Source: a virus
Virus record (IMG/VR): IMGVR_UViG_3300032282_002092
Coordinates: 1-64,000 of that record
Strand: one strand, 5' to 3'
DNA: 64,000 bases
Part shown: piece after piece, positions 1 through 64,000 of the stretch
How the letters are laid out: every line of letters begins with the position of its first letter
Numbering within the stretch: position 1 is the first letter of the stretch
Translations under genes and position numbers: made by a program
Notes under the pieces: generated by a model
What the model saw: only the letters and a program-made list of their open reading frames with translations
Database searches by the model: none
Told to the model about the DNA's origin: nothing

Positions 1-33
1 ATAGCGATGCGCCCATTGCATTTGCGACAGAAC

Positions 34-225
34 TCAGCCACGGAGAGCCTCCTCCCACCCGGACAGGGCGTATTCATCTTCGCAGCGGTATTCGCCGTTC
101 TCCTCGTCCTCATCGGTTTCCGAATCACGGTCTTCCCAACAGCAGTCGCACTTGCAATCGTTGTCGTCGTGACAGTAGCACCAGCACTCGTATCCATTGT
201 GTTCACATACGTGGTCAGCATCCAT
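34..225 (-). CDS. Cys/Asp/Glu-rich small protein
   Basis: 63 residues with nine cysteines, many in CxC or CC patterns (ECWCYC, CKCDCC), among Asp and Glu, so metal binding is plausible. The ATG at 225 is chosen over the ATG at 294 because GGAG lies 7 nt upstream and the start overlaps the preceding gene by only 11 nt. It is the last gene of a small run transcribed leftwards. I do not recognise a family; the metal-binding idea is inference from composition. Confidence 0.6.
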   Translation of the reverse strand: MDADHVCEHNGYECWCYCHDDNDCKCDCCWEDRDSETDEDEENGEYRCEDEYALSGWEEALRG

Positions 226-406
226 TGTGTTTCTCCAAGCGTTCATTGCGGATATCAATCTGTCGTGCAGCGCCTCGGGTATGCGCTGCGGCATCTACGA
301 GCAGGCGGCGAGCCACCCACTTCTCCCGGTCATTGCCGGGAAGGTTCTGACATTCCTCTGCAAGGCTTTCAAGCAGATCGGTCAGGTCTAACAACTGCTC
401 AAACAC
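215..406 (-). CDS. hypothetical small protein
   Basis: 63-residue predicted helical, charged protein with a DLTDLLESLAEEC segment. The GTG at 406 (GGAAAG upstream, 8-nt overlap with the previous stop) is preferred to the ATG at 472, which would force a 74-nt overlap. The tail overlaps the Cys-rich gene by 11 nt, indicating translational coupling. No family recognised. Confidence 0.55.
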   Translation of the reverse strand: MFEQLLDLTDLLESLAEECQNLPGNDREKWVARRLLVDAAAHTRGAARQIDIRNERLEKHNGC

Positions 407-620
407 GGGTTGAGTCTTTCCAGTCGGCCACGATCTTGGCGATATTGGTGGGCAGATCGGTGGCTGACGCAAGGTACGTCAAGAGGGTGTGCGACAGCCC
501 GTAATAACGCTCAGTGCTGTCACGCAGGCGGTCGATCTCGTCCGCAGCGTCGGACATAATCCTGACCGACTTTGCCGAACCGACGTACTTGCGCAGCACG
601 GGAACGATGTCTACGTACAT
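399..620 (-). CDS. hypothetical small protein
   Basis: 73 residues, predicted helical, with a SDAADEIDRLRDS stretch typical of small phage accessory proteins. GAGGAG sits 8 nt before the ATG, and the start shares one base with the preceding stop (TGATG). Soluble; no transmembrane segment or cysteine motif. Function unknown. Confidence 0.65.
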   Translation of the reverse strand: MYVDIVPVLRKYVGSAKSVRIMSDAADEIDRLRDSTERYYGLSHTLLTYLASATDLPTNIAKIVADWKDSTRV

Positions 621-871
621 CAGAACGACTCCTCGTAGCCTTCAAGCCATGCTGCATCTGCAAGGTCTTTGTACTCCATCTCGGAGACGTAACCGTACGG
701 CGTGTCTACTTCTGCGTAGGGTGCAGATTCTCTGCGAACGTCTTCAGATCGGCTGGTGTGATCGCTTGGATATCGCTCTTCTCCAAGACTGCTGCCAGCC
801 CCAGAAACAGGTTTGCCGCAAGAATCTTGATGAAGGCCGGTTCCGCTCTCAGTCGGTTGCTCATCTGTCAT
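620..871 (-). CDS. hypothetical protein, probably leaderless
   Basis: 83-residue acidic protein (MTDEQPTESGT...WLEGYEESF). The ATG at 871 is preferred to a TTG at 907. Upstream is TTGATA, 17 nt, TAGTGT, 7 nt, ATG: a -35/-10 pair that would make the message leaderless. GGAG also lies 2 nt before the ATG, too close for a normal Shine-Dalgarno. The promoter lies at the end of the helicase gene, so this gene can be expressed apart from it. Function unknown. Confidence 0.6.
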   Translation of the reverse strand: MTDEQPTESGTGLHQDSCGKPVSGAGSSLGEERYPSDHTSRSEDVRRESAPYAEVDTPYGYVSEMEYKDLADAAWLEGYEESF

Positions 872-878
872 GTCTCCA

Positions 879-907
879 ACACTATCGAAACTTTGAACGA
901 TTATCAA
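879..907 (-). promoter_or_regulatory. promoter of the 871 start (leaderless)
   Basis: On the minus strand TTGATA (907-902) is followed after 17 nt by TAGTGT (884-879), and the ATG starts 7 nt later. TTGATA matches the bacterial -35 consensus at five of six positions. Transcription would begin at or next to the start codon. Confidence 0.5.
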
Positions 908-2487
908 CTAGAAAGCAGAAATTCTTTGAGACTCTGAAAGTCCAACGGCAGCGATCCGGTTTTCTCATCAAACTTACCATCTAGGAACGCTCCAGCGACA
1001 GCCATCTTCTGTTGAAGTTGTCCTAGCATTCGCTCTTCGATGGTGTTCTTCCCATAAAGATACAGCACGGTGATCGTCTTGAAGGTTGAGGATGTCCGGT
1101 CGATGCGGCTGATTCGCTGCGACAGCGTTCCAGAACTCCAAGGCAGGTCATAGCAGATTAAGTGGCTACCCTTATCCAGATTTACGCCGTACGCACCGGC
1201 ATCGCTGGACAGGAACACACGCACGTTCTGGTCACCGTTAAATGCCTGTATCCGCTTGTCACGGTCCATCGTGGCAACGTCACCAGTGATCTTGACAGAG
1301 GTGATGCCCTTCTTTATAAGGATATTCTCTATGATGGCTAACATCGGTTTGAAATATGAGAACACCACAACCTTGTGGACTGGATCCTCATTCAGGATTT
1401 CATCGATTAGTTCAATCAATGCATCTAACTTGGCCGACTTATCGACACCTACGAGATCACCGTTGGCTCTGAGTTCGGCGGCGTAGGCAGAACCACTGCT
1501 GACGTTGGGGTCATCGAACTCGTTAGCGGATGCGCTAAGTAAATAAGGGTGGCTTGCAAGCATTCGCATCGCCAGAAGTTTGGACATCACAACGCCCTTA
1601 AGGGCATCGTTATCTGTCTTTGCGGCCCGACCATATTGGGCAAAGAGGTTGAAGCCCTGCACGTTGCCGTTAGCCATAGCATTGTCAATAGCAGCAATTA
1701 AGTCCAACTTAATTGTCTCGTGGAGTTTGAGGGTTGCCGCATCCATCGGGATAGGAATCTCAAGAGACACCATCTCAGGAAGCCACTCCTTGATGTCCTC
1801 TCTGGACTTGCGGTACATGACCTCACTCATGCACTCAAAGAGTGTGTGCAGGTTCTTGTACGAGCGTGGCCTGCCGTAGTTATCACGGGTGATGAAGGTG
1901 CGGTCGAACTTGTCGAACGGGCCTAGGATGGTCGGATCAACGAACTCCATGATGGAGAACAGTTCCTCGGGCCGGTTCTCTACGGGCTGGCCTGACAGAG
2001 CATATCGGTATTTGACCATACGCCCAAGTGCCTTAAGACGCTTGGAACGCTGTGCGGTGAACGACTTGATCGTGGTGCATTCATCGCTGACCAACCAGTC
2101 CCGTGGGCAGAACTTCTGGATGGCATCCCAATCATTGACTAGGCATTCGTAATGAAGCACAACGTAATGAAAACGACGAGCGTGACGATACTGAAGGTTG
2201 CGAGTTTTCTTATCACCATCAATTACCAATACCCTCGCTTCTGGGTCGAACCGGTTGATCTCACGCACCCATTGGAACTTGGTGCTGTTCAGGGCGAACA
2301 CCATCCCCTGAGTAGCCTTGCCCTCTTCCCGTAAACGACGGGTAATGCCGATGGTCGCTGCCGTCTTACCGGCACCCATCGTTAGGGCGATCAACAGGTT
2401 CTGGCGCTCAATGCCTTTCTCAATTACCTCTAACTGATACGGGCGGTACTCAATCAACTCAGCCCCATTTGCAGGGTCCTCTTCCAA
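904..2487 (-). CDS. SNF2-type superfamily 2 DNA helicase/ATPase
   Basis: 527 residues with both RecA lobes. Visible motifs are a Q-like region (YRPYQLEVIEKG), Walker A TMGAGKT near residues 36-42, a Walker B-type SDECTTIK (DE followed by CT rather than AH), motif III SGQPVENRPEELFSI, and in lobe 2 GAYGVNLDKGSHLICYD and QRISRIDR (motifs V and VI). This is the SNF2/Rad54-like pattern common in phage replication or recombination modules. The start is uncertain: TTG at 2487 or TTG at 2457, the latter overlapping the primase stop (TTGA) with GGGG upstream. It acts with the primase and DnaB-type helicase encoded just upstream. Confidence 0.88.
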   Translation of the reverse strand: MEEDPANGAELIEYRPYQLEVIEKGIERQNLLIALTMGAGKTAATIGITRRLREEGKATQGMVFALNSTKFQWVREINRFDPEARVLVIDGDKKTRNLQYRHARRFHYVVLHYECLVNDWDAIQKFCPRDWLVSDECTTIKSFTAQRSKRLKALGRMVKYRYALSGQPVENRPEELFSIMEFVDPTILGPFDKFDRTFITRDNYGRPRSYKNLHTLFECMSEVMYRKSREDIKEWLPEMVSLEIPIPMDAATLKLHETIKLDLIAAIDNAMANGNVQGFNLFAQYGRAAKTDNDALKGVVMSKLLAMRMLASHPYLLSASANEFDDPNVSSGSAYAAELRANGDLVGVDKSAKLDALIELIDEILNEDPVHKVVVFSYFKPMLAIIENILIKKGITSVKITGDVATMDRDKRIQAFNGDQNVRVFLSSDAGAYGVNLDKGSHLICYDLPWSSGTLSQRISRIDRTSSTFKTITVLYLYGKNTIEERMLGQLQQKMAVAGAFLDGKFDEKTGSLPLDFQSLKEFLLSS

Positions 2488-3356
2488 GCATGTTGAATGA
2501 CCATATCAGATTCCACGTCGCCCAAATCTTTTTCTGAGATTCCTGTGTAGATAAAGGGTATGGCTAGAGCGCCTAACTTCTTGATGATCTTTAGTGTACT
2601 ACTTGTTGCTTCCCTGCCGGGAGGATCGTTGTCCAGCGCCAGAACTATGCGATTGAAGTTTCGTGCCAGCAAGCGGCACTGCTCAACACTTACCCACGCA
2701 CCAAGTGACGACACAGCGGGGATTCCCAATCCGTAAAGACGGACGGCATCTAACGGGGATTCGACCAGCGCAATGGTGTCGTACTGACGCATCGCTGTGA
2801 TGCCGAACAGTGTCTTTGATTTTTCAACATTCTTCGGAAGGGTGAGTACCGAACCCTTTTGTCGATACTGTGCCCCTATCAACGTGCCGTCGTATGACCG
2901 TATTGGCATCACCCAGCAGCGCTTACGTGGATCCCAACGAACTTCGTACGTGTCAATGGCATCCCGGTGAAGGTTGCGCCTGCCGAGAAGATTATCCGGT
3001 ACGTCCTCCATAAGATTCTCGAGCGCCCAGTCGGTCAGAAGTGGCTCTTCCTCAGGGATATCGGCCTTTGAAACAGCCATCTTCTGCATGAAAGATGCCC
3101 GTGCAAGTTCGGCTTCAAGATTGTCTGGGGCAGTTCCGGTCAGGTCGATCAGAAGGCCGGTAAGCGTCCCCTTGTAGCCACACGAGAAGCAGTTGTGCAG
3201 GTAGGAATGCTTGTTGATTGACCATGACGCATGACGGTCAGGACGACCTAGACGATGTAAGTGCCTAGGGCATGAGCCACTGATCTCCTTGGCCGAATCA
3301 CGTAGGTTCTTGACACCAGCGTTCTGAAGAATGCCGACAAGATCAATCGTCGTCAT
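2454..3356 (-). CDS. DNA primase (zinc finger plus Toprim)
   Basis: 300 residues. A CHC2-type zinc site is visible at the N terminus (C29, H32/H34, C56, C59; HNCFSCG). A Toprim core follows: ALVESPLDA supplies the acidic residue and VLALDNDPPG the DxD. It would make RNA primers for the DnaB-type helicase encoded immediately upstream. The ATG at 3356 (GGGTGGG upstream, 14-nt overlap with the helicase gene) replaces a much longer open frame whose first 55 codons have no homology-like character. It is short for a bacterial DnaG and typical of phage primases. Confidence 0.88.
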   Translation of the reverse strand: MTTIDLVGILQNAGVKNLRDSAKEISGSCPRHLHRLGRPDRHASWSINKHSYLHNCFSCGYKGTLTGLLIDLTGTAPDNLEAELARASFMQKMAVSKADIPEEEPLLTDWALENLMEDVPDNLLGRRNLHRDAIDTYEVRWDPRKRCWVMPIRSYDGTLIGAQYRQKGSVLTLPKNVEKSKTLFGITAMRQYDTIALVESPLDAVRLYGLGIPAVSSLGAWVSVEQCRLLARNFNRIVLALDNDPPGREATSSTLKIIKKLGALAIPFIYTGISEKDLGDVESDMVIQHAWKRTLQMGLS

Positions 3357-4617
3357 CGTCCCACCCAGAGGTCTTAGCGGCAGCAAAGTTCTGGGTGTCG
3401 ATTTCTGCAACATGACCACGGTCCCAGTCCCACTCAATGAACATTTCCTTACGCGGGCCTGAGCGTGATTCGATGACGTGGAACTTCGACATGTTCGTAC
3501 CGTCTTGACGCTCAACACCAAGGACGAGGTCAGCGTCCTGTCCGAACGCTGATGTGTATCCGATGCTTGCCAGATTCAGGCCACCACGAGAACGGGACAC
3601 GAGTGACTGCGTGGAGACGACCACAGGGATGCGATTCGACTGGGCGAGCCTCTTGATGGATCGGGAGATGTCGGTCAGTGCGGCAGGGGAACCTTTCGGT
3701 GCGGTGCGTGGGTCAAGGTCTGAGTCCATGAGGTACACGCCGTCAATGAACACCACGTCTGGCCGGTACTGCTGGATCTTGGACTGGATGCCTGCTACCG
3801 ATGTTGCGGACGAGATGTCCGATGAGAAGTAGAACGGCTGTCCGTTCTTAAGATTCTTAAGTGCCTTCGATATCGCAATAAACTCTGCCAGCGAGGTCGT
3901 GCCGTTCAGGATTTTGGTGAGGCCAACACCGGACAACATCGATGTGAGTCGGTCCTCCTGTTCGGCATTGCTCATCTCAAAGCCCACGAACAAGGGTGTA
4001 CGGCCGTACCTCCAAGCATGCAGAGCCATGTATAACAATACAGATGACTTACCGCTCTTCGGAACGCCGGTAATGACGATGAACTGTTCTGGCTGAAGCC
4101 CACCGGTCACGTAGTCAAGACCGTTGAAGCCTGTCGGCAGACCACGCAGGTGGCCGGGATTCTGGCGGCGCTCACCGAGCCGACTGATAATGTCATTGAA
4201 CGAATAGGTAAGGTCGGTATCACGGGACCCACTGACCTCCAGTCGTGCCTTGACAAGAACGTCCTGAAGAATCTGCCGCACCTTCTGTACACGCTCAGGC
4301 TCTTCATCGTCGGCAATGACGGTCGCAATGCTGTTCAGTGCGGTGCTATAGAGAGTGTCTTCCCGGCGCAGTCGAATCTGATCGATGAAGTACGAGAGCG
4401 GCTGGGGGTCGTCTGTCCATGTGTAGGTGGGGAAGGTTCTTCCAACGACACCGGCATCGGGTGCGACACCGTAGTTCTTCCAGTGGTCAAGCAGGTACGT
4501 AAACACACGTCGGTACTTGTCATCGGGAAAGAATTCCTCAGTGATACGGCAGTCAATGAGTTCACGGAGGTCCCCATTGAGAATTGCCTTGCTGAGAAGA
4601 GCGTGCTGAATATCCAT
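3343..4617 (-). CDS. replicative DnaB-type DNA helicase
   Basis: 424 residues. The N-terminal helical domain (1-110) resembles DnaB-N; the RecA-like C-terminal domain has Walker A GVPKSGKS at 184-191, Walker B DVVFIDGVY and an ILNGTTS/FYFSSD region typical of DnaB family members. The acidic tail ends in DDDDD. It unwinds DNA ahead of the fork. Its neighbours are a DnaC-like ATPase (candidate loader) and a primase, a complete phage primosome-like set. ATG start; the TAA of the upstream gene directly precedes it. Confidence 0.9.
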   Translation of the reverse strand: MDIQHALLSKAILNGDLRELIDCRITEEFFPDDKYRRVFTYLLDHWKNYGVAPDAGVVGRTFPTYTWTDDPQPLSYFIDQIRLRREDTLYSTALNSIATVIADDEEPERVQKVRQILQDVLVKARLEVSGSRDTDLTYSFNDIISRLGERRQNPGHLRGLPTGFNGLDYVTGGLQPEQFIVITGVPKSGKSSVLLYMALHAWRYGRTPLFVGFEMSNAEQEDRLTSMLSGVGLTKILNGTTSLAEFIAISKALKNLKNGQPFYFSSDISSATSVAGIQSKIQQYRPDVVFIDGVYLMDSDLDPRTAPKGSPAALTDISRSIKRLAQSNRIPVVVSTQSLVSRSRGGLNLASIGYTSAFGQDADLVLGVERQDGTNMSKFHVIESRSGPRKEMFIEWDWDRGHVAEIDTQNFAAAKTSGWDDDDD

Positions 4618-5031
4618 TTACCAATCGCTGCCTTTGGTAACTGCTACACCTTTTTGCCCATAACGCTGTAGGCGTTCCTTATCGCTGTCGTACACGGCCA
4701 TGATCTCTGGCCGGTACCGCAACATGAACGTCCACTCATCAAAGGGTTGGTATTCGCAGACGTTAATATCTATGCCAATTCGGTTGAAGAATTCTGCTGC
4801 TGTGTTTGCCACTTCTTCCGACAGGAAGGTTACTACATCAATAGCAGTGTCTTCAAATGTACGCTTCATGTACACAAGTCGCTTCAGGGGAATGTCAAGC
4901 CAGTGGTACGAACGGCTCACCTCACGGTGAAGTTTCACACGCTTGGATTCCTCTGCGAGATCGACCAGTACACCTTCAAGGACTACCACCATTCGGGGGA
5001 TAGCCCACTCAGATAGATCGCCCTTTTCCAT
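4618..5031 (-). CDS. HAD-like protein with degenerate motif I
   Basis: 137 residues. The layout recalls small phage HAD-fold proteins: a hydrophobic strand VVVLEGVLVD where DxD would be, a second strand VVTFLSEE followed by an AAEFFNRIGI helix, and a C-terminal IMAVYDSDKERL...GVAV strand. The first catalytic Asp appears replaced (LEG), so hydrolase activity is doubtful. ATG at 5031 shares a base with the stop of the loader gene (TGATG); a longer in-frame start at 5094 lies inside that gene. It sits inside the replication block. Family assignment is tentative. Confidence 0.55.
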   Translation of the reverse strand: MEKGDLSEWAIPRMVVVLEGVLVDLAEESKRVKLHREVSRSYHWLDIPLKRLVYMKRTFEDTAIDVVTFLSEEVANTAAEFFNRIGIDINVCEYQPFDEWTFMLRYRPEIMAVYDSDKERLQRYGQKGVAVTKGSDW

Positions 5032-5573
5032 CAGACGTTCGGGTCTGCTGTGCGATGGATGATTGCAAAACGTGAGCGGAGGGCTACCGCCCACTGGGTG
5101 CCGAATTTCTCAGGACTGACCTGTCCCGAGATGATCGTGATGAGTCCCTCCTTGGTTCGCTTATCTATATATGGAAGTACGAACTTCTTGAAGAACTCTG
5201 AGTCAGTTTCCTCAAACACGTCATCGATCCAAGTCAAGGGAGCAGACCATAGCGTCTCAAAGAACAGGTCCAACGTCATCCAGTCCTGCCATACGGCAAA
5301 ATCCGAGCCGTTCTGACGGAGGATGTCCCGCTGAATCCATTCACGCCGAATCTTGGACAGCAACTCTGAGGCACGGACATACTGCGCCGGTCCCTTCGTC
5401 ACGATCTCTGCATGCTTGCGGAACTCGCTGCGTGCGTACTTTGCGGCCGTCGATGTGCCAGAGCAACGTGGACCCCAAACCCATAGGCCGGTTGGCCCTG
5501 AGGCTGTCATGGCATTAGAGACAAACTCGTCAACGGCTTCGCGTACCGCTGGGTTGAGTGTCACGACCCCCAT
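5031..5573 (-). CDS. DnaC/IstB-like AAA+ ATPase, candidate helicase loader
   Basis: 180 residues. Walker A GPRCSGTST (residues 34-42), Walker B LTWIDDVFE and a sensor-like LITIISGQ followed by SRFAIIHR near the C terminus fit a compact AAA+ ATPase of the DnaC/IstB type. Position two genes upstream of the DnaB-type helicase supports a loader role. The loader function is inference from fold and context; the ATPase motifs are seen directly. Confidence 0.75.
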   Translation of the reverse strand: MGVVTLNPAVREAVDEFVSNAMTASGPTGLWVWGPRCSGTSTAAKYARSEFRKHAEIVTKGPAQYVRASELLSKIRREWIQRDILRQNGSDFAVWQDWMTLDLFFETLWSAPLTWIDDVFEETDSEFFKKFVLPYIDKRTKEGLITIISGQVSPEKFGTQWAVALRSRFAIIHRTADPNV

Positions 5574-5860
5574 GTGGTGTCCCGATCAATGGCAGCGATG
5601 ATGGATGCCATCGTCTCCACAGTGTCGGGGTCCAAGTACGCAATGATCTGATCCATGCGGACCTGTCCCAGTTCTAGGAAGTTGTGGATGCAATGCAGGG
5701 TATCAGCCAACTCCAACCCGATATCAGCAGGGATGCAGACATCGAACAGGGCGGTCTTCAGGACATCAGAAATCCTCTGACGCTCTTCAGTCGTGGGACT
5801 GGGCACGGTGGAGTAATACGCCAGATCGACCGCTGCTTCAGTGAGTGTGTGGTTAGCCAT
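5561..5860 (-). CDS. hypothetical protein heading the replication operon
   Basis: 99 residues, predicted mostly helical (TEERQRISDVLKTALFDV..., VETMASIIAAID). It overlaps the loader gene by 13 nt and is the first gene after the non-coding island, so it is probably first in the replication transcript. No Shine-Dalgarno is visible before the ATG, but a good -35/-10 pair lies just upstream. Function unknown. Confidence 0.65.
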   Translation of the reverse strand: MANHTLTEAAVDLAYYSTVPSPTTEERQRISDVLKTALFDVCIPADIGLELADTLHCIHNFLELGQVRMDQIIAYLDPDTVETMASIIAAIDRDTTWGS

Positions 5861-5869
5861 AGGACTTGG

Positions 5870-5898
5870 AAGTTACACCCTTCCGCTTGGAATAGCAA
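5870..5898 (-). promoter_or_regulatory. promoter of the replication operon
   Basis: Minus-strand TTGCTA (5898-5893), 17 nt, TAACTT (5875-5870), then 9 nt to the ATG at 5860. It lies just downstream of an intrinsic terminator, as expected for a fresh transcription unit. The leader would be only two or three nucleotides. Confidence 0.55.
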
Positions 5899-5910
5899 CT
5901 ACGGAAAAAT

Positions 5911-5947
5911 AAGAACCCTCCTGCTGGGGGAAAGCAGGAGGGTTCTT
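5911..5947 (-). terminator. intrinsic terminator
   Basis: Perfect 14-bp GC-rich stem (AAGAACCCTCCTGC with its complement) around a 9-nt loop. On the minus strand it is followed by ATTTTTCC. It ends transcripts arriving from the tRNA-like/6.2-8.5 kb region and isolates the replication operon. Confidence 0.85.
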
Positions 5948-5950
5948 GGC

Positions 5951-5972
5951 AGGGCAGTTTAGACACATGCTC
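5951..5972. repeat. 22-nt direct repeat, copy B
   Basis: Plus strand reads AGGGCAGTTTAGACACATGC followed by TC. It matches copy A at 6209-6230 at 19 of 22 positions, including an identical first 12 nt. On the minus strand it contains TAAACT. It lies directly beside the terminator, so it is unlikely to be a functional promoter here. Confidence 0.6.
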
Positions 5973-6085
5973 AGGTGTACCGACTCTACGCCTAACGGGG
6001 TTACTGGGTTGTTCACCCCTCGTAGCACATGCGTCGGCTGGCACGCCATACAACCATACCATTGCCGGTATAGGTGCATGGGCAG

Positions 6086-6201
6086 TGGGTCGGGAGGGAA
6101 TCGAACCCTCAGTCTCGCAGGTAAACACAGTTCACGCTAGGAAACGCCGAGTGTGCCCATCCTAATCCTGCGACTAACGCCATGCCATCTAGCGCCGCCC
6201 C
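6086..6201 (-). ncRNA. possible tRNA-like RNA with an expanded anticodon arm
   Basis: The 3' part has a canonical T-arm (GAGGG TTCGATT CCCTC, 6110-6094) followed by CCGACCC and a discriminator A. CCGACCC pairs with GGGGCGG at 6201-6195 with one mismatch. A short D-stem-like CTAG/TTAG and a CGCAGG/CCTGCG helix complete the outline. Where a 7-nt anticodon loop belongs there are about 44 nt and no readable anticodon. It may be a decayed or interrupted tRNA or a tRNA-mimic RNA. The fold is drawn by eye. Confidence 0.35.
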
Positions 6202-6208
6202 TTGTGAT

Positions 6209-6230
6209 AGGGCAGTTTAGCGACATGCCC
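6209..6230. repeat. 22-nt direct repeat, copy A (possible promoter of the tRNA-like RNA)
   Basis: Plus strand AGGGCAGTTTAGCGACATGC followed by CC. The minus strand carries TAAACT (6219-6214), a -10-like hexamer that would start RNA about 6 nt before the tRNA-like sequence. No convincing -35 is visible. The related copy at 5951-5972 closes the island. Confidence 0.5.
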
Positions 6231-6243
6231 TAGGTCGGTACGG

Positions 6244-6558
6244 TCAGGAGGAGGGCTGGGTCGTGACTCGCACGTAGAGCACGATGACCGGGCCGTTCAG
6301 GCCAGCCCAAGTGCCGTCGTCCTCAGTGCGGACGGCCGTCTCCCAGTTGAGGTTGTCCTGCTTGGCGTACCGACGGATGCTCTGAGCCAGAGCGCTGAGG
6401 CGGTTCCGCTCCTTCTTGTCGGAGGCCGCACGGACGGTCCAGACAATCCACTCGCCGGGGTTATCGGCGGCGATCAGTGCCTGCTTGGCACGGGGACGGC
6501 CTCGCCCCGAACGGACGGGGGTGGGAGGGGTTCGGAAGATTACGTCGGGAGTGTTCAT
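6244..6558 (-). CDS. hypothetical basic protein with an AT-hook-like patch
   Basis: 104 residues. A GRGRPRAKQ stretch near the N terminus resembles an AT-hook, suggesting DNA minor-groove contact. The rest (WTVRAASDKKERNRLSALAQ...PVIVLYVRV) looks like a small alpha/beta domain. ATG at 6558 (GGAAAG upstream) shares a base with the stop of the preceding gene; a GTG three bases earlier is possible. Function unknown; DNA binding is inference. Confidence 0.6.
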   Translation of the reverse strand: MNTPDVIFRTPPTPVRSGRGRPRAKQALIAADNPGEWIVWTVRAASDKKERNRLSALAQSIRRYAKQDNLNWETAVRTEDDGTWAGLNGPVIVLYVRVTTQPSS

Positions 6559-7019
6559 CACACTTTCCTTTCCTTGGCTTGTAGCCGTTCAAGTAGTGAA
6601 CTCACTTTATCGCTACCTACTAAAGGTTGCAACCTATTCTTGGAAAAATATTTCGTGAAGGCTTTCCATGCCGCTTGACCGGGCTGAAGAACAACATTCC
6701 CGTGTTCAAGGTCCGACATGAATCTGGCGACGATAGCCAGAACACCCTCCACGGTGGACATACCGTGATTAAACACCTTCTCGTTCAGGTATGAACTGAA
6801 CGGGACCTTGTCCACCGATACGTACATCACGTACTCAGGCCGCTTCTGTACCAGTGTTTCCCACTGCTCCTGAAACGATGCAATGACAATGGTGGAAGGC
6901 TTGCGGTGACGTACTGGCTTTGGCTGGTCGTCTGTTCCCCCACCGTCGTACGTGATCTTCTCCTTGCGCTTCAAGTACGGTGCCTTCTCTTTGGCTTCTG
7001 GATCTTGCCCAAAATGCAC
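6558..7019 (-). CDS. hypothetical protein
   Basis: 153 residues from GTG at 7019, which has AGGAGAA 6 nt upstream. An earlier in-frame start at 7226 would add a low-complexity Pro-rich leader that overlaps a separate small reading frame, so it is rejected. The N-terminal third is lysine-rich and disordered-looking; the rest (SFQEQWETLVQKRPEYVMYV...GVLAIVARFMSDLEHG) is predicted helical. No family recognised. It is coupled to the downstream AT-hook-like gene. Confidence 0.6.
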   Translation of the reverse strand: MHFGQDPEAKEKAPYLKRKEKITYDGGGTDDQPKPVRHRKPSTIVIASFQEQWETLVQKRPEYVMYVSVDKVPFSSYLNEKVFNHGMSTVEGVLAIVARFMSDLEHGNVVLQPGQAAWKAFTKYFSKNRLQPLVGSDKVSSLLERLQAKERKV

Positions 7020-7030
7020 AGTCGGTTCTC

Positions 7031-7135
7031 CTAAAACAAATCGGAAAAATCGGGTTGCCAACGTCGCAACCGGCGGCGTAACTTGGCTAAGGGGAAAGGG
7101 GGGGTAGGGGGGGTATGGGGTTGTGCTTGACACAT
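7031..7135 (-). CDS. small Pro/Arg-rich peptide (possible leader)
   Basis: 34 codons: Pro/Thr-rich repeats, then LAKLRRRLRRWQPDFSDLF. AGGAG lies 7 nt before the ATG. Its stop TAG is embedded in the TTTAGGAG Shine-Dalgarno of the next gene, a classic coupling arrangement. It could be a real micro-protein or an upstream leader controlling the GTG gene. Too short to judge by composition. Confidence 0.4.
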   Translation of the reverse strand: MCQAQPHTPPTPPFPLAKLRRRLRRWQPDFSDLF

Positions 7136-7235
7136 GAATCACTCCTAGCGTCGCTACGCTCCGCTGCTCGCTTCGCTCGCGGGAGAACGAACCCCAAACC
7201 CCCCTAACCCCCGACTGGGTGTACAAGCCTGTGGC

Positions 7236-7565
7236 TTAAGGTGAAGTCTGCTCGTTTACGGGTGCAAGACGCATCGGACGACGGCTCTGTACGTTGGATA
7301 CCGGAACCGTATCGATCTGCCACACCCACTCGTACGTGCCACGCTGAATTTTCTTCAGGACGTTCACGTTGACGAGATAGTTGATGCAGTGCTGAACCGT
7401 CTGTGCATTCATGCCGATGGCTTCTGCAATCATCGGTACGTCAAGGAGCATGGGCGACGGTCGGGTAGCGATGTACGAGGACACCAACAGGACCGTTGCA
7501 CGGCGTGCATATTTGCAATCGTCTGCCGGGAAACCGGCAGTCCATACCTGCTGATATCGCTCCAT
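7236..7565 (-). CDS. winged-helix DNA-binding protein
   Basis: 109 residues. A helix-turn-helix is visible at DVPMIAEAIGMNAQTVQHC followed by INYLVNVNVLKKIQ and a wing-like GTYEWVW. This is the pattern of small phage replication-initiator or regulator winged-helix domains. GGAGGT lies 6 nt before the ATG at 7565. It could regulate the replication block or bind the neighbouring non-coding island; both ideas are inference. Confidence 0.6.
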   Translation of the reverse strand: MERYQQVWTAGFPADDCKYARRATVLLVSSYIATRPSPMLLDVPMIAEAIGMNAQTVQHCINYLVNVNVLKKIQRGTYEWVWQIDTVPVSNVQSRRPMRLAPVNEQTSP

Positions 7566-8455
7566 CACTTTACCTCCAACGAGGCCGCAACCTTGGTAGC
7601 AGCCTGAGCCACAGCCAGCATCAGTTTCGCCAAAAGGGCATTAGCGATACCCTGCACGTCAACTTCCAGTTCGGAGAACATCTCCACGCTCTCGCTCTCC
7701 TTGGTGGACGGCAGATCGTCAGCGGTTTTAGCGAGACAACCGTCTGAGGCCACGGGTCCGGTACGGCCCAGAAGGATTCCAATGATGTCATCCTTGGTTG
7801 CCTTCTTGGGAGCCTGCGGGCAGATCGCACGCAATTCCTCAACGGTCAGACCGGACAGTTCCTCAGGACTCCAGTCCTCCAGCGAGGACAGGACGTTGTA
7901 GCGCTCATCATCAGCGTTGTCCTCCACCGTCTTTGCCGGTGCCGCAGGACGGGGCTTCTTAACCGGCTCCTCAACGACGGGAGCAGGTTCGGTTTCGACA
8001 ACATCGACCAACGTTATCTCCACCATTGCGGTGTTCAATCCGTACACCTTGATGTTGGCAGCGAGTGCTGCATCGATGAGGTCAAGGGTGTACTCACCAT
8101 CGTTCTCACCATCGTTCTCACCATCGATCAGAATGAGAATTGATACACCGCCGTCCTCCGTTACCGCAATCTTGCGGAGGTGACGGACGGCCTCTTCGGG
8201 ACCCAGTTTTCCGACAGACGCTGCACTACTTGCGTACAGGTCCGACTGTCCCATGTCGATGCGCTCGTAGTACGCATGGATTTTCTCCAAGTACTTGATG
8301 AGTGCGGTGTCCGTGTCGGTCGGATCATCCTTCGTGACTACCGTGAACCAGCAGTCCACATCGTCGGTTGCGGCCTTGTCAACAAGGTCATTGAGTTGGG
8401 CTGCTAACTCCTTCGCAGGCATCGAACCCGATCCTGCAATGAGATACATGCTCAT
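7565..8455 (-). CDS. hypothetical protein with a SAP/Rho-N-like segment
   Basis: 296 residues. The N-terminal half looks like an alpha/beta fold (MYLIAGSGSMPAKELA, SILILIDGEND, NIKVYGLNTAMVEI) loosely recalling von Willebrand A-like proteins, but no MIDAS is clear. A Glu/Pro/Lys/Ala-rich linker follows, then WSPEELSGLTVEELRAICP...ATKDDIIGILLG, resembling SAP or Rho-N helix pairs that bind nucleic acid. A 12-bp tandem repeat encodes GENDGENDG. It starts at ATG 8455 (GGAG upstream). Function unknown. Confidence 0.6.
   Translation of the reverse strand: MSMYLIAGSGSMPAKELAAQLNDLVDKAATDDVDCWFTVVTKDDPTDTDTALIKYLEKIHAYYERIDMGQSDLYASSAASVGKLGPEEAVRHLRKIAVTEDGGVSILILIDGENDGENDGEYTLDLIDAALAANIKVYGLNTAMVEITLVDVVETEPAPVVEEPVKKPRPAAPAKTVEDNADDERYNVLSSLEDWSPEELSGLTVEELRAICPQAPKKATKDDIIGILLGRTGPVASDGCLAKTADDLPSTKESESVEMFSELEVDVQGIANALLAKLMLAVAQAATKVAASLEVK
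8095..8130. repeat. 12-bp in-frame tandem repeat
   Basis: CACCATCGTTCT occurs twice in a row and a third, diverged copy follows (CACCATCGATCA). It encodes GEND repeats in the loop after the ILILID strand of the host gene. It is a candidate slippage site. Confidence 0.75.
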
Positions 8456-8482
8456 TGTTAAGTGCTCCAGTGTGTAGGTGTT

Positions 8483-8746
8483 TCATCGACGTGAGCGTCC
8501 CCCACGTTGAATTTCCATCATAACCGAGTCTGTCAACATTAACAACAAGGCATCCGTAACTTTTACAAGTGACGCACCGCCAGCGACTCCAACCCCTAAC
8601 CACCACTCGTGTGGGTTAAATAGGCATACGGCTCCTATGCCAAGACCGACCGGCAGGAGCGCCCAGAAGATTCTTGGTGCCGTCACGTAGGACGAGAGCG
8701 TTGCAACGATTAGGTGTACGCCCAGAATGCTGAGAACGTAATACAT
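8483..8746 (-). CDS. small membrane protein, holin-like
   Basis: 87 residues with about three hydrophobic segments (residues 1-20, 25-44, 50-70) and a basic tail (QRGGRSRR), a plan shared with many holins. ATG at 8746 overlaps the stop of the tail gene (TAATG) with GGGGT upstream; an earlier ATG at 8758 lacks a ribosome site. The lysins are 19 kb away, so the holin role is inference from topology only. Confidence 0.5.
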   Translation of the reverse strand: MYYVLSILGVHLIVATLSSYVTAPRIFWALLPVGLGIGAVCLFNPHEWWLGVGVAGGASLVKVTDALLLMLTDSVMMEIQRGGRSRR

Positions 8747-11523
8747 TAGATACCCCATTTGTTAGACAAATATGCGTGTGCTTGGAGAACATCGTCGTCT
8801 GACAGGAACCGCTGGTAGAAGAGTATCTCAGCGATGTCAGCAGTTCCCGTTCCGCCAGCCGGTTCAAAGATAACTGTATTGGTAAGGCTGTCGTTGTGAA
8901 CAGTGTCTGCGTCAAACAAAACACTGTTTCCCAGCATTAGCACTGATCTTCCTATTCCTACACCGTAGGTTCCGTTCTTGAGGTACGTAATGATCTCAAA
9001 ATCACCAGAAGCGTACGTGCTGGTCCAATGCGTGGCTATACCGGGGTTATCAATGAATCCAATTTGACCAGTGCTGCTATAACCAATGCTTACACCGCCG
9101 GTACCCAATGGTGATGTGGAGAACAGTATTGACTGCTGGCTGGTTGCGGTACGGCGTGCAACGATGACTACGCTAAATGGCAAGTGCCCATACAACTCCA
9201 CGGCCACACCCTGCAAGCACTGGCCTGCCGCCGTCTTGCTCACGTACTTCAGCCCATTCTGGAAACCTGCCCTGACCGGGTATCCGTACGTCGGATAGTT
9301 TGTCTGTGTCATATGTTCATATGGGCCAGCACGATCCAACCATCCAGAGATGTTCGTTCCACTGCTGTACGTAAATGACCCATCCTCTGCACCATCAAGG
9401 TGGAGAATGACATCGGCCGGTGGGCCAATAACATCTGCCGCAAACCCAGCAGTAGTTGCCACAGCAACATTTTCTGGATCCTCTAACTGCCACGCATTAA
9501 TCAATGCTCCGTACCCGGTAACTACTGCTTCCGCAGTAACAGGGTCCTCTGGACCAAGATACGCAGCCAGCGGAATGCCTAACCATGACGGTGGTGACAC
9601 CGACTTATTAGTCACCATTTGTGATGCATCAAGACCAGCATTAATCTTTGACAAACTGTTGGCTGTATATCCATTGTTGCGCTCAACATACAGGATGCAC
9701 TCAGATGTAATGGTTTCATCCCAATAAAACGTAACGTAATTCAACACATCTTCTGCGTAAAGATCATCCATAGAACTTACATCACGACTAATCAATAATA
9801 CAGATATTTTTTCTGAACTACTGGGGTTCCAGATAACAGCATTTGATATCGGGTAATAGTCTTCTCGGCTAAACGGAATCGTGATGCTGTTGTTGCTGTG
9901 GTCCACTGTCACCAGTGATTCACCGTTGATCCCAGTGAGCATTGCTCTGAAAGGGATGCTAAGTTCTGCGTAATTGACTTGATCACCGTTGTCGTCAAAC
10001 ATGAGATCGACATACCGGTTTCCATCGATTGTGGATTCAACCCTAGGAATCTGTCGCAGGTCACCGGGTTTGAGTACGTCAAACTGTGGTATCACAGTAC
10101 TGCCAGCGGGAACCCAACTGTAGACAAGACCATCGTCCTTCTCGGAATCTGATGAGTAGTTATTGGGATTGTCCAGCGTCCTGCCGAACAAGCGGCCAGC
10201 GGAAACGGCTTTGTTGTTGTACCAAAGGCTGTACGACTTGCCCTGCTTATCGGCAAGGTCACCGGCCCCGTACCAGCAGAAGTCACTGGTATTGGCATCA
10301 GTCTTGATTCCCATCCCATAGGTGGAGTCGCCGTCGAAGTACGGCCAACCCATGAGCGTTCCCGGTTCGATAAGAACCTCGTCTAACAGTAACTGTGGGT
10401 AGTGCCAACTATCGTCGGCGTAATAGCCGCGGACCTCAAATACAAGACGCAGACTTTCCGTGTGCTGTACTGATCGGATACCGTAGATGTGCTGAAGCAC
10501 TACGGGTGGAGAAATGTTGTCTACATCATCTGTAACACTGTTTCTCAAATCCCATTCTTCACAAAGCCCTAAATCTTGAAGACCCCAGTCAATCTCATAC
10601 ATTTCCGTGTATGGGTCATACCACATGACCCCAGCACGTAAGATGCCGTGACCAGCGACCTTAGCCTGAAACGTGAAATGCTCTTGCGCCAGCATCTCTG
10701 GGTTAAAAGAATTGGAATATACATAGAGCCTGTGGTATGGGTCGTACTCAGGTAGTGACGAACTTCCACTGGGTCCATAAAAGTACCCTACAAATGGACT
10801 GCTGTATGTATCTACACCATTACCAATATAGTCGTTACTAGCGCTATTAGTGATCCAGTGATCTGTATTGGATGCCTCAAATGAAGGATTAGCAATAAAG
10901 TTCACTCGCTGTGGAGTTATCCACAGGTTGTGTACATGAGCACCCTCAAATGGCCTAGTACCGAAAAGAAAGAGGGTTGGACCCTCGTCAGGACTTACCG
11001 CTTCAGGAGTGGTAACCCCGGTGCTCCACCGGAACAACCAGTTACCGGAAACTGTTGAGTCATATCGTGTGGTGAATACATCTCCAGCACGAACGATTCC
11101 CGTCAGGCACGGAGTGGTCGTGATCATAAGCACGATGTTGTAATGATCTGATTCCTCAATGCCGAGATCGACGGAGTCAGCGAATAGCACTACCGCACGG
11201 GCCTCACACGGCTGCATATCAGCGTATCCAAAAGTAAATTCGGAGGGGATAGTGAGGTATGTGTGCTGCCCAACGACTTGCAGCGCAGATGTGACAGCCA
11301 ACGATGGAGCAAATCCTCGGGCCGAATCGATTTCTCTCCACCCATCAACCGTGATTAGGTGGTCTAGATGTTCACCATCTTCCCCAACCGGCAGGGTTCC
11401 GATCTCACCATCGAAACGCAGACGCACTTGATCAAGGATTGTGATGCGTACATCCAAACCGTCAAGCACCTCAGGGGTGCTGGCAATGCAGTTCTTCAGG
11501 GCATTTGAGAAGTAAACGGCCAT
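8746..11523 (-). CDS. tail protein with C-terminal lectin-like (LamG/ConA-type) domain
   Basis: 925 residues. The N-terminal part is beta-rich; the middle holds PSFEASNTDHW, the start of a carbohydrate-binding-module-like jelly roll. The last 230 residues (VILHLDGAEDGSF...DIAEILFYQRFLSDDD...YLSNKWGI) match the ConA-like/LamG lectin ending seen in many virion adhesins. It follows the gpI-like gene, as host-recognition proteins usually do, so it is a good receptor-binding candidate. ATG start one base after the upstream stop. Confidence 0.7.
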   Translation of the reverse strand: MAVYFSNALKNCIASTPEVLDGLDVRITILDQVRLRFDGEIGTLPVGEDGEHLDHLITVDGWREIDSARGFAPSLAVTSALQVVGQHTYLTIPSEFTFGYADMQPCEARAVVLFADSVDLGIEESDHYNIVLMITTTPCLTGIVRAGDVFTTRYDSTVSGNWLFRWSTGVTTPEAVSPDEGPTLFLFGTRPFEGAHVHNLWITPQRVNFIANPSFEASNTDHWITNSASNDYIGNGVDTYSSPFVGYFYGPSGSSSLPEYDPYHRLYVYSNSFNPEMLAQEHFTFQAKVAGHGILRAGVMWYDPYTEMYEIDWGLQDLGLCEEWDLRNSVTDDVDNISPPVVLQHIYGIRSVQHTESLRLVFEVRGYYADDSWHYPQLLLDEVLIEPGTLMGWPYFDGDSTYGMGIKTDANTSDFCWYGAGDLADKQGKSYSLWYNNKAVSAGRLFGRTLDNPNNYSSDSEKDDGLVYSWVPAGSTVIPQFDVLKPGDLRQIPRVESTIDGNRYVDLMFDDNGDQVNYAELSIPFRAMLTGINGESLVTVDHSNNSITIPFSREDYYPISNAVIWNPSSSEKISVLLISRDVSSMDDLYAEDVLNYVTFYWDETITSECILYVERNNGYTANSLSKINAGLDASQMVTNKSVSPPSWLGIPLAAYLGPEDPVTAEAVVTGYGALINAWQLEDPENVAVATTAGFAADVIGPPADVILHLDGAEDGSFTYSSGTNISGWLDRAGPYEHMTQTNYPTYGYPVRAGFQNGLKYVSKTAAGQCLQGVAVELYGHLPFSVVIVARRTATSQQSILFSTSPLGTGGVSIGYSSTGQIGFIDNPGIATHWTSTYASGDFEIITYLKNGTYGVGIGRSVLMLGNSVLFDADTVHNDSLTNTVIFEPAGGTGTADIAEILFYQRFLSDDDVLQAHAYLSNKWGI

Positions 11524-11524
11524 G

Positions 11525-13348
11525 TCAGGAACCTATGGTCTTAAGGGATTCAGGGTTAAAGCCTTCAGGAAGCGGTCCAGCACTATCTCCGATGTATTCG
11601 TAATCATCGCTAAGGGTAATGACAAAGTCAGGAGCGTAACTACCGACTGTTGTCGGTTCCCCAACGTAGTAAACCATTGCCCCCATCATATAAAAGTATG
11701 GAGCGGAATCTTCCGCAGGAGTAGCCTGTCGATTCTGGACAATAACGAGCGGGATTGCGTATTGAGCGGTGGCCGGTGATTCGGCCTGCACAAATACCTG
11801 CCTCCAACCATCGACCCATGGGTTAGGTGTACCGGGACCAAAGTTGACCCCATGCGATACGCCAACCATTTGACCTTGGGTTGAGAACCATGCGAAGGCT
11901 CCACGTACATATTGCGGCACCGGCCCAGAGTATTGGAACTGGAACCCGTATACCCGGTTACCAATTACTGGGATGCCATTTGACTCGGGGACCATTGTCG
12001 TGTACTGCGGAATCCCATTTACAAGACCGTCATATCGGGAGCCATATCCACACGACAGAATGATGTGCGCAGTTTCCTGACCCTTAGTGGTGGAAACACG
12101 CATCACACCTTGGCCCGCATTTTCGGCCCGTGTCGGAGCGTCATAGGGTGCTTCCAAGATGAGTTCACTGGCATACGTCCAGATGTCTGCGGTAGTGATA
12201 GCGCTCGTGGCACTGGCAACGCCAGCGTAGAAAGTGGTTGCTCCGAAATCCGTTTCTGCCGAATCAAACACAGTAGAACCCGTGGCAGTGGCAGCGGTCG
12301 CTGTAAATAGTGCGTGGAGGGCAGGGTAACCGTCTACATCCACCGTGGCGTTGAACGCCTCACCTGTAACGGTGGCATCACCCGATGGTTCAATGACTAT
12401 GCCTGTGGCGACATCTCGTCCACCGGGAAAGGCAACCCAGTTGCCAGAACTATGAGCGAATTCACTGTCGTCATTCAGCAACATCAAGTTCTCACCGACA
12501 GACAGGTGCGACCGGTACTTGGTAGCAGCCTCTACCAGTAGACGTAGTCCCTCAGGAGTTCCACGCTCGCTGTGGAGTTCTGCCAACCTTGCAACCATAT
12601 GTCGATATCGGATGTCACCAAGGCCTGCCTCGTACGGCAGCCCGAGGTTCTCGCCAATGTGGCGAAGCAGTGCGATAGGGACTGTATCAATGTGATACAT
12701 GTCCAGCCAAGAATCAACATACCCACGGATGCCGTCCAGTTCTGCACCAAACACCGATAAGAACTGTCGCAGGTATCCGTTATCGGGCCGGTAGAAATCA
12801 TCACGCTGCCGGTAGTACGGAGGCAGCGACTGCCAGAGTTTGTCCGTGTGTCCCAGATCAGCAGGAAGAAACACACTGGACTGGACTGCCGCCACCCACT
12901 CCAACCCACGGTTGAAGAACAGTGTGTAGTAGTACCACTTGCCAGATTGCAAGGGCGTGTCCTTGACCACAATAGTAATCGGTGTCCCGTTCAAATCCAG
13001 TGTCCAACTGTCTTTGTAAGCGTGCTGGACGGTCACACCATCGTTAACGGTTACCGGGTAACCAAAGCAGGAACGGACAATCACCAGTTCCCACGAGGCC
13101 CACTCCTTGATATCGGGAGGCCAGCCCCACGAGATATCAATCGTGTCATAGCCGTTTATCTCCGTTACCAGCGAGTAGTTGGCAATCGTGTCAGCAATCG
13201 TTACGGTTTCGCCACCGTAACGGAGTGCCGCTTTCTTGTCAGAAGAATCGGCCCGTACGTAATCTCCACCAGTAACGTCTCCGTACTGATTTCGCTGAAC
13301 GGTAAACGCAGGAGCACCGTCGGTATACGGAATCCAGTTATCACTCAT
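11525..13348 (-). CDS. P2 gpI-like baseplate/tail protein
   Basis: 607 residues. The region LPPYYRQRDDF...YLRQFLSVFGAELDGIRGYVDSWLDMYHIDTVP...IGENLGLPYE...RYRHMVARLAELHSERGT is the signature of the tail protein I family, which links the gpJ wedge to fibres. The C-terminal half is a beta-rich carbohydrate-binding-like extension (VYGFQFQYSGP...WRQVFVQAE), longer than P2 gpI. It overlaps the gpJ-like gene by 4 nt. Confidence 0.82.
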   Translation of the reverse strand: MSDNWIPYTDGAPAFTVQRNQYGDVTGGDYVRADSSDKKAALRYGGETVTIADTIANYSLVTEINGYDTIDISWGWPPDIKEWASWELVIVRSCFGYPVTVNDGVTVQHAYKDSWTLDLNGTPITIVVKDTPLQSGKWYYYTLFFNRGLEWVAAVQSSVFLPADLGHTDKLWQSLPPYYRQRDDFYRPDNGYLRQFLSVFGAELDGIRGYVDSWLDMYHIDTVPIALLRHIGENLGLPYEAGLGDIRYRHMVARLAELHSERGTPEGLRLLVEAATKYRSHLSVGENLMLLNDDSEFAHSSGNWVAFPGGRDVATGIVIEPSGDATVTGEAFNATVDVDGYPALHALFTATAATATGSTVFDSAETDFGATTFYAGVASATSAITTADIWTYASELILEAPYDAPTRAENAGQGVMRVSTTKGQETAHIILSCGYGSRYDGLVNGIPQYTTMVPESNGIPVIGNRVYGFQFQYSGPVPQYVRGAFAWFSTQGQMVGVSHGVNFGPGTPNPWVDGWRQVFVQAESPATAQYAIPLVIVQNRQATPAEDSAPYFYMMGAMVYYVGEPTTVGSYAPDFVITLSDDYEYIGDSAGPLPEGFNPESLKTIGS

Positions 13349-15003
13349 GTGTTAGGCATGCCCCCAACAGCCTGAACCCAAAGCCCGTTATGCGTGCGCT
13401 CTGCGAGCGTCAGGGTCGGGAACGACACCTCAGGTTCCACTACCTCGTCAGCACTGAGCCTGAGAATAGTACGAGTGGTAGGAATTACGTTAGTAATAGA
13501 ACGGTTGTCATCACGCTGGAAGATGTCCACCTCTACTGCCGTATTTGACGGCGCAGCGGTATCAAGCCAGAACACGTCGGCCCACTCAACGCCGGGAATC
13601 GCCAAAATCTTTCGGTACACCTGACCGATAGTGATCTTGTAGTCAAAGTCCACATTGTCAAATGCGAATAGTGCCTTAAGTGCTGTTTCGACATCCGTCT
13701 TGACCTTGGTCCGGTTATATGTGGATTCAACATGAAGGTTGACACGAACCCACACGTCAGTCCAGAGATCAGCGAACGACCGAGGCTCCGCAACCACGGT
13801 TGTTCCTACAAGGATCTTGTCGGCCAAGAAGTGCTCCACACCGGTACAGATTCGGTCCATGTAATCGTCCGAGGCATTTCCACCAACGGGAGCCACACGG
13901 ACGAAGATCACCGAATAGATAGTCCCATATGCAACCGCCTTGGCTACGCCGGGAACCTGCAACGCCAGATCGGAATAGTCCGACAGCGTGATGGCACGCT
14001 TCTTCAGACGACCAGCAGCCGTGGGAATTGAGTATCGCATCGATTCAATGCTCTCAATATCAGAACCGCCTACAGGAACATCAGTGCTGGTAACTGTCAC
14101 CCCTGCAAGGTCCACGCCAACTACCGGGGCAATCGATGTAACCGCACCGATGGGCAGAGAGTTTGCGGCCGCACCCTTACCCGTCCGGTAAGAGACAAAC
14201 AGGTCCGTGTTGATCGGAGGGATTCGACCGCTGGCGTTATCACCGAACAGAATGTGGGTCACGTCAGAATCGTCAACGTACGAGGTGAAGACGGACTGTG
14301 TTGGTGTTGCGGCCGCAATGTCATCGACGTAAGTCCAGTCGATAAGCCGCCCACCTTCTCGTGAGTACACGGTAAGCGTTCCAAAGATCACGCCAGTGTC
14401 AATCGGGATACTCCAGTTTGGGTACCCCTTGCTGAAGCCAAGCGGTCGGTTAGATACCGACACACCCTCGGTAGCCGTAGCAACGGCGGTAACTGTCGTA
14501 CCCGTAGTCAATGGACCAAGCGTTACGTCGCTATCAACTTCAAAGGTGTACGCATTGCCTGACCCGTTGTCCGACGTACGTACTTGCGTCCTTGCCGGGA
14601 TCGTGACTGTATAAGTTGCCGGATCCACGTTGATCAACTTGGTGTAGTCCAGAGTGAACTCCAGTGTGACCGTAGCCGCCTGCTGGCCGATAGGCGTATA
14701 TCCAAGCATGTCTGCGATATACAAAATGCTCTGGCGACGCTGTGCGGTACTCAGGAACGATTCCCCGGCAGCACGGTCGATGTAAAAGTGCAGCACGTCA
14801 CCCATGTACGCAAACAGTTCAAGGAGCAGCGTTCCAAAATCTCCCGCCTCGCCCGCTGTGCTCCAGTCAGGCATAAGGCCTTTAGCAAGTCCTACTAACT
14901 GGGACCTAATTGCGGCGAAGTCGCGATTCGTGTAATCAAGTACCACACGGTTGTGCGAGGTAAGAAAGTCTGACGATGTGATCGGGATTCCAATGTCAGC
15001 CAT
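13345..15003 (-). CDS. baseplate J-like protein
   Basis: 552 residues. The N-terminal LDYTNRDFAAIRSQLV, GDFGTLLLELFAYMGDVLHFYIDRAAGESFLSTAQRR and later GVAKAVAYG segments are typical of gpJ/Mu gp47-like wedge proteins of contractile tails. The start is taken as ATG 15003 (GGTG upstream), overlapping the gp25-like stop, rather than GTG 15006. It assembles with gp25-like and gpI-like proteins in the baseplate wedge. Confidence 0.88.
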   Translation of the reverse strand: MADIGIPITSSDFLTSHNRVVLDYTNRDFAAIRSQLVGLAKGLMPDWSTAGEAGDFGTLLLELFAYMGDVLHFYIDRAAGESFLSTAQRRQSILYIADMLGYTPIGQQAATVTLEFTLDYTKLINVDPATYTVTIPARTQVRTSDNGSGNAYTFEVDSDVTLGPLTTGTTVTAVATATEGVSVSNRPLGFSKGYPNWSIPIDTGVIFGTLTVYSREGGRLIDWTYVDDIAAATPTQSVFTSYVDDSDVTHILFGDNASGRIPPINTDLFVSYRTGKGAAANSLPIGAVTSIAPVVGVDLAGVTVTSTDVPVGGSDIESIESMRYSIPTAAGRLKKRAITLSDYSDLALQVPGVAKAVAYGTIYSVIFVRVAPVGGNASDDYMDRICTGVEHFLADKILVGTTVVAEPRSFADLWTDVWVRVNLHVESTYNRTKVKTDVETALKALFAFDNVDFDYKITIGQVYRKILAIPGVEWADVFWLDTAAPSNTAVEVDIFQRDDNRSITNVIPTTRTILRLSADEVVEPEVSFPTLTLAERTHNGLWVQAVGGMPNT

Positions 15004-15401
15004 CACGCACCAACTTGTTTCTGACTCAATGAGTCACTCATAAGGGGAATTGTCAGGATCTGGGAGTCCTGAATAAGGGACGGCCTGTATTGTATATCAA
15101 CATTGAGCACGCCGTTATCCCGTTCGGGATTTGAGAACCTTACGTACTCAACAATAACTCTACTAGACAAACTCTGGATACGTTCCTTGATTCGGTTTGC
15201 CGCATCAGAGCGTACCATTGCATCGTTTGGATTGAACAGTGCCGATTGTAAGTCACTTCCGTAGGTTGCCCTGAACGTCCGCTCACCTTGATTGGTCATC
15301 AGAGCATCAACGATCTGGCCGCGAATAATGGCATTGTAATCAGTCGTGGTCGATATCCGACCAGTACTTGACACGGTAAACGGTACCGTTAATCCAATCA
15401 T
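15003..15401 (-). CDS. gp25/GPW-like baseplate wedge protein
   Basis: 132 residues. TTDYNAIIRGQIVDALMTNQGERTF...YGSDLQSALFNPND...RIKERIQSLSSRV is the GPW/gp25 pattern, including the conserved glutamate in GER. It forms the sheath-proximal part of the baseplate wedge. It sits between the gpD-like hub gene and the J-like gene as in P2- and T4-type tails. Confidence 0.88.
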   Translation of the reverse strand: MIGLTVPFTVSSTGRISTTTDYNAIIRGQIVDALMTNQGERTFRATYGSDLQSALFNPNDAMVRSDAANRIKERIQSLSSRVIVEYVRFSNPERDNGVLNVDIQYRPSLIQDSQILTIPLMSDSLSQKQVGA

Positions 15402-15403
15402 TT

Positions 15404-16624
15404 CTATACGCCCTTAATAGAAGTTTTGTATTGCGTTGACCAACTATGATTAAAAATACTACCCGATAAAAGCCGTGCTGTTGGAATGCCAATCTCAAAC
15501 TCGTCCCAGAACGGTCGATACACACCACTGTCTTTTACGGTGGGAACCGGTACCGGTCGCCCCAGAGTAAGGTTGCTGTTGAAGGTAGTTCTAGTCATGG
15601 AGTGTTCAACTCCTATAACTAACCAGCGGCCGTTATATCGGGCCGATGCGGAGGCCTGTCCGGTGTTGATGGTTACCGTCATGCCGGGATAGATACTCGC
15701 ATCACCTTTGATGCGTGCCTCTGCTTGCTGAGTCCAGCGTTCGATGTTCCGGTCTACACCAGCAATCACTTCACGACCCTGCTCCACCGACAGGATCGGG
15801 AACGTCACGGGGATGTAATTCTTGGCCCCAGTGCCACCCTTTTGGATAGTCACATCACCATTGCTGCTCAGGATTGAGGTGATCAGTCCCTGCTTGTTGT
15901 ACAACTGGGGGCTTGTTTCTGTCGGCTGAAAATCCATGAGCGAACGCTGCGGATCCTCCAGCACATCGGAAGTTGTCGTGAGAATCCTGTAGGGGGTCTT
16001 TTCCATAAGTTTCAGCGGGTCGCATACACGGATTACAGGACCCCAAGTGAAGACAATGTAGCCAATAAGTAGGCACGTATTACAGATGAATTCCCAATCC
16101 GTCTCCGTGGACTGCCCCCGTGCCTGCCACCGATAGTTGCTACCGTGTGACAGCAGCGTCAGTCCAGCGGCTTCAGTACGTAACTGAATCAGTTCTGGGA
16201 TTGTCTTGTTGGTGTCCATGCGGCGAGTTACCTGTTGCAGAATGAACGATGCGCCGGTCATATCGATCTGGAAATCGATGCTCTGCTTGAACCGCTGATT
16301 GGGAGTGACAGCAGTGACGTACCCGGTAAATGTCTCCGTAACACCATTGATCCCGTAAGTGAACTTGATGGGTTGATCGACCATCTGCTCAACTACAACG
16401 GTCTGAGACGCACCAGTGGGGTCCGTCTCATCAATAGGAATCTGATATGAACCGTCCATCTGGAGTGTCCCATTGAGCACTACGGATAGGGTGGCAACAT
16501 CATGCTCGTTTGCGTAACGAGTAATGCTGCACTCACGAACCACTAACGGATACTTAATCTCACCGATGTATACGTCCGATATCGGTATGTTTAGAAATGA
16601 CGGATCAATAGAAATAGTGGGCAT
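15404..16624 (-). CDS. baseplate hub protein, gpD-like (late control D family)
   Basis: 406 residues. It has a beta-barrel hub plan: IKFTYGINGVTETFTGYVTAV, a middle RTEAAGLTLLSHGSNY...WEFICNTCLLIGYIVF domain, and a C-terminal AEARIKGDASIYPGMTVTI...YNGRWLVIGVEHSM closing segment, as in gpD/gp27-like hub proteins. ATG start with GGTG upstream. It caps the tail tube and docks the tail lysin and spike. The family call rests on this pattern and position. Confidence 0.78.
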   Translation of the reverse strand: MPTISIDPSFLNIPISDVYIGEIKYPLVVRECSITRYANEHDVATLSVVLNGTLQMDGSYQIPIDETDPTGASQTVVVEQMVDQPIKFTYGINGVTETFTGYVTAVTPNQRFKQSIDFQIDMTGASFILQQVTRRMDTNKTIPELIQLRTEAAGLTLLSHGSNYRWQARGQSTETDWEFICNTCLLIGYIVFTWGPVIRVCDPLKLMEKTPYRILTTTSDVLEDPQRSLMDFQPTETSPQLYNKQGLITSILSSNGDVTIQKGGTGAKNYIPVTFPILSVEQGREVIAGVDRNIERWTQQAEARIKGDASIYPGMTVTINTGQASASARYNGRWLVIGVEHSMTRTTFNSNLTLGRPVPVPTVKDSGVYRPFWDEFEIGIPTARLLSGSIFNHSWSTQYKTSIKGV

Positions 16625-16626
16625 AC

Positions 16627-16962
16627 TTACACCGGAATCTTTATAACCGTTCCCGGCTCTAGATCAAGTGGATACCAAATGTGTGGATTAAAATCAGCAA
16701 TAGTCCACCACAAGTTGTGGTTCTGAAGAAACGTGTATGCCAGAAGTTGAAGACTGTCGCCCTCTTTTGCAATGTACTCCAAGTAGTTCTGAGAGGTTGA
16801 CGGTGAGTCCGGTAACCGGTACAGGATCGTGTTGTTCTGGAGCATCGGCTCGGTTGAACTTGGGTCATCACCATCAATCAGTACACGCCGGTACTTGTCA
16901 TACGAGTGACCGGTCGCATACATCTTGGAAGAATCGGCATATCGGGAGTTACCGGTAATCAT
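16627..16962 (-). CDS. LysM-domain baseplate protein
   Basis: 111 residues. The C-terminal half is a LysM-type module: YIAKEGDSLQLLAYTFLQNHNLWWTIADFN...DLEPGTVIKIPV. In contractile phages such short LysM proteins sit between tube-initiator and hub genes. The start overlaps the upstream stop (TGATG). Confidence 0.78.
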   Translation of the reverse strand: MITGNSRYADSSKMYATGHSYDKYRRVLIDGDDPSSTEPMLQNNTILYRLPDSPSTSQNYLEYIAKEGDSLQLLAYTFLQNHNLWWTIADFNPHIWYPLDLEPGTVIKIPV

Positions 16963-18683
16963 CAGACGTAGTTCCTACCAGTCGTCTCAAAGTTGTTGGT
17001 AGTGCCGACATTAGCGGTGATGACATCGTTGCCCAGAGGATTGGGGCGAACGATCATATGGAATAAGTCCATGAAGTGGGAGATCGTCATTACCTGCTCC
17101 AGTACACCCGCCTGCCCACCAGCGGCATGCAGTACTGTGATGTACTTATCATCAACCCTAGTGATAATTCCTACGTGACCTGTTGGGCGACCCGGTTGCC
17201 ACGCTTTGTAAGCAAAGGCCAGATCCCCCGGCATGATTGATTTACGGTTCGTGGCTGACGAGAACCACTTCTTTGCTTGGTCGTAAGTTGCGGCACCAGC
17301 ACTCTGTGCGATGGATATACCGATAGCAGCGTCAGCAGACGCATGATCGTTGTGTGACCATGCGTAGATCAGTTCCCCATTGTGACCCTTTTTGCCTGCC
17401 GTAAATTTGCCGAAGTTAAAGCCGTTGATCATGGAGGTGGAGTTGCCAGAGCCATAACCCCAACCACGGAGATTGCGTGTACCACAGGTCTTTGTGTAGC
17501 CGGTAATTACGAACGGGCTGCATGCGGTGTAGTGCAGATATCCAGTAGAGTCCACCCCTTGCCAGATTTTTGACCAGTCAGATGAGTACTGGGTGTATCC
17601 ATTCCGCATGTGGGCACGGAGCCAGTTGATCACTGCCACACGGGCAGTGGCGTTGTTGTTTGCAACCCTAGTGGTTGTATCGACATATGTATTAACCACC
17701 GGACTGGCAGACTTTACGGTGATCTCTACAGTGCTGGGGAGTGCTGCGTCACCTTCAGGGGTTGCGGGGGTGGTGACTACCGATTCTGAGATGCGGTTAA
17801 ACCCATAGAGATCAGCAACGGTCCTCGGAGAAACATCACTATCTGTAGGAAGGGTGGTCGCCGTTGTGGAGTCCTGAATACCAATGCTGTTGCCAAAATC
17901 ACCGCCAGCACCGCTGAGTGGTCCGATGTATGTAACACGCATCTCCAGAGCGATGCGCATACGTGTCGGGATCATCCGGTGGCTGAACTTCTCAAATGTG
18001 ACCTGAGCGTTGATCGGACGGCCGGTTACCGTAATGTAATCGCTGAAGATAACTGTGATGTCCCGTGGGTTGACCATCATCACGCCGTTATCGGGAACTG
18101 AGTTATTGGTGGCACCAGAAGTGTTTGGTACCACATTTCGTACCACTAGATCGAAATATTCGTAGTCAACGAGTACCCCACGATGGTTGGGGGTTGCTGC
18201 GACCTCATCACCACGGTCGAACAGAAGTTCAAAGTTGAAGTTCATAAAACTTGGCGGGGCTACCAAGTTATTGGAGTTGTACACCGTATTGAACGGGTCA
18301 ATTGTTGCTTGATCCAGATACGACACGTAGTCACGAACGATCTGCTCAGGGTTGTACATGAAGTTGAACTTGGCTGACGATGATGCGTCACCAATCTCCG
18401 TATTGGCACGACGGATATATCCGCGCTTGATCGGCTCCTGCTCTACCGCTGGATGCATCCGACCCAACGTACCGGGGGAGAATGGGGGGTTGGATGACAC
18501 GCCAGAGGAAGTCTTGTTGACGGCCAGCCAATCCTTGATCAAGCGCTGCCGTAACTGCTCACGAGCATAATTAGAATTACCCTGTGACGTGTCAAGGGCG
18601 CTTACATTAGTCCCGTTAACATTGTATGCAGGACTACTCTTCTGACCATTTACGTTTGTATTTACAGGTGAATAACTTCTCAT
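16962..18683 (-). CDS. tube-initiator/CIS tube-like protein fused to an NlpC/P60-like hydrolase
   Basis: 573 residues. The N-terminal part (FNFMYNPEQIVRDYVSYLDQ...FNFELLFDRG...RPINAQVTFEKFSHRMIPTRMRIALEMRVTYIG) matches the contractile-injection tube-protein pattern. The C-terminal 200 residues look like a Cys/His peptidase: YTACSPFVITGY near residue 387 gives the nucleophile and GRPTGHVGIITRV near 500 the histidine. It would cut host peptidoglycan during entry. The peptidase subtype (NlpC/P60 or CHAP) is uncertain. It overlaps the tape measure gene by 4 nt. Confidence 0.75.
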   Translation of the reverse strand: MRSYSPVNTNVNGQKSSPAYNVNGTNVSALDTSQGNSNYAREQLRQRLIKDWLAVNKTSSGVSSNPPFSPGTLGRMHPAVEQEPIKRGYIRRANTEIGDASSSAKFNFMYNPEQIVRDYVSYLDQATIDPFNTVYNSNNLVAPPSFMNFNFELLFDRGDEVAATPNHRGVLVDYEYFDLVVRNVVPNTSGATNNSVPDNGVMMVNPRDITVIFSDYITVTGRPINAQVTFEKFSHRMIPTRMRIALEMRVTYIGPLSGAGGDFGNSIGIQDSTTATTLPTDSDVSPRTVADLYGFNRISESVVTTPATPEGDAALPSTVEITVKSASPVVNTYVDTTTRVANNNATARVAVINWLRAHMRNGYTQYSSDWSKIWQGVDSTGYLHYTACSPFVITGYTKTCGTRNLRGWGYGSGNSTSMINGFNFGKFTAGKKGHNGELIYAWSHNDHASADAAIGISIAQSAGAATYDQAKKWFSSATNRKSIMPGDLAFAYKAWQPGRPTGHVGIITRVDDKYITVLHAAGGQAGVLEQVMTISHFMDLFHMIVRPNPLGNDVITANVGTTNNFETTGRNYV

Positions 18684-21202
18684 CTAGACCTCGCCAACCG
18701 CTTCTTCATCTCAGATTCTAGTTGGTCAGCAAGTTGTGAGGTCACACGCTTCAGGTCGATAGTCGAAGTCGGCCCAACAGAAGAAACTGGGATTGTGATG
18801 TTGTTGTGGAAGTGAACTGTCGTATCGCCATACCGGGAAGACGACTGGGCATATCCGTAATCACCAATATCACCAGTGGGTCCCTGAATGCCGGGGCTGG
18901 TGGCAGCAGTGCTATCCATAGCACTGCTGATGTCAATCGATTGATCACTGCGACCCTCACCACCGAGCGGTCCAAGGGTGGCTCCGAGGAAGGCTGGGAT
19001 GATCTTGTCGAACTTGCTCTGGACATCCCCACCACCACTGAGCAGTGACGTGAATGCAGAAAACGCATCGCCAACTGTTGAGAACATCTTAAAAATGCCC
19101 ATGAACAATTTAGCCATCATCTTCAAGTCCTTGATAATGCTGCCGACACCGGGAAGTCCGAGGAAGCCCACATCACCGTGGCTTGAATCTCCACCCATAT
19201 CACCGATATCGCCTGCGCTATATCCCGGTAAGCGGCTGGGGGACATGGTTCCTGCGACCTGTACGTGCCAAGGTTCCCCGTACTTTGAGCCGTGATCAAG
19301 ACCGAACTTTCTGGCGTTCGCCTGAATCCACTTGTACTGCGAACGTGGACCAATGTCAGCAGCCCAACCGCCGACATGCTGTGACGTGCCCTGAGCATTG
19401 AAGTGCCCTATCCCCTTACCCTTAAGTTTTGACTGAGTAAAGGAATCACGCAATCCGCTGGTGACGCGCAGTTTGGGGTTGGCTTTGAGCATTGCATCGA
19501 CCTTGGGCCGAAGATCGGGAGCAAGCCCAGCAGTGCTCTGAGCACCGTATGCCCCATAACCGGGATCACCAATGTCGCCAGCAGCAACACCACCGTCACG
19601 ACCAGCATTTCCACCGAGGCTGGTTGCTGTGCCAAGCCAACCAGCCGCATCGAACCCAAGGCCACCAAGGATCTGTCCAACAGGACCGGATTGTTGAATA
19701 AGACTGTATAAGAAGTTTGCAATAGGATCTGGAAGGTAAGAAAGTGCCCCTAATGGAGTACGTGGCCCAGCGATGGCTGGCAGCACGTTATTGGTGATCG
19801 TATTCATAAGGCTGTTGAAGCCTTGATTGGCCTTTTCCCTCGTGTTGTACACGGGAGACATCTTTGAGCCAAGCGTCAACTGTCCAGCCGAAGCCAGTGA
19901 ATCGGCCTTGGCCTTGTTATACGCCAAGTTGTTCTTCATATTTCCGAACAGTTCAGTGCCAGACTCTGTCGCACTTACCTTGGCTAGAGCGTATGTCCAG
20001 AAGTAGTTCTTCATCTCTGGGGTTACACCCATAGAGTCAAACCACGCATTGAAGTTTGAGCCGGGGAAGTTCTGGGACAGCAGTTCTCCATGCGTAAACG
20101 CTTTACCGCGCTTGTCACCGGGACGCTGTGTCTCCATCCACTTGAGGATGGACGCTGCCCACTCCTCAACTGACTTCATACCGCCGCCCTGTTTCACCAT
20201 TGAAAATGCGCCGCTGGTATAGAAGGCACCACGCTGTGTACTGCTCGTATTGGTGTATTGACCCGTGAGCATTCCACCAACAGCACCAGCACCGAGGCCG
20301 GGGGTCATCTTCTGAAGAAGGCCAATATTCTTGAAGTAGTTCTCTGAAGAGTTGGCACCGGTACCGTTGTTGTACATACCGGCAACACCGCCCTGAGACA
20401 TGGCAGTGAGATAGTCACCAATATTGCCCATCATGCCACCGGGTCGCGTCCCGAGATACTTCATCAGCCTCTGGTTTGACTGCCCTGTAGCAAACGCATA
20501 TGGTGTTAATTCTTGTGACGCACCGATTGTGTTAGCACGATTAGTCTCCATCGTGGTCCGCACAAAATTCATCGGCATCACTGCCAAGTTGCCTGCTAGC
20601 GTCAGCAGGCCACTGAGTGTTCCCGAAGGATCATAGGCATTTGCTGCCCCATAAGTAGCACCGCTGATTGCACCACCGATAGCACCGCTAATTGATGATG
20701 AGCCTTCAGCAGCGCCAGTGATAGCACCCCCGAGTGCCGCCTGCCTCAGGCCAGATTTAGAGATAGCAGCCTTACCACCGTCACTGTTACCGTTGCCAGT
20801 TTCAATTGGGGCGATGTCTTTAGAGCCACCGCCGCCGCCTTTGCCAGCCTTGCCCTTGCCGCCAGAAACGCCGTTCATGGCGTCGCTCATGTCGGTAATG
20901 GCAGCGGTCGTCTTCTTTGCTTGGTTCTGGAGGCTCGTCATCACGGTGGCAATGTTGTTGCCAAGAATTGACTGTGAGGATGCGAGGCTGTTCAGGGCCG
21001 CTTTGAAGTCATTGAGAGCGCCAGTAACAGTCTGGAATTCCTTAGCCAAGTTCGTGAGGCCGGGAATTTCCATACTGAAATTCATATTTATCTTGGACTC
21101 TTTCTGCTTATTGAAAAGGTTGCCCTTCCCACCGGAGGAGATGGTGCCTGAAGCACTTCCAAAGGCCATTGAAGATCCAGATGCGTCGGGTTCCTTAGCC
21201 AA
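18680..21202 (-). CDS. tape measure protein with embedded M15-type peptidase
   Basis: 840 residues, the largest tail-morphogenesis gene here after the lectin protein. A helical N terminus (LTNLAKEFQTVTGALNDFKAAL) leads into Gly/Ala-rich hydrophobic stretches typical of tape measures. Around residues 575-650 there is a D-Ala-D-Ala peptidase-like domain: VTSGLRD, SQHVGGWAADIG and EPWHVQ give the zinc ligands and catalytic acid of M15/VanY. The TTG start has AGGAG upstream and overlaps the frameshift product's stop. It sets tail length and probably trims peptidoglycan on ejection. Confidence 0.85.
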   Translation of the reverse strand: MAKEPDASGSSMAFGSASGTISSGGKGNLFNKQKESKINMNFSMEIPGLTNLAKEFQTVTGALNDFKAALNSLASSQSILGNNIATVMTSLQNQAKKTTAAITDMSDAMNGVSGGKGKAGKGGGGGSKDIAPIETGNGNSDGGKAAISKSGLRQAALGGAITGAAEGSSSISGAIGGAISGATYGAANAYDPSGTLSGLLTLAGNLAVMPMNFVRTTMETNRANTIGASQELTPYAFATGQSNQRLMKYLGTRPGGMMGNIGDYLTAMSQGGVAGMYNNGTGANSSENYFKNIGLLQKMTPGLGAGAVGGMLTGQYTNTSSTQRGAFYTSGAFSMVKQGGGMKSVEEWAASILKWMETQRPGDKRGKAFTHGELLSQNFPGSNFNAWFDSMGVTPEMKNYFWTYALAKVSATESGTELFGNMKNNLAYNKAKADSLASAGQLTLGSKMSPVYNTREKANQGFNSLMNTITNNVLPAIAGPRTPLGALSYLPDPIANFLYSLIQQSGPVGQILGGLGFDAAGWLGTATSLGGNAGRDGGVAAGDIGDPGYGAYGAQSTAGLAPDLRPKVDAMLKANPKLRVTSGLRDSFTQSKLKGKGIGHFNAQGTSQHVGGWAADIGPRSQYKWIQANARKFGLDHGSKYGEPWHVQVAGTMSPSRLPGYSAGDIGDMGGDSSHGDVGFLGLPGVGSIIKDLKMMAKLFMGIFKMFSTVGDAFSAFTSLLSGGGDVQSKFDKIIPAFLGATLGPLGGEGRSDQSIDISSAMDSTAATSPGIQGPTGDIGDYGYAQSSSRYGDTTVHFHNNITIPVSSVGPTSTIDLKRVTSQLADQLESEMKKRLARSR

Positions 21203-21395
21203 GGTTGCTCTTCTCCTTTCTCCAGCGTTGCAGATTCAAGAAATAATTACGCTCACGATTCGTCAGACTTCTTAGATCGGTTAGTGTCCATCCTGTATAC
21301 ATCGATGCCAAAGCATCGTACATTAGATACAGAGTTTGTATATCAAGGTTGAAACAAATCCATCCAACCAAGGGCCAGATGTTGTTCACCCCCAC
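21195..21395 (-). CDS. frameshift extension of the tail assembly chaperone
   Basis: This open frame overlaps the end of the 21343-22173 gene in the +1 frame and encodes 49 residues beyond that stop (DIQTLYLMYDALASMY...LTNRERNYFLNLQRW). No Shine-Dalgarno precedes its GTG or ATG codons, so it is best read as the product of +1 frameshifting at CCT TGA (21348-21343), giving a 325-residue fusion. The helical LTNRERNYFL segment resembles C-terminal parts of tail assembly chaperones. Independent expression cannot be excluded. Confidence 0.6.
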   Translation of the reverse strand: MGVNNIWPLVGWICFNLDIQTLYLMYDALASMYTGWTLTDLRSLTNRERNYFLNLQRWRKEKSNLG

Positions 21396-22173
21396 AGCCC
21401 AAACACACGGTATCCAGCGTCAGATCAACATTCGGCTGGTTGTCTACGAGGGCGTTCAGGATGATTGAACGGTCCTTCATCGACAGGCTGCGTGCGTAAC
21501 GGAGTGGATCGACAACCAGTCCACCGTTAAACGATGTGATGCAACGTGACAGAATGATCGTGTTCTGCTCAGGGACCGTGATCCCCTTCTTGCGCACGGC
21601 TTCAGTCTGATCATTTCCTGTAGCAAGGCGGTACTCAATGGTGTCACCCTTGGACGTAACGTGGCTATACGTCAACTGATAAGGGTTATCCATCGGCTTT
21701 GCCTTGAAATCCTCGGACAGGATCAAGTCAATCTCCTGCTCGTGTGCGCAGGTGTCGCAAGTCGTCTTGATTGTCTTGTTATCCCCATATGTCTGCTGGA
21801 CAATCGCCAGCAGGATCTGGGTCCGCTCTCCCAGCAGGAGTTCACCAAGGATTCCCTGCCGTTCGGAAAGTGGCTTACCGGTTAGGTCAACCTCACCAAC
21901 TCGCGAGGTACCTGAGGCCAGAATGGCATCAAGCAACTCCAACCCATCCTTTACACGGGCCAGTGCTTCCTCGTCTGCTCCCGTAAGTTCCTTGACATGA
22001 ACTGTCGTGTACCACTCACCGTTCCGATACAGACCACGGGAAACCGTGATCTGATCGGAAATCGGTGTAGAGATAAGAGGGACAGACCCAGCAATTACAG
22101 CCTTTGCTCGCTCTAACTGCTGTACCTTTGACTCTTCAAGTGCGTCGTTCTGTTCTACGTTATTGGACACCAA
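21343..22173 (-). CDS. tail assembly chaperone / gp26-like tail protein
   Basis: 276 residues. A zinc-ribbon-like pair is present: TTCDTCAHEQ near residue 140 and VCLGCGGEQ near the C terminus. Position between tube and tape measure genes fits a tail assembly chaperone; the paired CxxC also recalls T4 gp26-like base-plate proteins. TTG start with AGGAG 7 nt upstream. The stop is in a CCT TGA context and an overlapping +1 frame continues, the usual chaperone arrangement. Confidence 0.65.
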   Translation of the reverse strand: MVSNNVEQNDALEESKVQQLERAKAVIAGSVPLISTPISDQITVSRGLYRNGEWYTTVHVKELTGADEEALARVKDGLELLDAILASGTSRVGEVDLTGKPLSERQGILGELLLGERTQILLAIVQQTYGDNKTIKTTCDTCAHEQEIDLILSEDFKAKPMDNPYQLTYSHVTSKGDTIEYRLATGNDQTEAVRKKGITVPEQNTIILSRCITSFNGGLVVDPLRYARSLSMKDRSIILNALVDNQPNVDLTLDTVCLGCGGEQHLALGWMDLFQP

Positions 22174-22208
22174 TGTGTTACTCCTATATGTTTAACTTTT
22201 AATGACTA

Positions 22209-22814
22209 TCAGAGGGTACCGGGAAGTACGTTCTCTCCGCTATGCGTGAGGTTAACAGAATCCACGTTACCAAAGAAGACATCAAAGCCTTCGTGGTGTA
22301 CCTGCATCTGGTGAATGAAGATGTCGTTGGACATTGAGTTCAGGCCACCGAAACCGATAGCGGCGGTCCAGCAGTTGTAGAACCAGAACGCCATAACTGC
22401 GCCCTGAATACCACCTGCAACACCGGATGCGGGACCCTGCGTAACAGGGTGATCAAGGATACGGATGACCATGTCATAGCGGAATTCCGCACCAGTGCCG
22501 AGCGTTCCCGCACCCCACTGGGTAGAGAACATCTGCTTTGCCAGATCCCACATACCGGGCTTCGTATAGAAGACACCAGCATTGAGCGAGAGCGGTGCAA
22601 AGTCCGACTGTCCCGGCAACTTGTGGGGATTGGTGTTCCAGCCGCCCTCACGATACGGAACCATGTCAGTGGTCATGCTCAGACCCTCAACGGTCTGGAA
22701 GCCAATCGTGGCAAACGAATCATGCAGCGTTGGGTGCAACAGTTCCACTTGGAACTTAAAGTTACGCACCGGATCGGACTGTGACCGAGTGCGCTCATAC
22801 AGGGTGGGCGGCAT
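22209..22814 (-). CDS. tail tube protein (T4 gp19-like)
   Basis: 201 residues. It begins DPVRNFKFQVEL and has IGFQTVEGLSMTTDMVPYRE followed by HKLPGQSDFAPLSLNAGV, the pattern of the gp19 tube family of contractile tails. AAGGAG precedes the ATG. It stacks as hexameric rings inside the sheath encoded next to it. Confidence 0.92.
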   Translation of the reverse strand: MPPTLYERTRSQSDPVRNFKFQVELLHPTLHDSFATIGFQTVEGLSMTTDMVPYREGGWNTNPHKLPGQSDFAPLSLNAGVFYTKPGMWDLAKQMFSTQWGAGTLGTGAEFRYDMVIRILDHPVTQGPASGVAGGIQGAVMAFWFYNCWTAAIGFGGLNSMSNDIFIHQMQVHHEGFDVFFGNVDSVNLTHSGENVLPGTL

Positions 22815-22826
22815 TATATCTCCTTA

Positions 22827-24476
22827 TTAGATGCTGGTAGAGGTAGTGATTTCACGGGTGGACGTTGTCTGATCGAACTGGGTCAGACGAATGACAATGA
22901 ATTCTGCCGGGTACTCAAGAGCAACGCCGATTTCCACACGAGCCTCGCCCGTGGAGATAACAGCGGGGCTGTTGATGGCAGCATCGCAGTTGATGTAATA
23001 CGCTTGGTTGGCGCTGTTACCGCTCAGACCACCAGCGAGCCACACGTTCCGCAGCACACGGTCGGCCGTAATCCGCATTGCGGACCACAGACGCTCGTCA
23101 TTGTTCTGGAACACTGCGAACTGCATCGACCGACGGAGCGATTCCCGCAGGTAGATCAGCGTGCGTCGTGCGGAGACGTAACGGTCAACACCGTACTTCT
23201 TCTTCGTACGGGCACCCATGATTGCGATACCGGAACCGGTGACGCTGCGGATGACGTTGATGTTCTGATCAGAGTTCAGTGTTCCGAGGACGGCCTCGCT
23301 GAACTTTGCCTGCACACCAACGGCGTTCGTGATGCCTGCGATAGCACCAGCCGGTGCCCTGAACGGGCTGACCGTTGCATCGGTGCGTGCGTACACGCCG
23401 ACGACTGCGCCACCCGGCGGGACTGCCTTGACCTGACCAACCTTCTGGGGATCTGAAATGAGAATCCAAGGACCGTACGCAGCGACGTAAGAGTCACCGG
23501 AGTTGGCGTTCAGGCTTGTGCCACTCGTCATCGTCGTTACATACGACGAAACACTCTGGCTGGGTTCACGAGGAGGACAGTTGTCGTTGACAATAAAAAT
23601 GTCATTGCGATCCGAAAAGTCAGCAGCGGACACCGTCGCTCCAACCCAACCGTTAGCCCAGTTATCAGTGTTCTCCTTGGTGTAGTCATCGATATAACCA
23701 GCGATGTTCAACACAATCGGACCATCGATCTTCGATAACGGGCTATCGTCACCGTCAGGGATAACAGCCTCCTTCAGAGCAAGCGCAGTGGGAAGACTGG
23801 GAGTGGTTCCCCCAGTGAGTGACCCGCTGCTATCTAAAGAAAACACAAGGGTATGGTCAGTCGCTACGGACACATACTGCGAACCGGAAACAGCATCGTT
23901 GATGCGTGCCTCAACCTGAAAGGTTCCAGCAATCGTTCCCCAAAGGGACAGATTGCTGAAGGTTTCCACAATTTCTCCCTTGTACAGGATCTGAAGCGTA
24001 AAAATCTGCTCCGTAACACCAGAGCCGAGCGTGCCCTTAGTCTCCTGAATGATGAGAGAGTAAGACAGGTCGTTGCCCCACTTACCGGGTGACTTAGCGG
24101 TAATGGTCATAACCGTGCCGGTAGTAGCACCGTTCTTGAACTGTCCGGTAATCCCCTTGGATGCCGCCGAACCGTCGTCATCTCCGACCGCACGGACGAT
24201 GTACGCCACACGGCCACCGTTCTGGAAGTACGAGTACACAGAATAGGGCAGGTACGAAAGAGCGGAAACATTAGCATTAGCAGTAGGAACATAGTTGAAA
24301 CCACCAAAGATGGTGACGTACTGGCTCCATGACTGGATGAGGACGGGGTCGCCAACGGGACCACTGGGTGCTGCTCCAACAAAGCATGCAACGGAAGTGG
24401 CGTTAGCAATCTGGCCCGAGTTTACGAGAAGACTCTCTTCAAGATAAACACCGGGACTACGGTATGAGAGGGGCAT
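22827..24476 (-). CDS. tail sheath protein
   Basis: 549 residues. N-terminal SYRSPGVYLEESLL, the domain with VACFVGAAPSGPVGDPVLI and SYFQNGGRVAYIVRAVG, and C-terminal KYGVDRYVSARRTLIYLRESLRRSMQFAVFQNND...ALEYPAEFIVIRL are the hallmarks of contractile sheath subunits. AAGGAG upstream of the ATG. It surrounds the tube and contracts on infection. Confidence 0.95.
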   Translation of the reverse strand: MPLSYRSPGVYLEESLLVNSGQIANATSVACFVGAAPSGPVGDPVLIQSWSQYVTIFGGFNYVPTANANVSALSYLPYSVYSYFQNGGRVAYIVRAVGDDDGSAASKGITGQFKNGATTGTVMTITAKSPGKWGNDLSYSLIIQETKGTLGSGVTEQIFTLQILYKGEIVETFSNLSLWGTIAGTFQVEARINDAVSGSQYVSVATDHTLVFSLDSSGSLTGGTTPSLPTALALKEAVIPDGDDSPLSKIDGPIVLNIAGYIDDYTKENTDNWANGWVGATVSAADFSDRNDIFIVNDNCPPREPSQSVSSYVTTMTSGTSLNANSGDSYVAAYGPWILISDPQKVGQVKAVPPGGAVVGVYARTDATVSPFRAPAGAIAGITNAVGVQAKFSEAVLGTLNSDQNINVIRSVTGSGIAIMGARTKKKYGVDRYVSARRTLIYLRESLRRSMQFAVFQNNDERLWSAMRITADRVLRNVWLAGGLSGNSANQAYYINCDAAINSPAVISTGEARVEIGVALEYPAEFIVIRLTQFDQTTSTREITTSTSI

Positions 24477-24545
24477 AAGAACTCCTTAGATAGACGTGTG
24501 TACGACTAAGTGGTTCAGCATGTATGACGAGCCTGTTGGCAAATA

Positions 24546-25358
24546 CTAGGTTTCTGGATAAGTATATAGGTAAAACATCTCACCGTGTGCAGCCCGCTCC
24601 TCATCGGAGAACGTCTCCACTGGTGTTAACTCTGCCTCACCATCTGGGTTAAGGACGGTGTTGAAATATTCCTCAACGTAGTTGCGGTCAGTTACCGGCA
24701 TGAAGACACGCAGTACCTGCCAAGCCTGAGGAATGAGTCCCTGACGCAGTGGCTCCTGCGGAACCTCTGCCTGCACAGTCACGGTGTACATCTTTCGGAA
24801 CAGACGCTTGTCACCGGACTCCGGTGTCTCCAGACTGTCTGACTGCGCAAAATCAATAAATTCACAGCGCCGCCAAGTGTTATCGGCATCAACACCGATC
24901 CAGAACGGTCGGGGCGGCAGGATATCCGTCATAAAAAGACTGTTCAGATAACGGTCATGCAGTGTGGATCGGCAGTGGACCGTAATCTGATATGCAATCC
25001 TGAAAGCCAGATATGGGGTCAGAACTAGGTTCTTGTTCGCATCAGGTGCTGGAAGGCCGGGAGAAACTGACGGGCTGTACATGCCGGTGGGGTCCACGTA
25101 ATGCTGACTGGTCCACAAGTCATATGCCGGTTTCACATCGACCATGTCAATAGTAATAAAAGGAAACTTCTTGTTGCGCTCGCTCTGCGGATACCGGAAC
25201 CACACGCCGACTTCCGTAACCTCATTGCTGCCGGGACGAGTCGGCACGGTGATACCTGACAGGTACTTGTGGAGTGCGGCATCTTCAGCCAGCAGGAAGC
25301 CGGTATGTCCGGTATCCGAGATATCGGGGGCACCGATCATGGGAGTACGCAGCGTCAT
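24546..25358 (-). CDS. tail terminator / completion protein candidate
   Basis: 270 residues, mixed alpha/beta (FPFITIDMVDVKPAYD...LAFRIAYQITVHCRSTLHDRYLNSLFM...KMYTVTVQAEVPQ). Size and position immediately upstream of the sheath gene fit a tail-completion protein at the head-proximal end of the tail. The family is not certain. It overlaps the next gene by 4 nt (ATGA). Confidence 0.55.
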   Translation of the reverse strand: MTLRTPMIGAPDISDTGHTGFLLAEDAALHKYLSGITVPTRPGSNEVTEVGVWFRYPQSERNKKFPFITIDMVDVKPAYDLWTSQHYVDPTGMYSPSVSPGLPAPDANKNLVLTPYLAFRIAYQITVHCRSTLHDRYLNSLFMTDILPPRPFWIGVDADNTWRRCEFIDFAQSDSLETPESGDKRLFRKMYTVTVQAEVPQEPLRQGLIPQAWQVLRVFMPVTDRNYVEEYFNTVLNPDGEAELTPVETFSDEERAAHGEMFYLYTYPET

Positions 25359-25738
25359 AGCGGCTTGCCCCGCTTGACTGCGTCATAGCCACGGCGATAG
25401 ATCATCCGGTCACGGGCAAACTTTTCGATACTGGACATGCTCTCCGCACTCCTGAAAAGCGGGGCGGGGGGAGCACTCTCGTCACCGTACTCCAAAGCAA
25501 ACGCCTCAGATACATACTCAGGGTTCTGGATGCCAATCGCCAAGTGGCCGTTTTCGTCCCACGACTCAATGCGGTCGGCGTACTCATTCCACTTGGGATG
25601 ATTTCGGGCACGATCAACAATCCGCTCATGGAGTTCATCTGCGACTTCTGCGTACACGGAGAGGATGTCGTCATACATGCCGTTGACGTGACGATCCAAA
25701 GCGTCAAGCCAACTGGCATCGATGCGGATCGAAGCCAT
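25355..25738 (-). CDS. HK97 gp10-like neck protein candidate
   Basis: 127 residues. The N-terminal helix (LDALDRHVNGMYDDILSVYAEVADELHERIVDRAR) followed by a short beta region and AFALEYGDESAPP...SAESM has the layout of small head-tail joining proteins of the gp10 type. GGAGGG precedes the ATG. It lies next to the tail completion gene. Confidence 0.55.
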   Translation of the reverse strand: MASIRIDASWLDALDRHVNGMYDDILSVYAEVADELHERIVDRARNHPKWNEYADRIESWDENGHLAIGIQNPEYVSEAFALEYGDESAPPAPLFRSAESMSSIEKFARDRMIYRRGYDAVKRGKPL

Positions 25739-25825
25739 AAGCCCTCCAGTATCTAAGCAGTTGAGCGGCCCCCACGCTCATGGGAACCTACGTCAATAGT
25801 ACACCATAAAGAGACATTAAGTCTC

Positions 25826-27022
25826 CTACCACGGTGAGTTAGGGACCGTTGCTGAATACACATCAACATCCTTGGAATGGTACATCAATTTCAGGTCGTA
25901 GATACCTGCATGGAATGTACCGGCGGCACCAGTTGCGTCACTAAACAGTTTACATATAGTGATGTTCAACTTAGTAATATTACTGAATGTAATAGCGTTA
26001 CTATTGTTAGTAGTGTATGTGTCCGAATAGTAATCGCTAATAAAGTCTTTTACATAAAGTGTATATGTAGCCGTTGAGGGGGGCCAATGCATGCTGCTTG
26101 CAACATATCCGTTATCCTGCATCATCGTGTAGTTGTGGTAGATGATGTCAAAATACCGAGTAGCGGATAGCCCGGTGGGATAACCGCTGGATGCAATCTT
26201 CAACACAGATGGGGTGTATGTAGTGCCAACGGTATTGGAAATCCATCCACCGCTGTTAGCGATTCCTACGAGAATCCTGTGGTACTTGGGAACAGTGATC
26301 TTGATTCCTACCAGCCGCTTATCAGTGGTGTCAGGAACCTTAACCGTTATTCCCTCAATGTATGTAGTGTTTGAGGACAGATCGGTTCCCGAATAGGTAC
26401 GGTTTGCCGACATCCACATATCAGTAGTAGAAGCATTGAACGCCTTTGAGTAGGCGTATGTCGATGACTCCTGTGATGTGTATTGCAATGCGGTATTAGC
26501 CGTATACGAAACAGGTGACACTTCTGTTGGAGTAGCAGTATTGCTATATGTAGTTCCTATTACGTACGGTGCTAGGCCAGTTTTGAACCTAAATACCGGG
26601 CTGGCGTCCGATGACACGGAACCCAGATATGAGTACGCAACCGCTTGATACTTGGTGTTTGGAGTCAATCCTGAGAGTGTTGCTACCATGTTCACCGAGT
26701 TGACATCGAATGTATTTATTAATTCAGTTCCATTTTCATTATATACCTTTACCTTGTACACAGTTCCAGAGGGTACGTATGCAGGCGGTGTAATGGTGAC
26801 ATTCAACGTGGTGAAATCAGTAACTGACGTAGCGTCCCAGCCAATAGTCCCAGTCAGATTGGCGGGAGCGTTAGGTGCGCCGCTATAGCCGATATCCACC
26901 CAGCCGGTACCGTTATTAACCTTGATGGATGTGGGGTATACCCAAGAACTGCCATTAGATACGGCAATTTTTCCGGTACCGGGAGTACTCCACGTACCAC
27001 CATTTTTATATTGAATACTCAC
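25826..27022 (-). CDS. fibre-like protein with a fibronectin type III domain
   Basis: 398 residues. A short N-terminal head (GGTWSTPGTGKIAVSNGSSW) repeats a WSTP/W motif typical of virion proteins. Residues 50-150 form an FN3-like domain (APANLTGTIGWDA...TVYKVKVYNENGTEL...ATLSGLTPNTKYQAVAYSYLG). The rest is a beta-rich Ser/Thr/Tyr region, perhaps a lectin-like tip. GTG start overlaps the preceding stop (GTGA). It is probably an adhesin or fibre. Confidence 0.65.
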   Translation of the reverse strand: MSIQYKNGGTWSTPGTGKIAVSNGSSWVYPTSIKVNNGTGWVDIGYSGAPNAPANLTGTIGWDATSVTDFTTLNVTITPPAYVPSGTVYKVKVYNENGTELINTFDVNSVNMVATLSGLTPNTKYQAVAYSYLGSVSSDASPVFRFKTGLAPYVIGTTYSNTATPTEVSPVSYTANTALQYTSQESSTYAYSKAFNASTTDMWMSANRTYSGTDLSSNTTYIEGITVKVPDTTDKRLVGIKITVPKYHRILVGIANSGGWISNTVGTTYTPSVLKIASSGYPTGLSATRYFDIIYHNYTMMQDNGYVASSMHWPPSTATYTLYVKDFISDYYSDTYTTNNSNAITFSNITKLNITICKLFSDATGAAGTFHAGIYDLKLMYHSKDVDVYSATVPNSPW

Positions 27023-27879
27023 GTCTGAATCCAGAGTGTCCCAGCGGGATACAGAGAGGCATTCAAACCGGTTCCACCAATGACGACTCCCGCCACGCTT
27101 ACAGCGACAGCACCAGCGCCATTTGTCTTGATGGTGAACGTGTCGGCAACTAATGCCAATGCACTGGCGATACTGATTGATGCGGCAGAGCCATTAGAAA
27201 TCGTGCTTGAAGCAAGGCCGAGATTTCCTACAGTTAAAGTGGTCCCGGCTATAGCACCGGTTGAACCAGTTAAAGAGATGTTACTGCCGACAGAAATGGT
27301 GCCACTGGAAAGACTGGTTGCAGTGGCGGCACCTAGGATGGAAGTGTTGCCAGAAAGAGTAGTAGTAGTTACCGTACTAGCACTAACAATATTAGCGTTA
27401 GTTGTACCGGTAAAGTTAACGGTACCGGAGGTAGAAAACCCTGTTGCTGTTACTGACTTGTCCACAATAAGTGCAGTACTACTGGTTGTTAAAGTAACTG
27501 CTCCTCCAGTATTGATCTGTACGTCTGCACCAACAGTAAGCACCGGGCCACTTCCCAGTGTCACGGTAGATCCCGTCATGCTGATAACAGTTGAACCGTC
27601 GTATCCCAATGCAACGGTAGATCCACCGGTATCCACAACATTGAACTTGATTGGTGAGATCAGAGCGTGAGACGTTCCGGTCTTGTCCTTCCAGTACAAA
27701 GCGCCGTTGTCGCCAGAGGCGATGTAATAGATAGAGCCGTTCTCCACATCTGTTGAGCCGGGAGTACTGGTAAAGCGCTGAACGGTGCGATTCTCCAGCC
27801 ATTTGGCATCAGCGGCACGCCAGTTGTCTTGGTAGTCAGTCCATGTCGCTTTTCCGGTGATCGGAAGAATGCTAGTCAT
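27019..27879 (-). CDS. Ser/Thr/Gly-rich fibre protein
   Basis: 286 residues. A short folded N terminus (WTDYQDNWRAADAKWLENRTVQRF...YYIASGDNGALYWKD) precedes about 190 residues of beta-helix-like repeats dominated by Thr, Ser, Gly, Ala and Val, such as GSTVTLGSGPVLTVG and TTLSGNTSILG. This suggests a trimeric beta-structured shaft. GGGAG before the ATG. It is likely part of a fibre with the FN3 protein. Confidence 0.6.
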   Translation of the reverse strand: MTSILPITGKATWTDYQDNWRAADAKWLENRTVQRFTSTPGSTDVENGSIYYIASGDNGALYWKDKTGTSHALISPIKFNVVDTGGSTVALGYDGSTVISMTGSTVTLGSGPVLTVGADVQINTGGAVTLTTSSTALIVDKSVTATGFSTSGTVNFTGTTNANIVSASTVTTTTLSGNTSILGAATATSLSSGTISVGSNISLTGSTGAIAGTTLTVGNLGLASSTISNGSAASISIASALALVADTFTIKTNGAGAVAVSVAGVVIGGTGLNASLYPAGTLWIQT

Positions 27880-27888
27880 ACTTACTCC

Positions 27889-28986
27889 CTAGATGAGACT
27901 GATTAGTTCAGGCCACAGTCTTCTCGTAATTATACCAGTCTGCTTTAGTCCGGTGTCAGCCTGTATCTGCTTAACCGCTGCCTTTGTAGCAGCATCGAAT
28001 ATTCCGGTAATAGGTACCGAGTAACCGTTGGCAACTAATTTGGTTTGTGCGTAACTTACCCTATCACTTTGCATACCGTATTTAAGAAGTGGGTAAGGAT
28101 TATTATACATTGACGGGGGAGGCTGTATCAACGGGGATCCCGCAACCCACGCGTCCAGTACGGACTGCTTAACGAGATTGACATCTAGGTCGTAGGACTT
28201 AGCGCCGTACTCACGCCCGATTCTTGGGCCGTTAGAGGCGAACTGCCAAGCAGCCCATTTACCGTCATTAGCGGTCCACCCCTTAGGTACGAGTTGGTTA
28301 AGAGTATTATCCCTCTGTTCCGTAACAAGGTTATGCCACGTAGTGGAATCGTGCAGGTTGACAGAACCACCGGGCTTTAGCAGGTAGTCCCAACCCGGTC
28401 CACCGTTATATGGCCCTAAGCACCAGTATGGAATAATGATATCACATCGACCGGGTCCCCTATTCTGGCCCAAGTTCGATCCATCGGCCTTGGCTACAAC
28501 CTTGTGACCATACTTGTCGTCTGGAAGACGGCAGTACTTGTTCCACGCAGCCGTGCTGGTGTAGATGATTGGTGTCCGCTGAAGACCTTCCTCAACGGTG
28601 TTGATGAAATCATCAAACCAGAAGTACATATCCTTACCGTAAAGCGCTGGATATTTTCTGGTGTATTTGTTTGACTTTTCATAGTTCTCAAAGTCAACCA
28701 TTAACGGAAGGTCGCCAAGTCCGAGGTCCTGAGATCGCTTTACGGCGATCTCTCCCTGACGCTTGGCATTACTGTCATCCATAGGATTTATGAACCAATA
28801 ATGGCTGTACTTAATGCCTGCTGCGCGAGCCTTACTACAATATTCAGTAGTAAATGGTAATTTGGTATTATTACCAATACCTATCTCTATGAACATGTAG
28901 TCAATGCCTTTTGACTTCATCTTTTCAAAGTCAACACGGCCTTGCCACTGAGCGATGTCTGCTAGCGGAACATACGTCTCTGTCAC
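27889..28986 (-). CDS. endolysin: GH25 muramidase plus peptidoglycan-binding domain
   Basis: 365 residues. GH25 features: PLADIAQWQGRVDFEKMKSKG, MFIEIGIGNN, KYSHYWFINP and LPLMVDFENYE, which supplies the DxE catalytic pair. The C-terminal 70 residues form a PG_binding_1 module (YPLLKYGMQSDRVSYAQTKL...FDAATKAAVKQIQ). It cleaves the MurNAc-GlcNAc backbone. The GTG at 28986 overlaps the upstream M15 lysin stop (GTGA); an in-frame GTG lies 15 nt earlier. Confidence 0.88.
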   Translation of the reverse strand: MTETYVPLADIAQWQGRVDFEKMKSKGIDYMFIEIGIGNNTKLPFTTEYCSKARAAGIKYSHYWFINPMDDSNAKRQGEIAVKRSQDLGLGDLPLMVDFENYEKSNKYTRKYPALYGKDMYFWFDDFINTVEEGLQRTPIIYTSTAAWNKYCRLPDDKYGHKVVAKADGSNLGQNRGPGRCDIIIPYWCLGPYNGGPGWDYLLKPGGSVNLHDSTTWHNLVTEQRDNTLNQLVPKGWTANDGKWAAWQFASNGPRIGREYGAKSYDLDVNLVKQSVLDAWVAGSPLIQPPPSMYNNPYPLLKYGMQSDRVSYAQTKLVANGYSVPITGIFDAATKAAVKQIQADTGLKQTGIITRRLWPELISLI

Positions 28987-29780
28987 CCAAGCGCCGCCCA
29001 CGTCGCTGCGTCAACGATGCCGGTTTCTGGCAGTGCGCTGTGCAACTGGAACGCCTTGACTGCTGTCTGAGTACGGGGACCAAACTGCCCATCCGCAAGG
29101 AGTGTGTAGCCCTTCTTGGTCAACTTCTCCTGAAGAATCTTTACGTCAGCACCGGAGTCACCAACCTGAAGCACCGGCTGTGTCGGCGGCGCTGCGGGAT
29201 CTGGGTAATGACCTTCCTCTGCAATAACAGCGGGCGGCATAGGCCCATCGCCAAGTACCCAACACCAATGCCAATTCTCGCTTTTTGTAGTATTAAAAAA
29301 GCCAAAATCTGGGGCGTTGTTTGCTAGCCACGCCAACGTACGGTCATCAAGATTGACTGTAATACCAAGTGAGTTCTTGCGCGCCCAGTCAATTGCACAG
29401 CCTTTGCCATGATTAGAAGTGCCCGGTTTCGCTGCTCCAGCAACAGGATTACCGTAGCGATTCTTCTTTAGGTACCACCATGTGCCCTGCCAGAATTCCT
29501 TGCGCCACGGAGCGGGCTTGGGGATCTTGTCATAGCGCTTATTGAATAGTGTGACCTGACCGGCGAAACTACGATATGGACTCCCACTGGTCCACAGTTT
29601 GATGCCGTCCCGCTTGGCACGCTGCATGAGAGCACGGTGTGCTCTAGCCGCCTCACGGACCATGACAAAATTACCAATACCGCACTTCTCCAAGATGCTG
29701 CTTGGCAACTGACCGTTGTCATAGCCCTTGGCGCAAGTGGGGGTAGTTACTGCGGATTCTGGCTTGTAGGGAAGGTCCAT
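28983..29780 (-). CDS. endolysin: M15 (VanY-like) peptidase plus peptidoglycan-binding domain
   Basis: 265 residues. Zinc-peptidase motifs: SGSPYRSFAGQ, TSNHGKGCAIDWA (His and Asp ligands) and ENWHWCW (catalytic Glu and His). A Pro-rich linker leads to a PG_binding_1 domain (LQVGDSGADVKILQEKLTKKG...FGPRTQTAVKAFQ). It cuts peptide stems and complements the muramidase encoded just downstream. The ATG at 29780 follows the glycosyltransferase stop, which overlaps its AGGAG. Confidence 0.88.
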   Translation of the reverse strand: MDLPYKPESAVTTPTCAKGYDNGQLPSSILEKCGIGNFVMVREAARAHRALMQRAKRDGIKLWTSGSPYRSFAGQVTLFNKRYDKIPKPAPWRKEFWQGTWWYLKKNRYGNPVAGAAKPGTSNHGKGCAIDWARKNSLGITVNLDDRTLAWLANNAPDFGFFNTTKSENWHWCWVLGDGPMPPAVIAEEGHYPDPAAPPTQPVLQVGDSGADVKILQEKLTKKGYTLLADGQFGPRTQTAVKAFQLHSALPETGIVDAATWAALG

Positions 29781-29785
29781 GTCTC

Positions 29786-30883
29786 CTACTTTCTGGGGGC
29801 GTACCACCCATTGCTTCCGTCCCTCAGGGACTCAAGACGTGTTAACCAATTATCGTACATATCAGCGCATTTGTCTATGCCACATAAGTTTATGGCCCGG
29901 TTACGCCAATGGTTTCCACGAGTCAACTGGGCTAGTTCTACGGACTCAATGGCCTGCTCCATATTCCGGTACCGGTATGGGGGAGGAAGCGTTTCGGTAA
30001 ACACTCCATAATCGGGAGCGACTACACCGACACCTGACATCATGGCCTCTGCGTGGACACCTTCCCACGGCCCGATATACAAAGTGGGACAAATAAATAC
30101 TTCGGCTTCCGCAAATAACTTCTTGCGTGCCTCACCGGTAACACCGCCAATGTGCTCAATATCCCCAGTAATGACAGTGCCATCGGTAGCCACTACCTTG
30201 CCCGGTTCTTGGTGAGCCACCCCACCACCAGCCATGATCAGTTTCAGTCCCGCTGCATTGGCGATCTGTGCAGCAACATGCGGCCCCTTGCGGTGTATAA
30301 GACGGCCCACAAACAGTGCGTACCCCTGTGACTCTGCCTTGTACCACTCGTTGGGATCAACAGCATTGGGGATCACCACATCGAACGCACGGCCATCACC
30401 GATTCCATATGCCCCATATCGGTTGTGCATCCACGCATATGACTCATAACAGGCAAATGTGTCCTTGGAAATGCCCTCGTAGCCGACCCCCGGTTCGATG
30501 ACCGTGTACTGGTCCTTGTACTTGGCAATCAGTTCGTGGCTGATAGAACCGCCAATAAAGCCGATGATGTCGCCGGGTTTCAGGGCGTTATCCAAGTGAG
30601 TAACAGCACGCTCATGGAACAGTTGCCAGTACGGAAGGCTGGACACCCACTCAATCTTGGGCAGTTCGGAAGGTTCCCAGACCCCGAAAAACTGTTCCTG
30701 TTCATCCCTTGACAGGCAGGAGACATCACCTTTGTCACCGCCCCAATAGACTGTTACGTCCCAGTTCTTAGAGCGCAGCATTCTGGCAAGTCTTACGGCC
30801 TTTGCCGTGAAAGCACAGTATGAGAATTCGTTGTCGTCAAACTGTGTGTGGGGGAGGCCGACTAGGTGAATAGTGGGTCGCAT
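29786..30883 (-). CDS. GT-B glycosyltransferase (GT4-like)
   Basis: 365 residues. The C-terminal Rossmann lobe shows LFVGRLIHRKGPHVAA, LKLIMAGGG and VFICPTLYIGPWEGVHAEAMMSGVGVVAPDYG, the nucleotide-sugar site with the EGxHAEAM acidic motif of GT4-like retaining enzymes. The ATG at 30883 has no Shine-Dalgarno but lies 7 nt after TAAAGT, so it may be leaderless; a 30-codon longer frame is rejected. It lies between the lysins and the collagen-like fibre and diverges from a methyltransferase. Likely target: a virion or cell-surface glycan. Confidence 0.82.
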   Translation of the reverse strand: MRPTIHLVGLPHTQFDDNEFSYCAFTAKAVRLARMLRSKNWDVTVYWGGDKGDVSCLSRDEQEQFFGVWEPSELPKIEWVSSLPYWQLFHERAVTHLDNALKPGDIIGFIGGSISHELIAKYKDQYTVIEPGVGYEGISKDTFACYESYAWMHNRYGAYGIGDGRAFDVVIPNAVDPNEWYKAESQGYALFVGRLIHRKGPHVAAQIANAAGLKLIMAGGGVAHQEPGKVVATDGTVITGDIEHIGGVTGEARKKLFAEAEVFICPTLYIGPWEGVHAEAMMSGVGVVAPDYGVFTETLPPPYRYRNMEQAIESVELAQLTRGNHWRNRAINLCGIDKCADMYDNWLTRLESLRDGSNGWYAPRK

Positions 30884-30890
30884 GTCGCTC

Positions 30891-30905
30891 ACTTTATCGT
30901 ATACT
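30891..30905. promoter_or_regulatory. divergent leaderless promoter pair
   Basis: Only 29 nt separate two divergent start codons. Plus strand: TATACT (30900-30905), 7 nt, ATG. Minus strand: TAAAGT (30896-30891), 7 nt, ATG. Neither gene has a convincing Shine-Dalgarno. -35 elements are weak and would lie inside the opposite gene. Confidence 0.5.
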
Positions 30906-30912
30906 TTCGCAC

Positions 30913-31492
30913 ATGACTTGGAACCAAGAGCAGGAGTGGGAACGTCAGTGGTGGGGAGACTGCACCAACACATTTGCCGAGGAAACCAAGCAGATCACCT
31001 ACGCACACCGCATGGGACTCCAGAACTTGTCAGATGGAGCGCATTGGCCGCTTTACCACCTGAATGGGAAGTCAATACTTGACATTGGAGGTGGCCCGGT
31101 TTCCATGCTCCTCAAGACTGATGGTGGTGGTTACCGCAAGGTGGTTGACCCGTGCCGTTACCCGGCTTGGGTTTACGCACGTTACGAGATTGCTGGCATC
31201 AACTGGGACATCGCACCGGGGGAGAACTTCGACCTGTCACAGACATACGACGAGGTTTGGATATACAACGTCTTGCAGCACACCGATGACCCTGAGGTGA
31301 TCATCGCAAACGCCCGAGAGGTTGCCCATACGATCCGCATCTTTGAGTGGATCGACATCCCGGCACACCCCGGCCATCCGCAGATGTTGACCAAGGTCAA
31401 GTTGGACGAGTGGCTACAGGGTGATGGGACTGTCGAAGACTTCCGTTGGAAACCTGAGAACGGATGCAACCAAGTCGCTTACTACGGTGTAT

Positions 31493-31509
<17 letters not shown>
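30913..31509 (+). CDS. class I SAM-dependent methyltransferase
   Basis: 198 residues. Motif I is [13 protein letters not shown], an acidic residue follows at the end of the next strand (KVVDPCRY), and motif IV-like [15 protein letters not shown] precedes a later [14 protein letters not shown] strand. This is the compact Rossmann methyltransferase plan often acting on sugars or small groups. It is one of few plus-strand genes, probably leaderless, and its 3' end overlaps the convergent collagen-fibre gene by 17 nt. Substrate unknown. Confidence 0.82.
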
Positions 31510-34237
<2,728 letters not shown>

Positions 34238-34239
34238 AC

Positions 34240-34749
34240 TCAGACCGTAATACGGAACAACCCATTAACGTGCCAAACAATGGTGAGCGTGCCGTTAGAG
34301 ACACTATTCGGGCCACCGAAATAATTGAAGCACACACCTTGGTTCTGGGCAGCAACTTCCGTGCAGTACAGCAGGCTTCCGTAGACATCGGTAAGCGTGG
34401 TGTCACTAGCAGTACTGGAAGTGTCATCAATATCAAACATGATGACCCCGGTAGCAGGGCTGGTTAAGGACATACCTTCAGCGACAATACCACCCTGTGC
34501 CCACTTACCGGCTTGGTATTTCTCGTTAGCGGTCACCCACGCACTATCGGCACCGTCGTATTTGGTCAGCGTGGTACGAGCAGCGTCGTTAGCACCGGTC
34601 GGATCGACCTCAGGAAGTGCGCTGTTGCCATACAGTGCAACACTTAAACCATCATTGAGAAGGTCAATACCCTTGACAGCCCCATTGAAAGCAAGGTTGT
34701 GCTCAATGAACGTACGGAAGATACCGGAACCAGCAGAAGACCAAGACAT
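34240..34749 (-). CDS. hypothetical structural protein
   Basis: 169 residues. [23 protein letters not shown]...[19 protein letters not shown]...[10 protein letters not shown]...[11 protein letters not shown]...[14 protein letters not shown] resembles phage virion proteins with a small beta-sandwich, possibly a head or tail decoration. ATG at 34749 has AAGGAG upstream; a longer frame at 34797 lies in the neighbouring gene. Location beside the collagen fibre suggests a virion role. Function not recognised. Confidence 0.6.
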
Positions 34750-34751
34750 GA

Positions 34752-35096
34752 CTAACTCCTTAGATTGAGATTTGTGGACGGTGCAAGGATAACGCAATCC
34801 TCACCATCGTTACGCTTTACAGACACAGATTGAATGATATTACCATCACCATCGGTAACCGCGATATCCTTCTTAATATAGTCCTCACGATAGTTTACCT
34901 GAAGACGGCCCTGCACACCGGCCTCAACGAAGGGCACCCACGCCCCACGCAGACTGGCACACTGGTGCATCTGGGTATGGGGATCAGACATCTTTGTGAC
35001 GTGGGTCTTGCCACATTCGGGGCAGTACCAGTTCTTGGGGGGGCTGTTCAGGATCACTCCACCGAACGCTGACGCTTTGCCGTTTGCCATGCTCAT
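34752..35096 (-). CDS. small zinc-ribbon protein
   Basis: 114 residues. WYCPECGKTHVTK...HQCAS gives a CxxC plus HxC zinc-ribbon near residues 24-48. The remainder is a small beta region (GRLQVNYREDYIKKD). GAGGAG precedes the ATG. It ends where the next gene's AAGGAG begins. Unknown function, in the virion-gene block. Confidence 0.6.
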   Translation of the reverse strand: MSMANGKASAFGGVILNSPPKNWYCPECGKTHVTKMSDPHTQMHQCASLRGAWVPFVEAGVQGRLQVNYREDYIKKDIAVTDGDGNIIQSVSVKRNDGEDCVILAPSTNLNLRS

Positions 35097-35101
35097 AGTC
35101 T

Positions 35102-35638
35102 CTACTCCTCAGTATCCCTAGGTGGAAACCACGCTAGCGGAGTGGAGTCCAGATTTAGTTCATCTGAATGGTGTATTTCTATTCCACCAACACCGATGAT
35201 GATGTCCTCGCCCTGTAACCGGCCCCTAATCTGGAAGTTGCTAATCCCATAAAAACGGCCATCATAAAAGATGATGTCATTCAGACGATCATCGTGCCAG
35301 ACCTCTGAAGCGGAATGATCCCAGACACGCCCACCGTGCGCTTCCGTAACAGAAATTCCACATTCCCAGAGTGACCGGGCACCTACGGCAAACCGCACGT
35401 TTTGGGTCGCACGACGGCCCTCAGCCGTGAGATATTCGGAGTCTTCCTGCTGGTCAATCCAGAGGACTGGCACTTTCACGGGCGGCAGATACTGGCGGTA
35501 ACCCTCGTCGTAAATGGAGTCGTACTGACTGGTAACGGTATCAAACTGATACCACGCAACCGATTCACCGAAGTTTTTCTGGTAACGCTGGAACTGCTTA
35601 TGGATATGTGCGGCCTCACGGCGCGCATCGACGGCCAT
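35102..35638 (-). CDS. head-tail connector/structural candidate
   Basis: 178 residues. N-terminal helix (DARREAAHIHKQFQRYQKNFGESVAWYQFD) then a beta region (PVKVPVLWIDQQED...QNVRFAVGARSLWECGISV...IIFYDGRFYGISNFQIRGR), a plan seen in small head-completion or neck proteins. The ATG at 35638, overlapping the upstream stop (TGATG) with AGGAA upstream, is preferred to GTG 35671. Assignment is by context. Confidence 0.55.
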   Translation of the reverse strand: MAVDARREAAHIHKQFQRYQKNFGESVAWYQFDTVTSQYDSIYDEGYRQYLPPVKVPVLWIDQQEDSEYLTAEGRRATQNVRFAVGARSLWECGISVTEAHGGRVWDHSASEVWHDDRLNDIIFYDGRFYGISNFQIRGRLQGEDIIIGVGGIEIHHSDELNLDSTPLAWFPPRDTEE

Positions 35639-36522
35639 CAGCCGGTTCCTGACGTACCGAGCGTCTGCCACTCACCAAAGCCAAAGTCAACAGAGGCACG
35701 CCCGATCTCCTCAACATCCGCAACCTCTACGCCAGAGCCGTCAGCAGGACCGGGGGCCGAGGTAAGCCCAACGGGAATTTCGGGCCTAATGCGCACGGGA
35801 GCATTGTGGTCGTCGTATTCCTGCGAACGATAAATAGGCACATACCGGTTAGTCATGTAAGCCACCCGACGTAGGGAGAAGATATCGATGTTTCCAAGAC
35901 CCACGTTGAGGATCTTGGTCCTGTCTGAGTAAATGCCCTCCCAATGCTGGAGCATCTGCCACAACTGCTGGAATCGCTGGTGTGCTGGAATTGACATACC
36001 CTCAGGAGATGCGACATCGATATCCGTGGAGAATTCCGTCATCAGCGACCATATCGCTTTTACGATGGCACCGATAGCAATAACGTCCAATTCTACTGGC
36101 GATATCTGATCAAGGTTTCCGTCCCCTGCCGGGAAACGGTTGTGCATGTGCTCATCGACAACGAGGCCAACGTAGAACGCCAGATCACTGTCGATGAACC
36201 ACTGGAAGTGATATCCAGATATAAAGATCCGCTTACCCATGTACGTGTTGTCCACGAACTTGAGAAGACCATTGCGCTCATCAACGGCCCACTTATTGGT
36301 GGGTACTGCGCTCAGGGACACCGTTTCCGTAGATACGGTGTCAGGACCGGGCTGCACGGCTGCATATACCTGAAGCGTCCGTGCATCAACATTGGGGTGC
36401 GGCAACCGAATGGTGGACACATTGACTGGACCAAGATCAGTCTCAAAGAAGATCGGGAAATCTCGCAGCATGTTGCGGGTGCTGCTGACGATGCCGTCTA
36501 CGGTGGGTGCGGTAATAGCCAT
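35638..36522 (-). CDS. hypothetical structural protein
   Basis: 294 residues. Beta-rich N terminus (FFETDLGPVNVSTIRLPHPNV...GLLKFVDNTYMGKRIFISGYHFQWF) and a helical middle (AFYVGLVVDEHMHNRF...AIGAIVKAIWSLMTEFSTDIDV...FQQLWQMLQHWEG). The C-terminal tail is Pro/Gly-rich. Start TAATG-coupled to the upstream gene. Position between capsid and fibre genes points to head-tail connection; no family named with confidence. Confidence 0.55.
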   Translation of the reverse strand: MAITAPTVDGIVSSTRNMLRDFPIFFETDLGPVNVSTIRLPHPNVDARTLQVYAAVQPGPDTVSTETVSLSAVPTNKWAVDERNGLLKFVDNTYMGKRIFISGYHFQWFIDSDLAFYVGLVVDEHMHNRFPAGDGNLDQISPVELDVIAIGAIVKAIWSLMTEFSTDIDVASPEGMSIPAHQRFQQLWQMLQHWEGIYSDRTKILNVGLGNIDIFSLRRVAYMTNRYVPIYRSQEYDDHNAPVRIRPEIPVGLTSAPGPADGSGVEVADVEEIGRASVDFGFGEWQTLGTSGTG

Positions 36523-36917
36523 TAGAACTGGAACCATTCGCCAACGGTGTCGATATCGGTTGCACCGAACGGATACACGGTTACACCAGTGGTCACTTCG
36601 CCAGAATCGAACTGAGCGTTGAAGAACACCAGCGGCTTGTTGGTGGAGTCCGTAAGGATAATGTCATAGATGCCCATAGGAACATCTGGGATAACTACCG
36701 GAAGGCTGGACGCTACGCCGGTAGACGACAGCGTCCCACCAGTGAGTTCCCCATACGAAACGGTAGTACCACCAGCCGCCTCAATATCGGGAATTGAGGC
36801 ATGGTCGCTACTGAAGGTATAACCACTCACGGCATGAAGCCGAAACGTGCCGTTCTCCCAGTCAAGACCGGTCGTACCGGACAGGTACCGGAGATAGTCG
36901 TACTTAGCGTCAGCCAT
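36522..36917 (-). CDS. hypothetical structural protein
   Basis: 131 residues, beta-rich. LDWENGTFRLHAVSGYTFSSDHAS and VPMGIYDIILTDSTNKPLVFFNAQF are typical of small phage virion proteins. AAGGA precedes the ATG and it overlaps its upstream gene by 8 nt. Possibly a fibre-attachment or decoration protein. Function unknown. Confidence 0.6.
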   Translation of the reverse strand: MADAKYDYLRYLSGTTGLDWENGTFRLHAVSGYTFSSDHASIPDIEAAGGTTVSYGELTGGTLSSTGVASSLPVVIPDVPMGIYDIILTDSTNKPLVFFNAQFDSGEVTTGVTVYPFGATDIDTVGEWFQF

Positions 36918-37827
36918 GTGTCACGTCCTTGGAAAACTTGAACACACCATACCGCAGCGTACTAATCACGCCGTCGCTATCAGTTTCCTGAATGTCGTAG
37001 TAGTAACGACCCTGCTCGGCCCCGGCGGTTTCAAGTCGAACCTTAATCACTCCAGTGGCTGCGCTTGACGTATCAAACGTGGCGCTAAATGCAGGAGAAA
37101 CGTCATCCTTCAGGCGGCGCAACTGCATCTCGTAGGTGCAGTCCGACTTATTGATAACCCCATTAGAAGCGGTACGGAACGTCAGGGTACGGGTCCAAGT
37201 GTCCCCAGTGAACATTGCGTAGTTAGCACGTACCGGATTAACACGGTTATCGCCGTACAAATACTCGTCGGATAGGTGTGAGACACCCTGTCGAACCGTC
37301 ACACGGCTTTCGGGAATGACGGTAAACGAGTCACCAGAGTTGGTCGTGATTTCCAAGTCCCACACTCCCTGCGTGATCTGTGATGCCATCCAATGCGTTT
37401 CGTCTGGGGAAAGCGTTAAGCGCAGCGATCCCGTAGGACCGTCCAGAACCTCATAATCGAAATCTCCCAGAACGGTGGTGGCTTTTCGATTGGCCTTGAT
37501 CTGTGCCGTAAAACTGGCGTTAGTGATGTCCTGAACCTCATCGTTCAAGGTCACGATGATATCTAGGATAAAGGTTCTACCACCAATAATGCCTAAAGGC
37601 ATAGCATCACCATAATAATTAGGTGATGTAAACAGAGGAATTGCATCGTACCTAGGCTGACCTAACAAGATGTCACTTCCTTCCGAAAAAACCGACGTAG
37701 TTGTGGCAATACGATTATACCCGTCAACTCCACTACGGAAAGCCACACGAATCCCGGTCTGGGCAAGCACTGCTGCCCCAAACCCTTCGGCGGTAACATC
37801 CGCTAATTCACCGTCTACATCAGCCAC
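36910..37827 (-). CDS. virion protein with two tandem BppU-like beta domains
   Basis: 305 residues. Two similar beta-sandwich-like units: FILDIIVTLNDEVQDITNASFTAQIK...SLRLTLSPDE...VWDLEITTNSG and WTRTLTFRTASNGVINKSDCTYEMQL...KVRLETAG...YYYDIQETDSDG. Each follows the D-I-x-N-x-x-[FY]-x-x-Q pattern of N-terminal baseplate-upper-protein domains. The GTG start has no ribosome site and lies 7 nt after TACACT. It probably anchors the collar-type fibre encoded next. Confidence 0.6.
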   Translation of the reverse strand: MADVDGELADVTAEGFGAAVLAQTGIRVAFRSGVDGYNRIATTTSVFSEGSDILLGQPRYDAIPLFTSPNYYGDAMPLGIIGGRTFILDIIVTLNDEVQDITNASFTAQIKANRKATTVLGDFDYEVLDGPTGSLRLTLSPDETHWMASQITQGVWDLEITTNSGDSFTVIPESRVTVRQGVSHLSDEYLYGDNRVNPVRANYAMFTGDTWTRTLTFRTASNGVINKSDCTYEMQLRRLKDDVSPAFSATFDTSSAATGVIKVRLETAGAEQGRYYYDIQETDSDGVISTLRYGVFKFSKDVTHG

Positions 37828-39442
37828 GGATATAAGTGTACACCGTCAGATACGGCGGCATCACACTAAAACTCTGTCCTTTACCAACACTAACCTCTGT
37901 AATAGAGTGTTTATGGGCACTATTTACAATGTTATCATCCGTAAATGAAATAGTGTGACTATGCGCACCATCTGTACTAATTGTATGCGAATGATTTGAG
38001 AGGTTAGAGTCGTTGACCTTAAGATTGGTCTTGTTAGAGGCAGTGGATTGCGCAGTCCACGTATAGTGGCTGTGGCCGGTATCGGTCTTCCACGGATCAA
38101 GTCGTGAATCCCACCACCTCGCACCCTCTTCGTTGTACTGAGGTGTGTACTCACCAACAATGAACTGAGGAGGATTGTTGTTGGAAGAGTAATTGGTGGC
38201 GTTATGAAAGTGAGGATTCTCAGTTACATCGTGTGCATGCTTACCGGTGCCAGCCACAGTGCTGCCGCCGTGATTGTGTGAACCCTGAGTCGCTGCGGCC
38301 ACGCTGTGCGTGTGCTTGCCGTCCGTTGTAGACGTGACATTGTGTGCATGCGCAGGAATGTTGTCTGTCGTCAAGGTAATGGTTCCATTGGGAACGCCGC
38401 CCAACGTGGCAGCGTTTGCACCAACACCGAGCAGCATACGGTTCCTTGCATCGGGAAGGACCATCGACACTGGGTTATCGTCCACAAACGTAATAGCAGA
38501 TTGCAGAGCAGCAATGCTGAACAGTTGAGCATAACCAGCGCTATACGCCAGCGTCTGACCGACGAGGGGAATCCACGAACCGGATATTAATGCCATCTCA
38601 GATGGCGCAAGCATGGACTGGATAACGGTGCCAACCGGGGTGATGTCATTTGGAGTGACGATCTCTTCCCAACTGTTATTGCGGCCCAGATAAACCTTTT
38701 CGCCCACACGCACGATCACGCCGTTAGTAACGGTTCCCGGTAATGCACTGAGGACTTTCAGGTTACTACCAGTTACCGTTCCTGTGGCCGCAATATTGCC
38801 GGTAGCCGTAATGGTGGTTGTGGAGGACAGTGCCTTTGCGGCCAGCGAACTGTTCGTCGTAAGCGCCATATCACCGCTTCGATACAGCGTGGCATTGTCG
38901 TCGGACCAGCCCAACTTTCCGTCAGCGTAGATCCTGAAACTGTCAGAACCATTGGTGCTGTTGGTGTTCTTGAAGATGATCTTGCTGGTATCCGTCTCAC
39001 TGCTGACGAATACCGGAGCGAGCATGTTCCGCTTGTCAATAACGTAGTTTGCGAGATTGGATTCAGAACTGGGACAGTACACAGACGCAAGCGCCACATG
39101 TTCCGAACTGATATCGGGGAATACCGGGTTAGCGCTTGACAGTCCCGCCACACCTTCTGCCTGCCCCGTGTTCTTTACACAGATGAGATAGAAACGGGCA
39201 GGGTCACCGACGTTCAAGGTGACTGATCCACCGGCCGTATACACCACAAGACCATCGACCAGCACGATGCCGGGGGCCACACTTGCGGTGGTCCCCGACA
39301 CCGTTACTGCGCAACCACGAATCACACCATAGCGGTTGTTACCGAGCGTATTGAAATCAATAGCGTCCGGTTCCGACATTACGGGCGCAACAACGTCCGT
39401 AGCGTTAGGGATAAAGAAACCGCTGTGGTTGAGACTAGACAT
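37820..39442 (-). CDS. tail fibre with tail-collar domain and His-rich tip
   Basis: 540 residues. The N-terminal region (VISGCAVTVS-like start, VAPGIVLVDGLVVY...ARFYLICVKNTG) fits fibre heads. A Phage_Collar-type domain (GTVIQSMLAPSEMALISGSWIPLVGQTL...SMVLPDARNRMLLG) is followed by a His-rich segment with repeated HxH (HAHNV, HTHSV, SHNHG, KHAHD, SHSHT, AHSHT). In T4 gp12-like fibres such histidines bind metal and form an intertwined trimeric tip. GAGGAA upstream. Confidence 0.8.
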   Translation of the reverse strand: MSSLNHSGFFIPNATDVVAPVMSEPDAIDFNTLGNNRYGVIRGCAVTVSGTTASVAPGIVLVDGLVVYTAGGSVTLNVGDPARFYLICVKNTGQAEGVAGLSSANPVFPDISSEHVALASVYCPSSESNLANYVIDKRNMLAPVFVSSETDTSKIIFKNTNSTNGSDSFRIYADGKLGWSDDNATLYRSGDMALTTNSSLAAKALSSTTTITATGNIAATGTVTGSNLKVLSALPGTVTNGVIVRVGEKVYLGRNNSWEEIVTPNDITPVGTVIQSMLAPSEMALISGSWIPLVGQTLAYSAGYAQLFSIAALQSAITFVDDNPVSMVLPDARNRMLLGVGANAATLGGVPNGTITLTTDNIPAHAHNVTSTTDGKHTHSVAAATQGSHNHGGSTVAGTGKHAHDVTENPHFHNATNYSSNNNPPQFIVGEYTPQYNEEGARWWDSRLDPWKTDTGHSHYTWTAQSTASNKTNLKVNDSNLSNHSHTISTDGAHSHTISFTDDNIVNSAHKHSITEVSVGKGQSFSVMPPYLTVYTYIRG

Positions 39443-39452
39443 GGGTTATTCC

Positions 39453-39725
39453 TCAGTGCCAGACGTAGCCGAGGCCATCCAGATACTTGGCGATATGGAT
39501 CGGCATGCTGTAGCGCTTACCGGCTTCCAGTTTGTAATGGGTATTCGGGTCACCATAGGTGAAATCGTCAAGGGTAGTATTCATGCGAATCGTCACCTTG
39601 CTGTTCTTGTTGCCCTTAAGGTTCAGGGGCTGGACGGGATCGACCTCAATCTCCCGGTGTCCACCCATGAGATCAGCGGTAGTCGTGACCTCACCTGCGT
39701 CCTCAGTCTTCTGTCGCTGTGCCAC
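39453..39725 (-). CDS. hypothetical small structural protein
   Basis: 90 residues. Central KVTIRMNTTLDDFTYGDPN...YKLEAGKRYSMPIHIAKYLDGLGYVWH reads as a small beta barrel common in capsid-associated phage proteins. GTG start with AAAGGAG upstream. Function unknown. Confidence 0.6.
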   Translation of the reverse strand: MAQRQKTEDAGEVTTTADLMGGHREIEVDPVQPLNLKGNKNSKVTIRMNTTLDDFTYGDPNTHYKLEAGKRYSMPIHIAKYLDGLGYVWH

Positions 39726-39763
39726 TTTTTGTGCTCCTTTGTTAGTGGTTCGATAGGACTATA

Positions 39764-40282
39764 TCAGTCATTCCAATGCGTGCCGTCCCAAAAGATCGTA
39801 TACGTGCTTGTTGGAATACTGGAATCATCTCCAGTAGTCCAAGCGCCACGGCCACCTACGCCGGGACCGCCTACAATTGGAAGCGATGGTTTGCCCTCAA
39901 CGTCGTAGTTGGCCTCAACGTACTGACCTGACGGGATGACATCTGCGTATAGGTTGGTCGAACGGGGACCGGTTCCGTGGGCAAAGCGTGAGTTTCCGTT
40001 TCCTGCTACATACTTGACACGATCATACGAGTCCCAAGGTGCGTAACCGGACTGCCAATCAGAACCGTCCCAATATGCCCTGCTGGCGTTACCGAGCACG
40101 ATGTAGGAATCGTTAGCCCAACGCTGTGAACCAACGGGCAGTACCTTGGCCCGAAGTTCGGTCAGGTTTGCGGGATTCACTTCCGTAGGGCCACCGACAA
40201 AGTAACCGGGCCAACCCTCTACGGCACCATGCTCGTCATCATCGAACATGGTATTCGGACCATGAATAGTAATGATGCTCAT
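39764..40282 (-). CDS. MSI-x-HG family protein A
   Basis: 172 residues. It begins MSIITIHGPNTM, closely matching the starts of two nearby proteins. After the shared leader it diverges: beta-rich, Gly/Asp/Trp-rich (YWDGSDW, IFWDGTHWND). AAGGAG precedes the ATG. The family lies between fibre genes and the major capsid gene, so a head-decoration or fibre-accessory role is possible. Confidence 0.6.
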   Translation of the reverse strand: MSIITIHGPNTMFDDDEHGAVEGWPGYFVGGPTEVNPANLTELRAKVLPVGSQRWANDSYIVLGNASRAYWDGSDWQSGYAPWDSYDRVKYVAGNGNSRFAHGTGPRSTNLYADVIPSGQYVEANYDVEGKPSLPIVGGPGVGGRGAWTTGDDSSIPTSTYTIFWDGTHWND

Positions 40283-40291
40283 CTTGACTCC

Positions 40292-40819
40292 TTAAACATC
40301 AAGTCTAATGACTTGTAGTGTTTGATAAACTTCTGTATCGGCAATGTCAGAGGGTCCAAATTTATATGCAGAAAATTGTAGTTTACAATCACTTGTCCCG
40401 TCATCAATCAACTGAACGGTACCTGAAAGACCAATTTCCATAAAAGAGAATTCAGAATAAGCCGTATTTATAAACTCTACATAGTTACCCGTTCCAGTTT
40501 GCTGCGTGTTGGGAATCAATGCAGAAATACTAGGGGTTGTGTAGGCAAACAGTGCTACGTCTTTAGCGGTGTCTGTATACAAGTACCAATTAAAAGTATA
40601 CATTCCCGGTGGAACTATTAAATTTCCACTATCTATATACCATCCGTTTGGAATATACATAGCATCAGGATTATAATCATCAAGTGGATTATACAAACTC
40701 GTATTGGCTGACCATACATCTGGATGGTAGTCACCGTCATAAAAACATTCAGTGTCGTAAACAAAGGTGGGGTAGCGGTTGTTCCCCATTGTTGCTCCAT
40801 GTACTGACACGATACTCAT
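40292..40819 (-). CDS. MSI-x-HG family protein B
   Basis: 175 residues starting MSIVSVHGATM, then FVYDTECFYDGDYHPDVW. The body is a jelly-roll-like beta domain (LIVPPGMYTFNWYLYTD...VEFINTAYSEFSFMEIGLSGTVQLID...TLQVIRL) resembling protein C. The ATG overlaps the upstream stop (ATGA). A longer frame from 40894 lies inside the neighbouring gene and is rejected. Confidence 0.6.
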   Translation of the reverse strand: MSIVSVHGATMGNNRYPTFVYDTECFYDGDYHPDVWSANTSLYNPLDDYNPDAMYIPNGWYIDSGNLIVPPGMYTFNWYLYTDTAKDVALFAYTTPSISALIPNTQQTGTGNYVEFINTAYSEFSFMEIGLSGTVQLIDDGTSDCKLQFSAYKFGPSDIADTEVYQTLQVIRLDV

Positions 40820-41184
40820 GCTGTCGGACGGGGGCCACGACCACGGCCACGGTGAACCACCGGGCTGGGAGCGCCTGCCTCTGCTGCTGCCCACGCCTGT
40901 GCCTCTGCAATGAGTTGTGCAGTGTCACAACCTGCGATATTTGCGGCATCGGCGAGGGGCAACGTACCGTTGACCACGAGCAAGGTCGCCAGAGCGCCCG
41001 TCTGATCAAGGGCCGGGTAACCCCGATATACCGTGGTATCGGGCGGTGCGGTAGTGATCTCAACACCATCGGGAAGTTCTACAAGAACAAAGCCCTTCTT
41101 TGGCGTAACCACTGCACCGGCAGGAAGCCATGCGTACCCGTTGTTACGGGGATTGGGGCGCTGGATAACGGAATAGATGTTCAT
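40816..41184 (-). CDS. hypothetical protein with basic Gly/Arg tail
   Basis: 122 residues. Residues 1-60 are a beta-rich segment (GYAWLPAGAVVTPKKGFVLVELPDGVEI); the middle is Ala-rich and helical (LADAANIAGCDTAQLIAEAQAWAAAEAG); the tail is VVHRGRGRGPRP. AAGGA upstream of the ATG. It sits inside the MSI-x-HG gene cluster and may work with it. Function unknown. Confidence 0.55.
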   Translation of the reverse strand: MNIYSVIQRPNPRNNGYAWLPAGAVVTPKKGFVLVELPDGVEITTAPPDTTVYRGYPALDQTGALATLLVVNGTLPLADAANIAGCDTAQLIAEAQAWAAAEAGAPSPVVHRGRGRGPRPTA

Positions 41185-41678
41185 CGGTCAATCCTTGTAA
41201 CTGTCAGGTCGTGGTACACATCGGTACCGTTTTCGGTAAGGAACTCAAAGTAAGGGTTATCCCAATCAAGGCCCGGTTTTGCTGGAGCGTCAAACTTTAC
41301 AACAACAGTAAGAGTGGAATCACTGTAAGAGTTGTTGTTTTGCTGCTGTGAAGTGAGCCATTGGTTAGTGTACTCGTCATATTCAGCAAAGTACTCAACA
41401 TTATTTGCGTATATGTACTGGGTAAATTCGGTATCACCACCCCAGTGAGTGCAGTTCCACGTAACGGCGTACGTGCCCGGTTCTACAAAGAGCGTCTCCG
41501 GTTCCTCTTCATACACCCTGAATCCGCTTGGAATACTGAGAAGTTCGTACTCTGGATCCCGATCAAGCAGGTCTAACCAACCGTCATCCCTAGAATAACC
41601 GTCCCACCAAGAGTTAAAAATAAACCTAGGGTTACGGGTGTCGTACATTGACGGGCCGTGTACAGAAATAATGCTCAT
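41181..41678 (-). CDS. MSI-x-HG family protein C (leaderless)
   Basis: 165 residues starting MSIISVHGPSM. It has a jelly-roll-like beta domain (ETLFVEPGTYAVTWNCTHWGGD...STLTVVVKFDAPAKP...DLTVTRI) like protein B. The longer open frame upstream runs through a terminator and is rejected. No Shine-Dalgarno; TATACT lies 7 nt before the ATG, so it is probably leaderless and heads this small operon. Confidence 0.6.
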   Translation of the reverse strand: MSIISVHGPSMYDTRNPRFIFNSWWDGYSRDDGWLDLLDRDPEYELLSIPSGFRVYEEEPETLFVEPGTYAVTWNCTHWGGDTEFTQYIYANNVEYFAEYDEYTNQWLTSQQQNNNSYSDSTLTVVVKFDAPAKPGLDWDNPYFEFLTENGTDVYHDLTVTRIDR

Positions 41679-41685
41679 AGGTATG

Positions 41686-41691
41686 AGTATA
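41686..41691 (-). promoter_or_regulatory. -10 hexamer of the MSI-x-HG operon
   Basis: TATACT on the minus strand, 7 nt before the ATG at 41678 and just downstream of the terminator that follows the major capsid gene. The -35 would fall within the terminator stem and is not recognisable. Confidence 0.5.
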
Positions 41692-41696
41692 GCAAA

Positions 41697-41733
41697 AAAG
41701 GGCCGTGGGATGTATGTAATCCCACGGCCCTTT
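41697..41733 (-). terminator. intrinsic terminator after the major capsid gene
   Basis: A 15-bp perfect stem (AAAGGGCCGTGGGAT and its complement) with a 7-nt loop, followed on the minus strand by six Ts in total (CCCTTTTTTGC). It limits read-through from the highly expressed capsid gene. Confidence 0.85.
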
Positions 41734-41751
41734 CTGATTGATATGGCTATA

Positions 41752-43038
41752 TCAGTTGGTGACCATCTTGCAGACGGCCGACTCCGTGATAAGACCCCAA
41801 CCCCAGATGGCGTACCAAGCGAGGGCGTGCTCACGACCGAAGTCAAGAACACCACCATCACGCAGTTCCACCGGGAGGCTGATGGCCTGACCGAAGGCGT
41901 TGTCACCGATCATCAGAGCCTCGTAGGCGTTGCCCTGCGGCACCCACGGCTGGCCCCACGCCGGGGTAGCGATACCGTCAACACCGGTCTGACCGTCCGC
42001 ACGACCGTCCTCGTAGGCCGCTGGAACACCGTCGGGCGTGATGAGATCCTCACGGAAATCGGCCGAGTACTGACTCGGCTCCACGGTACGTCCACCGGGA
42101 ACACCGTCCTGCGGATCATCCATCGTGGACGAAAGCGGTGCGCCGATCTGGGTCGTCTCAATGAAGACAACGTCGTTCAGACGGCCAATTTCGCCAAGCA
42201 TGAAGTTACCGGGGGCGGCGTACTTGGTGACCTCAATCCACTCAGGAGTGTCACGCAGACGGCGTGACTGGTGCGGGTGGATGAAGGCTACGTACGTCTC
42301 GCCAAGGCGAGGGATGTTCTTGGAGGCCAGAACCTCAACTGCGTCCTTCACCGTGTGCGGGTGGAGGAAGTAGTCGTCACCAGCAACAACCGCAGCAACG
42401 TCCGAGGCCGGAGTACCGGCCTCGTAGATGCCGTAGCCGGTGTTGATAGCGGACGGCTTCTGACGGCCGAACACCACCGAAGCGGCACGCTGGAGGGTCT
42501 GACGAGCCTGCGTGTCCATGTAGAGCGCCATGTTGCGACCAAGGAGACGCGAGGCCGAAGCCATAACGTCATCGAACGAAGCGTTCAGGAGCAACTCCGA
42601 AACGGCAACGCCGAAGCCCTGCTCTGCAACCGTGATGCTGTACTGGTTGGCCGTGATTGCGTTGGTACGCATACGGACACCTTCAACCAGCGGACCCGCC
42701 GGGATGGGGAGGTTGTTGTAACGCATGAAGTTGACGACCAGACCCGGCATAACGCCAAGTTCCGTCTTCTTCACGGCGAACTGCTCAAACCGCAGGACCG
42801 GCATGGACTGGAACAGGATCTCCTTAGACCAAATGGTCTGGATAGCCGGTCCCATCATGGAGGTACCAGTGGTAATGCCAGCAGCGTTACCGACACCCGT
42901 GTTGTTGAAGCCGGTGGAGGCATCATAGCCAACCGCCGACGTGTACTGACTGTTTGCACCACCGGTACCGACTCGCGTCGTACCCGTGATACCGGACGAA
43001 ACGGGCAACTGCCCGCCGAGGCCATCTCCTACGGCCAT
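41752..43038 (-). CDS. major capsid protein, N4-gp56-like HK97 fold
   Basis: 428 residues. QTIWSKEILFQSMPVLRFEQFAVKKTELGVMPGLVVNFMRYNNL...VEGVRM is the start of the N4 gp56-type capsid family. RLLGRNMALYMDTQARQTLQRAASV supplies the spine helix and YVAFIHPHQSRRLRDTPEW a further conserved segment. AAGGAG before the ATG; strong terminator after the stop. It builds the icosahedral head. Confidence 0.9.
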   Translation of the reverse strand: MAVGDGLGGQLPVSSGITGTTRVGTGGANSQYTSAVGYDASTGFNNTGVGNAAGITTGTSMMGPAIQTIWSKEILFQSMPVLRFEQFAVKKTELGVMPGLVVNFMRYNNLPIPAGPLVEGVRMRTNAITANQYSITVAEQGFGVAVSELLLNASFDDVMASASRLLGRNMALYMDTQARQTLQRAASVVFGRQKPSAINTGYGIYEAGTPASDVAAVVAGDDYFLHPHTVKDAVEVLASKNIPRLGETYVAFIHPHQSRRLRDTPEWIEVTKYAAPGNFMLGEIGRLNDVVFIETTQIGAPLSSTMDDPQDGVPGGRTVEPSQYSADFREDLITPDGVPAAYEDGRADGQTGVDGIATPAWGQPWVPQGNAYEALMIGDNAFGQAISLPVELRDGGVLDFGREHALAWYAIWGWGLITESAVCKMVTN

Positions 43039-43075
43039 AATTTTACTCCTTGTTAGAGGTTAAGTTGATAACGGC

Positions 43076-43900
43076 CTATCGGCCCCTGTACTGGTTCCTT
43101 GCCTGAGCGAGGAGACTGTCTCGGTAGCGTTTGTACGTTTCGATGTCCATTGACCGGATGTCCTCCGGTGTCAACGATTGGTATGTCTGCATTTGCTCCA
43201 AAGGACCGACTGGCGGGGCTGTCGGAGACGCACCCCGTGGCATCGGCATTTGCTGCTGATATGTTACAGCAGATATGTTTCCAACAATTGCATTCGTACG
43301 CGCTTTTGCGTCTTCAATTGATTGGTCGATTTCCTCAATCGTGTTTCCACGAATATAGTCTCGCAGTTCGGGCAGAATTTCTTCTGCATCCTGCTGAATG
43401 CGCTCACTGCGATAGCGCTCCAGTTCGCCAAGGCGCTTCTCCATCTCGTAGACGGCCCGATCATTCTCGGACTTCTTCTCAAGTTGCTGGAAGCGATCAT
43501 TCCACTCCTGCTCCTTGCGAGAAAGGAGATCCCGAACTTCAAGTTCGGCCTCTTCCTTGCGCTTGGCTTCTGCCGAAAGACGAAGTGCCTCCTCGTCCTT
43601 CTGACGCGCGAGTTCCTCACGCTCCTTCTGCATGGCCTTGAGTTGCTCCTCCATCTGGTTCAGACGGGGGTACAACTTGTCCTTCTCCTGCTGGCGTGCC
43701 TTCTCAATATCCTCTTCAGAGAAGAATCGGCTATTGGTCGTGACCCCATTAGGAACATTTCCGTTAGTAACAACAGCCTGAATCGGCTGACTCACTGACT
43801 GTGCCGCATTCTGCGTCGGCCAGTCCATTGCATTTCGGGGCTGTGCAGGCTCCACGCCTGCGATAAATCCCGTACCAGTGTCAACTGCATTTTGACCCAT
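43076..43900 (-). CDS. capsid scaffold-like protein
   Basis: 274 residues. A long charged coiled coil (residues 60-180, KLYPRLNQMEEQLKAMQKER, EAKRKEEAELEVRDLL) followed by a Pro-rich linker and a short C-terminal helical tail (TPEDIRSMDIETYKRYRD). Placed between portal and major capsid genes, as scaffolding proteins are. No protease gene was seen next to it. AAGGTG upstream. Confidence 0.72.
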   Translation of the reverse strand: MGQNAVDTGTGFIAGVEPAQPRNAMDWPTQNAAQSVSQPIQAVVTNGNVPNGVTTNSRFFSEEDIEKARQQEKDKLYPRLNQMEEQLKAMQKEREELARQKDEEALRLSAEAKRKEEAELEVRDLLSRKEQEWNDRFQQLEKKSENDRAVYEMEKRLGELERYRSERIQQDAEEILPELRDYIRGNTIEEIDQSIEDAKARTNAIVGNISAVTYQQQMPMPRGASPTAPPVGPLEQMQTYQSLTPEDIRSMDIETYKRYRDSLLAQARNQYRGR

Positions 43901-43974
43901 TTTTCACCTTTTTCTAAACAGTACGTTGTCCGGTAACTCAAATGTATAGCACATTTTGCGCCATTGCACCGGTA

Positions 43975-45642
43975 TTACGGATTTGAAGAATCAAAATCCA
44001 CGGTTTCCGGTGGGATAGGCTGATAAGCAAGTGTAAATAGTTCCTGAGCAAGTGCGGGATCGACAACCGGCGTAGGCCCGACCGGATTGCCATTTTCATC
44101 TACTTGACCGGGTACCACGAGTGGTTGACCGTCGGGGGTCATACCGGTTGCCTGCATGATGAACTGTGCGATTTGGCTCTGGATAAGTTGCAGGGCACCC
44201 TGCTCCTTGGAATCCTCAACCAACTCTTCAAAGATTTCTCGGACCTTCTGATCTGGGAACTGAACCCCAAGATCACGAAGCGCTCCACGCTTGGACTCCA
44301 GACCCATAGCCATCTTTGCCTGAATCTCGTTGATCTTGACGAACACGTCCATCGGGAGTGGTGAGGGCCAGTCGATGTAGGTCCGGTAACTCGTGGAGTC
44401 ACGGGGATCAAGTTCGGGATACTGCCCCGGCTTCAGCATGGCCCCAGAAATCATGGGGTTATAGATCGACTTCTCAGGTGCGTACAGGAAGACGTGCTTC
44501 ATAATGAGACGGTTGATTGTCTCAAACAACTTTGTATAGACGACCTTCTTGCGCTCCCATTTCAGCATCAGCGGCTGATACTGCATAGCCAGAGCGGTGC
44601 CCGACGTATTGGAGATCGGCTGTGTCTGTCCAAGCGCACCGGTAGGAACGCCGGTGAACTCGTGCATGGACTGCTTCAGCAGTTCCATGTAGCCAAGGGG
44701 ACCGGTGAAGTTGGTCTGCAACTCCAAGTTCTGGATCGTTGCGTCCTTGTTACCGATGGCCCAAACCTTCTTGGGACCCTTTTCAAGGTTCGATGCCTTG
44801 GCACCGATAATGACGGTAACCGGGCTGGCGTGGTAGTTGATCACGTCAGAGATGTTGGTGGCACGCTCGTTGTACTCACGGTTCAGGCCAATGATGTCCT
44901 GAATATCAGAGAGTCCCCAAGGGCTGGAGGCGACCGGGAAGTTCGGACAGAAGGCGACAGGAATCTCGCCAAGGGGATTGGGGCGAGCATCGATCAACTC
45001 GTCGTTGATGTACTCCTCAATCGTGTCCTCGGTCATCAGTTCAACGTAAGTGAAGACCTGACGGGTGCCGTCCTGTGCGGTGCCCCAAAACTTGTACTTC
45101 AACTTGAAACGGATCAAGCGGGTACGGTCGTGAGGGTGGAACTCGGGGAAGCAGAAAGCCGGGTTCAGTGGAAGGATACGAATCTTGCCGTTATGAGGAA
45201 TACCGGCAGCATCGACGTACGGGTCTTCCCATGCGACCTTGACGAACGAGTCACCGGAAACCGAACCCAACTGGCCGATTTCCATGATCACGTCGGCCTT
45301 GTGATTGTGGATCTCCCATACCTCTTTGAGGATGTGCGGAACAATCGCAGACGTGGCCTCGGGGCTGTGGAAGTTAACGCCCTTACCGAACGTGAAGTTG
45401 ACGAGATAATCGGAGAATGCCTTGACCCAGTTGAAGGTCAACTGCGGTTCGCCAGCCTCACGGCGATATGCCCAGTGGTGGCCCAGATACCAAGCCCAGT
45501 TAGAGGCATATCGGTTTAAGCGGGGACCGTGAACCTCAAACTCTTCATCAGCAAGTTCCACCAGTCCAAGTGGACTGATTGCGATGGTAAGATCAGACTG
45601 CGAAGCCCGGTAGGATGGAGACTGAAACGAGATGCCTGCCAC
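43975..45642 (-). CDS. portal protein (SPP1 gp6-like)
   Basis: 555 residues. WLSY-type N terminus RYASNWAWYLGHHWAYRR, then wing and stem region VYLKVAWEDP-like (DSFVKVAWEDPYVDAAG), ATNISDVINYHASPVTVIIGA and TGVPTGALGQTQPISNTSGTALAMQYQPLM, all hallmarks of gp6-like portals. GTG start with GAGGG upstream. It forms the dodecameric DNA channel at one capsid vertex. Confidence 0.9.
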   Translation of the reverse strand: MAGISFQSPSYRASQSDLTIAISPLGLVELADEEFEVHGPRLNRYASNWAWYLGHHWAYRREAGEPQLTFNWVKAFSDYLVNFTFGKGVNFHSPEATSAIVPHILKEVWEIHNHKADVIMEIGQLGSVSGDSFVKVAWEDPYVDAAGIPHNGKIRILPLNPAFCFPEFHPHDRTRLIRFKLKYKFWGTAQDGTRQVFTYVELMTEDTIEEYINDELIDARPNPLGEIPVAFCPNFPVASSPWGLSDIQDIIGLNREYNERATNISDVINYHASPVTVIIGAKASNLEKGPKKVWAIGNKDATIQNLELQTNFTGPLGYMELLKQSMHEFTGVPTGALGQTQPISNTSGTALAMQYQPLMLKWERKKVVYTKLFETINRLIMKHVFLYAPEKSIYNPMISGAMLKPGQYPELDPRDSTSYRTYIDWPSPLPMDVFVKINEIQAKMAMGLESKRGALRDLGVQFPDQKVREIFEELVEDSKEQGALQLIQSQIAQFIMQATGMTPDGQPLVVPGQVDENGNPVGPTPVVDPALAQELFTLAYQPIPPETVDFDSSNP

Positions 45643-45721
45643 TACGCCCTCAAACTATCCGTAAATGTTGAACTCATCTTACACCCGATTTAACCACTTG
45701 TTGAACTAATTGGAGAATTCT

Positions 45722-45940
45722 GTGATTGAACTTACTGTTTCAGATGCCGCAGTAGTATTTAGTATTGTTGAGGCCTTGTCGGGGCCGCTTGACGATGCTA
45801 CATATGTGAAAGTGCTTCAGGAAGCACGCTTTGTACTTCCAAAAATTGTTGAGGCATTTGACAAGGCAGGCTTAAGTGTCCTTGATGTAGACTTGCCAAA
45901 GATCCCGCTCATAGCACCCGGTAGTAAGCACCACTGCTAA
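45722..45940 (+). CDS. small plus-strand protein
   Basis: 72 residues from GTG at 45722 (GGAG 8 nt upstream): IELTVSDAAVVFSIVEALSGPLDDATYVKVLQEARFVLPKIVEAFDKAGL, predicted helical. It is an isolated plus-strand gene in the portal-proximal gap, and its stop interlocks with the convergent gene's stop (CTAA). Function unknown. Confidence 0.55.
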   Translation: MIELTVSDAAVVFSIVEALSGPLDDATYVKVLQEARFVLPKIVEAFDKAGLSVLDVDLPKIPLIAPGSKHHC

Positions 45941-46851
45941 CGGTAAAAGCCCTCAGGGGTTTTTCCAGTGTATGGGTCAAAGTATGCCTGACCCACACGA
46001 GTGGGACCGCTTCCTCTAGTTTCGTTTAACTGCTCAATACCGTGCTTCATGTGAACCCATGAAATCGCTTGGCTTTCTGAAGGAAGTAAGCCCATAGCAT
46101 TAGCAACAGCAGTGTAGATATTCTGCATGTGCTCATATCTAGTGACTTTTCCTGTCTTAGTTCTAAACGAGTCAATACCGCGACCCGACTCCCAAGGCCT
46201 GAGTCTGTTGGTAGCAACGTCATATGCACGTCCGTCTACCGTCAAGAATCTGGGGTCAGATGGATCGTGAATGTTATGCATAAAGTTGTACGTCTTAGGT
46301 CCGTGCATTACCGCTTCAGGATCTTCACCTTGGATGAGGCGACCGGCTGTAATTAAAGCGTGCGTTGGAGCACGAGACACGGACAGACCTTTTACATGCT
46401 CTCTAGCGCCGGGACGGTTATTAATGATGTCATCCCATTGATGCGGCTTAAGTCTTTTTAATTCATCCAGAGCGTGAATATTGCTCTCTTCCCAATCCAT
46501 ATTGGGGCTAACCGCTGCAACAAGTCCTGAGCCTGAAAGGTGAGGATCAGATGCATTCGATAAGAATCCACCGCTAACCGCTTTAGATACAGCGTCGTGA
46601 ACGCTTGGATACCAAATCTTGCCAGCAGCAACTTCACGGGGAGAAGCGTTTTCTATTGAGTGGATGACATTCGACATGGCAATATGTCGATTTGCACCGT
46701 GATCAAGGTTAACCATTGGAAAACTCCACGACATTTCTGGAGCACCACTTGGGTGGAATTTAGGTTCTCCAGCCTTTGTGTGAACTTGGTACTGATGGCC
46801 TTGCCCGCCCAATTGAGGAAACAGTAACGTCCCACGAGAAGTTTGCCTCAT
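45937..46851 (-). CDS. phage protein of unknown function (NMDWEESN/KTYNF type)
   Basis: 304 residues. A conserved-looking block runs AAVSPNMDWEESNIHALDEL, APTHALITAGRLIQGEDPEAV, GPKTYNFMHNIHDP, FLTVDGRAYDVA and a C-terminal HMQNIYTAVANAMGLLPSESQAISWVH. This ordered pattern recurs in a widespread family of actinophage proteins whose function I cannot name; helix-hairpin-helix glycosylase-like proteins share a similar order. It overlaps a plus-strand stop by 4 nt. Confidence 0.6.
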   Translation of the reverse strand: MRQTSRGTLLFPQLGGQGHQYQVHTKAGEPKFHPSGAPEMSWSFPMVNLDHGANRHIAMSNVIHSIENASPREVAAGKIWYPSVHDAVSKAVSGGFLSNASDPHLSGSGLVAAVSPNMDWEESNIHALDELKRLKPHQWDDIINNRPGAREHVKGLSVSRAPTHALITAGRLIQGEDPEAVMHGPKTYNFMHNIHDPSDPRFLTVDGRAYDVATNRLRPWESGRGIDSFRTKTGKVTRYEHMQNIYTAVANAMGLLPSESQAISWVHMKHGIEQLNETRGSGPTRVGQAYFDPYTGKTPEGFYR

Positions 46852-47001
46852 CTATAAATCCTTTTTAATAGTGTCAACATGTTCGTATCCAAACATATAC
46901 ATGGGGGGCAACGACAGTTCTCCCGTCGCCTCAATCTCAGCGATTGCGGCCTCAAACCACTCCATGCGCTTAATTTCCTCGTTTACGAATTCCGGTGTCA
47001 A
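46852..47001 (-). CDS. small acidic protein
   Basis: 49 residues from TTG at 47001 (GGAG 8 nt upstream): LTPEFVNEEIKRMEWFEAAIAEIEATGELSLPPM..., a single amphipathic helix and a short tail. The longer frame to 47196 overlaps the neighbouring gene and is rejected. The stop is followed by AAGGAT and the next ATG. Function unknown. Confidence 0.5.
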   Translation of the reverse strand: MTPEFVNEEIKRMEWFEAAIAEIEATGELSLPPMYMFGYEHVDTIKKDL

Positions 47002-47020
47002 TTTATATGCTCCAATTAGT

Positions 47021-47815
47021 TTAACTTGTTGTACCAGTTTTTGCAGCGTTGCGCTTGTTCTGCTTGTTCTCTCGGTCCTTGCGCTTACGCTCTTCTGCCT
47101 GCTCGGGAGTCTCGTTACGCTTCTCGCTCTTGGGATAGTTCTCAAGGTCAGAAACTTCCCAGTCAGGATTACCTGCAATATATGCACGGGGATCACGTTC
47201 TACGCTGCGGCCGAAATACGTGGAGTGGGCAGCGTTGATATCGGCAAAACCGGGGTTCCCCGACCAATCTTCATACACGAGGTTATCGGCCATATTTGCT
47301 GCAATAAAATTGCGCACACGGGAAGCCTGCTTGGACGTTTTGTCATCTGGGTAAATCTTTTTGCCACTGAAGAAAGTGCCGCTTTCGTCAGGTTCAATGC
47401 CATTTTCCCTAAGGAAATCTCGAGCCGTATCAAGATTAGGGTGCCCTGAAACCCCAGTACGCTGCTGGGAAAGAATGTTATAACGCTCTAACAGACCACG
47501 GCGATAGGCGCTCTCACGCTGCGCAGCGTCATCCAAGATCAAGTTCTTGGGGACATGGGTAGGCAGACCACGTTCAAGCGCAAGTGGCTTATGGATAAGC
47601 GCATCCTCATTTGCGCCAAAGGATGTGGGATCAGACCGGTCAACCGATGCGGGCATTACGACCCCATTGGTCTTGGGACCGCCCGCAATCTTCTTGGACT
47701 TACCGGTGTCCTCGCCGTACATGCTGATTGCATCAAGGCCGCTCTGCCAGTCAACAGCACTGGGAGCAGGCTGCTGACTAACAAGCCGATAAGGCTGTCG
47801 TCTAGAACTAACCAT
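47021..47815 (-). CDS. hypothetical protein
   Basis: 264 residues. The middle (ERGLPTHVPKNLILDDAAQRESAYRRGLLERYNILSQQ...LDTARDFLRENGIEPDES...SKQASRVRNFIAANMADNLVYEDWSG) is helical and may be a small helix bundle. A lysine-rich C-terminal tail (EERKRKDRENKQNKRNAAK) could bind nucleic acid or be a virion tail. GAGGAG upstream. No family recognised. Confidence 0.6.
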   Translation of the reverse strand: MVSSRRQPYRLVSQQPAPSAVDWQSGLDAISMYGEDTGKSKKIAGGPKTNGVVMPASVDRSDPTSFGANEDALIHKPLALERGLPTHVPKNLILDDAAQRESAYRRGLLERYNILSQQRTGVSGHPNLDTARDFLRENGIEPDESGTFFSGKKIYPDDKTSKQASRVRNFIAANMADNLVYEDWSGNPGFADINAAHSTYFGRSVERDPRAYIAGNPDWEVSDLENYPKSEKRNETPEQAEERKRKDRENKQNKRNAAKTGTTS

Positions 47816-48101
47816 TGTGGCTCCTCGGCTTCTTGAATCCCTTTGAAATGTTCACCCGCCGCTTGTTCTCCAGTACGGCAGGCATACTGATATATCTGGG
47901 CTGCAATGTGGGCGGTAACTGGTACTTCTTCAGATATTTCGTGTGTACATCAGCAAGGTGTTTCGGCACCGTGTTGAGATACTCAAATCCTCCCGGCACC
48001 CGGTCAGTCGGCTTAATGATAAACGGCTTGACATTCACCTTGGGTCGCCCCGGCATAGCCGGGGCAATGACCTTAGGGGTGAGCGGTTGGAAGTTAGTCA
48101 T
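47808..48101 (-). CDS. hypothetical basic protein
   Basis: 97 residues, Pro- and Lys-rich (GRPKVNVKPFIIKPTDRVPGGFEYLN...KKYQLPPTLQPRYISM...ISKGFKKPRSHNG). The ATG at 48101 shares a base with the upstream stop (TGATG). A possible short peptide-like protein with a conserved GGFEYL. Function unknown. Confidence 0.55.
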   Translation of the reverse strand: MTNFQPLTPKVIAPAMPGRPKVNVKPFIIKPTDRVPGGFEYLNTVPKHLADVHTKYLKKYQLPPTLQPRYISMPAVLENKRRVNISKGFKKPRSHNG

Positions 48102-48376
48102 CAGTCGGTAGTACCGTTTCGTAAATCGATCCACGGGGTGGACTGATAACCTTTCACATTGCCCATGGCAAGGTGATGCATCAGCGCTTTATAGCGGGGT
48201 CCTTGGTGCTCAACCTGCCACTCCCACCTACTTTGATCAAGACGACCTTCCGTCGCCCTGTGTATATCGTAACCAACAGACATACCAATATCTGCAAGTC
48301 CGATATGTCGATCTACCTTGCGGTTGGGATCGTTCTCTCGGCGTGGGTGATGGTCTGGATGATATCCAATTCCCAT
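48101..48376 (-). CDS. hypothetical His-rich protein
   Basis: 91 residues with many histidines (GYHPDHHPRRENDPNRKVDRHIGLADIGM, MHHLAMGNVKGYQSTPWIDLR). Start spaced from a GGAT-type ribosome site. Unknown family; histidine clusters hint at metal contact. Confidence 0.55.
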   Translation of the reverse strand: MGIGYHPDHHPRRENDPNRKVDRHIGLADIGMSVGYDIHRATEGRLDQSRWEWQVEHQGPRYKALMHHLAMGNVKGYQSTPWIDLRNGTTD

Positions 48377-48380
48377 CAGA

Positions 48381-48746
48381 TCAATCCGTGACGTTTGCGA
48401 TGTTCGGACGGAGCAGACGGTACTCCGACCCTAACTCCAACTCAAACTCGGGCATGCCCATGCCAGCATGAGCACCGTAGACAAAGTCAGAAAGCATGGC
48501 CGGTGCCTCAATCCAAGTGGAGGAACCCATATGCACACGCTCGCGCATCGTCTCCATCGGATCCTTGATCACCGTGAACGAACGGCCACGGTTGTCACCA
48601 GCGGTGTCGCCATAAGCGCCACGGCCAAACTCAAACGGGACATCGGTATCAGTAGCGATGCCCTCCTCAAAGCGAAGGGGACCACGACGGTTGTAGTTAA
48701 CCGCAAGATCACGCTCGTACTGAACCTCGGGCGGCGGGTATGCCAT
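48381..48746 (-). CDS. hypothetical protein
   Basis: 121 residues. FDVPFEFGRGAYGDTAG-like core (DTDVPFEFGRGAYGDT...RSFTVIKDPMETMRERVHMGSSTWIEAPAMLSDFVYGAHAG) ending in an acidic ELELGSEYRLLRP. A very strong Shine-Dalgarno (AGGAGGAATTAAC) precedes the ATG, suggesting high expression and a virion or abundant protein. Function unknown. Confidence 0.6.
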   Translation of the reverse strand: MAYPPPEVQYERDLAVNYNRRGPLRFEEGIATDTDVPFEFGRGAYGDTAGDNRGRSFTVIKDPMETMRERVHMGSSTWIEAPAMLSDFVYGAHAGMGMPEFELELGSEYRLLRPNIANVTD

Positions 48747-48810
48747 GTTAATTCCTCCTAGAAAGGACCGGTGTTGTAACTATATCAAACTATGAAGGGT
48801 ATGTGCAAAA

Positions 48811-48957
48811 CTATTGGTGACTATTGCAAGTCCCCTTGCAGCCACATCCGCATTCCGTGGATTTGGCATTGGGGAAGTAGTGCGGATATGCAACTTGCGG
48901 TGGAGTCTTTCTCTCGCTGGAGAATCGCTGAAACACCGATGTAGGAATTGTAGTCAT
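48811..48957 (-). CDS. small Cys-rich protein
   Basis: 48 residues ending CGCGCKGTCNSHQ, with five closely spaced cysteines that suggest a metal site. Its ATG overlaps the preceding stop by 4 nt (ATGA). Not strongly supported by a ribosome site, but coupling and composition favour a real gene. Function unknown. Confidence 0.5.
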   Translation of the reverse strand: MTTIPTSVFQRFSSERKTPPQVAYPHYFPNAKSTECGCGCKGTCNSHQ

Positions 48958-49238
48958 AATGATGGCTTCTCTACAGGCAACAGTTGGGTAGTTAAAACCT
49001 TCTCTATTGATAATACCATATTCATGGGTATACCGATAACGTGGTCAACCGTGTCATTTGAGACATCGCAGGACTGTGCCAAAACAATGTGGCCGGGATC
49101 CAAGTCTGGAATAGCAAAACCTATGGAAACGATAATCCTCGGCTCTACCTCTAGGTCACTTACTTCCGTCCAACTGAAACTTGGATGTATCGCCTGAGCG
49201 TCCATCCATCGGACAACGACCATTTGAAAGTCAGTCAT
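48954..49238 (-). CDS. hypothetical protein
   Basis: 94 residues (MTDFQMVVVRWMDAQAIHPSFSWTEVSDLEVEPRIIVSIGF...HVIGIPMNMVLSIEKV), a small beta-rich domain. The ATG at 49238 overlaps the phosphoesterase stop (ATGA); the longer 49268 frame is rejected. Resembles small translated ORFs next to phage metallophosphoesterases. Function unknown. Confidence 0.55.
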   Translation of the reverse strand: MTDFQMVVVRWMDAQAIHPSFSWTEVSDLEVEPRIIVSIGFAIPDLDPGHIVLAQSCDVSNDTVDHVIGIPMNMVLSIEKVLTTQLLPVEKPSL

Positions 49239-50395
49239 ATGCTCGCCTTGTACGTTTGACCTCTCCAAGAGGCTCTACCTTGATGAATCGGAATCACTTC
49301 AACATGCCAGAAGCCGTCCTCTTCTTCCGTGACGACTGCCATGCCTTGCTGCCAATTCTCCCACCTTTTGAACGGTCGGCCGTGCTCATCCTCACCGGAT
49401 TTGGTGGAGGGGACTGGCCCGTCAATGCGACAGAGGCAACCGGGACTGAAGGCGACGACAGTCTCAGGATTGCCCCTGTATTCAAAGGTTTCGGTATGGA
49501 GAGCGATCCGGTGGATATGCCCTTGAACGAACGATTGCCTTTCGGACTTGGCTACCTTGACAACGTCAAGTTTCTCACCGTGGATTGCCCATAAGGGTGT
49601 AACACCGTTTCCACCCTCTGTAATCTGGATACGGCCCGCCGGGTACGCACCCATGTACTTGACACCAATGTCATCCAGTCGGAGTAAGTACGGGATTGAC
49701 AGGAGGGGCCATTCCTCGGGAGCGTTCGCACGCCTGAGCCGCATTGCGGCCATAGCGTTCTTTGCCACAGAGATCCCCAGCCGGTTATCATGATTACCGC
49801 CCAGCATGTAAATCTCGGCATCGGGAGCAGCCGCCCGCTGTTTAGCCAAGAACGTATGGGCGTAGTCAACGGTCGGCTGTGTCGTGAGGACAAACTCAGG
49901 CAGAACGAGGAACTTGGATGACCACTCTGGCAGGTCCAGCGTGTCGCCCAGATTAACGATTTTATCTGGTTTGATTTTGCTGGTAATTTGCAGTGCTACA
50001 TCTATGGCACTTTCATCATGCGTGGCGATCATCTCACCATCAAGCATGCGTCGATACCCAATCTGGGGATCGGGAAGGATCACCGTGATCTTTGTAGAAC
50101 GGTTGATCGGCGCAGCCTTTATGGGCTTGATTACCGTCGGTGCCGCTGGCTGCACTACCGGCCACTCTGGCCCGGTTTCCCATGAAGGGCTGAGAACAAC
50201 ACCGGCCATATCGACCGTGTGTGCCTCACCGTCTGCATCTTTGTAGAAGCCCTGCCAAATTTTGAGGGACTGGACCGCTCCGATGTCATCTACATCGATA
50301 CCGGAGCGTTCTAACAGAGAGGCTAGTTTGCCCAGACGTTCTTTCGGCGTAACGGACTTCGCTGCAAACTCGTCACTTAATTCTCCCACAGGCAC
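49235..50395 (-). CDS. calcineurin-like metallophosphoesterase
   Basis: 386 residues. The metal-binding series is VILPDPQIGY (Asp, Gln in place of His), KIVNLGDTLD, MLGGNHDNR, AIHGEK and GHIHR. This belongs to the Mre11/calcineurin-type metallophosphoesterases; it may act on nucleotides or nucleic acid ends. The N-terminal 100 residues are extra (RLGKLASLLERSGI). GTG start at 50395 or 50389 (AAGGTG 6 nt upstream of the second). It follows a small basic gene and the terminase. Confidence 0.85.
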   Translation of the reverse strand: MPVGELSDEFAAKSVTPKERLGKLASLLERSGIDVDDIGAVQSLKIWQGFYKDADGEAHTVDMAGVVLSPSWETGPEWPVVQPAAPTVIKPIKAAPINRSTKITVILPDPQIGYRRMLDGEMIATHDESAIDVALQITSKIKPDKIVNLGDTLDLPEWSSKFLVLPEFVLTTQPTVDYAHTFLAKQRAAAPDAEIYMLGGNHDNRLGISVAKNAMAAMRLRRANAPEEWPLLSIPYLLRLDDIGVKYMGAYPAGRIQITEGGNGVTPLWAIHGEKLDVVKVAKSERQSFVQGHIHRIALHTETFEYRGNPETVVAFSPGCLCRIDGPVPSTKSGEDEHGRPFKRWENWQQGMAVVTEEEDGFWHVEVIPIHQGRASWRGQTYKASI

Positions 50396-50639
50396 ACCTT
50401 TTCAGTTTGTGTCGTCGCACGGAGAAGTCCGAAATCACATAACCACGGTTGGTCAACACGGTGGCGATCACCGTGGCCTTGATGTTCGGATTATCCAGTG
50501 CGGCTACCAAGTCGTCTTTGTCCTGCTCAGACAGTTCTGACAGAACCAGCCAAACAGAGCATTTGACCCTATTCGGACCCTTGCTGTTCTCACGGTCGAT
50601 CTCCTCAAGAAGACCTTCACGCTTCGATGTGTTCGCCAT
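50373..50639 (-). CDS. small winged-helix-like protein
   Basis: 88 residues. Helical DRENSKGPNRVKCSVWLVLSELSEQDKDDLVAALDNPNIKATVIATVLTNRG followed by VISDFSVRRHKLKRCACGR. ATVIATVLTNRGYVISDFSVRRH reads as a helix-turn-helix. ATG at 50639 has AGGGG spacing 7; an ATG at 50645 overlaps the terminase stop (ATGA). A DNA-binding role is inferred. Confidence 0.55.
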   Translation of the reverse strand: MANTSKREGLLEEIDRENSKGPNRVKCSVWLVLSELSEQDKDDLVAALDNPNIKATVIATVLTNRGYVISDFSVRRHKLKRCACGRIK

Positions 50640-50641
50640 CG

Positions 50642-52228
50642 TCATCCCCTAAAGAAAGGACTGTCGTATACTTCAACTGTTGGAACCGTCTCGTGAATTG
50701 TACACGCACAGGCTAACGCCAAACTGTCAACATAGTCATCGTGAGCCTCTCGCTCATTCTCCGGTGCCTGTACGAGCATATATTGCCCCTTCATCACCTT
50801 TTCTACGTCAGTCATCTGCTGCCTGAAACGCCTCCAAACACGCGTTCGACGGGCTTTGGAATGGCCGGGGTATACGATCAGTCCTCGCTGTAACAGCGCA
50901 ATAAGGTGCTTCCAGCGCTCCGCTTGGTTCTTGGAGTCACTGTTGTACGGAATGACCTCGCACCGGCCCGAAAAAAGGCGCTTCAGACGGTCGGCTACTG
51001 CGGACCCCATGCCCTGTGCGTCCACGCCGATGTAGAGAATGTTGTACTGATCAAGGAATTCCATGATCTGGAAGTACTGCTCCTCCCATTCGGCGTTGTG
51101 AATCTCCAGCCAGTTGAGGATGCGGTGCTCACGGAAGCCAGCCGCATCCGTGTAATCCCAGTCCACCCATAGCACGGTTACAACCGTCGAATCTCGCACA
51201 CGGGCTGGGTCAATACCGACCACGACCGGCGTTCTCCACCACGACCGGACAAGTTGCATGGAGGGGTCACCGAGACGATCAAGGTCGTCTTCGGTGATCA
51301 ACATTCCTCGCTCAATCATCCATTTGAGGTTGTAGGACATCTGGAATTCTTCCGAGTCCTCACCTAGACGCAGTTTCTCCTTTTCGATGAACTTTGCGTA
51401 GGAGGCGTTGTACTTGCCGACCGTCTTGTAGTCGTACTCAAAGTGATTCTGGCGCTTTCTGGACTGAGAGCCACGGCGCTTGTTCAACTGGATTGCCTTG
51501 TAGAAGTCGCCAGTGTGATATGCCGGGGTCCCGATCTTCACGATGGTGCCTGCATAGGCGGCAAGCATGGGGTGGACGGACTTACGGATGACTTGGTCAT
51601 CTGCGGCCTGAGCCTCGTCAACAACGATGATGTGGTACGACGAACCCTCAATCTTGGCTCTAGGGTTGGCGGTCTGCCGTCGGCACATCGAACCCGATTT
51701 GAGACTGATCATCTTGGACCGACCGTCAGGCCGCTCATCGATTTCTGGGTCCTTGAAGATTTCTACCGCACGGTCTGAGGTCAGGCGCTTGACGATACGA
51801 CCGAACACGATCTCGCTCTGATCGTCCACTGGCGCAAAAACACCAACCCAGAGGCCACGGTTGAACCTTTCCAGCATCGGGAACGACTGCGCCAACTTGG
51901 GAAGCACCACCATGCATCCTGCGAGCACCGTGGCGAGCGTCTCGCTCTTACCGGACTGACGTGCCCAAAGGGCTGTGATCTCTTCAGCGTCATTGATTAC
52001 CAATGATTCGATAAGGCGATATGCCAGTTGACGCTGATATGGGCGCAGTTCAAAACCAGCAAGTTCTTCGCAGAAGACGATGATCCGCTTGATCAACTGG
52101 TCAACGAAATCCGCATCCTCTTCAGATAGTTCCATTTCCGGTTCGTCATCAAACGGTTGACTCTCGTCAGGACTCTCGTCCCACACGGAATCTTCTGGAT
52201 ATCCCAAATCTTCGATCATTTCAGACAC
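50642..52228 (-). CDS. terL: terminase large subunit
   Basis: 528 residues. ATPase motifs: Walker A ALWARQSGKSE and Walker B YHIIVVDEAQAADDQ. The nuclease half has GIDPARVRDSTVVTVLW, LYIGVDAQGMGSAVAD and YVDSLALAC, the expected RNase H-like Asp ladder. It translocates and cuts genomic DNA into the prohead. The acidic N terminus is unusually long. GTG start with AGAGGA upstream; M4 is an alternative. A small-subunit candidate may be the HTH gene at 52721-53125. Confidence 0.9.
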   Translation of the reverse strand: MSEMIEDLGYPEDSVWDESPDESQPFDDEPEMELSEEDADFVDQLIKRIIVFCEELAGFELRPYQRQLAYRLIESLVINDAEEITALWARQSGKSETLATVLAGCMVVLPKLAQSFPMLERFNRGLWVGVFAPVDDQSEIVFGRIVKRLTSDRAVEIFKDPEIDERPDGRSKMISLKSGSMCRRQTANPRAKIEGSSYHIIVVDEAQAADDQVIRKSVHPMLAAYAGTIVKIGTPAYHTGDFYKAIQLNKRRGSQSRKRQNHFEYDYKTVGKYNASYAKFIEKEKLRLGEDSEEFQMSYNLKWMIERGMLITEDDLDRLGDPSMQLVRSWWRTPVVVGIDPARVRDSTVVTVLWVDWDYTDAAGFREHRILNWLEIHNAEWEEQYFQIMEFLDQYNILYIGVDAQGMGSAVADRLKRLFSGRCEVIPYNSDSKNQAERWKHLIALLQRGLIVYPGHSKARRTRVWRRFRQQMTDVEKVMKGQYMLVQAPENEREAHDDYVDSLALACACTIHETVPTVEVYDSPFFRG

Positions 52229-52250
52229 TGTTGATTATCCTCTATAAAGT

Positions 52251-52445
52251 CTAGGCTTTCTTTGCCTTTTTGTCTTTTTCTACTGGGGCTTCGCCCTCTT
52301 TCAAGACAAACGGCCTGACCGTCAGTGATTTCAGAGAAGGACAGCGATGCACCGGTACGCTCGTCAGGCGTACCGGTGACTTGTAAACATTTGAGCACTT
52401 AGGACAGTGCCATATGCTGGAGAACTGATCAGTCGCCTTCGACAC
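52251..52445 (-). CDS. small zinc-ribbon protein
   Basis: 64 residues. WHCPKCSNVYKSP and HRCPSL make a CxxC...HxC zinc ribbon; the C-terminal tail is lysine-rich (EKDKKAKKA). GTG start with GGAAG upstream, overlapping the preceding gene by 17 nt. Another open frame in this interval is a shadow. Confidence 0.55.
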   Translation of the reverse strand: MSKATDQFSSIWHCPKCSNVYKSPVRLTSVPVHRCPSLKSLTVRPFVLKEGEAPVEKDKKAKKA

Positions 52446-52728
52446 TGATCGTGACTTCCATCAGATTCTTCTTGAGTCGGCGCTCGTTCGCACGATAATG
52501 CTGATAGTACGTAGCACTCTTCGTACGACAAGCGTCCCCAAGGCACCCCTTCTGCCGTCGGTAGAGCGATGAACTCGTGCATTCAGCAGAGTCACAGTCT
52601 GGGTCCAGACCACAAACGCCAAGTTCCGACACCAAAACCGGCTTGGGTTTGCGTCCCGGTCGCTCTGTAAGCAGGTGGGCAATGGTTTGTTCAAGTGAAG
52701 TAATACGATCTTCTAACCCGTCAGACAT
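52429..52728 (-). CDS. Cys-containing protein with coiled-coil N terminus
   Basis: 99 residues: MSDGLEDRITSLEQTIAHLL is a short coiled coil, then a Cys-rich segment (LGVCGLDPDCDSAECTSS...KGCLGDACRTKS) with at least four cysteines that could bind zinc, and a basic helix (YYQHYRANERRLKKNL). ATG start; overlaps the HTH gene by 8 nt. Function unknown; plausible regulator of DNA packaging or transcription. Confidence 0.6.
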   Translation of the reverse strand: MSDGLEDRITSLEQTIAHLLTERPGRKPKPVLVSELGVCGLDPDCDSAECTSSSLYRRQKGCLGDACRTKSATYYQHYRANERRLKKNLMEVTISVEGD

Positions 52729-53125
52729 TCTGTGTAGTTCCCTTCTTACGTCCCGGCTTCCGACGCTGCAAATCCAAATCTTTTGCCATGCGACGCGTCG
52801 TCGCCAAACTTAACTGCATAGCGCTGGCGATGTCATCAAGAGACATCGTTGATTGCTGCCACAAAAGTTTAAATCGCTCAATCACCGTCACATCGACGTT
52901 CTTGCGGTTAGAGGTGAAAGAGGTATTTGGGGAGGTGCGTCGCTTGGTCTGGACAGACTTGACGGGCTGGCACATGCTGAGTACTGCTGCGTCAATGTCT
53001 TCCTGAGTCCAACCGGAACGGGTGAGTGCTTCGATTACAACGGGCTTCCACTGGTTACCGGCCCGACAGGCCAGAATCCGTTGGTCGTAGGAAATATCCG
53101 CTTCAGGATAGTTGTCAATGGTCAT
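52721..53125 (-). CDS. helix-turn-helix protein, candidate terminase small subunit
   Basis: 134 residues. A clear HTH is MSLDDIASAMQLSLATTRRMAKDLDLQRR near the C terminus, followed by a basic KPGRKKG tail. The N-terminal part (YDQRILACRAGNQWKPVVIEALTRSGWTQEDIDAAV) is a second helical unit. It precedes the terminase large gene by a few small genes, so a small-subunit role is possible, but a transcriptional regulator is equally possible. ATG 53125 lies 7 nt after TATCTT with TTGTAT 17 nt further upstream. Confidence 0.6.
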   Translation of the reverse strand: MTIDNYPEADISYDQRILACRAGNQWKPVVIEALTRSGWTQEDIDAAVLSMCQPVKSVQTKRRTSPNTSFTSNRKNVDVTVIERFKLLWQQSTMSLDDIASAMQLSLATTRRMAKDLDLQRRKPGRKKGTTQNV

Positions 53126-53132
53126 GTGTGCA

Positions 53133-53161
53133 AAGATATCAACGATTTTGCAACAATACAA
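53133..53161 (-). promoter_or_regulatory. leaderless promoter of the HTH/terminase operon
   Basis: Minus strand TTGTAT (53161-53156), 17 nt, TATCTT (53138-53133), 7 nt, ATG at 53125. No Shine-Dalgarno is visible, so this could give a leaderless message. Confidence 0.45.
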
Positions 53162-53396
53162 CCCGTCGGCGTAGAAGTGAGCGGATTCCTGCCTGCGCAT
53201 CTGACAGGGCAGTGTCGCAGTAGTCCAGCATTGCTGGTGCGCTGACGGCGTTTGAGGTGCGGAAACTATCAAACTGCGCCTGAGCAGTGCCCAATGCCTG
53301 TTCAACCAGTAGGTATAACGTCTCCTCGTCCAGCCGGTCGAACCTTGAAGGTTCGGGGATAGACGGTGCTTTGGGGGTCTTCTTCAGCCGAATCAC
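53139..53396 (-). CDS. hypothetical protein
   Basis: 85 residues, helical (FDRLDEETLYLLVEQALGTAQAQFDSFRT...LDYCDTALSDAQAGIRSLLRRRV), perhaps a helical hairpin. GTG start; overlaps the zinc-finger gene by 4 nt. Function unknown. Confidence 0.5.
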   Translation of the reverse strand: MIRLKKTPKAPSIPEPSRFDRLDEETLYLLVEQALGTAQAQFDSFRTSNAVSAPAMLDYCDTALSDAQAGIRSLLRRRVVLLQNR

Positions 53397-53755
53397 TCCA
53401 GTTCACCATCCACGATCTCGTATCCGGTACCCCAACAGGCGGGACAGTAATCGTCTGGCTCCTCACCGCAGTACGGGCAGACCCGTACCTTCTCGCCCCA
53501 CAGAGAAATCTGCTTCGGACGGTGCTCTAGGTTCCTGCCACCGAGTTGTTCAACAAGATCTTTGCTGGGCGTACGCCTACATAAACCAATATGGAATGCC
53601 CGGTCCTTGATCCTAATGCGGATTCCAGATCGTCCAAACGACTTCCTGAATGGTGGGTCTAGTTCGACAAGCCATGCCAGCGAGAAGACCTTCGGATCCG
53701 TCGGTTCGTCCTCCTCGCCCCAATAAAGCGGACCAAAACCGTGTACCTCAATCAA
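53393..53755 (-). CDS. zinc-finger protein
   Basis: 120 residues. VRVCPYCGEEPDDYCPACWGTGYE gives two CxxC pairs in a DnaJ-type zinc-finger arrangement (CPYC...CPAC). The N-terminal part is beta-rich (SLAWLVELDPPFRKSFGRSGIRIRIK). TTG start with AGGAG 7 nt upstream. It may act as a phage chaperone or regulator; the function is not established. Confidence 0.6.
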   Translation of the reverse strand: MIEVHGFGPLYWGEEDEPTDPKVFSLAWLVELDPPFRKSFGRSGIRIRIKDRAFHIGLCRRTPSKDLVEQLGGRNLEHRPKQISLWGEKVRVCPYCGEEPDDYCPACWGTGYEIVDGELE

Positions 53756-53768
53756 TTGTGTGCTCCTA

Positions 53769-54122
53769 TTAGCGGCGGCGGGAACCCGGTGCGCCTGTGT
53801 GTGTAGATGCTGCGGTGATCTCGTCCGGTGTCATGCGCTCATATGCATAGTCATTCAGGACAGCGTTGATTCGCCTACCCTTCGATACCGCACGGACAAA
53901 ACTTCTGAAGCCCTCATAATCGACCTCACGGTAGATGTAGCCCTCGTCGGTACCACGGTTGGTCCATCGGACCTGCAAAGCATGGTTCTTGTAGTCATAC
54001 CGATAATCACGAACACGGGACGACGCTGTAGCGCTGATCCACGGACCACAGTCGGTATCAATGCCGAGATAGCCCTGTGAAGACGGCTTAACAATTCCAC
54101 TGCTAGTACCTACATACGGCAT
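53769..54122 (-). CDS. KTSC-domain protein
   Basis: 117 residues. The core (VRDYRYDYKNHALQVRW...GYIYREVDYEGFRSFVRAVSKGRRINAVLNDYAYERM) fits the small KTSC domain, often found at the C terminus of lysyl-tRNA synthetases and in phage proteins. GAGGAAA upstream of the ATG. It is divergently oriented from a plus-strand leaderless gene 23 bp away. Confidence 0.7.
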   Translation of the reverse strand: MPYVGTSSGIVKPSSQGYLGIDTDCGPWISATASSRVRDYRYDYKNHALQVRWTNRGTDEGYIYREVDYEGFRSFVRAVSKGRRINAVLNDYAYERMTPDEITAASTHTGAPGSRRR

Positions 54123-54133
54123 AAGGTTTCCTC

Positions 54134-54139
54134 TAAACT
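54134..54139 (+). promoter_or_regulatory. -10 hexamer of a leaderless plus-strand gene
   Basis: TAAACT ends 6 nt before the ATG at 54146. No Shine-Dalgarno or clear -35 is visible. The same hexamer occurs in the 22-nt repeats at 5951 and 6209. Confidence 0.45.
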
Positions 54140-54145
54140 AGTGAG

Positions 54146-54397
54146 ATGGAGAGTGAACTGCAAATTGGTGTAGCCTACGACGGTGAGACACTTGGGATCA
54201 TTCTCATTGTACACGACGATGATACTGACTTCTCATGTGCCATGACACCATCTCAGGCCGGTTATCTAGGGACACGTTTGATTGCACTAGGCAAGGCAAT
54301 GGGCGGTCTGGAGGATGAGGTCGCTGGTATGCCTCTTGAACGTGCTGAGGCGTATATTGACACTTGGGTGAAGCGACTGCTCGCTGAGTACAACTAG
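54146..54397 (+). CDS. hypothetical plus-strand protein
   Basis: 83 residues (MESELQIGVAYDGETLGIILIVHDDDTDFSCAMTPSQAGYLGTRLIAL...AEAYIDTWVKRLLAEYN), a small alpha/beta protein with a DDDTD acidic patch. Likely leaderless. It is the first of two plus-strand genes followed by a tRNA. Function unknown. Confidence 0.6.
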   Translation: MESELQIGVAYDGETLGIILIVHDDDTDFSCAMTPSQAGYLGTRLIALGKAMGGLEDEVAGMPLERAEAYIDTWVKRLLAEYN

Positions 54398-54403
54398 TTG
54401 CTT

Positions 54404-54427
54404 TCCGTTCACAGGAGAGGATACACT
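54404..54427 (+). promoter_or_regulatory. promoter of the 54435 gene
   Basis: TTGCTT, 18 nt, TACACT (54422-54427), then 7 nt to the ATG. -35 and -10 fit a sigma-70-type promoter and the message would be leaderless. Confidence 0.5.
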
Positions 54428-54434
54428 GCCCCAC

Positions 54435-54944
54435 ATGGATCCGCAATTTGAAAAGGGTTTCATAGCCAAGGTTGAGCAGGACGAGGACACCGAGAAGTAC
54501 CGATTGGTGCTGAACTGGTATGACCACGACGCTGTTGACGAGGTTGTTCTTCCACAGGAGTTTGACTCTCTGGAGGAAGCGATGGTCAGTGCGAACCACA
54601 TCAGCAATGACGTGATCCAGAGTTGGGGTGATCTGGAGGACTTTGATAGCCCTGACGATGCGGATATTGACGGCATCCCACAGGCGCTCGCAATCCTCCT
54701 GAAGTTTGCCAAAGAGTACAAGAACGTCGATATTCAGGGAATCAAACGCACCCATATTCCAGAGGAACTACTGGAGGCATTCGGGGACATCTCCGATGAC
54801 TACATTTCTGGACTCCTGTTCGGCTTACCGATGGCGGTAGCGGCTCTTCCCTATCTAGACGATACGAATCTGGGCGAACTGAAGTATCTGGGTTGCCTCG
54901 CCAGCCTGCTGCAAGGGCTTCTCGCCCTTCGCAAAGCGGGATAA
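54435..54944 (+). CDS. hypothetical plus-strand protein
   Basis: 169 residues. The N-terminal segment (KVEQDEDTEKYRLVLNWYDHDAVDEVVLPQEFDSLEEAM) is a small beta/alpha unit with acidic patches; the C-terminal half is hydrophobic and helical (LLFGLPMAVAALPYLDDTNLGELKYLGCLASLLQGLLAL), not clearly transmembrane. Expressed from its own leaderless-type promoter. Function unknown. Confidence 0.6.
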   Translation: MDPQFEKGFIAKVEQDEDTEKYRLVLNWYDHDAVDEVVLPQEFDSLEEAMVSANHISNDVIQSWGDLEDFDSPDDADIDGIPQALAILLKFAKEYKNVDIQGIKRTHIPEELLEAFGDISDDYISGLLFGLPMAVAALPYLDDTNLGELKYLGCLASLLQGLLALRKAG

Positions 54945-54952
54945 GACTTCCT

Positions 54953-55034
54953 GCCCGAATGGCGAAATAGGCAAACGCAGGGGACTTAAAATCCCCCGTC
55001 TAACGACTTGTGGGTTCGATCCCCACTTCGGGCA
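54953..55034 (+). tRNA. tRNA-Leu (anticodon UAA)
   Basis: 82-nt cloverleaf with 7-bp acceptor GCCCGAA/TTCGGGC, anticodon stem GGGGA...TCCCC around CTTAAAA, giving anticodon TAA (reads UUA, Leu), a long variable arm and T-arm GTGGG TTCGATC CCCAC. The discriminator is A and CCA is not encoded. It lies just downstream of a plus-strand gene and may be co-transcribed. Confidence 0.93.
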
Positions 55035-55038
55035 CTGA

Positions 55039-55665
55039 CTACCGTGGGTTCAGATCGTCTGGATAACCAGCGTCTGCCCAGCCCTTGTACAGAATTCCTA
55101 AGCGATCTACCTTGTGCTTGTCAAAGATGTACGACAAGTTGCCGGGAGTCTCCAAGTGATTGACAAACGGGATGACGGCGTTAAGCCTGACGGCATCCAT
55201 GCGCTGCGCAGGGAGTGCAGAGAATAGATCGTGGTGTTCCTGACCCGGAGGTGGTCCTACGTGTTCAACCTGACGACCGTATGCCATACTCATATCGTCT
55301 GCATACGTAACTGGAAGTATTGAGCGCTTGGGGATCAAGTACTGGTGCCAGTACTTGCGTTCAGGCCAACTTTCAAGCGTCTTAATATGTGGTGCCGTAA
55401 AGATAGTTCGGTGTGAGCCGACGTAGTCGTGAATATGTCCACCTGTGTACTCAAGACCCATGTTGGCAGCAATCCGAGGATCGTTTAACGCCTCATGGAA
55501 CTTTGTGCCCGGTGCCTCGTTCAGACGGCTTTCCTGCTCAATACCAAAGCCTGCGTCGTATGCTCCTGAATAAGTACTCAGGTGTGGTGCCATTTTGCGA
55601 TCTGAGGCATGCCAAGTAGTAATCCACTCGTCCCTAGTGGGAGCGGCAACATGTAAGCGTCTCAT
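55039..55665 (-). CDS. putative host-takeover protein, weak ART-like signature
   Basis: 208 residues. Near the N terminus WHASDRKMAPH...TGGHIHDYVGSH recalls the H-x-S-D and downstream H-x-G points of ADP-ribosyltransferase-like or related phage domains; no catalytic glutamate is clear. C-terminal half is helical (RLGILYKGWADAGYPDD). Adjacent to a ParB-like gene. ATG abuts the upstream stop. The fold call is tentative. Confidence 0.45.
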   Translation of the reverse strand: MRRLHVAAPTRDEWITTWHASDRKMAPHLSTYSGAYDAGFGIEQESRLNEAPGTKFHEALNDPRIAANMGLEYTGGHIHDYVGSHRTIFTAPHIKTLESWPERKYWHQYLIPKRSILPVTYADDMSMAYGRQVEHVGPPPGQEHHDLFSALPAQRMDAVRLNAVIPFVNHLETPGNLSYIFDKHKVDRLGILYKGWADAGYPDDLNPR

Positions 55666-56214
55666 TTACCGATTTCTCTTGAAGTCAAACTGTGGCTTAT
55701 TTGGATCTCCCAAATCCATCTTGACGACACCTTCGCCGGGATGCATACGGCTGATCAGCGGTTCTGCGGCGATGTATACCGGAATATGCACTCCTTGACG
55801 CATTGCTGCAACTGCTCGGTGGTGTCCGTCAAGAACAAGGTTTCTGTCAAGACCGATACCACCGATATTGTGTTTAGTCTGCGCAGCGATAACAGGCCGT
55901 AATACACCGTGCCTAAGCACTGACTGCTCTAAGTCTCTCATCTTGTAATCAATATTGCCGTTCAGTTGGTCGTCTGTAAGGTTATGCCAGTCAAACTCAT
56001 GCTGCGTTGGAGCAAAGTGGTTCTTAAATTCTAAGGGATGAAGGATGTTATGAGCACGAACCCAAATCTTGTCGCCGTGGTTCCAGAGCGGTGCCACAAC
56101 TGCGCGACGGTTGTTTTGCAATGAATAGTTAAAACGCTCCATATGCTGGGTATCACGCTTGGTAAGGCGGCTATCAAGAGGCACACCGCCGCTACGTGTG
56201 TTTAAGTAGACCAT
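55666..56214 (-). CDS. ParB/sulfiredoxin-like protein
   Basis: 182 residues. RDLEQSVLRHGVLRPVIAAQT and DRNLVLDGHHRAVAAMRQGVHIPVYIA match the ParB-N/Srx fold: the GHHR segment corresponds to the conserved (D/E)GxHR nucleotide-binding motif. In phages this domain is often part of polyvalent or DNA-handling proteins. AAGGT before the ATG. Confidence 0.78.
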   Translation of the reverse strand: MVYLNTRSGGVPLDSRLTKRDTQHMERFNYSLQNNRRAVVAPLWNHGDKIWVRAHNILHPLEFKNHFAPTQHEFDWHNLTDDQLNGNIDYKMRDLEQSVLRHGVLRPVIAAQTKHNIGGIGLDRNLVLDGHHRAVAAMRQGVHIPVYIAAEPLISRMHPGEGVVKMDLGDPNKPQFDFKRNR

Positions 56215-56225
56215 ATGAGTACCTT

Positions 56226-56762
56226 CTAAACCTTCCTAGAGCGTCGAATAGCATTTCTTACCCATAATCTAGCATCTTTTAATTCATCTTTAGAAACAGG
56301 TTGAGTAGTGTCCATAAGATAACTAACATCTGCAACGCCTCTACCATGTACGTAACTTGACGGCCACTCTGGATTGTACCCAAGATTATTTTCTTGCCAT
56401 TCCGATGGGTCCCTATCGGGAAGAATAAGTCCGGCCTTAATGGCTCTTTCCACTAAGGGTCTACTGTTGCTAGACAGACTACTTGAGTGGGTAATTGGAC
56501 CTAAATCCTTGTACCTATTAAACAATAGTCCCAAAACCGTAGGGACATGAGTTCCGTGAGCCAGCGAACGGTCAGCCATGAGATAGTGAACCACAAGAGG
56601 ATCGTGCTCACTAACACTATTGCCGCTATCGGTTTCTGACTCAAGGTCAATCGTAGGGTGATACTCACCAACGTAATCAGTATAAACAGGAGTTTTGCTT
56701 ACTGCGAAAAACTGTGATCCACTCCTGTTGTATAAGTGGCGCTGTCTATACTCAATAGTCAT
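56226..56762 (-). CDS. member of a paralogous phage family
   Basis: 178 residues. The segment HGTHVPTVLGLLFNRYKDLGPI...LSSNSRPLVERAIKAGLILPDRDPSEW parallels the AHPNMRHxxPxLLAMAH...SSRLAKxGxxxGLxxPNP block of the proteins at 61615-62334 and 62334-63029. No catalytic motif is visible. It overlaps its upstream gene by 4 nt. Function unknown. Confidence 0.5.
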   Translation of the reverse strand: MTIEYRQRHLYNRSGSQFFAVSKTPVYTDYVGEYHPTIDLESETDSGNSVSEHDPLVVHYLMADRSLAHGTHVPTVLGLLFNRYKDLGPITHSSSLSSNSRPLVERAIKAGLILPDRDPSEWQENNLGYNPEWPSSYVHGRGVADVSYLMDTTQPVSKDELKDARLWVRNAIRRSRKV

Positions 56763-57451
56763 TTTTCATCCCAAGGCACTTCAGAAATAGTCCAACCGTC
56801 ATCTGTAACTTTAGTACTTGTATTCCTATGGCGACGCTGCATCTTACGGATGTGCTTGGTGTGATCACTCTCATGTACACCAACCCAGTCATTAGGCAAC
56901 GGTGTAGGTAACGGCTTACGAGCATTAACATGCATCAAGTTAAAAGCAGGCGACGGTACCAGCAGCGACAATCGGGAATAGGAACCGGGATGGATCCATT
57001 TAGGTACCTCTACATCGTTTTGGTACGCAATGGTCTTGTTAGCGCCCAGTGCCTCTACGGCCTCGTCAACCTCTTCGGACTCCCAGTCAGGGATATTTCT
57101 ACGGTTTGATGACGAAATTGCCGTCTTGGTAGGAACGCTGAATCCGTGGCGTTGAAGCATTACCTTCTGTGCAGCGTTTGCGGTCCAATCGGTAAACACG
57201 TTTGGGTGAACCTCAACGTGGTCAGCAAACTGTAAGGGGTTACTCCGGTACCCCTTTTCAAGGGAATGCTTCATGTATCGGGAAGTTTCTTCATAGCCAA
57301 CGTGCAAAAGGGGAGCATGGATGAACGTGCGGTACGGGCGATCAGAGACGTGGTACACACGCTCCTTGGGCAGGTACTCAAATTCAGTGTCATCCCAAGG
57401 TTCCTTGAAATATTGGAAACTTTCGGCAGTTCGGCGCAGGCTAATAGGCAT
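56759..57451 (-). CDS. hypothetical protein with weak ART-like signature
   Basis: 230 residues. VYHVSDRPYRTFIHAPLLHVGYEETSRYM resembles the H-x-S-D ... H-x-G start of ADP-ribosyltransferase-like domains; no strong catalytic acidic motif was found. Otherwise unrecognised, ending TDDGWTISEVPWDEK. ATG at 57451 has AGAGGA 8 nt upstream; the longer 57484 frame is rejected. Sits in the 55-64 kb cluster. Confidence 0.45.
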   Translation of the reverse strand: MPISLRRTAESFQYFKEPWDDTEFEYLPKERVYHVSDRPYRTFIHAPLLHVGYEETSRYMKHSLEKGYRSNPLQFADHVEVHPNVFTDWTANAAQKVMLQRHGFSVPTKTAISSSNRRNIPDWESEEVDEAVEALGANKTIAYQNDVEVPKWIHPGSYSRLSLLVPSPAFNLMHVNARKPLPTPLPNDWVGVHESDHTKHIRKMQRRHRNTSTKVTDDGWTISEVPWDEK

Positions 57452-57462
57452 ATGAGAGTCCT

Positions 57463-58947
57463 CTACAGGTTGTGCTTGTCCCAAAGTTTGTCAACGCTGT
57501 TGCGCGCCTTTTCTGCGTGCTCTTCCTTCAGACCCTTAGGAAGTTCGGGAGCGGGACCCATACCAGCACGGTGACGTGCGTATGCCTCCGCATATACCTT
57601 CTTTTCCTTATGAACAAGTTTTCCAAGCCACTCATGGACGACAGGATGTAGTTCTCCAGATACAGCACGTTCCTGAGCAGTACTTGCCTGCTGATCACGG
57701 TTCAGTTTGTCAATGTGAGCCTTGACAAGCCTTCCGTGAAGCGGACTGACACCCCAATCCGTAACTGGCCTGTTGTTCCTGCGCTCAGTCCTGAGAATAT
57801 CCGCTTGATGTTCTCTCCAAATAATAGTGTCTTTATATGACTTTTCTGAATTAATACCGGCAGCAAGCGCCTCTCCACGAGGAGAACGCTCCGGTGTGCC
57901 TGTGGGGGTACCACCGAACTGATCTGTCTCTGGCACAAGATCGGGGAACATGGACAACTGAACACGCTCACCATCAATAGCCTTCATGCGTGTACGCCAC
58001 TCATCACGGTGTGGGTGTTCGCCAGTCACAGGATCGGGATGAGAAATAGCGTGCATCAACATCCGCTGCGCTGCACCGATATCTGTGGCGATATCCCGCT
58101 TACCGTCAACAAGGTCACTCTTCAAGACACCAGCCAGCCGTGCGGCTCCGTGAGCAGTTGAGTCAGGAACTACCTTGCCAGAAGAGAAGGTTTCTGCACG
58201 AGCCTGCTCAAATAGTTGCGGCCCAAGTGCAGAATGGGTTGAGAAGTATTCAGGACGGTAAGCCCACTGTCCTTTACCATTGGTGTGAAGTAGACGATAG
58301 CCTTCAGCACTACCTTCTGCTACTGGAAGTGACATGTCGTGGATGGGAATAGACTCAAGTTCTGACAGTCCACCACCGGCCCGATAACGGGCTGCAAGTT
58401 GCTTGGATACATCAGAATGCGGATCAAGCGCTACACCCAACCTTGCCGACTTATCATTCTCAAGCATTTCGTGGCGGCCAAGGTCGTTCTGGAGCGAGTG
58501 CGCTGACTCGTGGACCAAAGCGCCACGCTTGTCATCCATAGAATCAAGCCTGCCAGCCTTATACCTAATGTTTTTACGGGCTGGATCGTACTGACCACCA
58601 GTATTTCTTCCTAATTCATGTGCTCCGTAGAAACGCATATAGTCTGAATCAGACTCACTGGCTACACGTACACCGGCTTCCTTGATATCTGCAAGAGGCA
58701 TAGTGCTGCCAGCAATAGCGTCCCTAACCTCGTTAGTTGGACCCATGCGCCCACTTTGAGCGTCATGCTTGTCAACCCATTCACCAATTTTTGATCTACC
58801 AATAGCAGCGTCATACCCATAGTGACTCTCAACAACACTTTTACGGGTCTGGGACGGGGTCATCAGCCCCTCTAGGGGCAGCACGTATTGGCCGTTGTCC
58901 TCCATATGAGGCTCATCGCCGCCGCCACGCCTTCTGCTAACGACCAT
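57463..58947 (-). CDS. HExxH metallopeptidase-like protein
   Basis: 494 residues. GALVHESAHSLQND supplies an HExxH zinc site (HESAH), and VAEGSAEGYRLLH about 70 residues later matches the EGxAxGY element of the protein at 60028-60849, plausibly supplying the third, glutamate ligand. The N-terminal 115 residues and the long, charged C-terminal region (KEEHAEKARNSVDKLW) are not recognised. ATG at 58947 overlaps an upstream stop (TAATG); an ATG at 58905 is an alternative. Candidate ejected or host-acting zincin. Confidence 0.65.
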   Translation of the reverse strand: MVVSRRRGGGDEPHMEDNGQYVLPLEGLMTPSQTRKSVVESHYGYDAAIGRSKIGEWVDKHDAQSGRMGPTNEVRDAIAGSTMPLADIKEAGVRVASESDSDYMRFYGAHELGRNTGGQYDPARKNIRYKAGRLDSMDDKRGALVHESAHSLQNDLGRHEMLENDKSARLGVALDPHSDVSKQLAARYRAGGGLSELESIPIHDMSLPVAEGSAEGYRLLHTNGKGQWAYRPEYFSTHSALGPQLFEQARAETFSSGKVVPDSTAHGAARLAGVLKSDLVDGKRDIATDIGAAQRMLMHAISHPDPVTGEHPHRDEWRTRMKAIDGERVQLSMFPDLVPETDQFGGTPTGTPERSPRGEALAAGINSEKSYKDTIIWREHQADILRTERRNNRPVTDWGVSPLHGRLVKAHIDKLNRDQQASTAQERAVSGELHPVVHEWLGKLVHKEKKVYAEAYARHRAGMGPAPELPKGLKEEHAEKARNSVDKLWDKHNL

Positions 58948-59019
58948 TAGAATCTCGTGTTTCCGGTAGACGAGTGACCTGCTGAGTTGTTACTCGTGTT
59001 GGGTAATTCGTATACGACG
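58947..59019. other. interval with possible tiny reading frame
   Basis: Between two clear genes. An open frame ending TAA with the next ATG overlapping it (TAATG) covers it, but no well-placed start with a ribosome site exists; a GTG inside the upstream gene is the best guess. Not called as a gene. Confidence 0.3.
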
Positions 59020-59241
59020 TTAGATCCGTCTACTAATGACGCCACTAAGGAACGACCTGACACGACCCTTGGGGATCTCGGGTCGGGGGATTCCGTGAGG
59101 GGATGCCCAGTCTTCACCTTCCTCCTTGGAAGGGCGCTGACCAGAGCCTTCTGGATACGCACCCTTAGGAAATGGGCGAGGAATGGGACCGGCGTGGTCG
59201 GCTTCCGTGTAAACATCATCATTGTCCCGATTATTAGTCAT
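59020..59241 (-). CDS. hypothetical small protein, leaderless
   Basis: 73 residues, charged and Pro/Gly-rich (MTNNRDNDDVYTEADHAGPIPRPFPKG...PKGRVRSFLSGVISRRI), disordered-looking. No Shine-Dalgarno; TATCAT lies exactly 7 nt before the ATG. Function unknown. Confidence 0.5.
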   Translation of the reverse strand: MTNNRDNDDVYTEADHAGPIPRPFPKGAYPEGSGQRPSKEEGEDWASPHGIPRPEIPKGRVRSFLSGVISRRI

Positions 59242-59254
59242 GGTTTATATGATA

Positions 59255-59878
59255 TCAGTAGTCTGTGTGGCTGTTGTGTGCTCGCCTGAATTGATAGTTA
59301 CGGCCAGCAAAATGCCCAGATACGGACGAACTTCCGCTCAGATCGTGCCAAATACTCCGTATAGAGGATGGATCTGTAGTGCGTAATTCTTCTGCATTTG
59401 TAGCCTTAGTATCTGGATCTAAGTGAATTTTTCCAGATCTAAGTTGTTCATTAATATCACTATGATGCTTAGAAACCAAATCATGTAGGTGCTCTGGACC
59501 TTCATACTTAAAGTCGTCAACATCTTTAAGCGAGTTAAAGTTAGTAAGCGGAATACCACCCTGCTCTACACCGAAATGAGTGAGTCCCCAACCGTACAGG
59601 TTTGAACGATCTCGCTCCCTCTGCATAAGTTCTACATGGGTTAGAGCGCCAGACTCGTGTGGGAACTGTAATACTAAAGAGTTAGTAATACTGCCGTGCG
59701 GACTGTCTGATGTCCAAAAATCGGGACGGTTAGCCCATCGGTCAAAATGGGGTACGGCAGGCAACCGCTTACCGCCAAGCGCTGCGTACGTCCCCCCCAG
59801 TTCAATACCAGCCTTTTCCTGCAAATTCAGGAAATGCTGTCGGAATTGATGAGAATCAAATGCTTCAGGTGTGGGCAT
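59255..59878 (-). CDS. paralogous protein, family 2 (copy 1)
   Basis: 207 residues. Two blocks are shared with the 60884-61543 protein: a TSDSPHGSITNSLVLQF...HESGALTHVELM region and GPEHLHDLVSKHHSDINEQLRSGKIHLDP near the C terminus. Mixed alpha/beta; no catalytic site evident. AGGAG before the ATG. Function unknown. Confidence 0.55.
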   Translation of the reverse strand: MPTPEAFDSHQFRQHFLNLQEKAGIELGGTYAALGGKRLPAVPHFDRWANRPDFWTSDSPHGSITNSLVLQFPHESGALTHVELMQRERDRSNLYGWGLTHFGVEQGGIPLTNFNSLKDVDDFKYEGPEHLHDLVSKHHSDINEQLRSGKIHLDPDTKATNAEELRTTDPSSIRSIWHDLSGSSSVSGHFAGRNYQFRRAHNSHTDY

Positions 59879-59880
59879 GT

Positions 59881-60027
59881 CTAACTCCTACCACCGGGGC
59901 GGTTTCTGGGCGATATTAAAAGCGTTATTGGGTCCACTGATTCTTCCAAATACACGGCGTACGCCACGGGATCCACCTGACCATGCTGTCTGAACCGGTT
60001 AGGGTCAAAATCCTTGTGGACGCTCAT
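59881..60027 (-). CDS. small protein between paralogue and metallopeptidase
   Basis: 48 residues (MSVHKDFDPNRFRQHGQVDPVAYAVYLEESVDPITLLISPRNRPGG...). The ATG begins directly after the upstream stop TAA and its stop sits just past the AGGAG of the next gene, so translation is probably coupled. Function unknown. Confidence 0.5.
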   Translation of the reverse strand: MSVHKDFDPNRFRQHGQVDPVAYAVYLEESVDPITLLISPRNRPGGRS

Positions 60028-60849
60028 TTACATGCCCTCCAAATCCAGTTTTAACTGGTTTTCATCTACTCCACGCTTACGCCGTTTACCGGCAGTAGAG
60101 GTGAGTGCGTGTTCGATACGGTCATAGTTGGCTAGAGGAATGTTGCCGGTACGGTTGACGTGGCTACGAGCGAGAGAGTAAAGCCGTTGCATTTCTGGAG
60201 ACTTCTCTTTAAACAGTTTCGGATATCCAGAAACGCTCATACCCTTAGGTATTCCGCTGTAGCGGTCGGCGTAGCCGTCTGCAATCCCTTCCACAATAGG
60301 ATCAGCCGTTCCACCCTTGAACTCAACACCACGCTGCTTATCGTCGTTTGCGGATTCCATGTGTTCCCAATACTGGGGATGTGACTGCCAATGCTTGGCA
60401 TGACCAATTTCGTGAGCCATTGTCCGTTGCCAAATATGGGCTTTATTAGGATTCACTAAATCTGTGTAGTTGACAACAATGCGCCCAGATAAACCATTAC
60501 CAATTGTTCCGAACGCAGCGCTTGCGTCGTAATCCTTCTTTAGGGCGATCTTCATATCCATATCGTTGAGGTCGGCAAGATGCTGAAGAGGAATTTTCGA
60601 CGCAATAATCGGCATAGCAGCCCGTGCGTACAACTTCCCTAACGCTTTGCGCATATCTGGGGAAGCGCTTTCTGGCATCTCGGGGAACAACTTTGCCGTG
60701 AGATCAATACGACGATTGGCGCTAATCGGGTCATCGATCATGCCGGTACCGGTATTAGGGTGGAACAACTGGCCCCTACCCTGCTTATCCCAATAAAAAC
60801 CGTGCTCGTCCGGTGTGGGTTCCTCGTCGTAATGTGCCTCTTCAGTCAC
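60028..60849 (-). CDS. zinc metallopeptidase (HEIGH)
   Basis: 273 residues. RTMAHEIGHAKHW gives HExxH (HEIGH), and IVEGIADGYADRY about 65 residues later is a good third-ligand (Glu) segment, the gluzincin arrangement. An N-terminal acidic leader (EEPTPDEHGFYW) precedes a helical region. GTG start. It shares the EGxAxGY element with the HESAH protein nearby; both may be ejected effectors. Confidence 0.75.
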   Translation of the reverse strand: MTEEAHYDEEPTPDEHGFYWDKQGRGQLFHPNTGTGMIDDPISANRRIDLTAKLFPEMPESASPDMRKALGKLYARAAMPIIASKIPLQHLADLNDMDMKIALKKDYDASAAFGTIGNGLSGRIVVNYTDLVNPNKAHIWQRTMAHEIGHAKHWQSHPQYWEHMESANDDKQRGVEFKGGTADPIVEGIADGYADRYSGIPKGMSVSGYPKLFKEKSPEMQRLYSLARSHVNRTGNIPLANYDRIEHALTSTAGKRRKRGVDENQLKLDLEGM

Positions 60850-60883
60850 GATCTATCTTCTTTCCCATACCGTTCCCTAGCCA

Positions 60884-61543
60884 TTATATATCAAGGTTTT
60901 TATCTTCAGTGAACTGGAACCGCTTACGTGGATCGAAATAACCATGCTTGGTATCTGCTATGTCGTCAATGTGCTTGCCAAGCACTATTCCACTTTTTCC
61001 AACACCATACGAGAAGTGGGAGCCAGTAATAATGGGAGGATTACTGCGTATTTGAGCACGTTTAAATAAACCAGTTTCAGTTACTTCGGGATCAACCTTT
61101 AATGATCCCCCCTTTAATCCTTGCCGTATCAAATTAATATGGTCTTGGATTGCGGCACCCAAATGATGTGGACCCTCCATTGGTATACGGTCATCATCGT
61201 AGCCCCGGTAAACCTGTTCTCCGTGCCGATCTTGAACGCCCCACGTAAAGGGTGGGGCCATCGTCCATGAGGGACGATTGGTGCCAATTCCTCTACCCTC
61301 CATTAACATTTCCGTAACAAGACCGTTTTTATGGGCGAGATGAAAACCTAGGGTTTCTTCTTCTGGATTTGTTTCGTCATCTGAAAAATATCCGTAATCA
61401 CCCGCTTCAATAGGGTAAAGGCGACCTCCCACTCGGACATGCCGTGGGGTACGGAAGTTTATGCCAGCCTCAACTTGAGCGCGAGTAAACAGGTGAGTCA
61501 TATTTTCAGGGCTGTATGGCATCCCTCGTCTGGGTCCAAGCAT
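60884..61543 (-). CDS. paralogous protein, family 2 (copy 2)
   Basis: 219 residues from ATG at 61543 (GGAAGTGA 5 nt upstream; GTG 61552 is an alternative). It shares with the 59255-59878 protein a DDETNPEEETLGFHLAHKNGLVTEML region and GPHHLGAAIQDHINLIRQGLKGGSLKVDPE. A basic C terminus (HGYFDPRKRFQF). Function unknown; similarity was judged by eye. Confidence 0.55.
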   Translation of the reverse strand: MLGPRRGMPYSPENMTHLFTRAQVEAGINFRTPRHVRVGGRLYPIEAGDYGYFSDDETNPEEETLGFHLAHKNGLVTEMLMEGRGIGTNRPSWTMAPPFTWGVQDRHGEQVYRGYDDDRIPMEGPHHLGAAIQDHINLIRQGLKGGSLKVDPEVTETGLFKRAQIRSNPPIITGSHFSYGVGKSGIVLGKHIDDIADTKHGYFDPRKRFQFTEDKNLDI

Positions 61544-61570
61544 GTGAGTCACTTCCGATCAAATGAGGGA

Positions 61571-61605
61571 ACGGTACCAATCATTATACTGATGATTGGT
61601 ACCGT
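61571..61605 (-). terminator. perfect inverted repeat, possible terminator or operator
   Basis: Perfect 14-bp stem (ACGGTACCAATCAT) with a 7-nt loop (TATACTG) in the 71-nt gap between two genes. No T-run follows on the minus strand, so it may be an operator rather than a classical terminator. Confidence 0.45.
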
Positions 61606-61614
61606 ATGCAGGTA

Positions 61615-62334
61615 TTAGATGCCGGGAAGTCGCTCTCCAAAAAATGGGGCTAAATCGTGCTCCCTCTCCTTATCCCTGCCCAAAATCCTTCTTAAATGTG
61701 ACTTAGCAAGGTGAAGATCGTTTTCTGGCACTGTGTGTTTGTCTAAATCAAACTTGACACCCATTATACTACCCAAATTATCAGCCGCTCGGTTATTGGT
61801 CCAATCCCACCCCGGCATCCAAGTGGTAGATAACGTGTCGCTAAAATCGTGGTTGTTAATTTGTTCAGCGTGAACATTTCTGGGATTAGGAATAATAAGC
61901 CCACTCTGTAATCCACGCTTGGCTAGGCGGGAACTAAAGTGTGAGAGGTTTCGATCTGCTGTCAGGGGTGACAGTTCACGGTGTGCCATAGCCAACAACA
62001 TGGGAACAGCATGCCGCATATTAGGGTGTGCGAACGCCGTAACGTAATTACCGGGCTTTACAGAAAACAATGTTTCTGGATCTGGGTAATCACCGTAACG
62101 TTCTTGGGCACCGTGGTCGTCAAACATCCATGAAGGCGATACTTCCATGCCGTGCTTGTCTCTGTTATAAAAATTAGTCCAGATATCTGGGTGCTCTACA
62201 GACACGATTGCTGCATAGTGCCGAGCGAGAGTGTCACCCTCTAGCGGCTTTCCTATAGCGGCATATTCCGTAGTACCCCTAAGGATGCTTTCAGCATGGG
62301 GAGCGGGTTGGACGTTTCTCAAATATTTGATCAT
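61615..62334 (-). CDS. paralogous protein, AHPNMRH family (copy 1)
   Basis: 239 residues. Hallmark block: AFAHPNMRHAVPMLLAMAHRELSPL...LSHFSSRLAKRGLQSGLIIPNPRN, and C-terminal LHLAKSHLRRILGRDK. Similar blocks occur in the adjacent gene, in the partial gene at the window end and weakly at 56226-56762. ATG overlaps the upstream stop (TAATG). Function unknown. Confidence 0.6.
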   Translation of the reverse strand: MIKYLRNVQPAPHAESILRGTTEYAAIGKPLEGDTLARHYAAIVSVEHPDIWTNFYNRDKHGMEVSPSWMFDDHGAQERYGDYPDPETLFSVKPGNYVTAFAHPNMRHAVPMLLAMAHRELSPLTADRNLSHFSSRLAKRGLQSGLIIPNPRNVHAEQINNHDFSDTLSTTWMPGWDWTNNRAADNLGSIMGVKFDLDKHTVPENDLHLAKSHLRRILGRDKEREHDLAPFFGERLPGI

Positions 62335-63029
62335 TACTGACCCCTTTTACGGTGTTCAGAGATAATAGAGCGCAAATGGTGTCGGGCCGCTGCCACTTCT
62401 ATCGATGGAACACGGTCCTCAATTGGATGGAATGACCTACCGGTAACAACGCCCCTGCTGGTATCCAACAACCCATGCTCTTTCCGCAGTTCAGGCGGCT
62501 CGTAGACGATGTTGCTCCAATTAGAGGCTGCTGTGGTATCTGCATACGGATTCTCTGGGTTCGGAACGACCAGCCCACGCTCCTGCCCCCACTTGGCTAA
62601 ACGTGAACTGTGCTTGGAAAGAATTTCGGATGGCTGAAGCATTCGGTGCTCCATATGGGCCATAGCGAGCAAAGTGGGCATCGTGTGGCGCATATTAGGA
62701 TGTGCGTATGCGCTAAGAATAGTTCCCGGTATATGCGTAAACAGCGTGTCAGGCTCTTCAAACTCCAGATCGTCAGGACTGCTCTCAGGAATAAGTCTCC
62801 GCAAATGCTCCCGATGTTCCCAAGAGTGAACAACAGACTGGTTCGATGACCAAGTGGCGTTTTCCCAGTTAGTGATGGAGGTCGGCGCAGATACCTGCAA
62901 CAGTGCAGCGGGACGGTTACCGGTACCGTATGTGCCATCATGCTGGCGTACCCCACGATTACTGACTGCCGCATACCAAGACGAGGCCGTACCGTGCTTG
63001 GCGCTACCTGTCCGGTTTCTTAAATACAT
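62334..63029 (-). CDS. paralogous protein, AHPNMRH family (copy 2)
   Basis: 231 residues from ATG at 63029, whose opening MYLRN matches MIKYLRN of copy 1; the longer frame to 63101 is rejected. It has SAYAHPNMRHTMPTLLAMAHMEHRML...SKHSSRLAKWGQERGLVVPNPENPYAD and AAARHHLRSIIS. It abuts copy 1 by TAATG. AAAGGAC is rather far upstream. Function unknown. Confidence 0.6.
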   Translation of the reverse strand: MYLRNRTGSAKHGTASSWYAAVSNRGVRQHDGTYGTGNRPAALLQVSAPTSITNWENATWSSNQSVVHSWEHREHLRRLIPESSPDDLEFEEPDTLFTHIPGTILSAYAHPNMRHTMPTLLAMAHMEHRMLQPSEILSKHSSRLAKWGQERGLVVPNPENPYADTTAASNWSNIVYEPPELRKEHGLLDTSRGVVTGRSFHPIEDRVPSIEVAAARHHLRSIISEHRKRGQ

Positions 63030-63125
63030 AGTCACGGTATGTCCTTTGCAAAAAAAATTTGATACACACACTGAGTGATGAAGCGCACTACTATCAGTCA
63101 CAAAGAGTGAATATGTATACCCATA

Positions 63126-63695
63126 TTAGTGTATTGAACGCGGATCTACAAGAAACTCTTCTTCTGGACGACGACTCTTCCCAACAGTACGTGTACGTAC
63201 ACCGTGCTCCAGAAGCGATACCCCCCGTACCGAACCGGGTTCCTGTTTCCATACCCTGCCGGTAGGACCGCTGTACGACGGCTTTGCAAACGAGCGTGCT
63301 ACGAACCTGTCGGTAGTAAACGACTGTGGATAATCGGGAGCAAGATCGGCCAGTTCCAGAGGTGAACGCTTGTCGCCACGGTACAATGGCAAGTCATTGG
63401 GCCTGCCGTGTATGCGCATGTTGGCATCAAAGGCAATAATGTTCTTGGCTACAGCATTCGGTTGCCCCACAAGGAATGACCGGTGGTCGGAAGCCCATCG
63501 CCGTAATTGGCGGTCAAACGGCTCTACCTTCAACTCTTCCATGTTTACGGGTCTATGCCACTTACCGTAGTACTCAGCAGCCTCGTCCGGTGACAACACT
63601 TGCCCCTCAGAATTACGCACATGACCGGTCAGTGCCTGTCCCAAAGACATTCCATGAAGTCTGGAGAACTGGTGGCTAAGAATAATGGGTTGCAT
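63126..63695 (-). CDS. ADP-ribosyltransferase-like protein (R-S-E class)
   Basis: 189 residues. LPLYRGDKRS supplies the Arg, QSFTTDRFVARSFAKP a Ser-Thr-Thr motif, and RPEEEFLVDPRS an ExE-like acidic triad, the order found in mono-ADP-ribosyltransferase toxins. The N-terminal third is helical (LSPDEAAEYYGKWHRPVNMEELK). ATG directly follows the upstream stop. Activity is inferred from motif order. Confidence 0.72.
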   Translation of the reverse strand: MQPIILSHQFSRLHGMSLGQALTGHVRNSEGQVLSPDEAAEYYGKWHRPVNMEELKVEPFDRQLRRWASDHRSFLVGQPNAVAKNIIAFDANMRIHGRPNDLPLYRGDKRSPLELADLAPDYPQSFTTDRFVARSFAKPSYSGPTGRVWKQEPGSVRGVSLLEHGVRTRTVGKSRRPEEEFLVDPRSIH

Positions 63696-64000
63696 TTAGC
63701 GCCACCATTCCATACCGGGCAACGGGGTGCCGTGCGGCTTGGACTCCTCCTCAACGGGCTTGTTCCTGCGCAGCAGGTGCCTGAGGTGGTCCTTTGCGGC
63801 AAACACGTCTAGATCGGGCATCTTGTCATCCTCCCAGTCCCAATCGTCATTACCGATCATGCCACGAGCATTCGTGGGCTTATCGTTCTCATCATCCCAT
63901 GACGGCGTCCACACACTGCTTGCCCAAGCGGAATCAAAGTTCAGGCCGTTAGTCGGGCGGTTGCTGGGGTTTGCCCTGTTTTGAACAATCAGACCCATGT
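63696..64000 (-). CDS. AHPNMRH family protein, partial at the window end
   Basis: C-terminal 100 or so residues: GLIVQNRANPSNRPTNGLN..., PDLDVFAAKDHLRHLLRRNKPVEEESKPHG. GLIVQN and the KDHLRHLL element align with copies 1 and 2, in which that point lies near the middle of the protein. The visible ATG at 63998 is therefore probably internal, and the gene continues upstream of the window. Confidence 0.6.
   Translation of the reverse strand, partial: MGLIVQNRANPSNRPTNGLNFDSAWASSVWTPSWDDENDKPTNARGMIGNDDWDWEDDKMPDLDVFAAKDHLRHLLRRNKPVEEESKPHGTPLPGMEWWR

Follow-up and report, generated by a model that had tools for sequence, protein, structure and literature searches.

A gene of the T4 gp26 family, carried by a contractile-tailed phage, very probably specifies two forms of a tail assembly chaperone, the longer of which is predicted to arise by a +1 slip of the ribosome at UUU_C. 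The gene was found in a stretch of 64,000 nucleotides (the window; positions 1 to 64,000 of the IMG/VR record IMGVR_UViG_3300032282_002092). Most ribosomes would stop at a TGA codon and release a 276-aa short form, and some would skip one base at UUU_C and continue into a 325-aa long form. The gene family, the conserved +1 overlap, the homologous C-terminal tail, the invariant slip quartet and the co-linearity with T4 gp51 were computed directly; the slippage itself, its efficiency and the chaperone function are what we infer. A +1 programmed frameshift in a gene of the tail-assembly-chaperone type had been proposed in a preliminary description of this DNA, and the conserved overlap and homologous tail strongly support it.

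The open reading frame of 276 codons (22173-21343, minus strand) has a TTG start closely 3' of AGGAG and ends with GAT TTG TTT CAA CCT TGA. Past this TGA the +1 frame stays open for 49 codons, to position 21195, so that both the frame ending in CAA CCT TGA and its 49-residue extension are confirmed as first described. The 276-aa protein matches PF12322 (T4 gp26 family) with 31.6 bits against a cut-off of 24.5, and also PHROG_150. When TTTC is read as one step, translation gives a fusion of 325 aa with the junction WMDLF/NLDIQTLY, and its 51-residue tail carries a conserved motif around GWTLTDLRSLTNRERNYF. The gene sits between those of the tail tube and of the presumed tape measure (Table 1), in agreement with the preliminary description, which had placed it just upstream of the latter; the presumed tape measure gave no significant family match with Pfam and PHROG profiles. 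It is followed by a gene for a 573-aa protein (16962-18683, minus strand) whose CHAP-like segment scores below the Pfam cut-off and which matches CIS tube proteins only weakly. Elsewhere in the window, two adjacent, overlapping endolysin-like genes (27889-29001 and 28983-29807, minus strand), both with C-terminal matches to endolysin families, are adjoined by a gene for a glycosyltransferase of a phage moron family (29786-30973, minus strand), and there is a single tRNA-Leu gene with the anticodon TAA (54953-55035, plus strand).

Table 1. Features of the frameshift locus and the neighbouring tail genes in the window.
Feature	Positions	Strand	Basis
0-frame product, 276 aa, T4 gp26 family; predicted short form, TAC-N-like	21346..22173	-	PF12322, PHROG_150, AF2 model with pLDDT 94
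Putative +1 slip quartet UUU_C; P-site Phe codon (F274) would re-pair with UUC	21351..21354	-	Conserved in relatives
0-frame stop TGA	21343..21345	-	Sequence
+1-frame tail, 51 codons from slip site, NLDIQTLYLMYDALASMYTGWTLTDLRSLTNRERNYFLNLQRWRKEKSNLG	21198..21350	-	Translation with TTTC as one step; homologous tails in 180 relatives
Presumed tape measure protein; TTG start at 21202 overlaps the end of the tail ORF	18680..21202	-	Size and position
Tail tube protein, T4 gp19 family	22209..22814	-	PF06841, PHROG_4542
Tail sheath protein	22827..24476	-	PHROG_23, PF17482

Relatives of the gene were collected with tblastn, which returned six Streptomyces phage records representing five distinct phages, and by scans of viral contigs, which yielded many further loci; another query brought in Bacillus SP-15, Listeria LIS04, Streptococcus GXN1 and one uncultured jumbo phage. 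After the removal of duplicates the set comprised 180 loci in 112 clusters at 70% identity, with protein identities down to <30%. Beyond the 0-frame stop, 179 of the 180 distinct relatives keep the +1 frame open for 30 codons or more, as compared with only 9 of the 180 for the -1 frame, and the +1 overlap is therefore far more than expected by chance; in the one remaining relative (L242) the same tail begins and then runs off the end of the locus. Among themselves the +1 tails are homologous, with a consensus in the groups nearest the window of approximately LYWEYE-x-IA-x-x-Y-x-GWSLSEIR-x-L-x-x-RER-x-YW. Conservation of the overlap in relatives, named at the outset as a check on the frameshift, is thereby borne out: a conserved out-of-frame C-terminal tail, reachable by recoding, is present in 180 of 180 relatives, one of them cut by the contig end. 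All 29 fused relatives (29/29) match PF12322, and the alignment of these 29 proteins has only five invariant columns, including the slip Phe (F274) and one Arg in the +1 tail. In L020, an apparent extension of 143 codons was rejected as an artefact of a tblastn match that read through the stop; L134, from the same contig, ends normally. The public annotations examined (L002, L003, L004, L005, L105, L108, L267 and L272) either leave out the tail or give a small ORF whose start lies further downstream. Annotated truncations of the tail include BRock gp135, LuckySocke 91, SP15_046 and immuto35A_232, and the annotations of pSt2308 and LIS04 have no tail at all.

At an aligned place 2-9 codons before the stop, 180 of 180 relatives carry a quartet TTT_C, TTT_T or CTT_Y, two of these sites, outside the first pattern, having been assigned by eye. 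The quartet is TTT_C in 79/79 genes with [LIF]F[RQH], TTT_T in 53/53 genes with FFWP, and CTT_C or CTT_T in 41/41 genes with W..LL. Phe codons elsewhere in the same genes are TTT 508 times and TTC 433 times (about 54% TTT). Given each gene's own usage, the probability of TTT at every aligned Phe site is ~10^-48 (139 sites) or 10^-33.6 (90 clusters at 70% identity), and that of CTT at every Leu site ~10^-30 (41 sites) or 10^-17 (22 clusters), figures that are overstated by the treatment of loci or clusters as independent. Each quartet lets the P-site tRNA re-pair one base forward (UUU to UUC or UUU, CUU to UUU or UUC). The window has TTT_C (21354-21351) at this place, three codons ahead of the stop, with CAA as the A-site codon. 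Since stops close the +1 frame four or five codons upstream in L132, L170 and L059, the shift is confined to a few codons. Four phages that were not used to form the rule, namely Flavobacterium immuto, Microcystis Mel-JY01, Rhodothermus RM378 and Streptomyces Alone3, show the quartet together with a +1 tail that is open; Alone3, being closely related to LuckySocke, does not count as an independent test, and the tail profile failed to recover the tail of RM378. The A-site codons (CGN or CAN, TGG, YTA) are conserved together with the slip site and may matter for the shift, yet they are also constrained by +1-frame coding. In bacteria, UUU_Ynn is prone to +1 slippage without a stop codon (PMC5009743), and the influenza PA-X site, likewise +1, is UUU_CGU (PMC5009743).

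The preliminary description had placed the shift at the last sense codon before the stop, as a +1 slip on CCU_UGA, with Listeria phage PSA as the parallel; slow termination would drive such a slip. The parallel holds in so far as Listeria phages are known to shift +1 at CCC_UGA, and in structural genes, as here; these are, however, the tail-shaft and capsid genes and not a chaperone gene (PMC5009743), and the Pro codon at the stop that forms the tail-shaft site has no conserved equivalent in the present family. CCT or CCC does precede the stop in 14 of the 112 clusters, the window included, but across these clusters 40 different codons occupy that position, many of them, such as GAA and AGT, unable to re-pair in +1. 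Moreover, TGA, TAA and TAG are all used, the stop comes directly after CTT CTA in L134, L137 and L142, and the invariance of TTT or CTT is left unexplained. Because the last codon is not conserved, we reject a shift at the stop, which is improbable; a slip at UUU three codons before it, rather than at the stop itself, is the most likely reading of these alignments. As the conserved element is [TC]TT[TC] upstream of the stop, the predicted junction becomes DLF/NLDIQT instead of LFQP/DIQT.

Alternatively, coupled re-initiation, at GTG 21395 for instance, could yield the tail as a small protein of its own and not as part of a fusion, and small ORFs with their own starts are indeed annotated in BRock, LuckySocke, GiJojo and Alone3. 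These ORFs, however, cut away the conserved beginning of the tail; in 42 of the 112 clusters there is no ATG, GTG or TTG in the +1 frame near the tail, a start accompanied by a Shine-Dalgarno-like motif occurs in only 5/112, and in T4 gp51 the same tail is fused in frame. That the overlapping frame lacks a good start of its own, as had been observed earlier, holds for the window, where GTG 21395 is the only start codon and has no upstream Shine-Dalgarno sequence. Re-initiation is thus a very improbable source of the tail. A -2 frameshift has been reported for the tail chaperone gene of phage Mu and would reach the same frame as +1, but it is scarcely credible here, -2 re-pairing being poor at UUG UUU C and CUU YUA and +1 re-pairing being perfect (UUU to UUC or UUU) or RF2-like (CUU to UUY).

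Two candidate stimulators of the shift were rejected: no Shine-Dalgarno sequence was detected on average upstream of the shift codon (score 3.18 versus 3.08 in controls), and downstream RNA structure gave no consistent signal (mean z +0.35); upstream structure showed a mild tendency (mean z -0.99). As a single sequence, the window alone folds a downstream hairpin of -14.5 kcal/mol. A Trp four codons upstream of UUU has been reported for ICE fseA (PMC5009743). The window has one at the same distance (GWMDLF), and as a general rule it was rejected because the BRock group is without it.

Two phages, the uncultured LR756511 (L269) and Xanthomonas XacN1 (L271), depart from the rule in having the out-of-frame tail in the -1 frame. 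The tail profile picked up the tail of LR756511 (E 1.5e-6 for a set of 1000) but not that of XacN1; XacN1 had no relatives among the viral contigs. Three more relatives of LR756511 (L273-L275, two of them identical at this place) agree, with the -1 tail and U_UUU_UUC at the Phe-Phe site. Over all these -1 loci (L269, L273-L275 and L271) the Phe-Phe site reads TTT TTC TTC, that is U_UUU_UUC, or TTT TTT ATT. U_UUU_UUC is a -1 heptamer of the classical kind. In the jumbo-phage branch, then, the shift appears to have switched direction without moving from its place. A -1 shift on X_XXY_YYZ is not the case in the window, where the tail is in +1; only the jumbo-phage branch has it in -1.

T4 gp26 and gp51 both belong to PF12322 and PHROG_150, the same protein family as the gene described here. 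Against a profile built from the fused proteins, gp51 aligns all the way to its C-terminus, tail included, and gp26 as far as the slip residue, although both scores are low (15.9 and 9.4 bits). T4 gene 26 ends with TTC TTT GAG TTA CTA TAA and has UUU_G in place of the quartet. By these alignments gp26 resembles the short form and gp51 the long form with its tail. Since gp26 comes to an end at the slip residue and gp51 looks like the fusion, T4 uses two separate genes for the two forms, in contrast to the single gene with a conserved +1 overlap found here. The 73-kb record, possibly a fragment, holds one gp26-family copy, and a long form is obtained only by joining the +1 frame. According to the PRFect paper (PMC10885494), which cites Vladimirov et al. 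2022, some T4-like phages have a short and a long copy in place of a frameshift, and the family studied here supplies the frameshifting counterpart of that two-gene arrangement. A literature search, mostly of open-access papers, found no published description of frameshifting in this family. A possible history, which we rate somewhat short of probable, is that the gp26 family was ancestrally +1 at UUU_Y or CUU_Y, flipped to -1 in the jumbo branch with the Phe-Phe position unchanged and, in T4, had its frameshift replaced by a later duplication into genes 26 and 51.

The AF2 model of the short form has a pLDDT of 94.4. It gave no PDB match at E 0.001 or better, and its best structural alignments were with YqbN (3klu, Z 7.4) and the HK97 tail assembly chaperone gp13 (2ob9, Z 6.7), both under the safe level of 8; in a comparison with predicted viral structures, the model matched T4-like baseplate hub assembly proteins. 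No PDB chain matched the fused sequence. Given these structural matches and the position of the gene, a tail assembly chaperone with predicted short and long forms is the best reading. If lambda gpG/gpGT is taken as the model, coating of the tape measure would fall to the short form and recruitment of the tube subunit to the long form.

The lambda pair likewise lies between the tail tube and tape measure genes and consists of a short form and a frameshifted long form, but it uses a -1 shift on a tandem slippery heptamer instead of +1 on a single P-site quartet, and no sequence similarity to the present gene is shown. In PA-X (UCC_UUU_CGU), the +1 slip is that of tRNA-Phe, and UUU_CGN is the quartet plus A-site codon in most of one group here; that gene and its host are unrelated, however, and the window itself has UUU_CAA. 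The release factor 2 gene prfB shifts on CUU_U, comparable with the W..LL group, which has invariant CUU_U or CUU_C; it differs in that the present sites have neither a stop in the A site nor a Shine-Dalgarno sequence at the RF2 spacing.

The tail chaperones of T4-like phages have until now been cited as an exception that does without frameshifting. The conserved +1 overlap and quartet are present in the same family in phages of Streptomyces, Bacillus, Listeria, Streptococcus, Flavobacterium, Microcystis and Rhodothermus. This gives a large natural collection of +1 sites in which no stop codon occupies the A site; many genome annotations would be corrected, and the origin of T4 gp26 and gp51 becomes testable.
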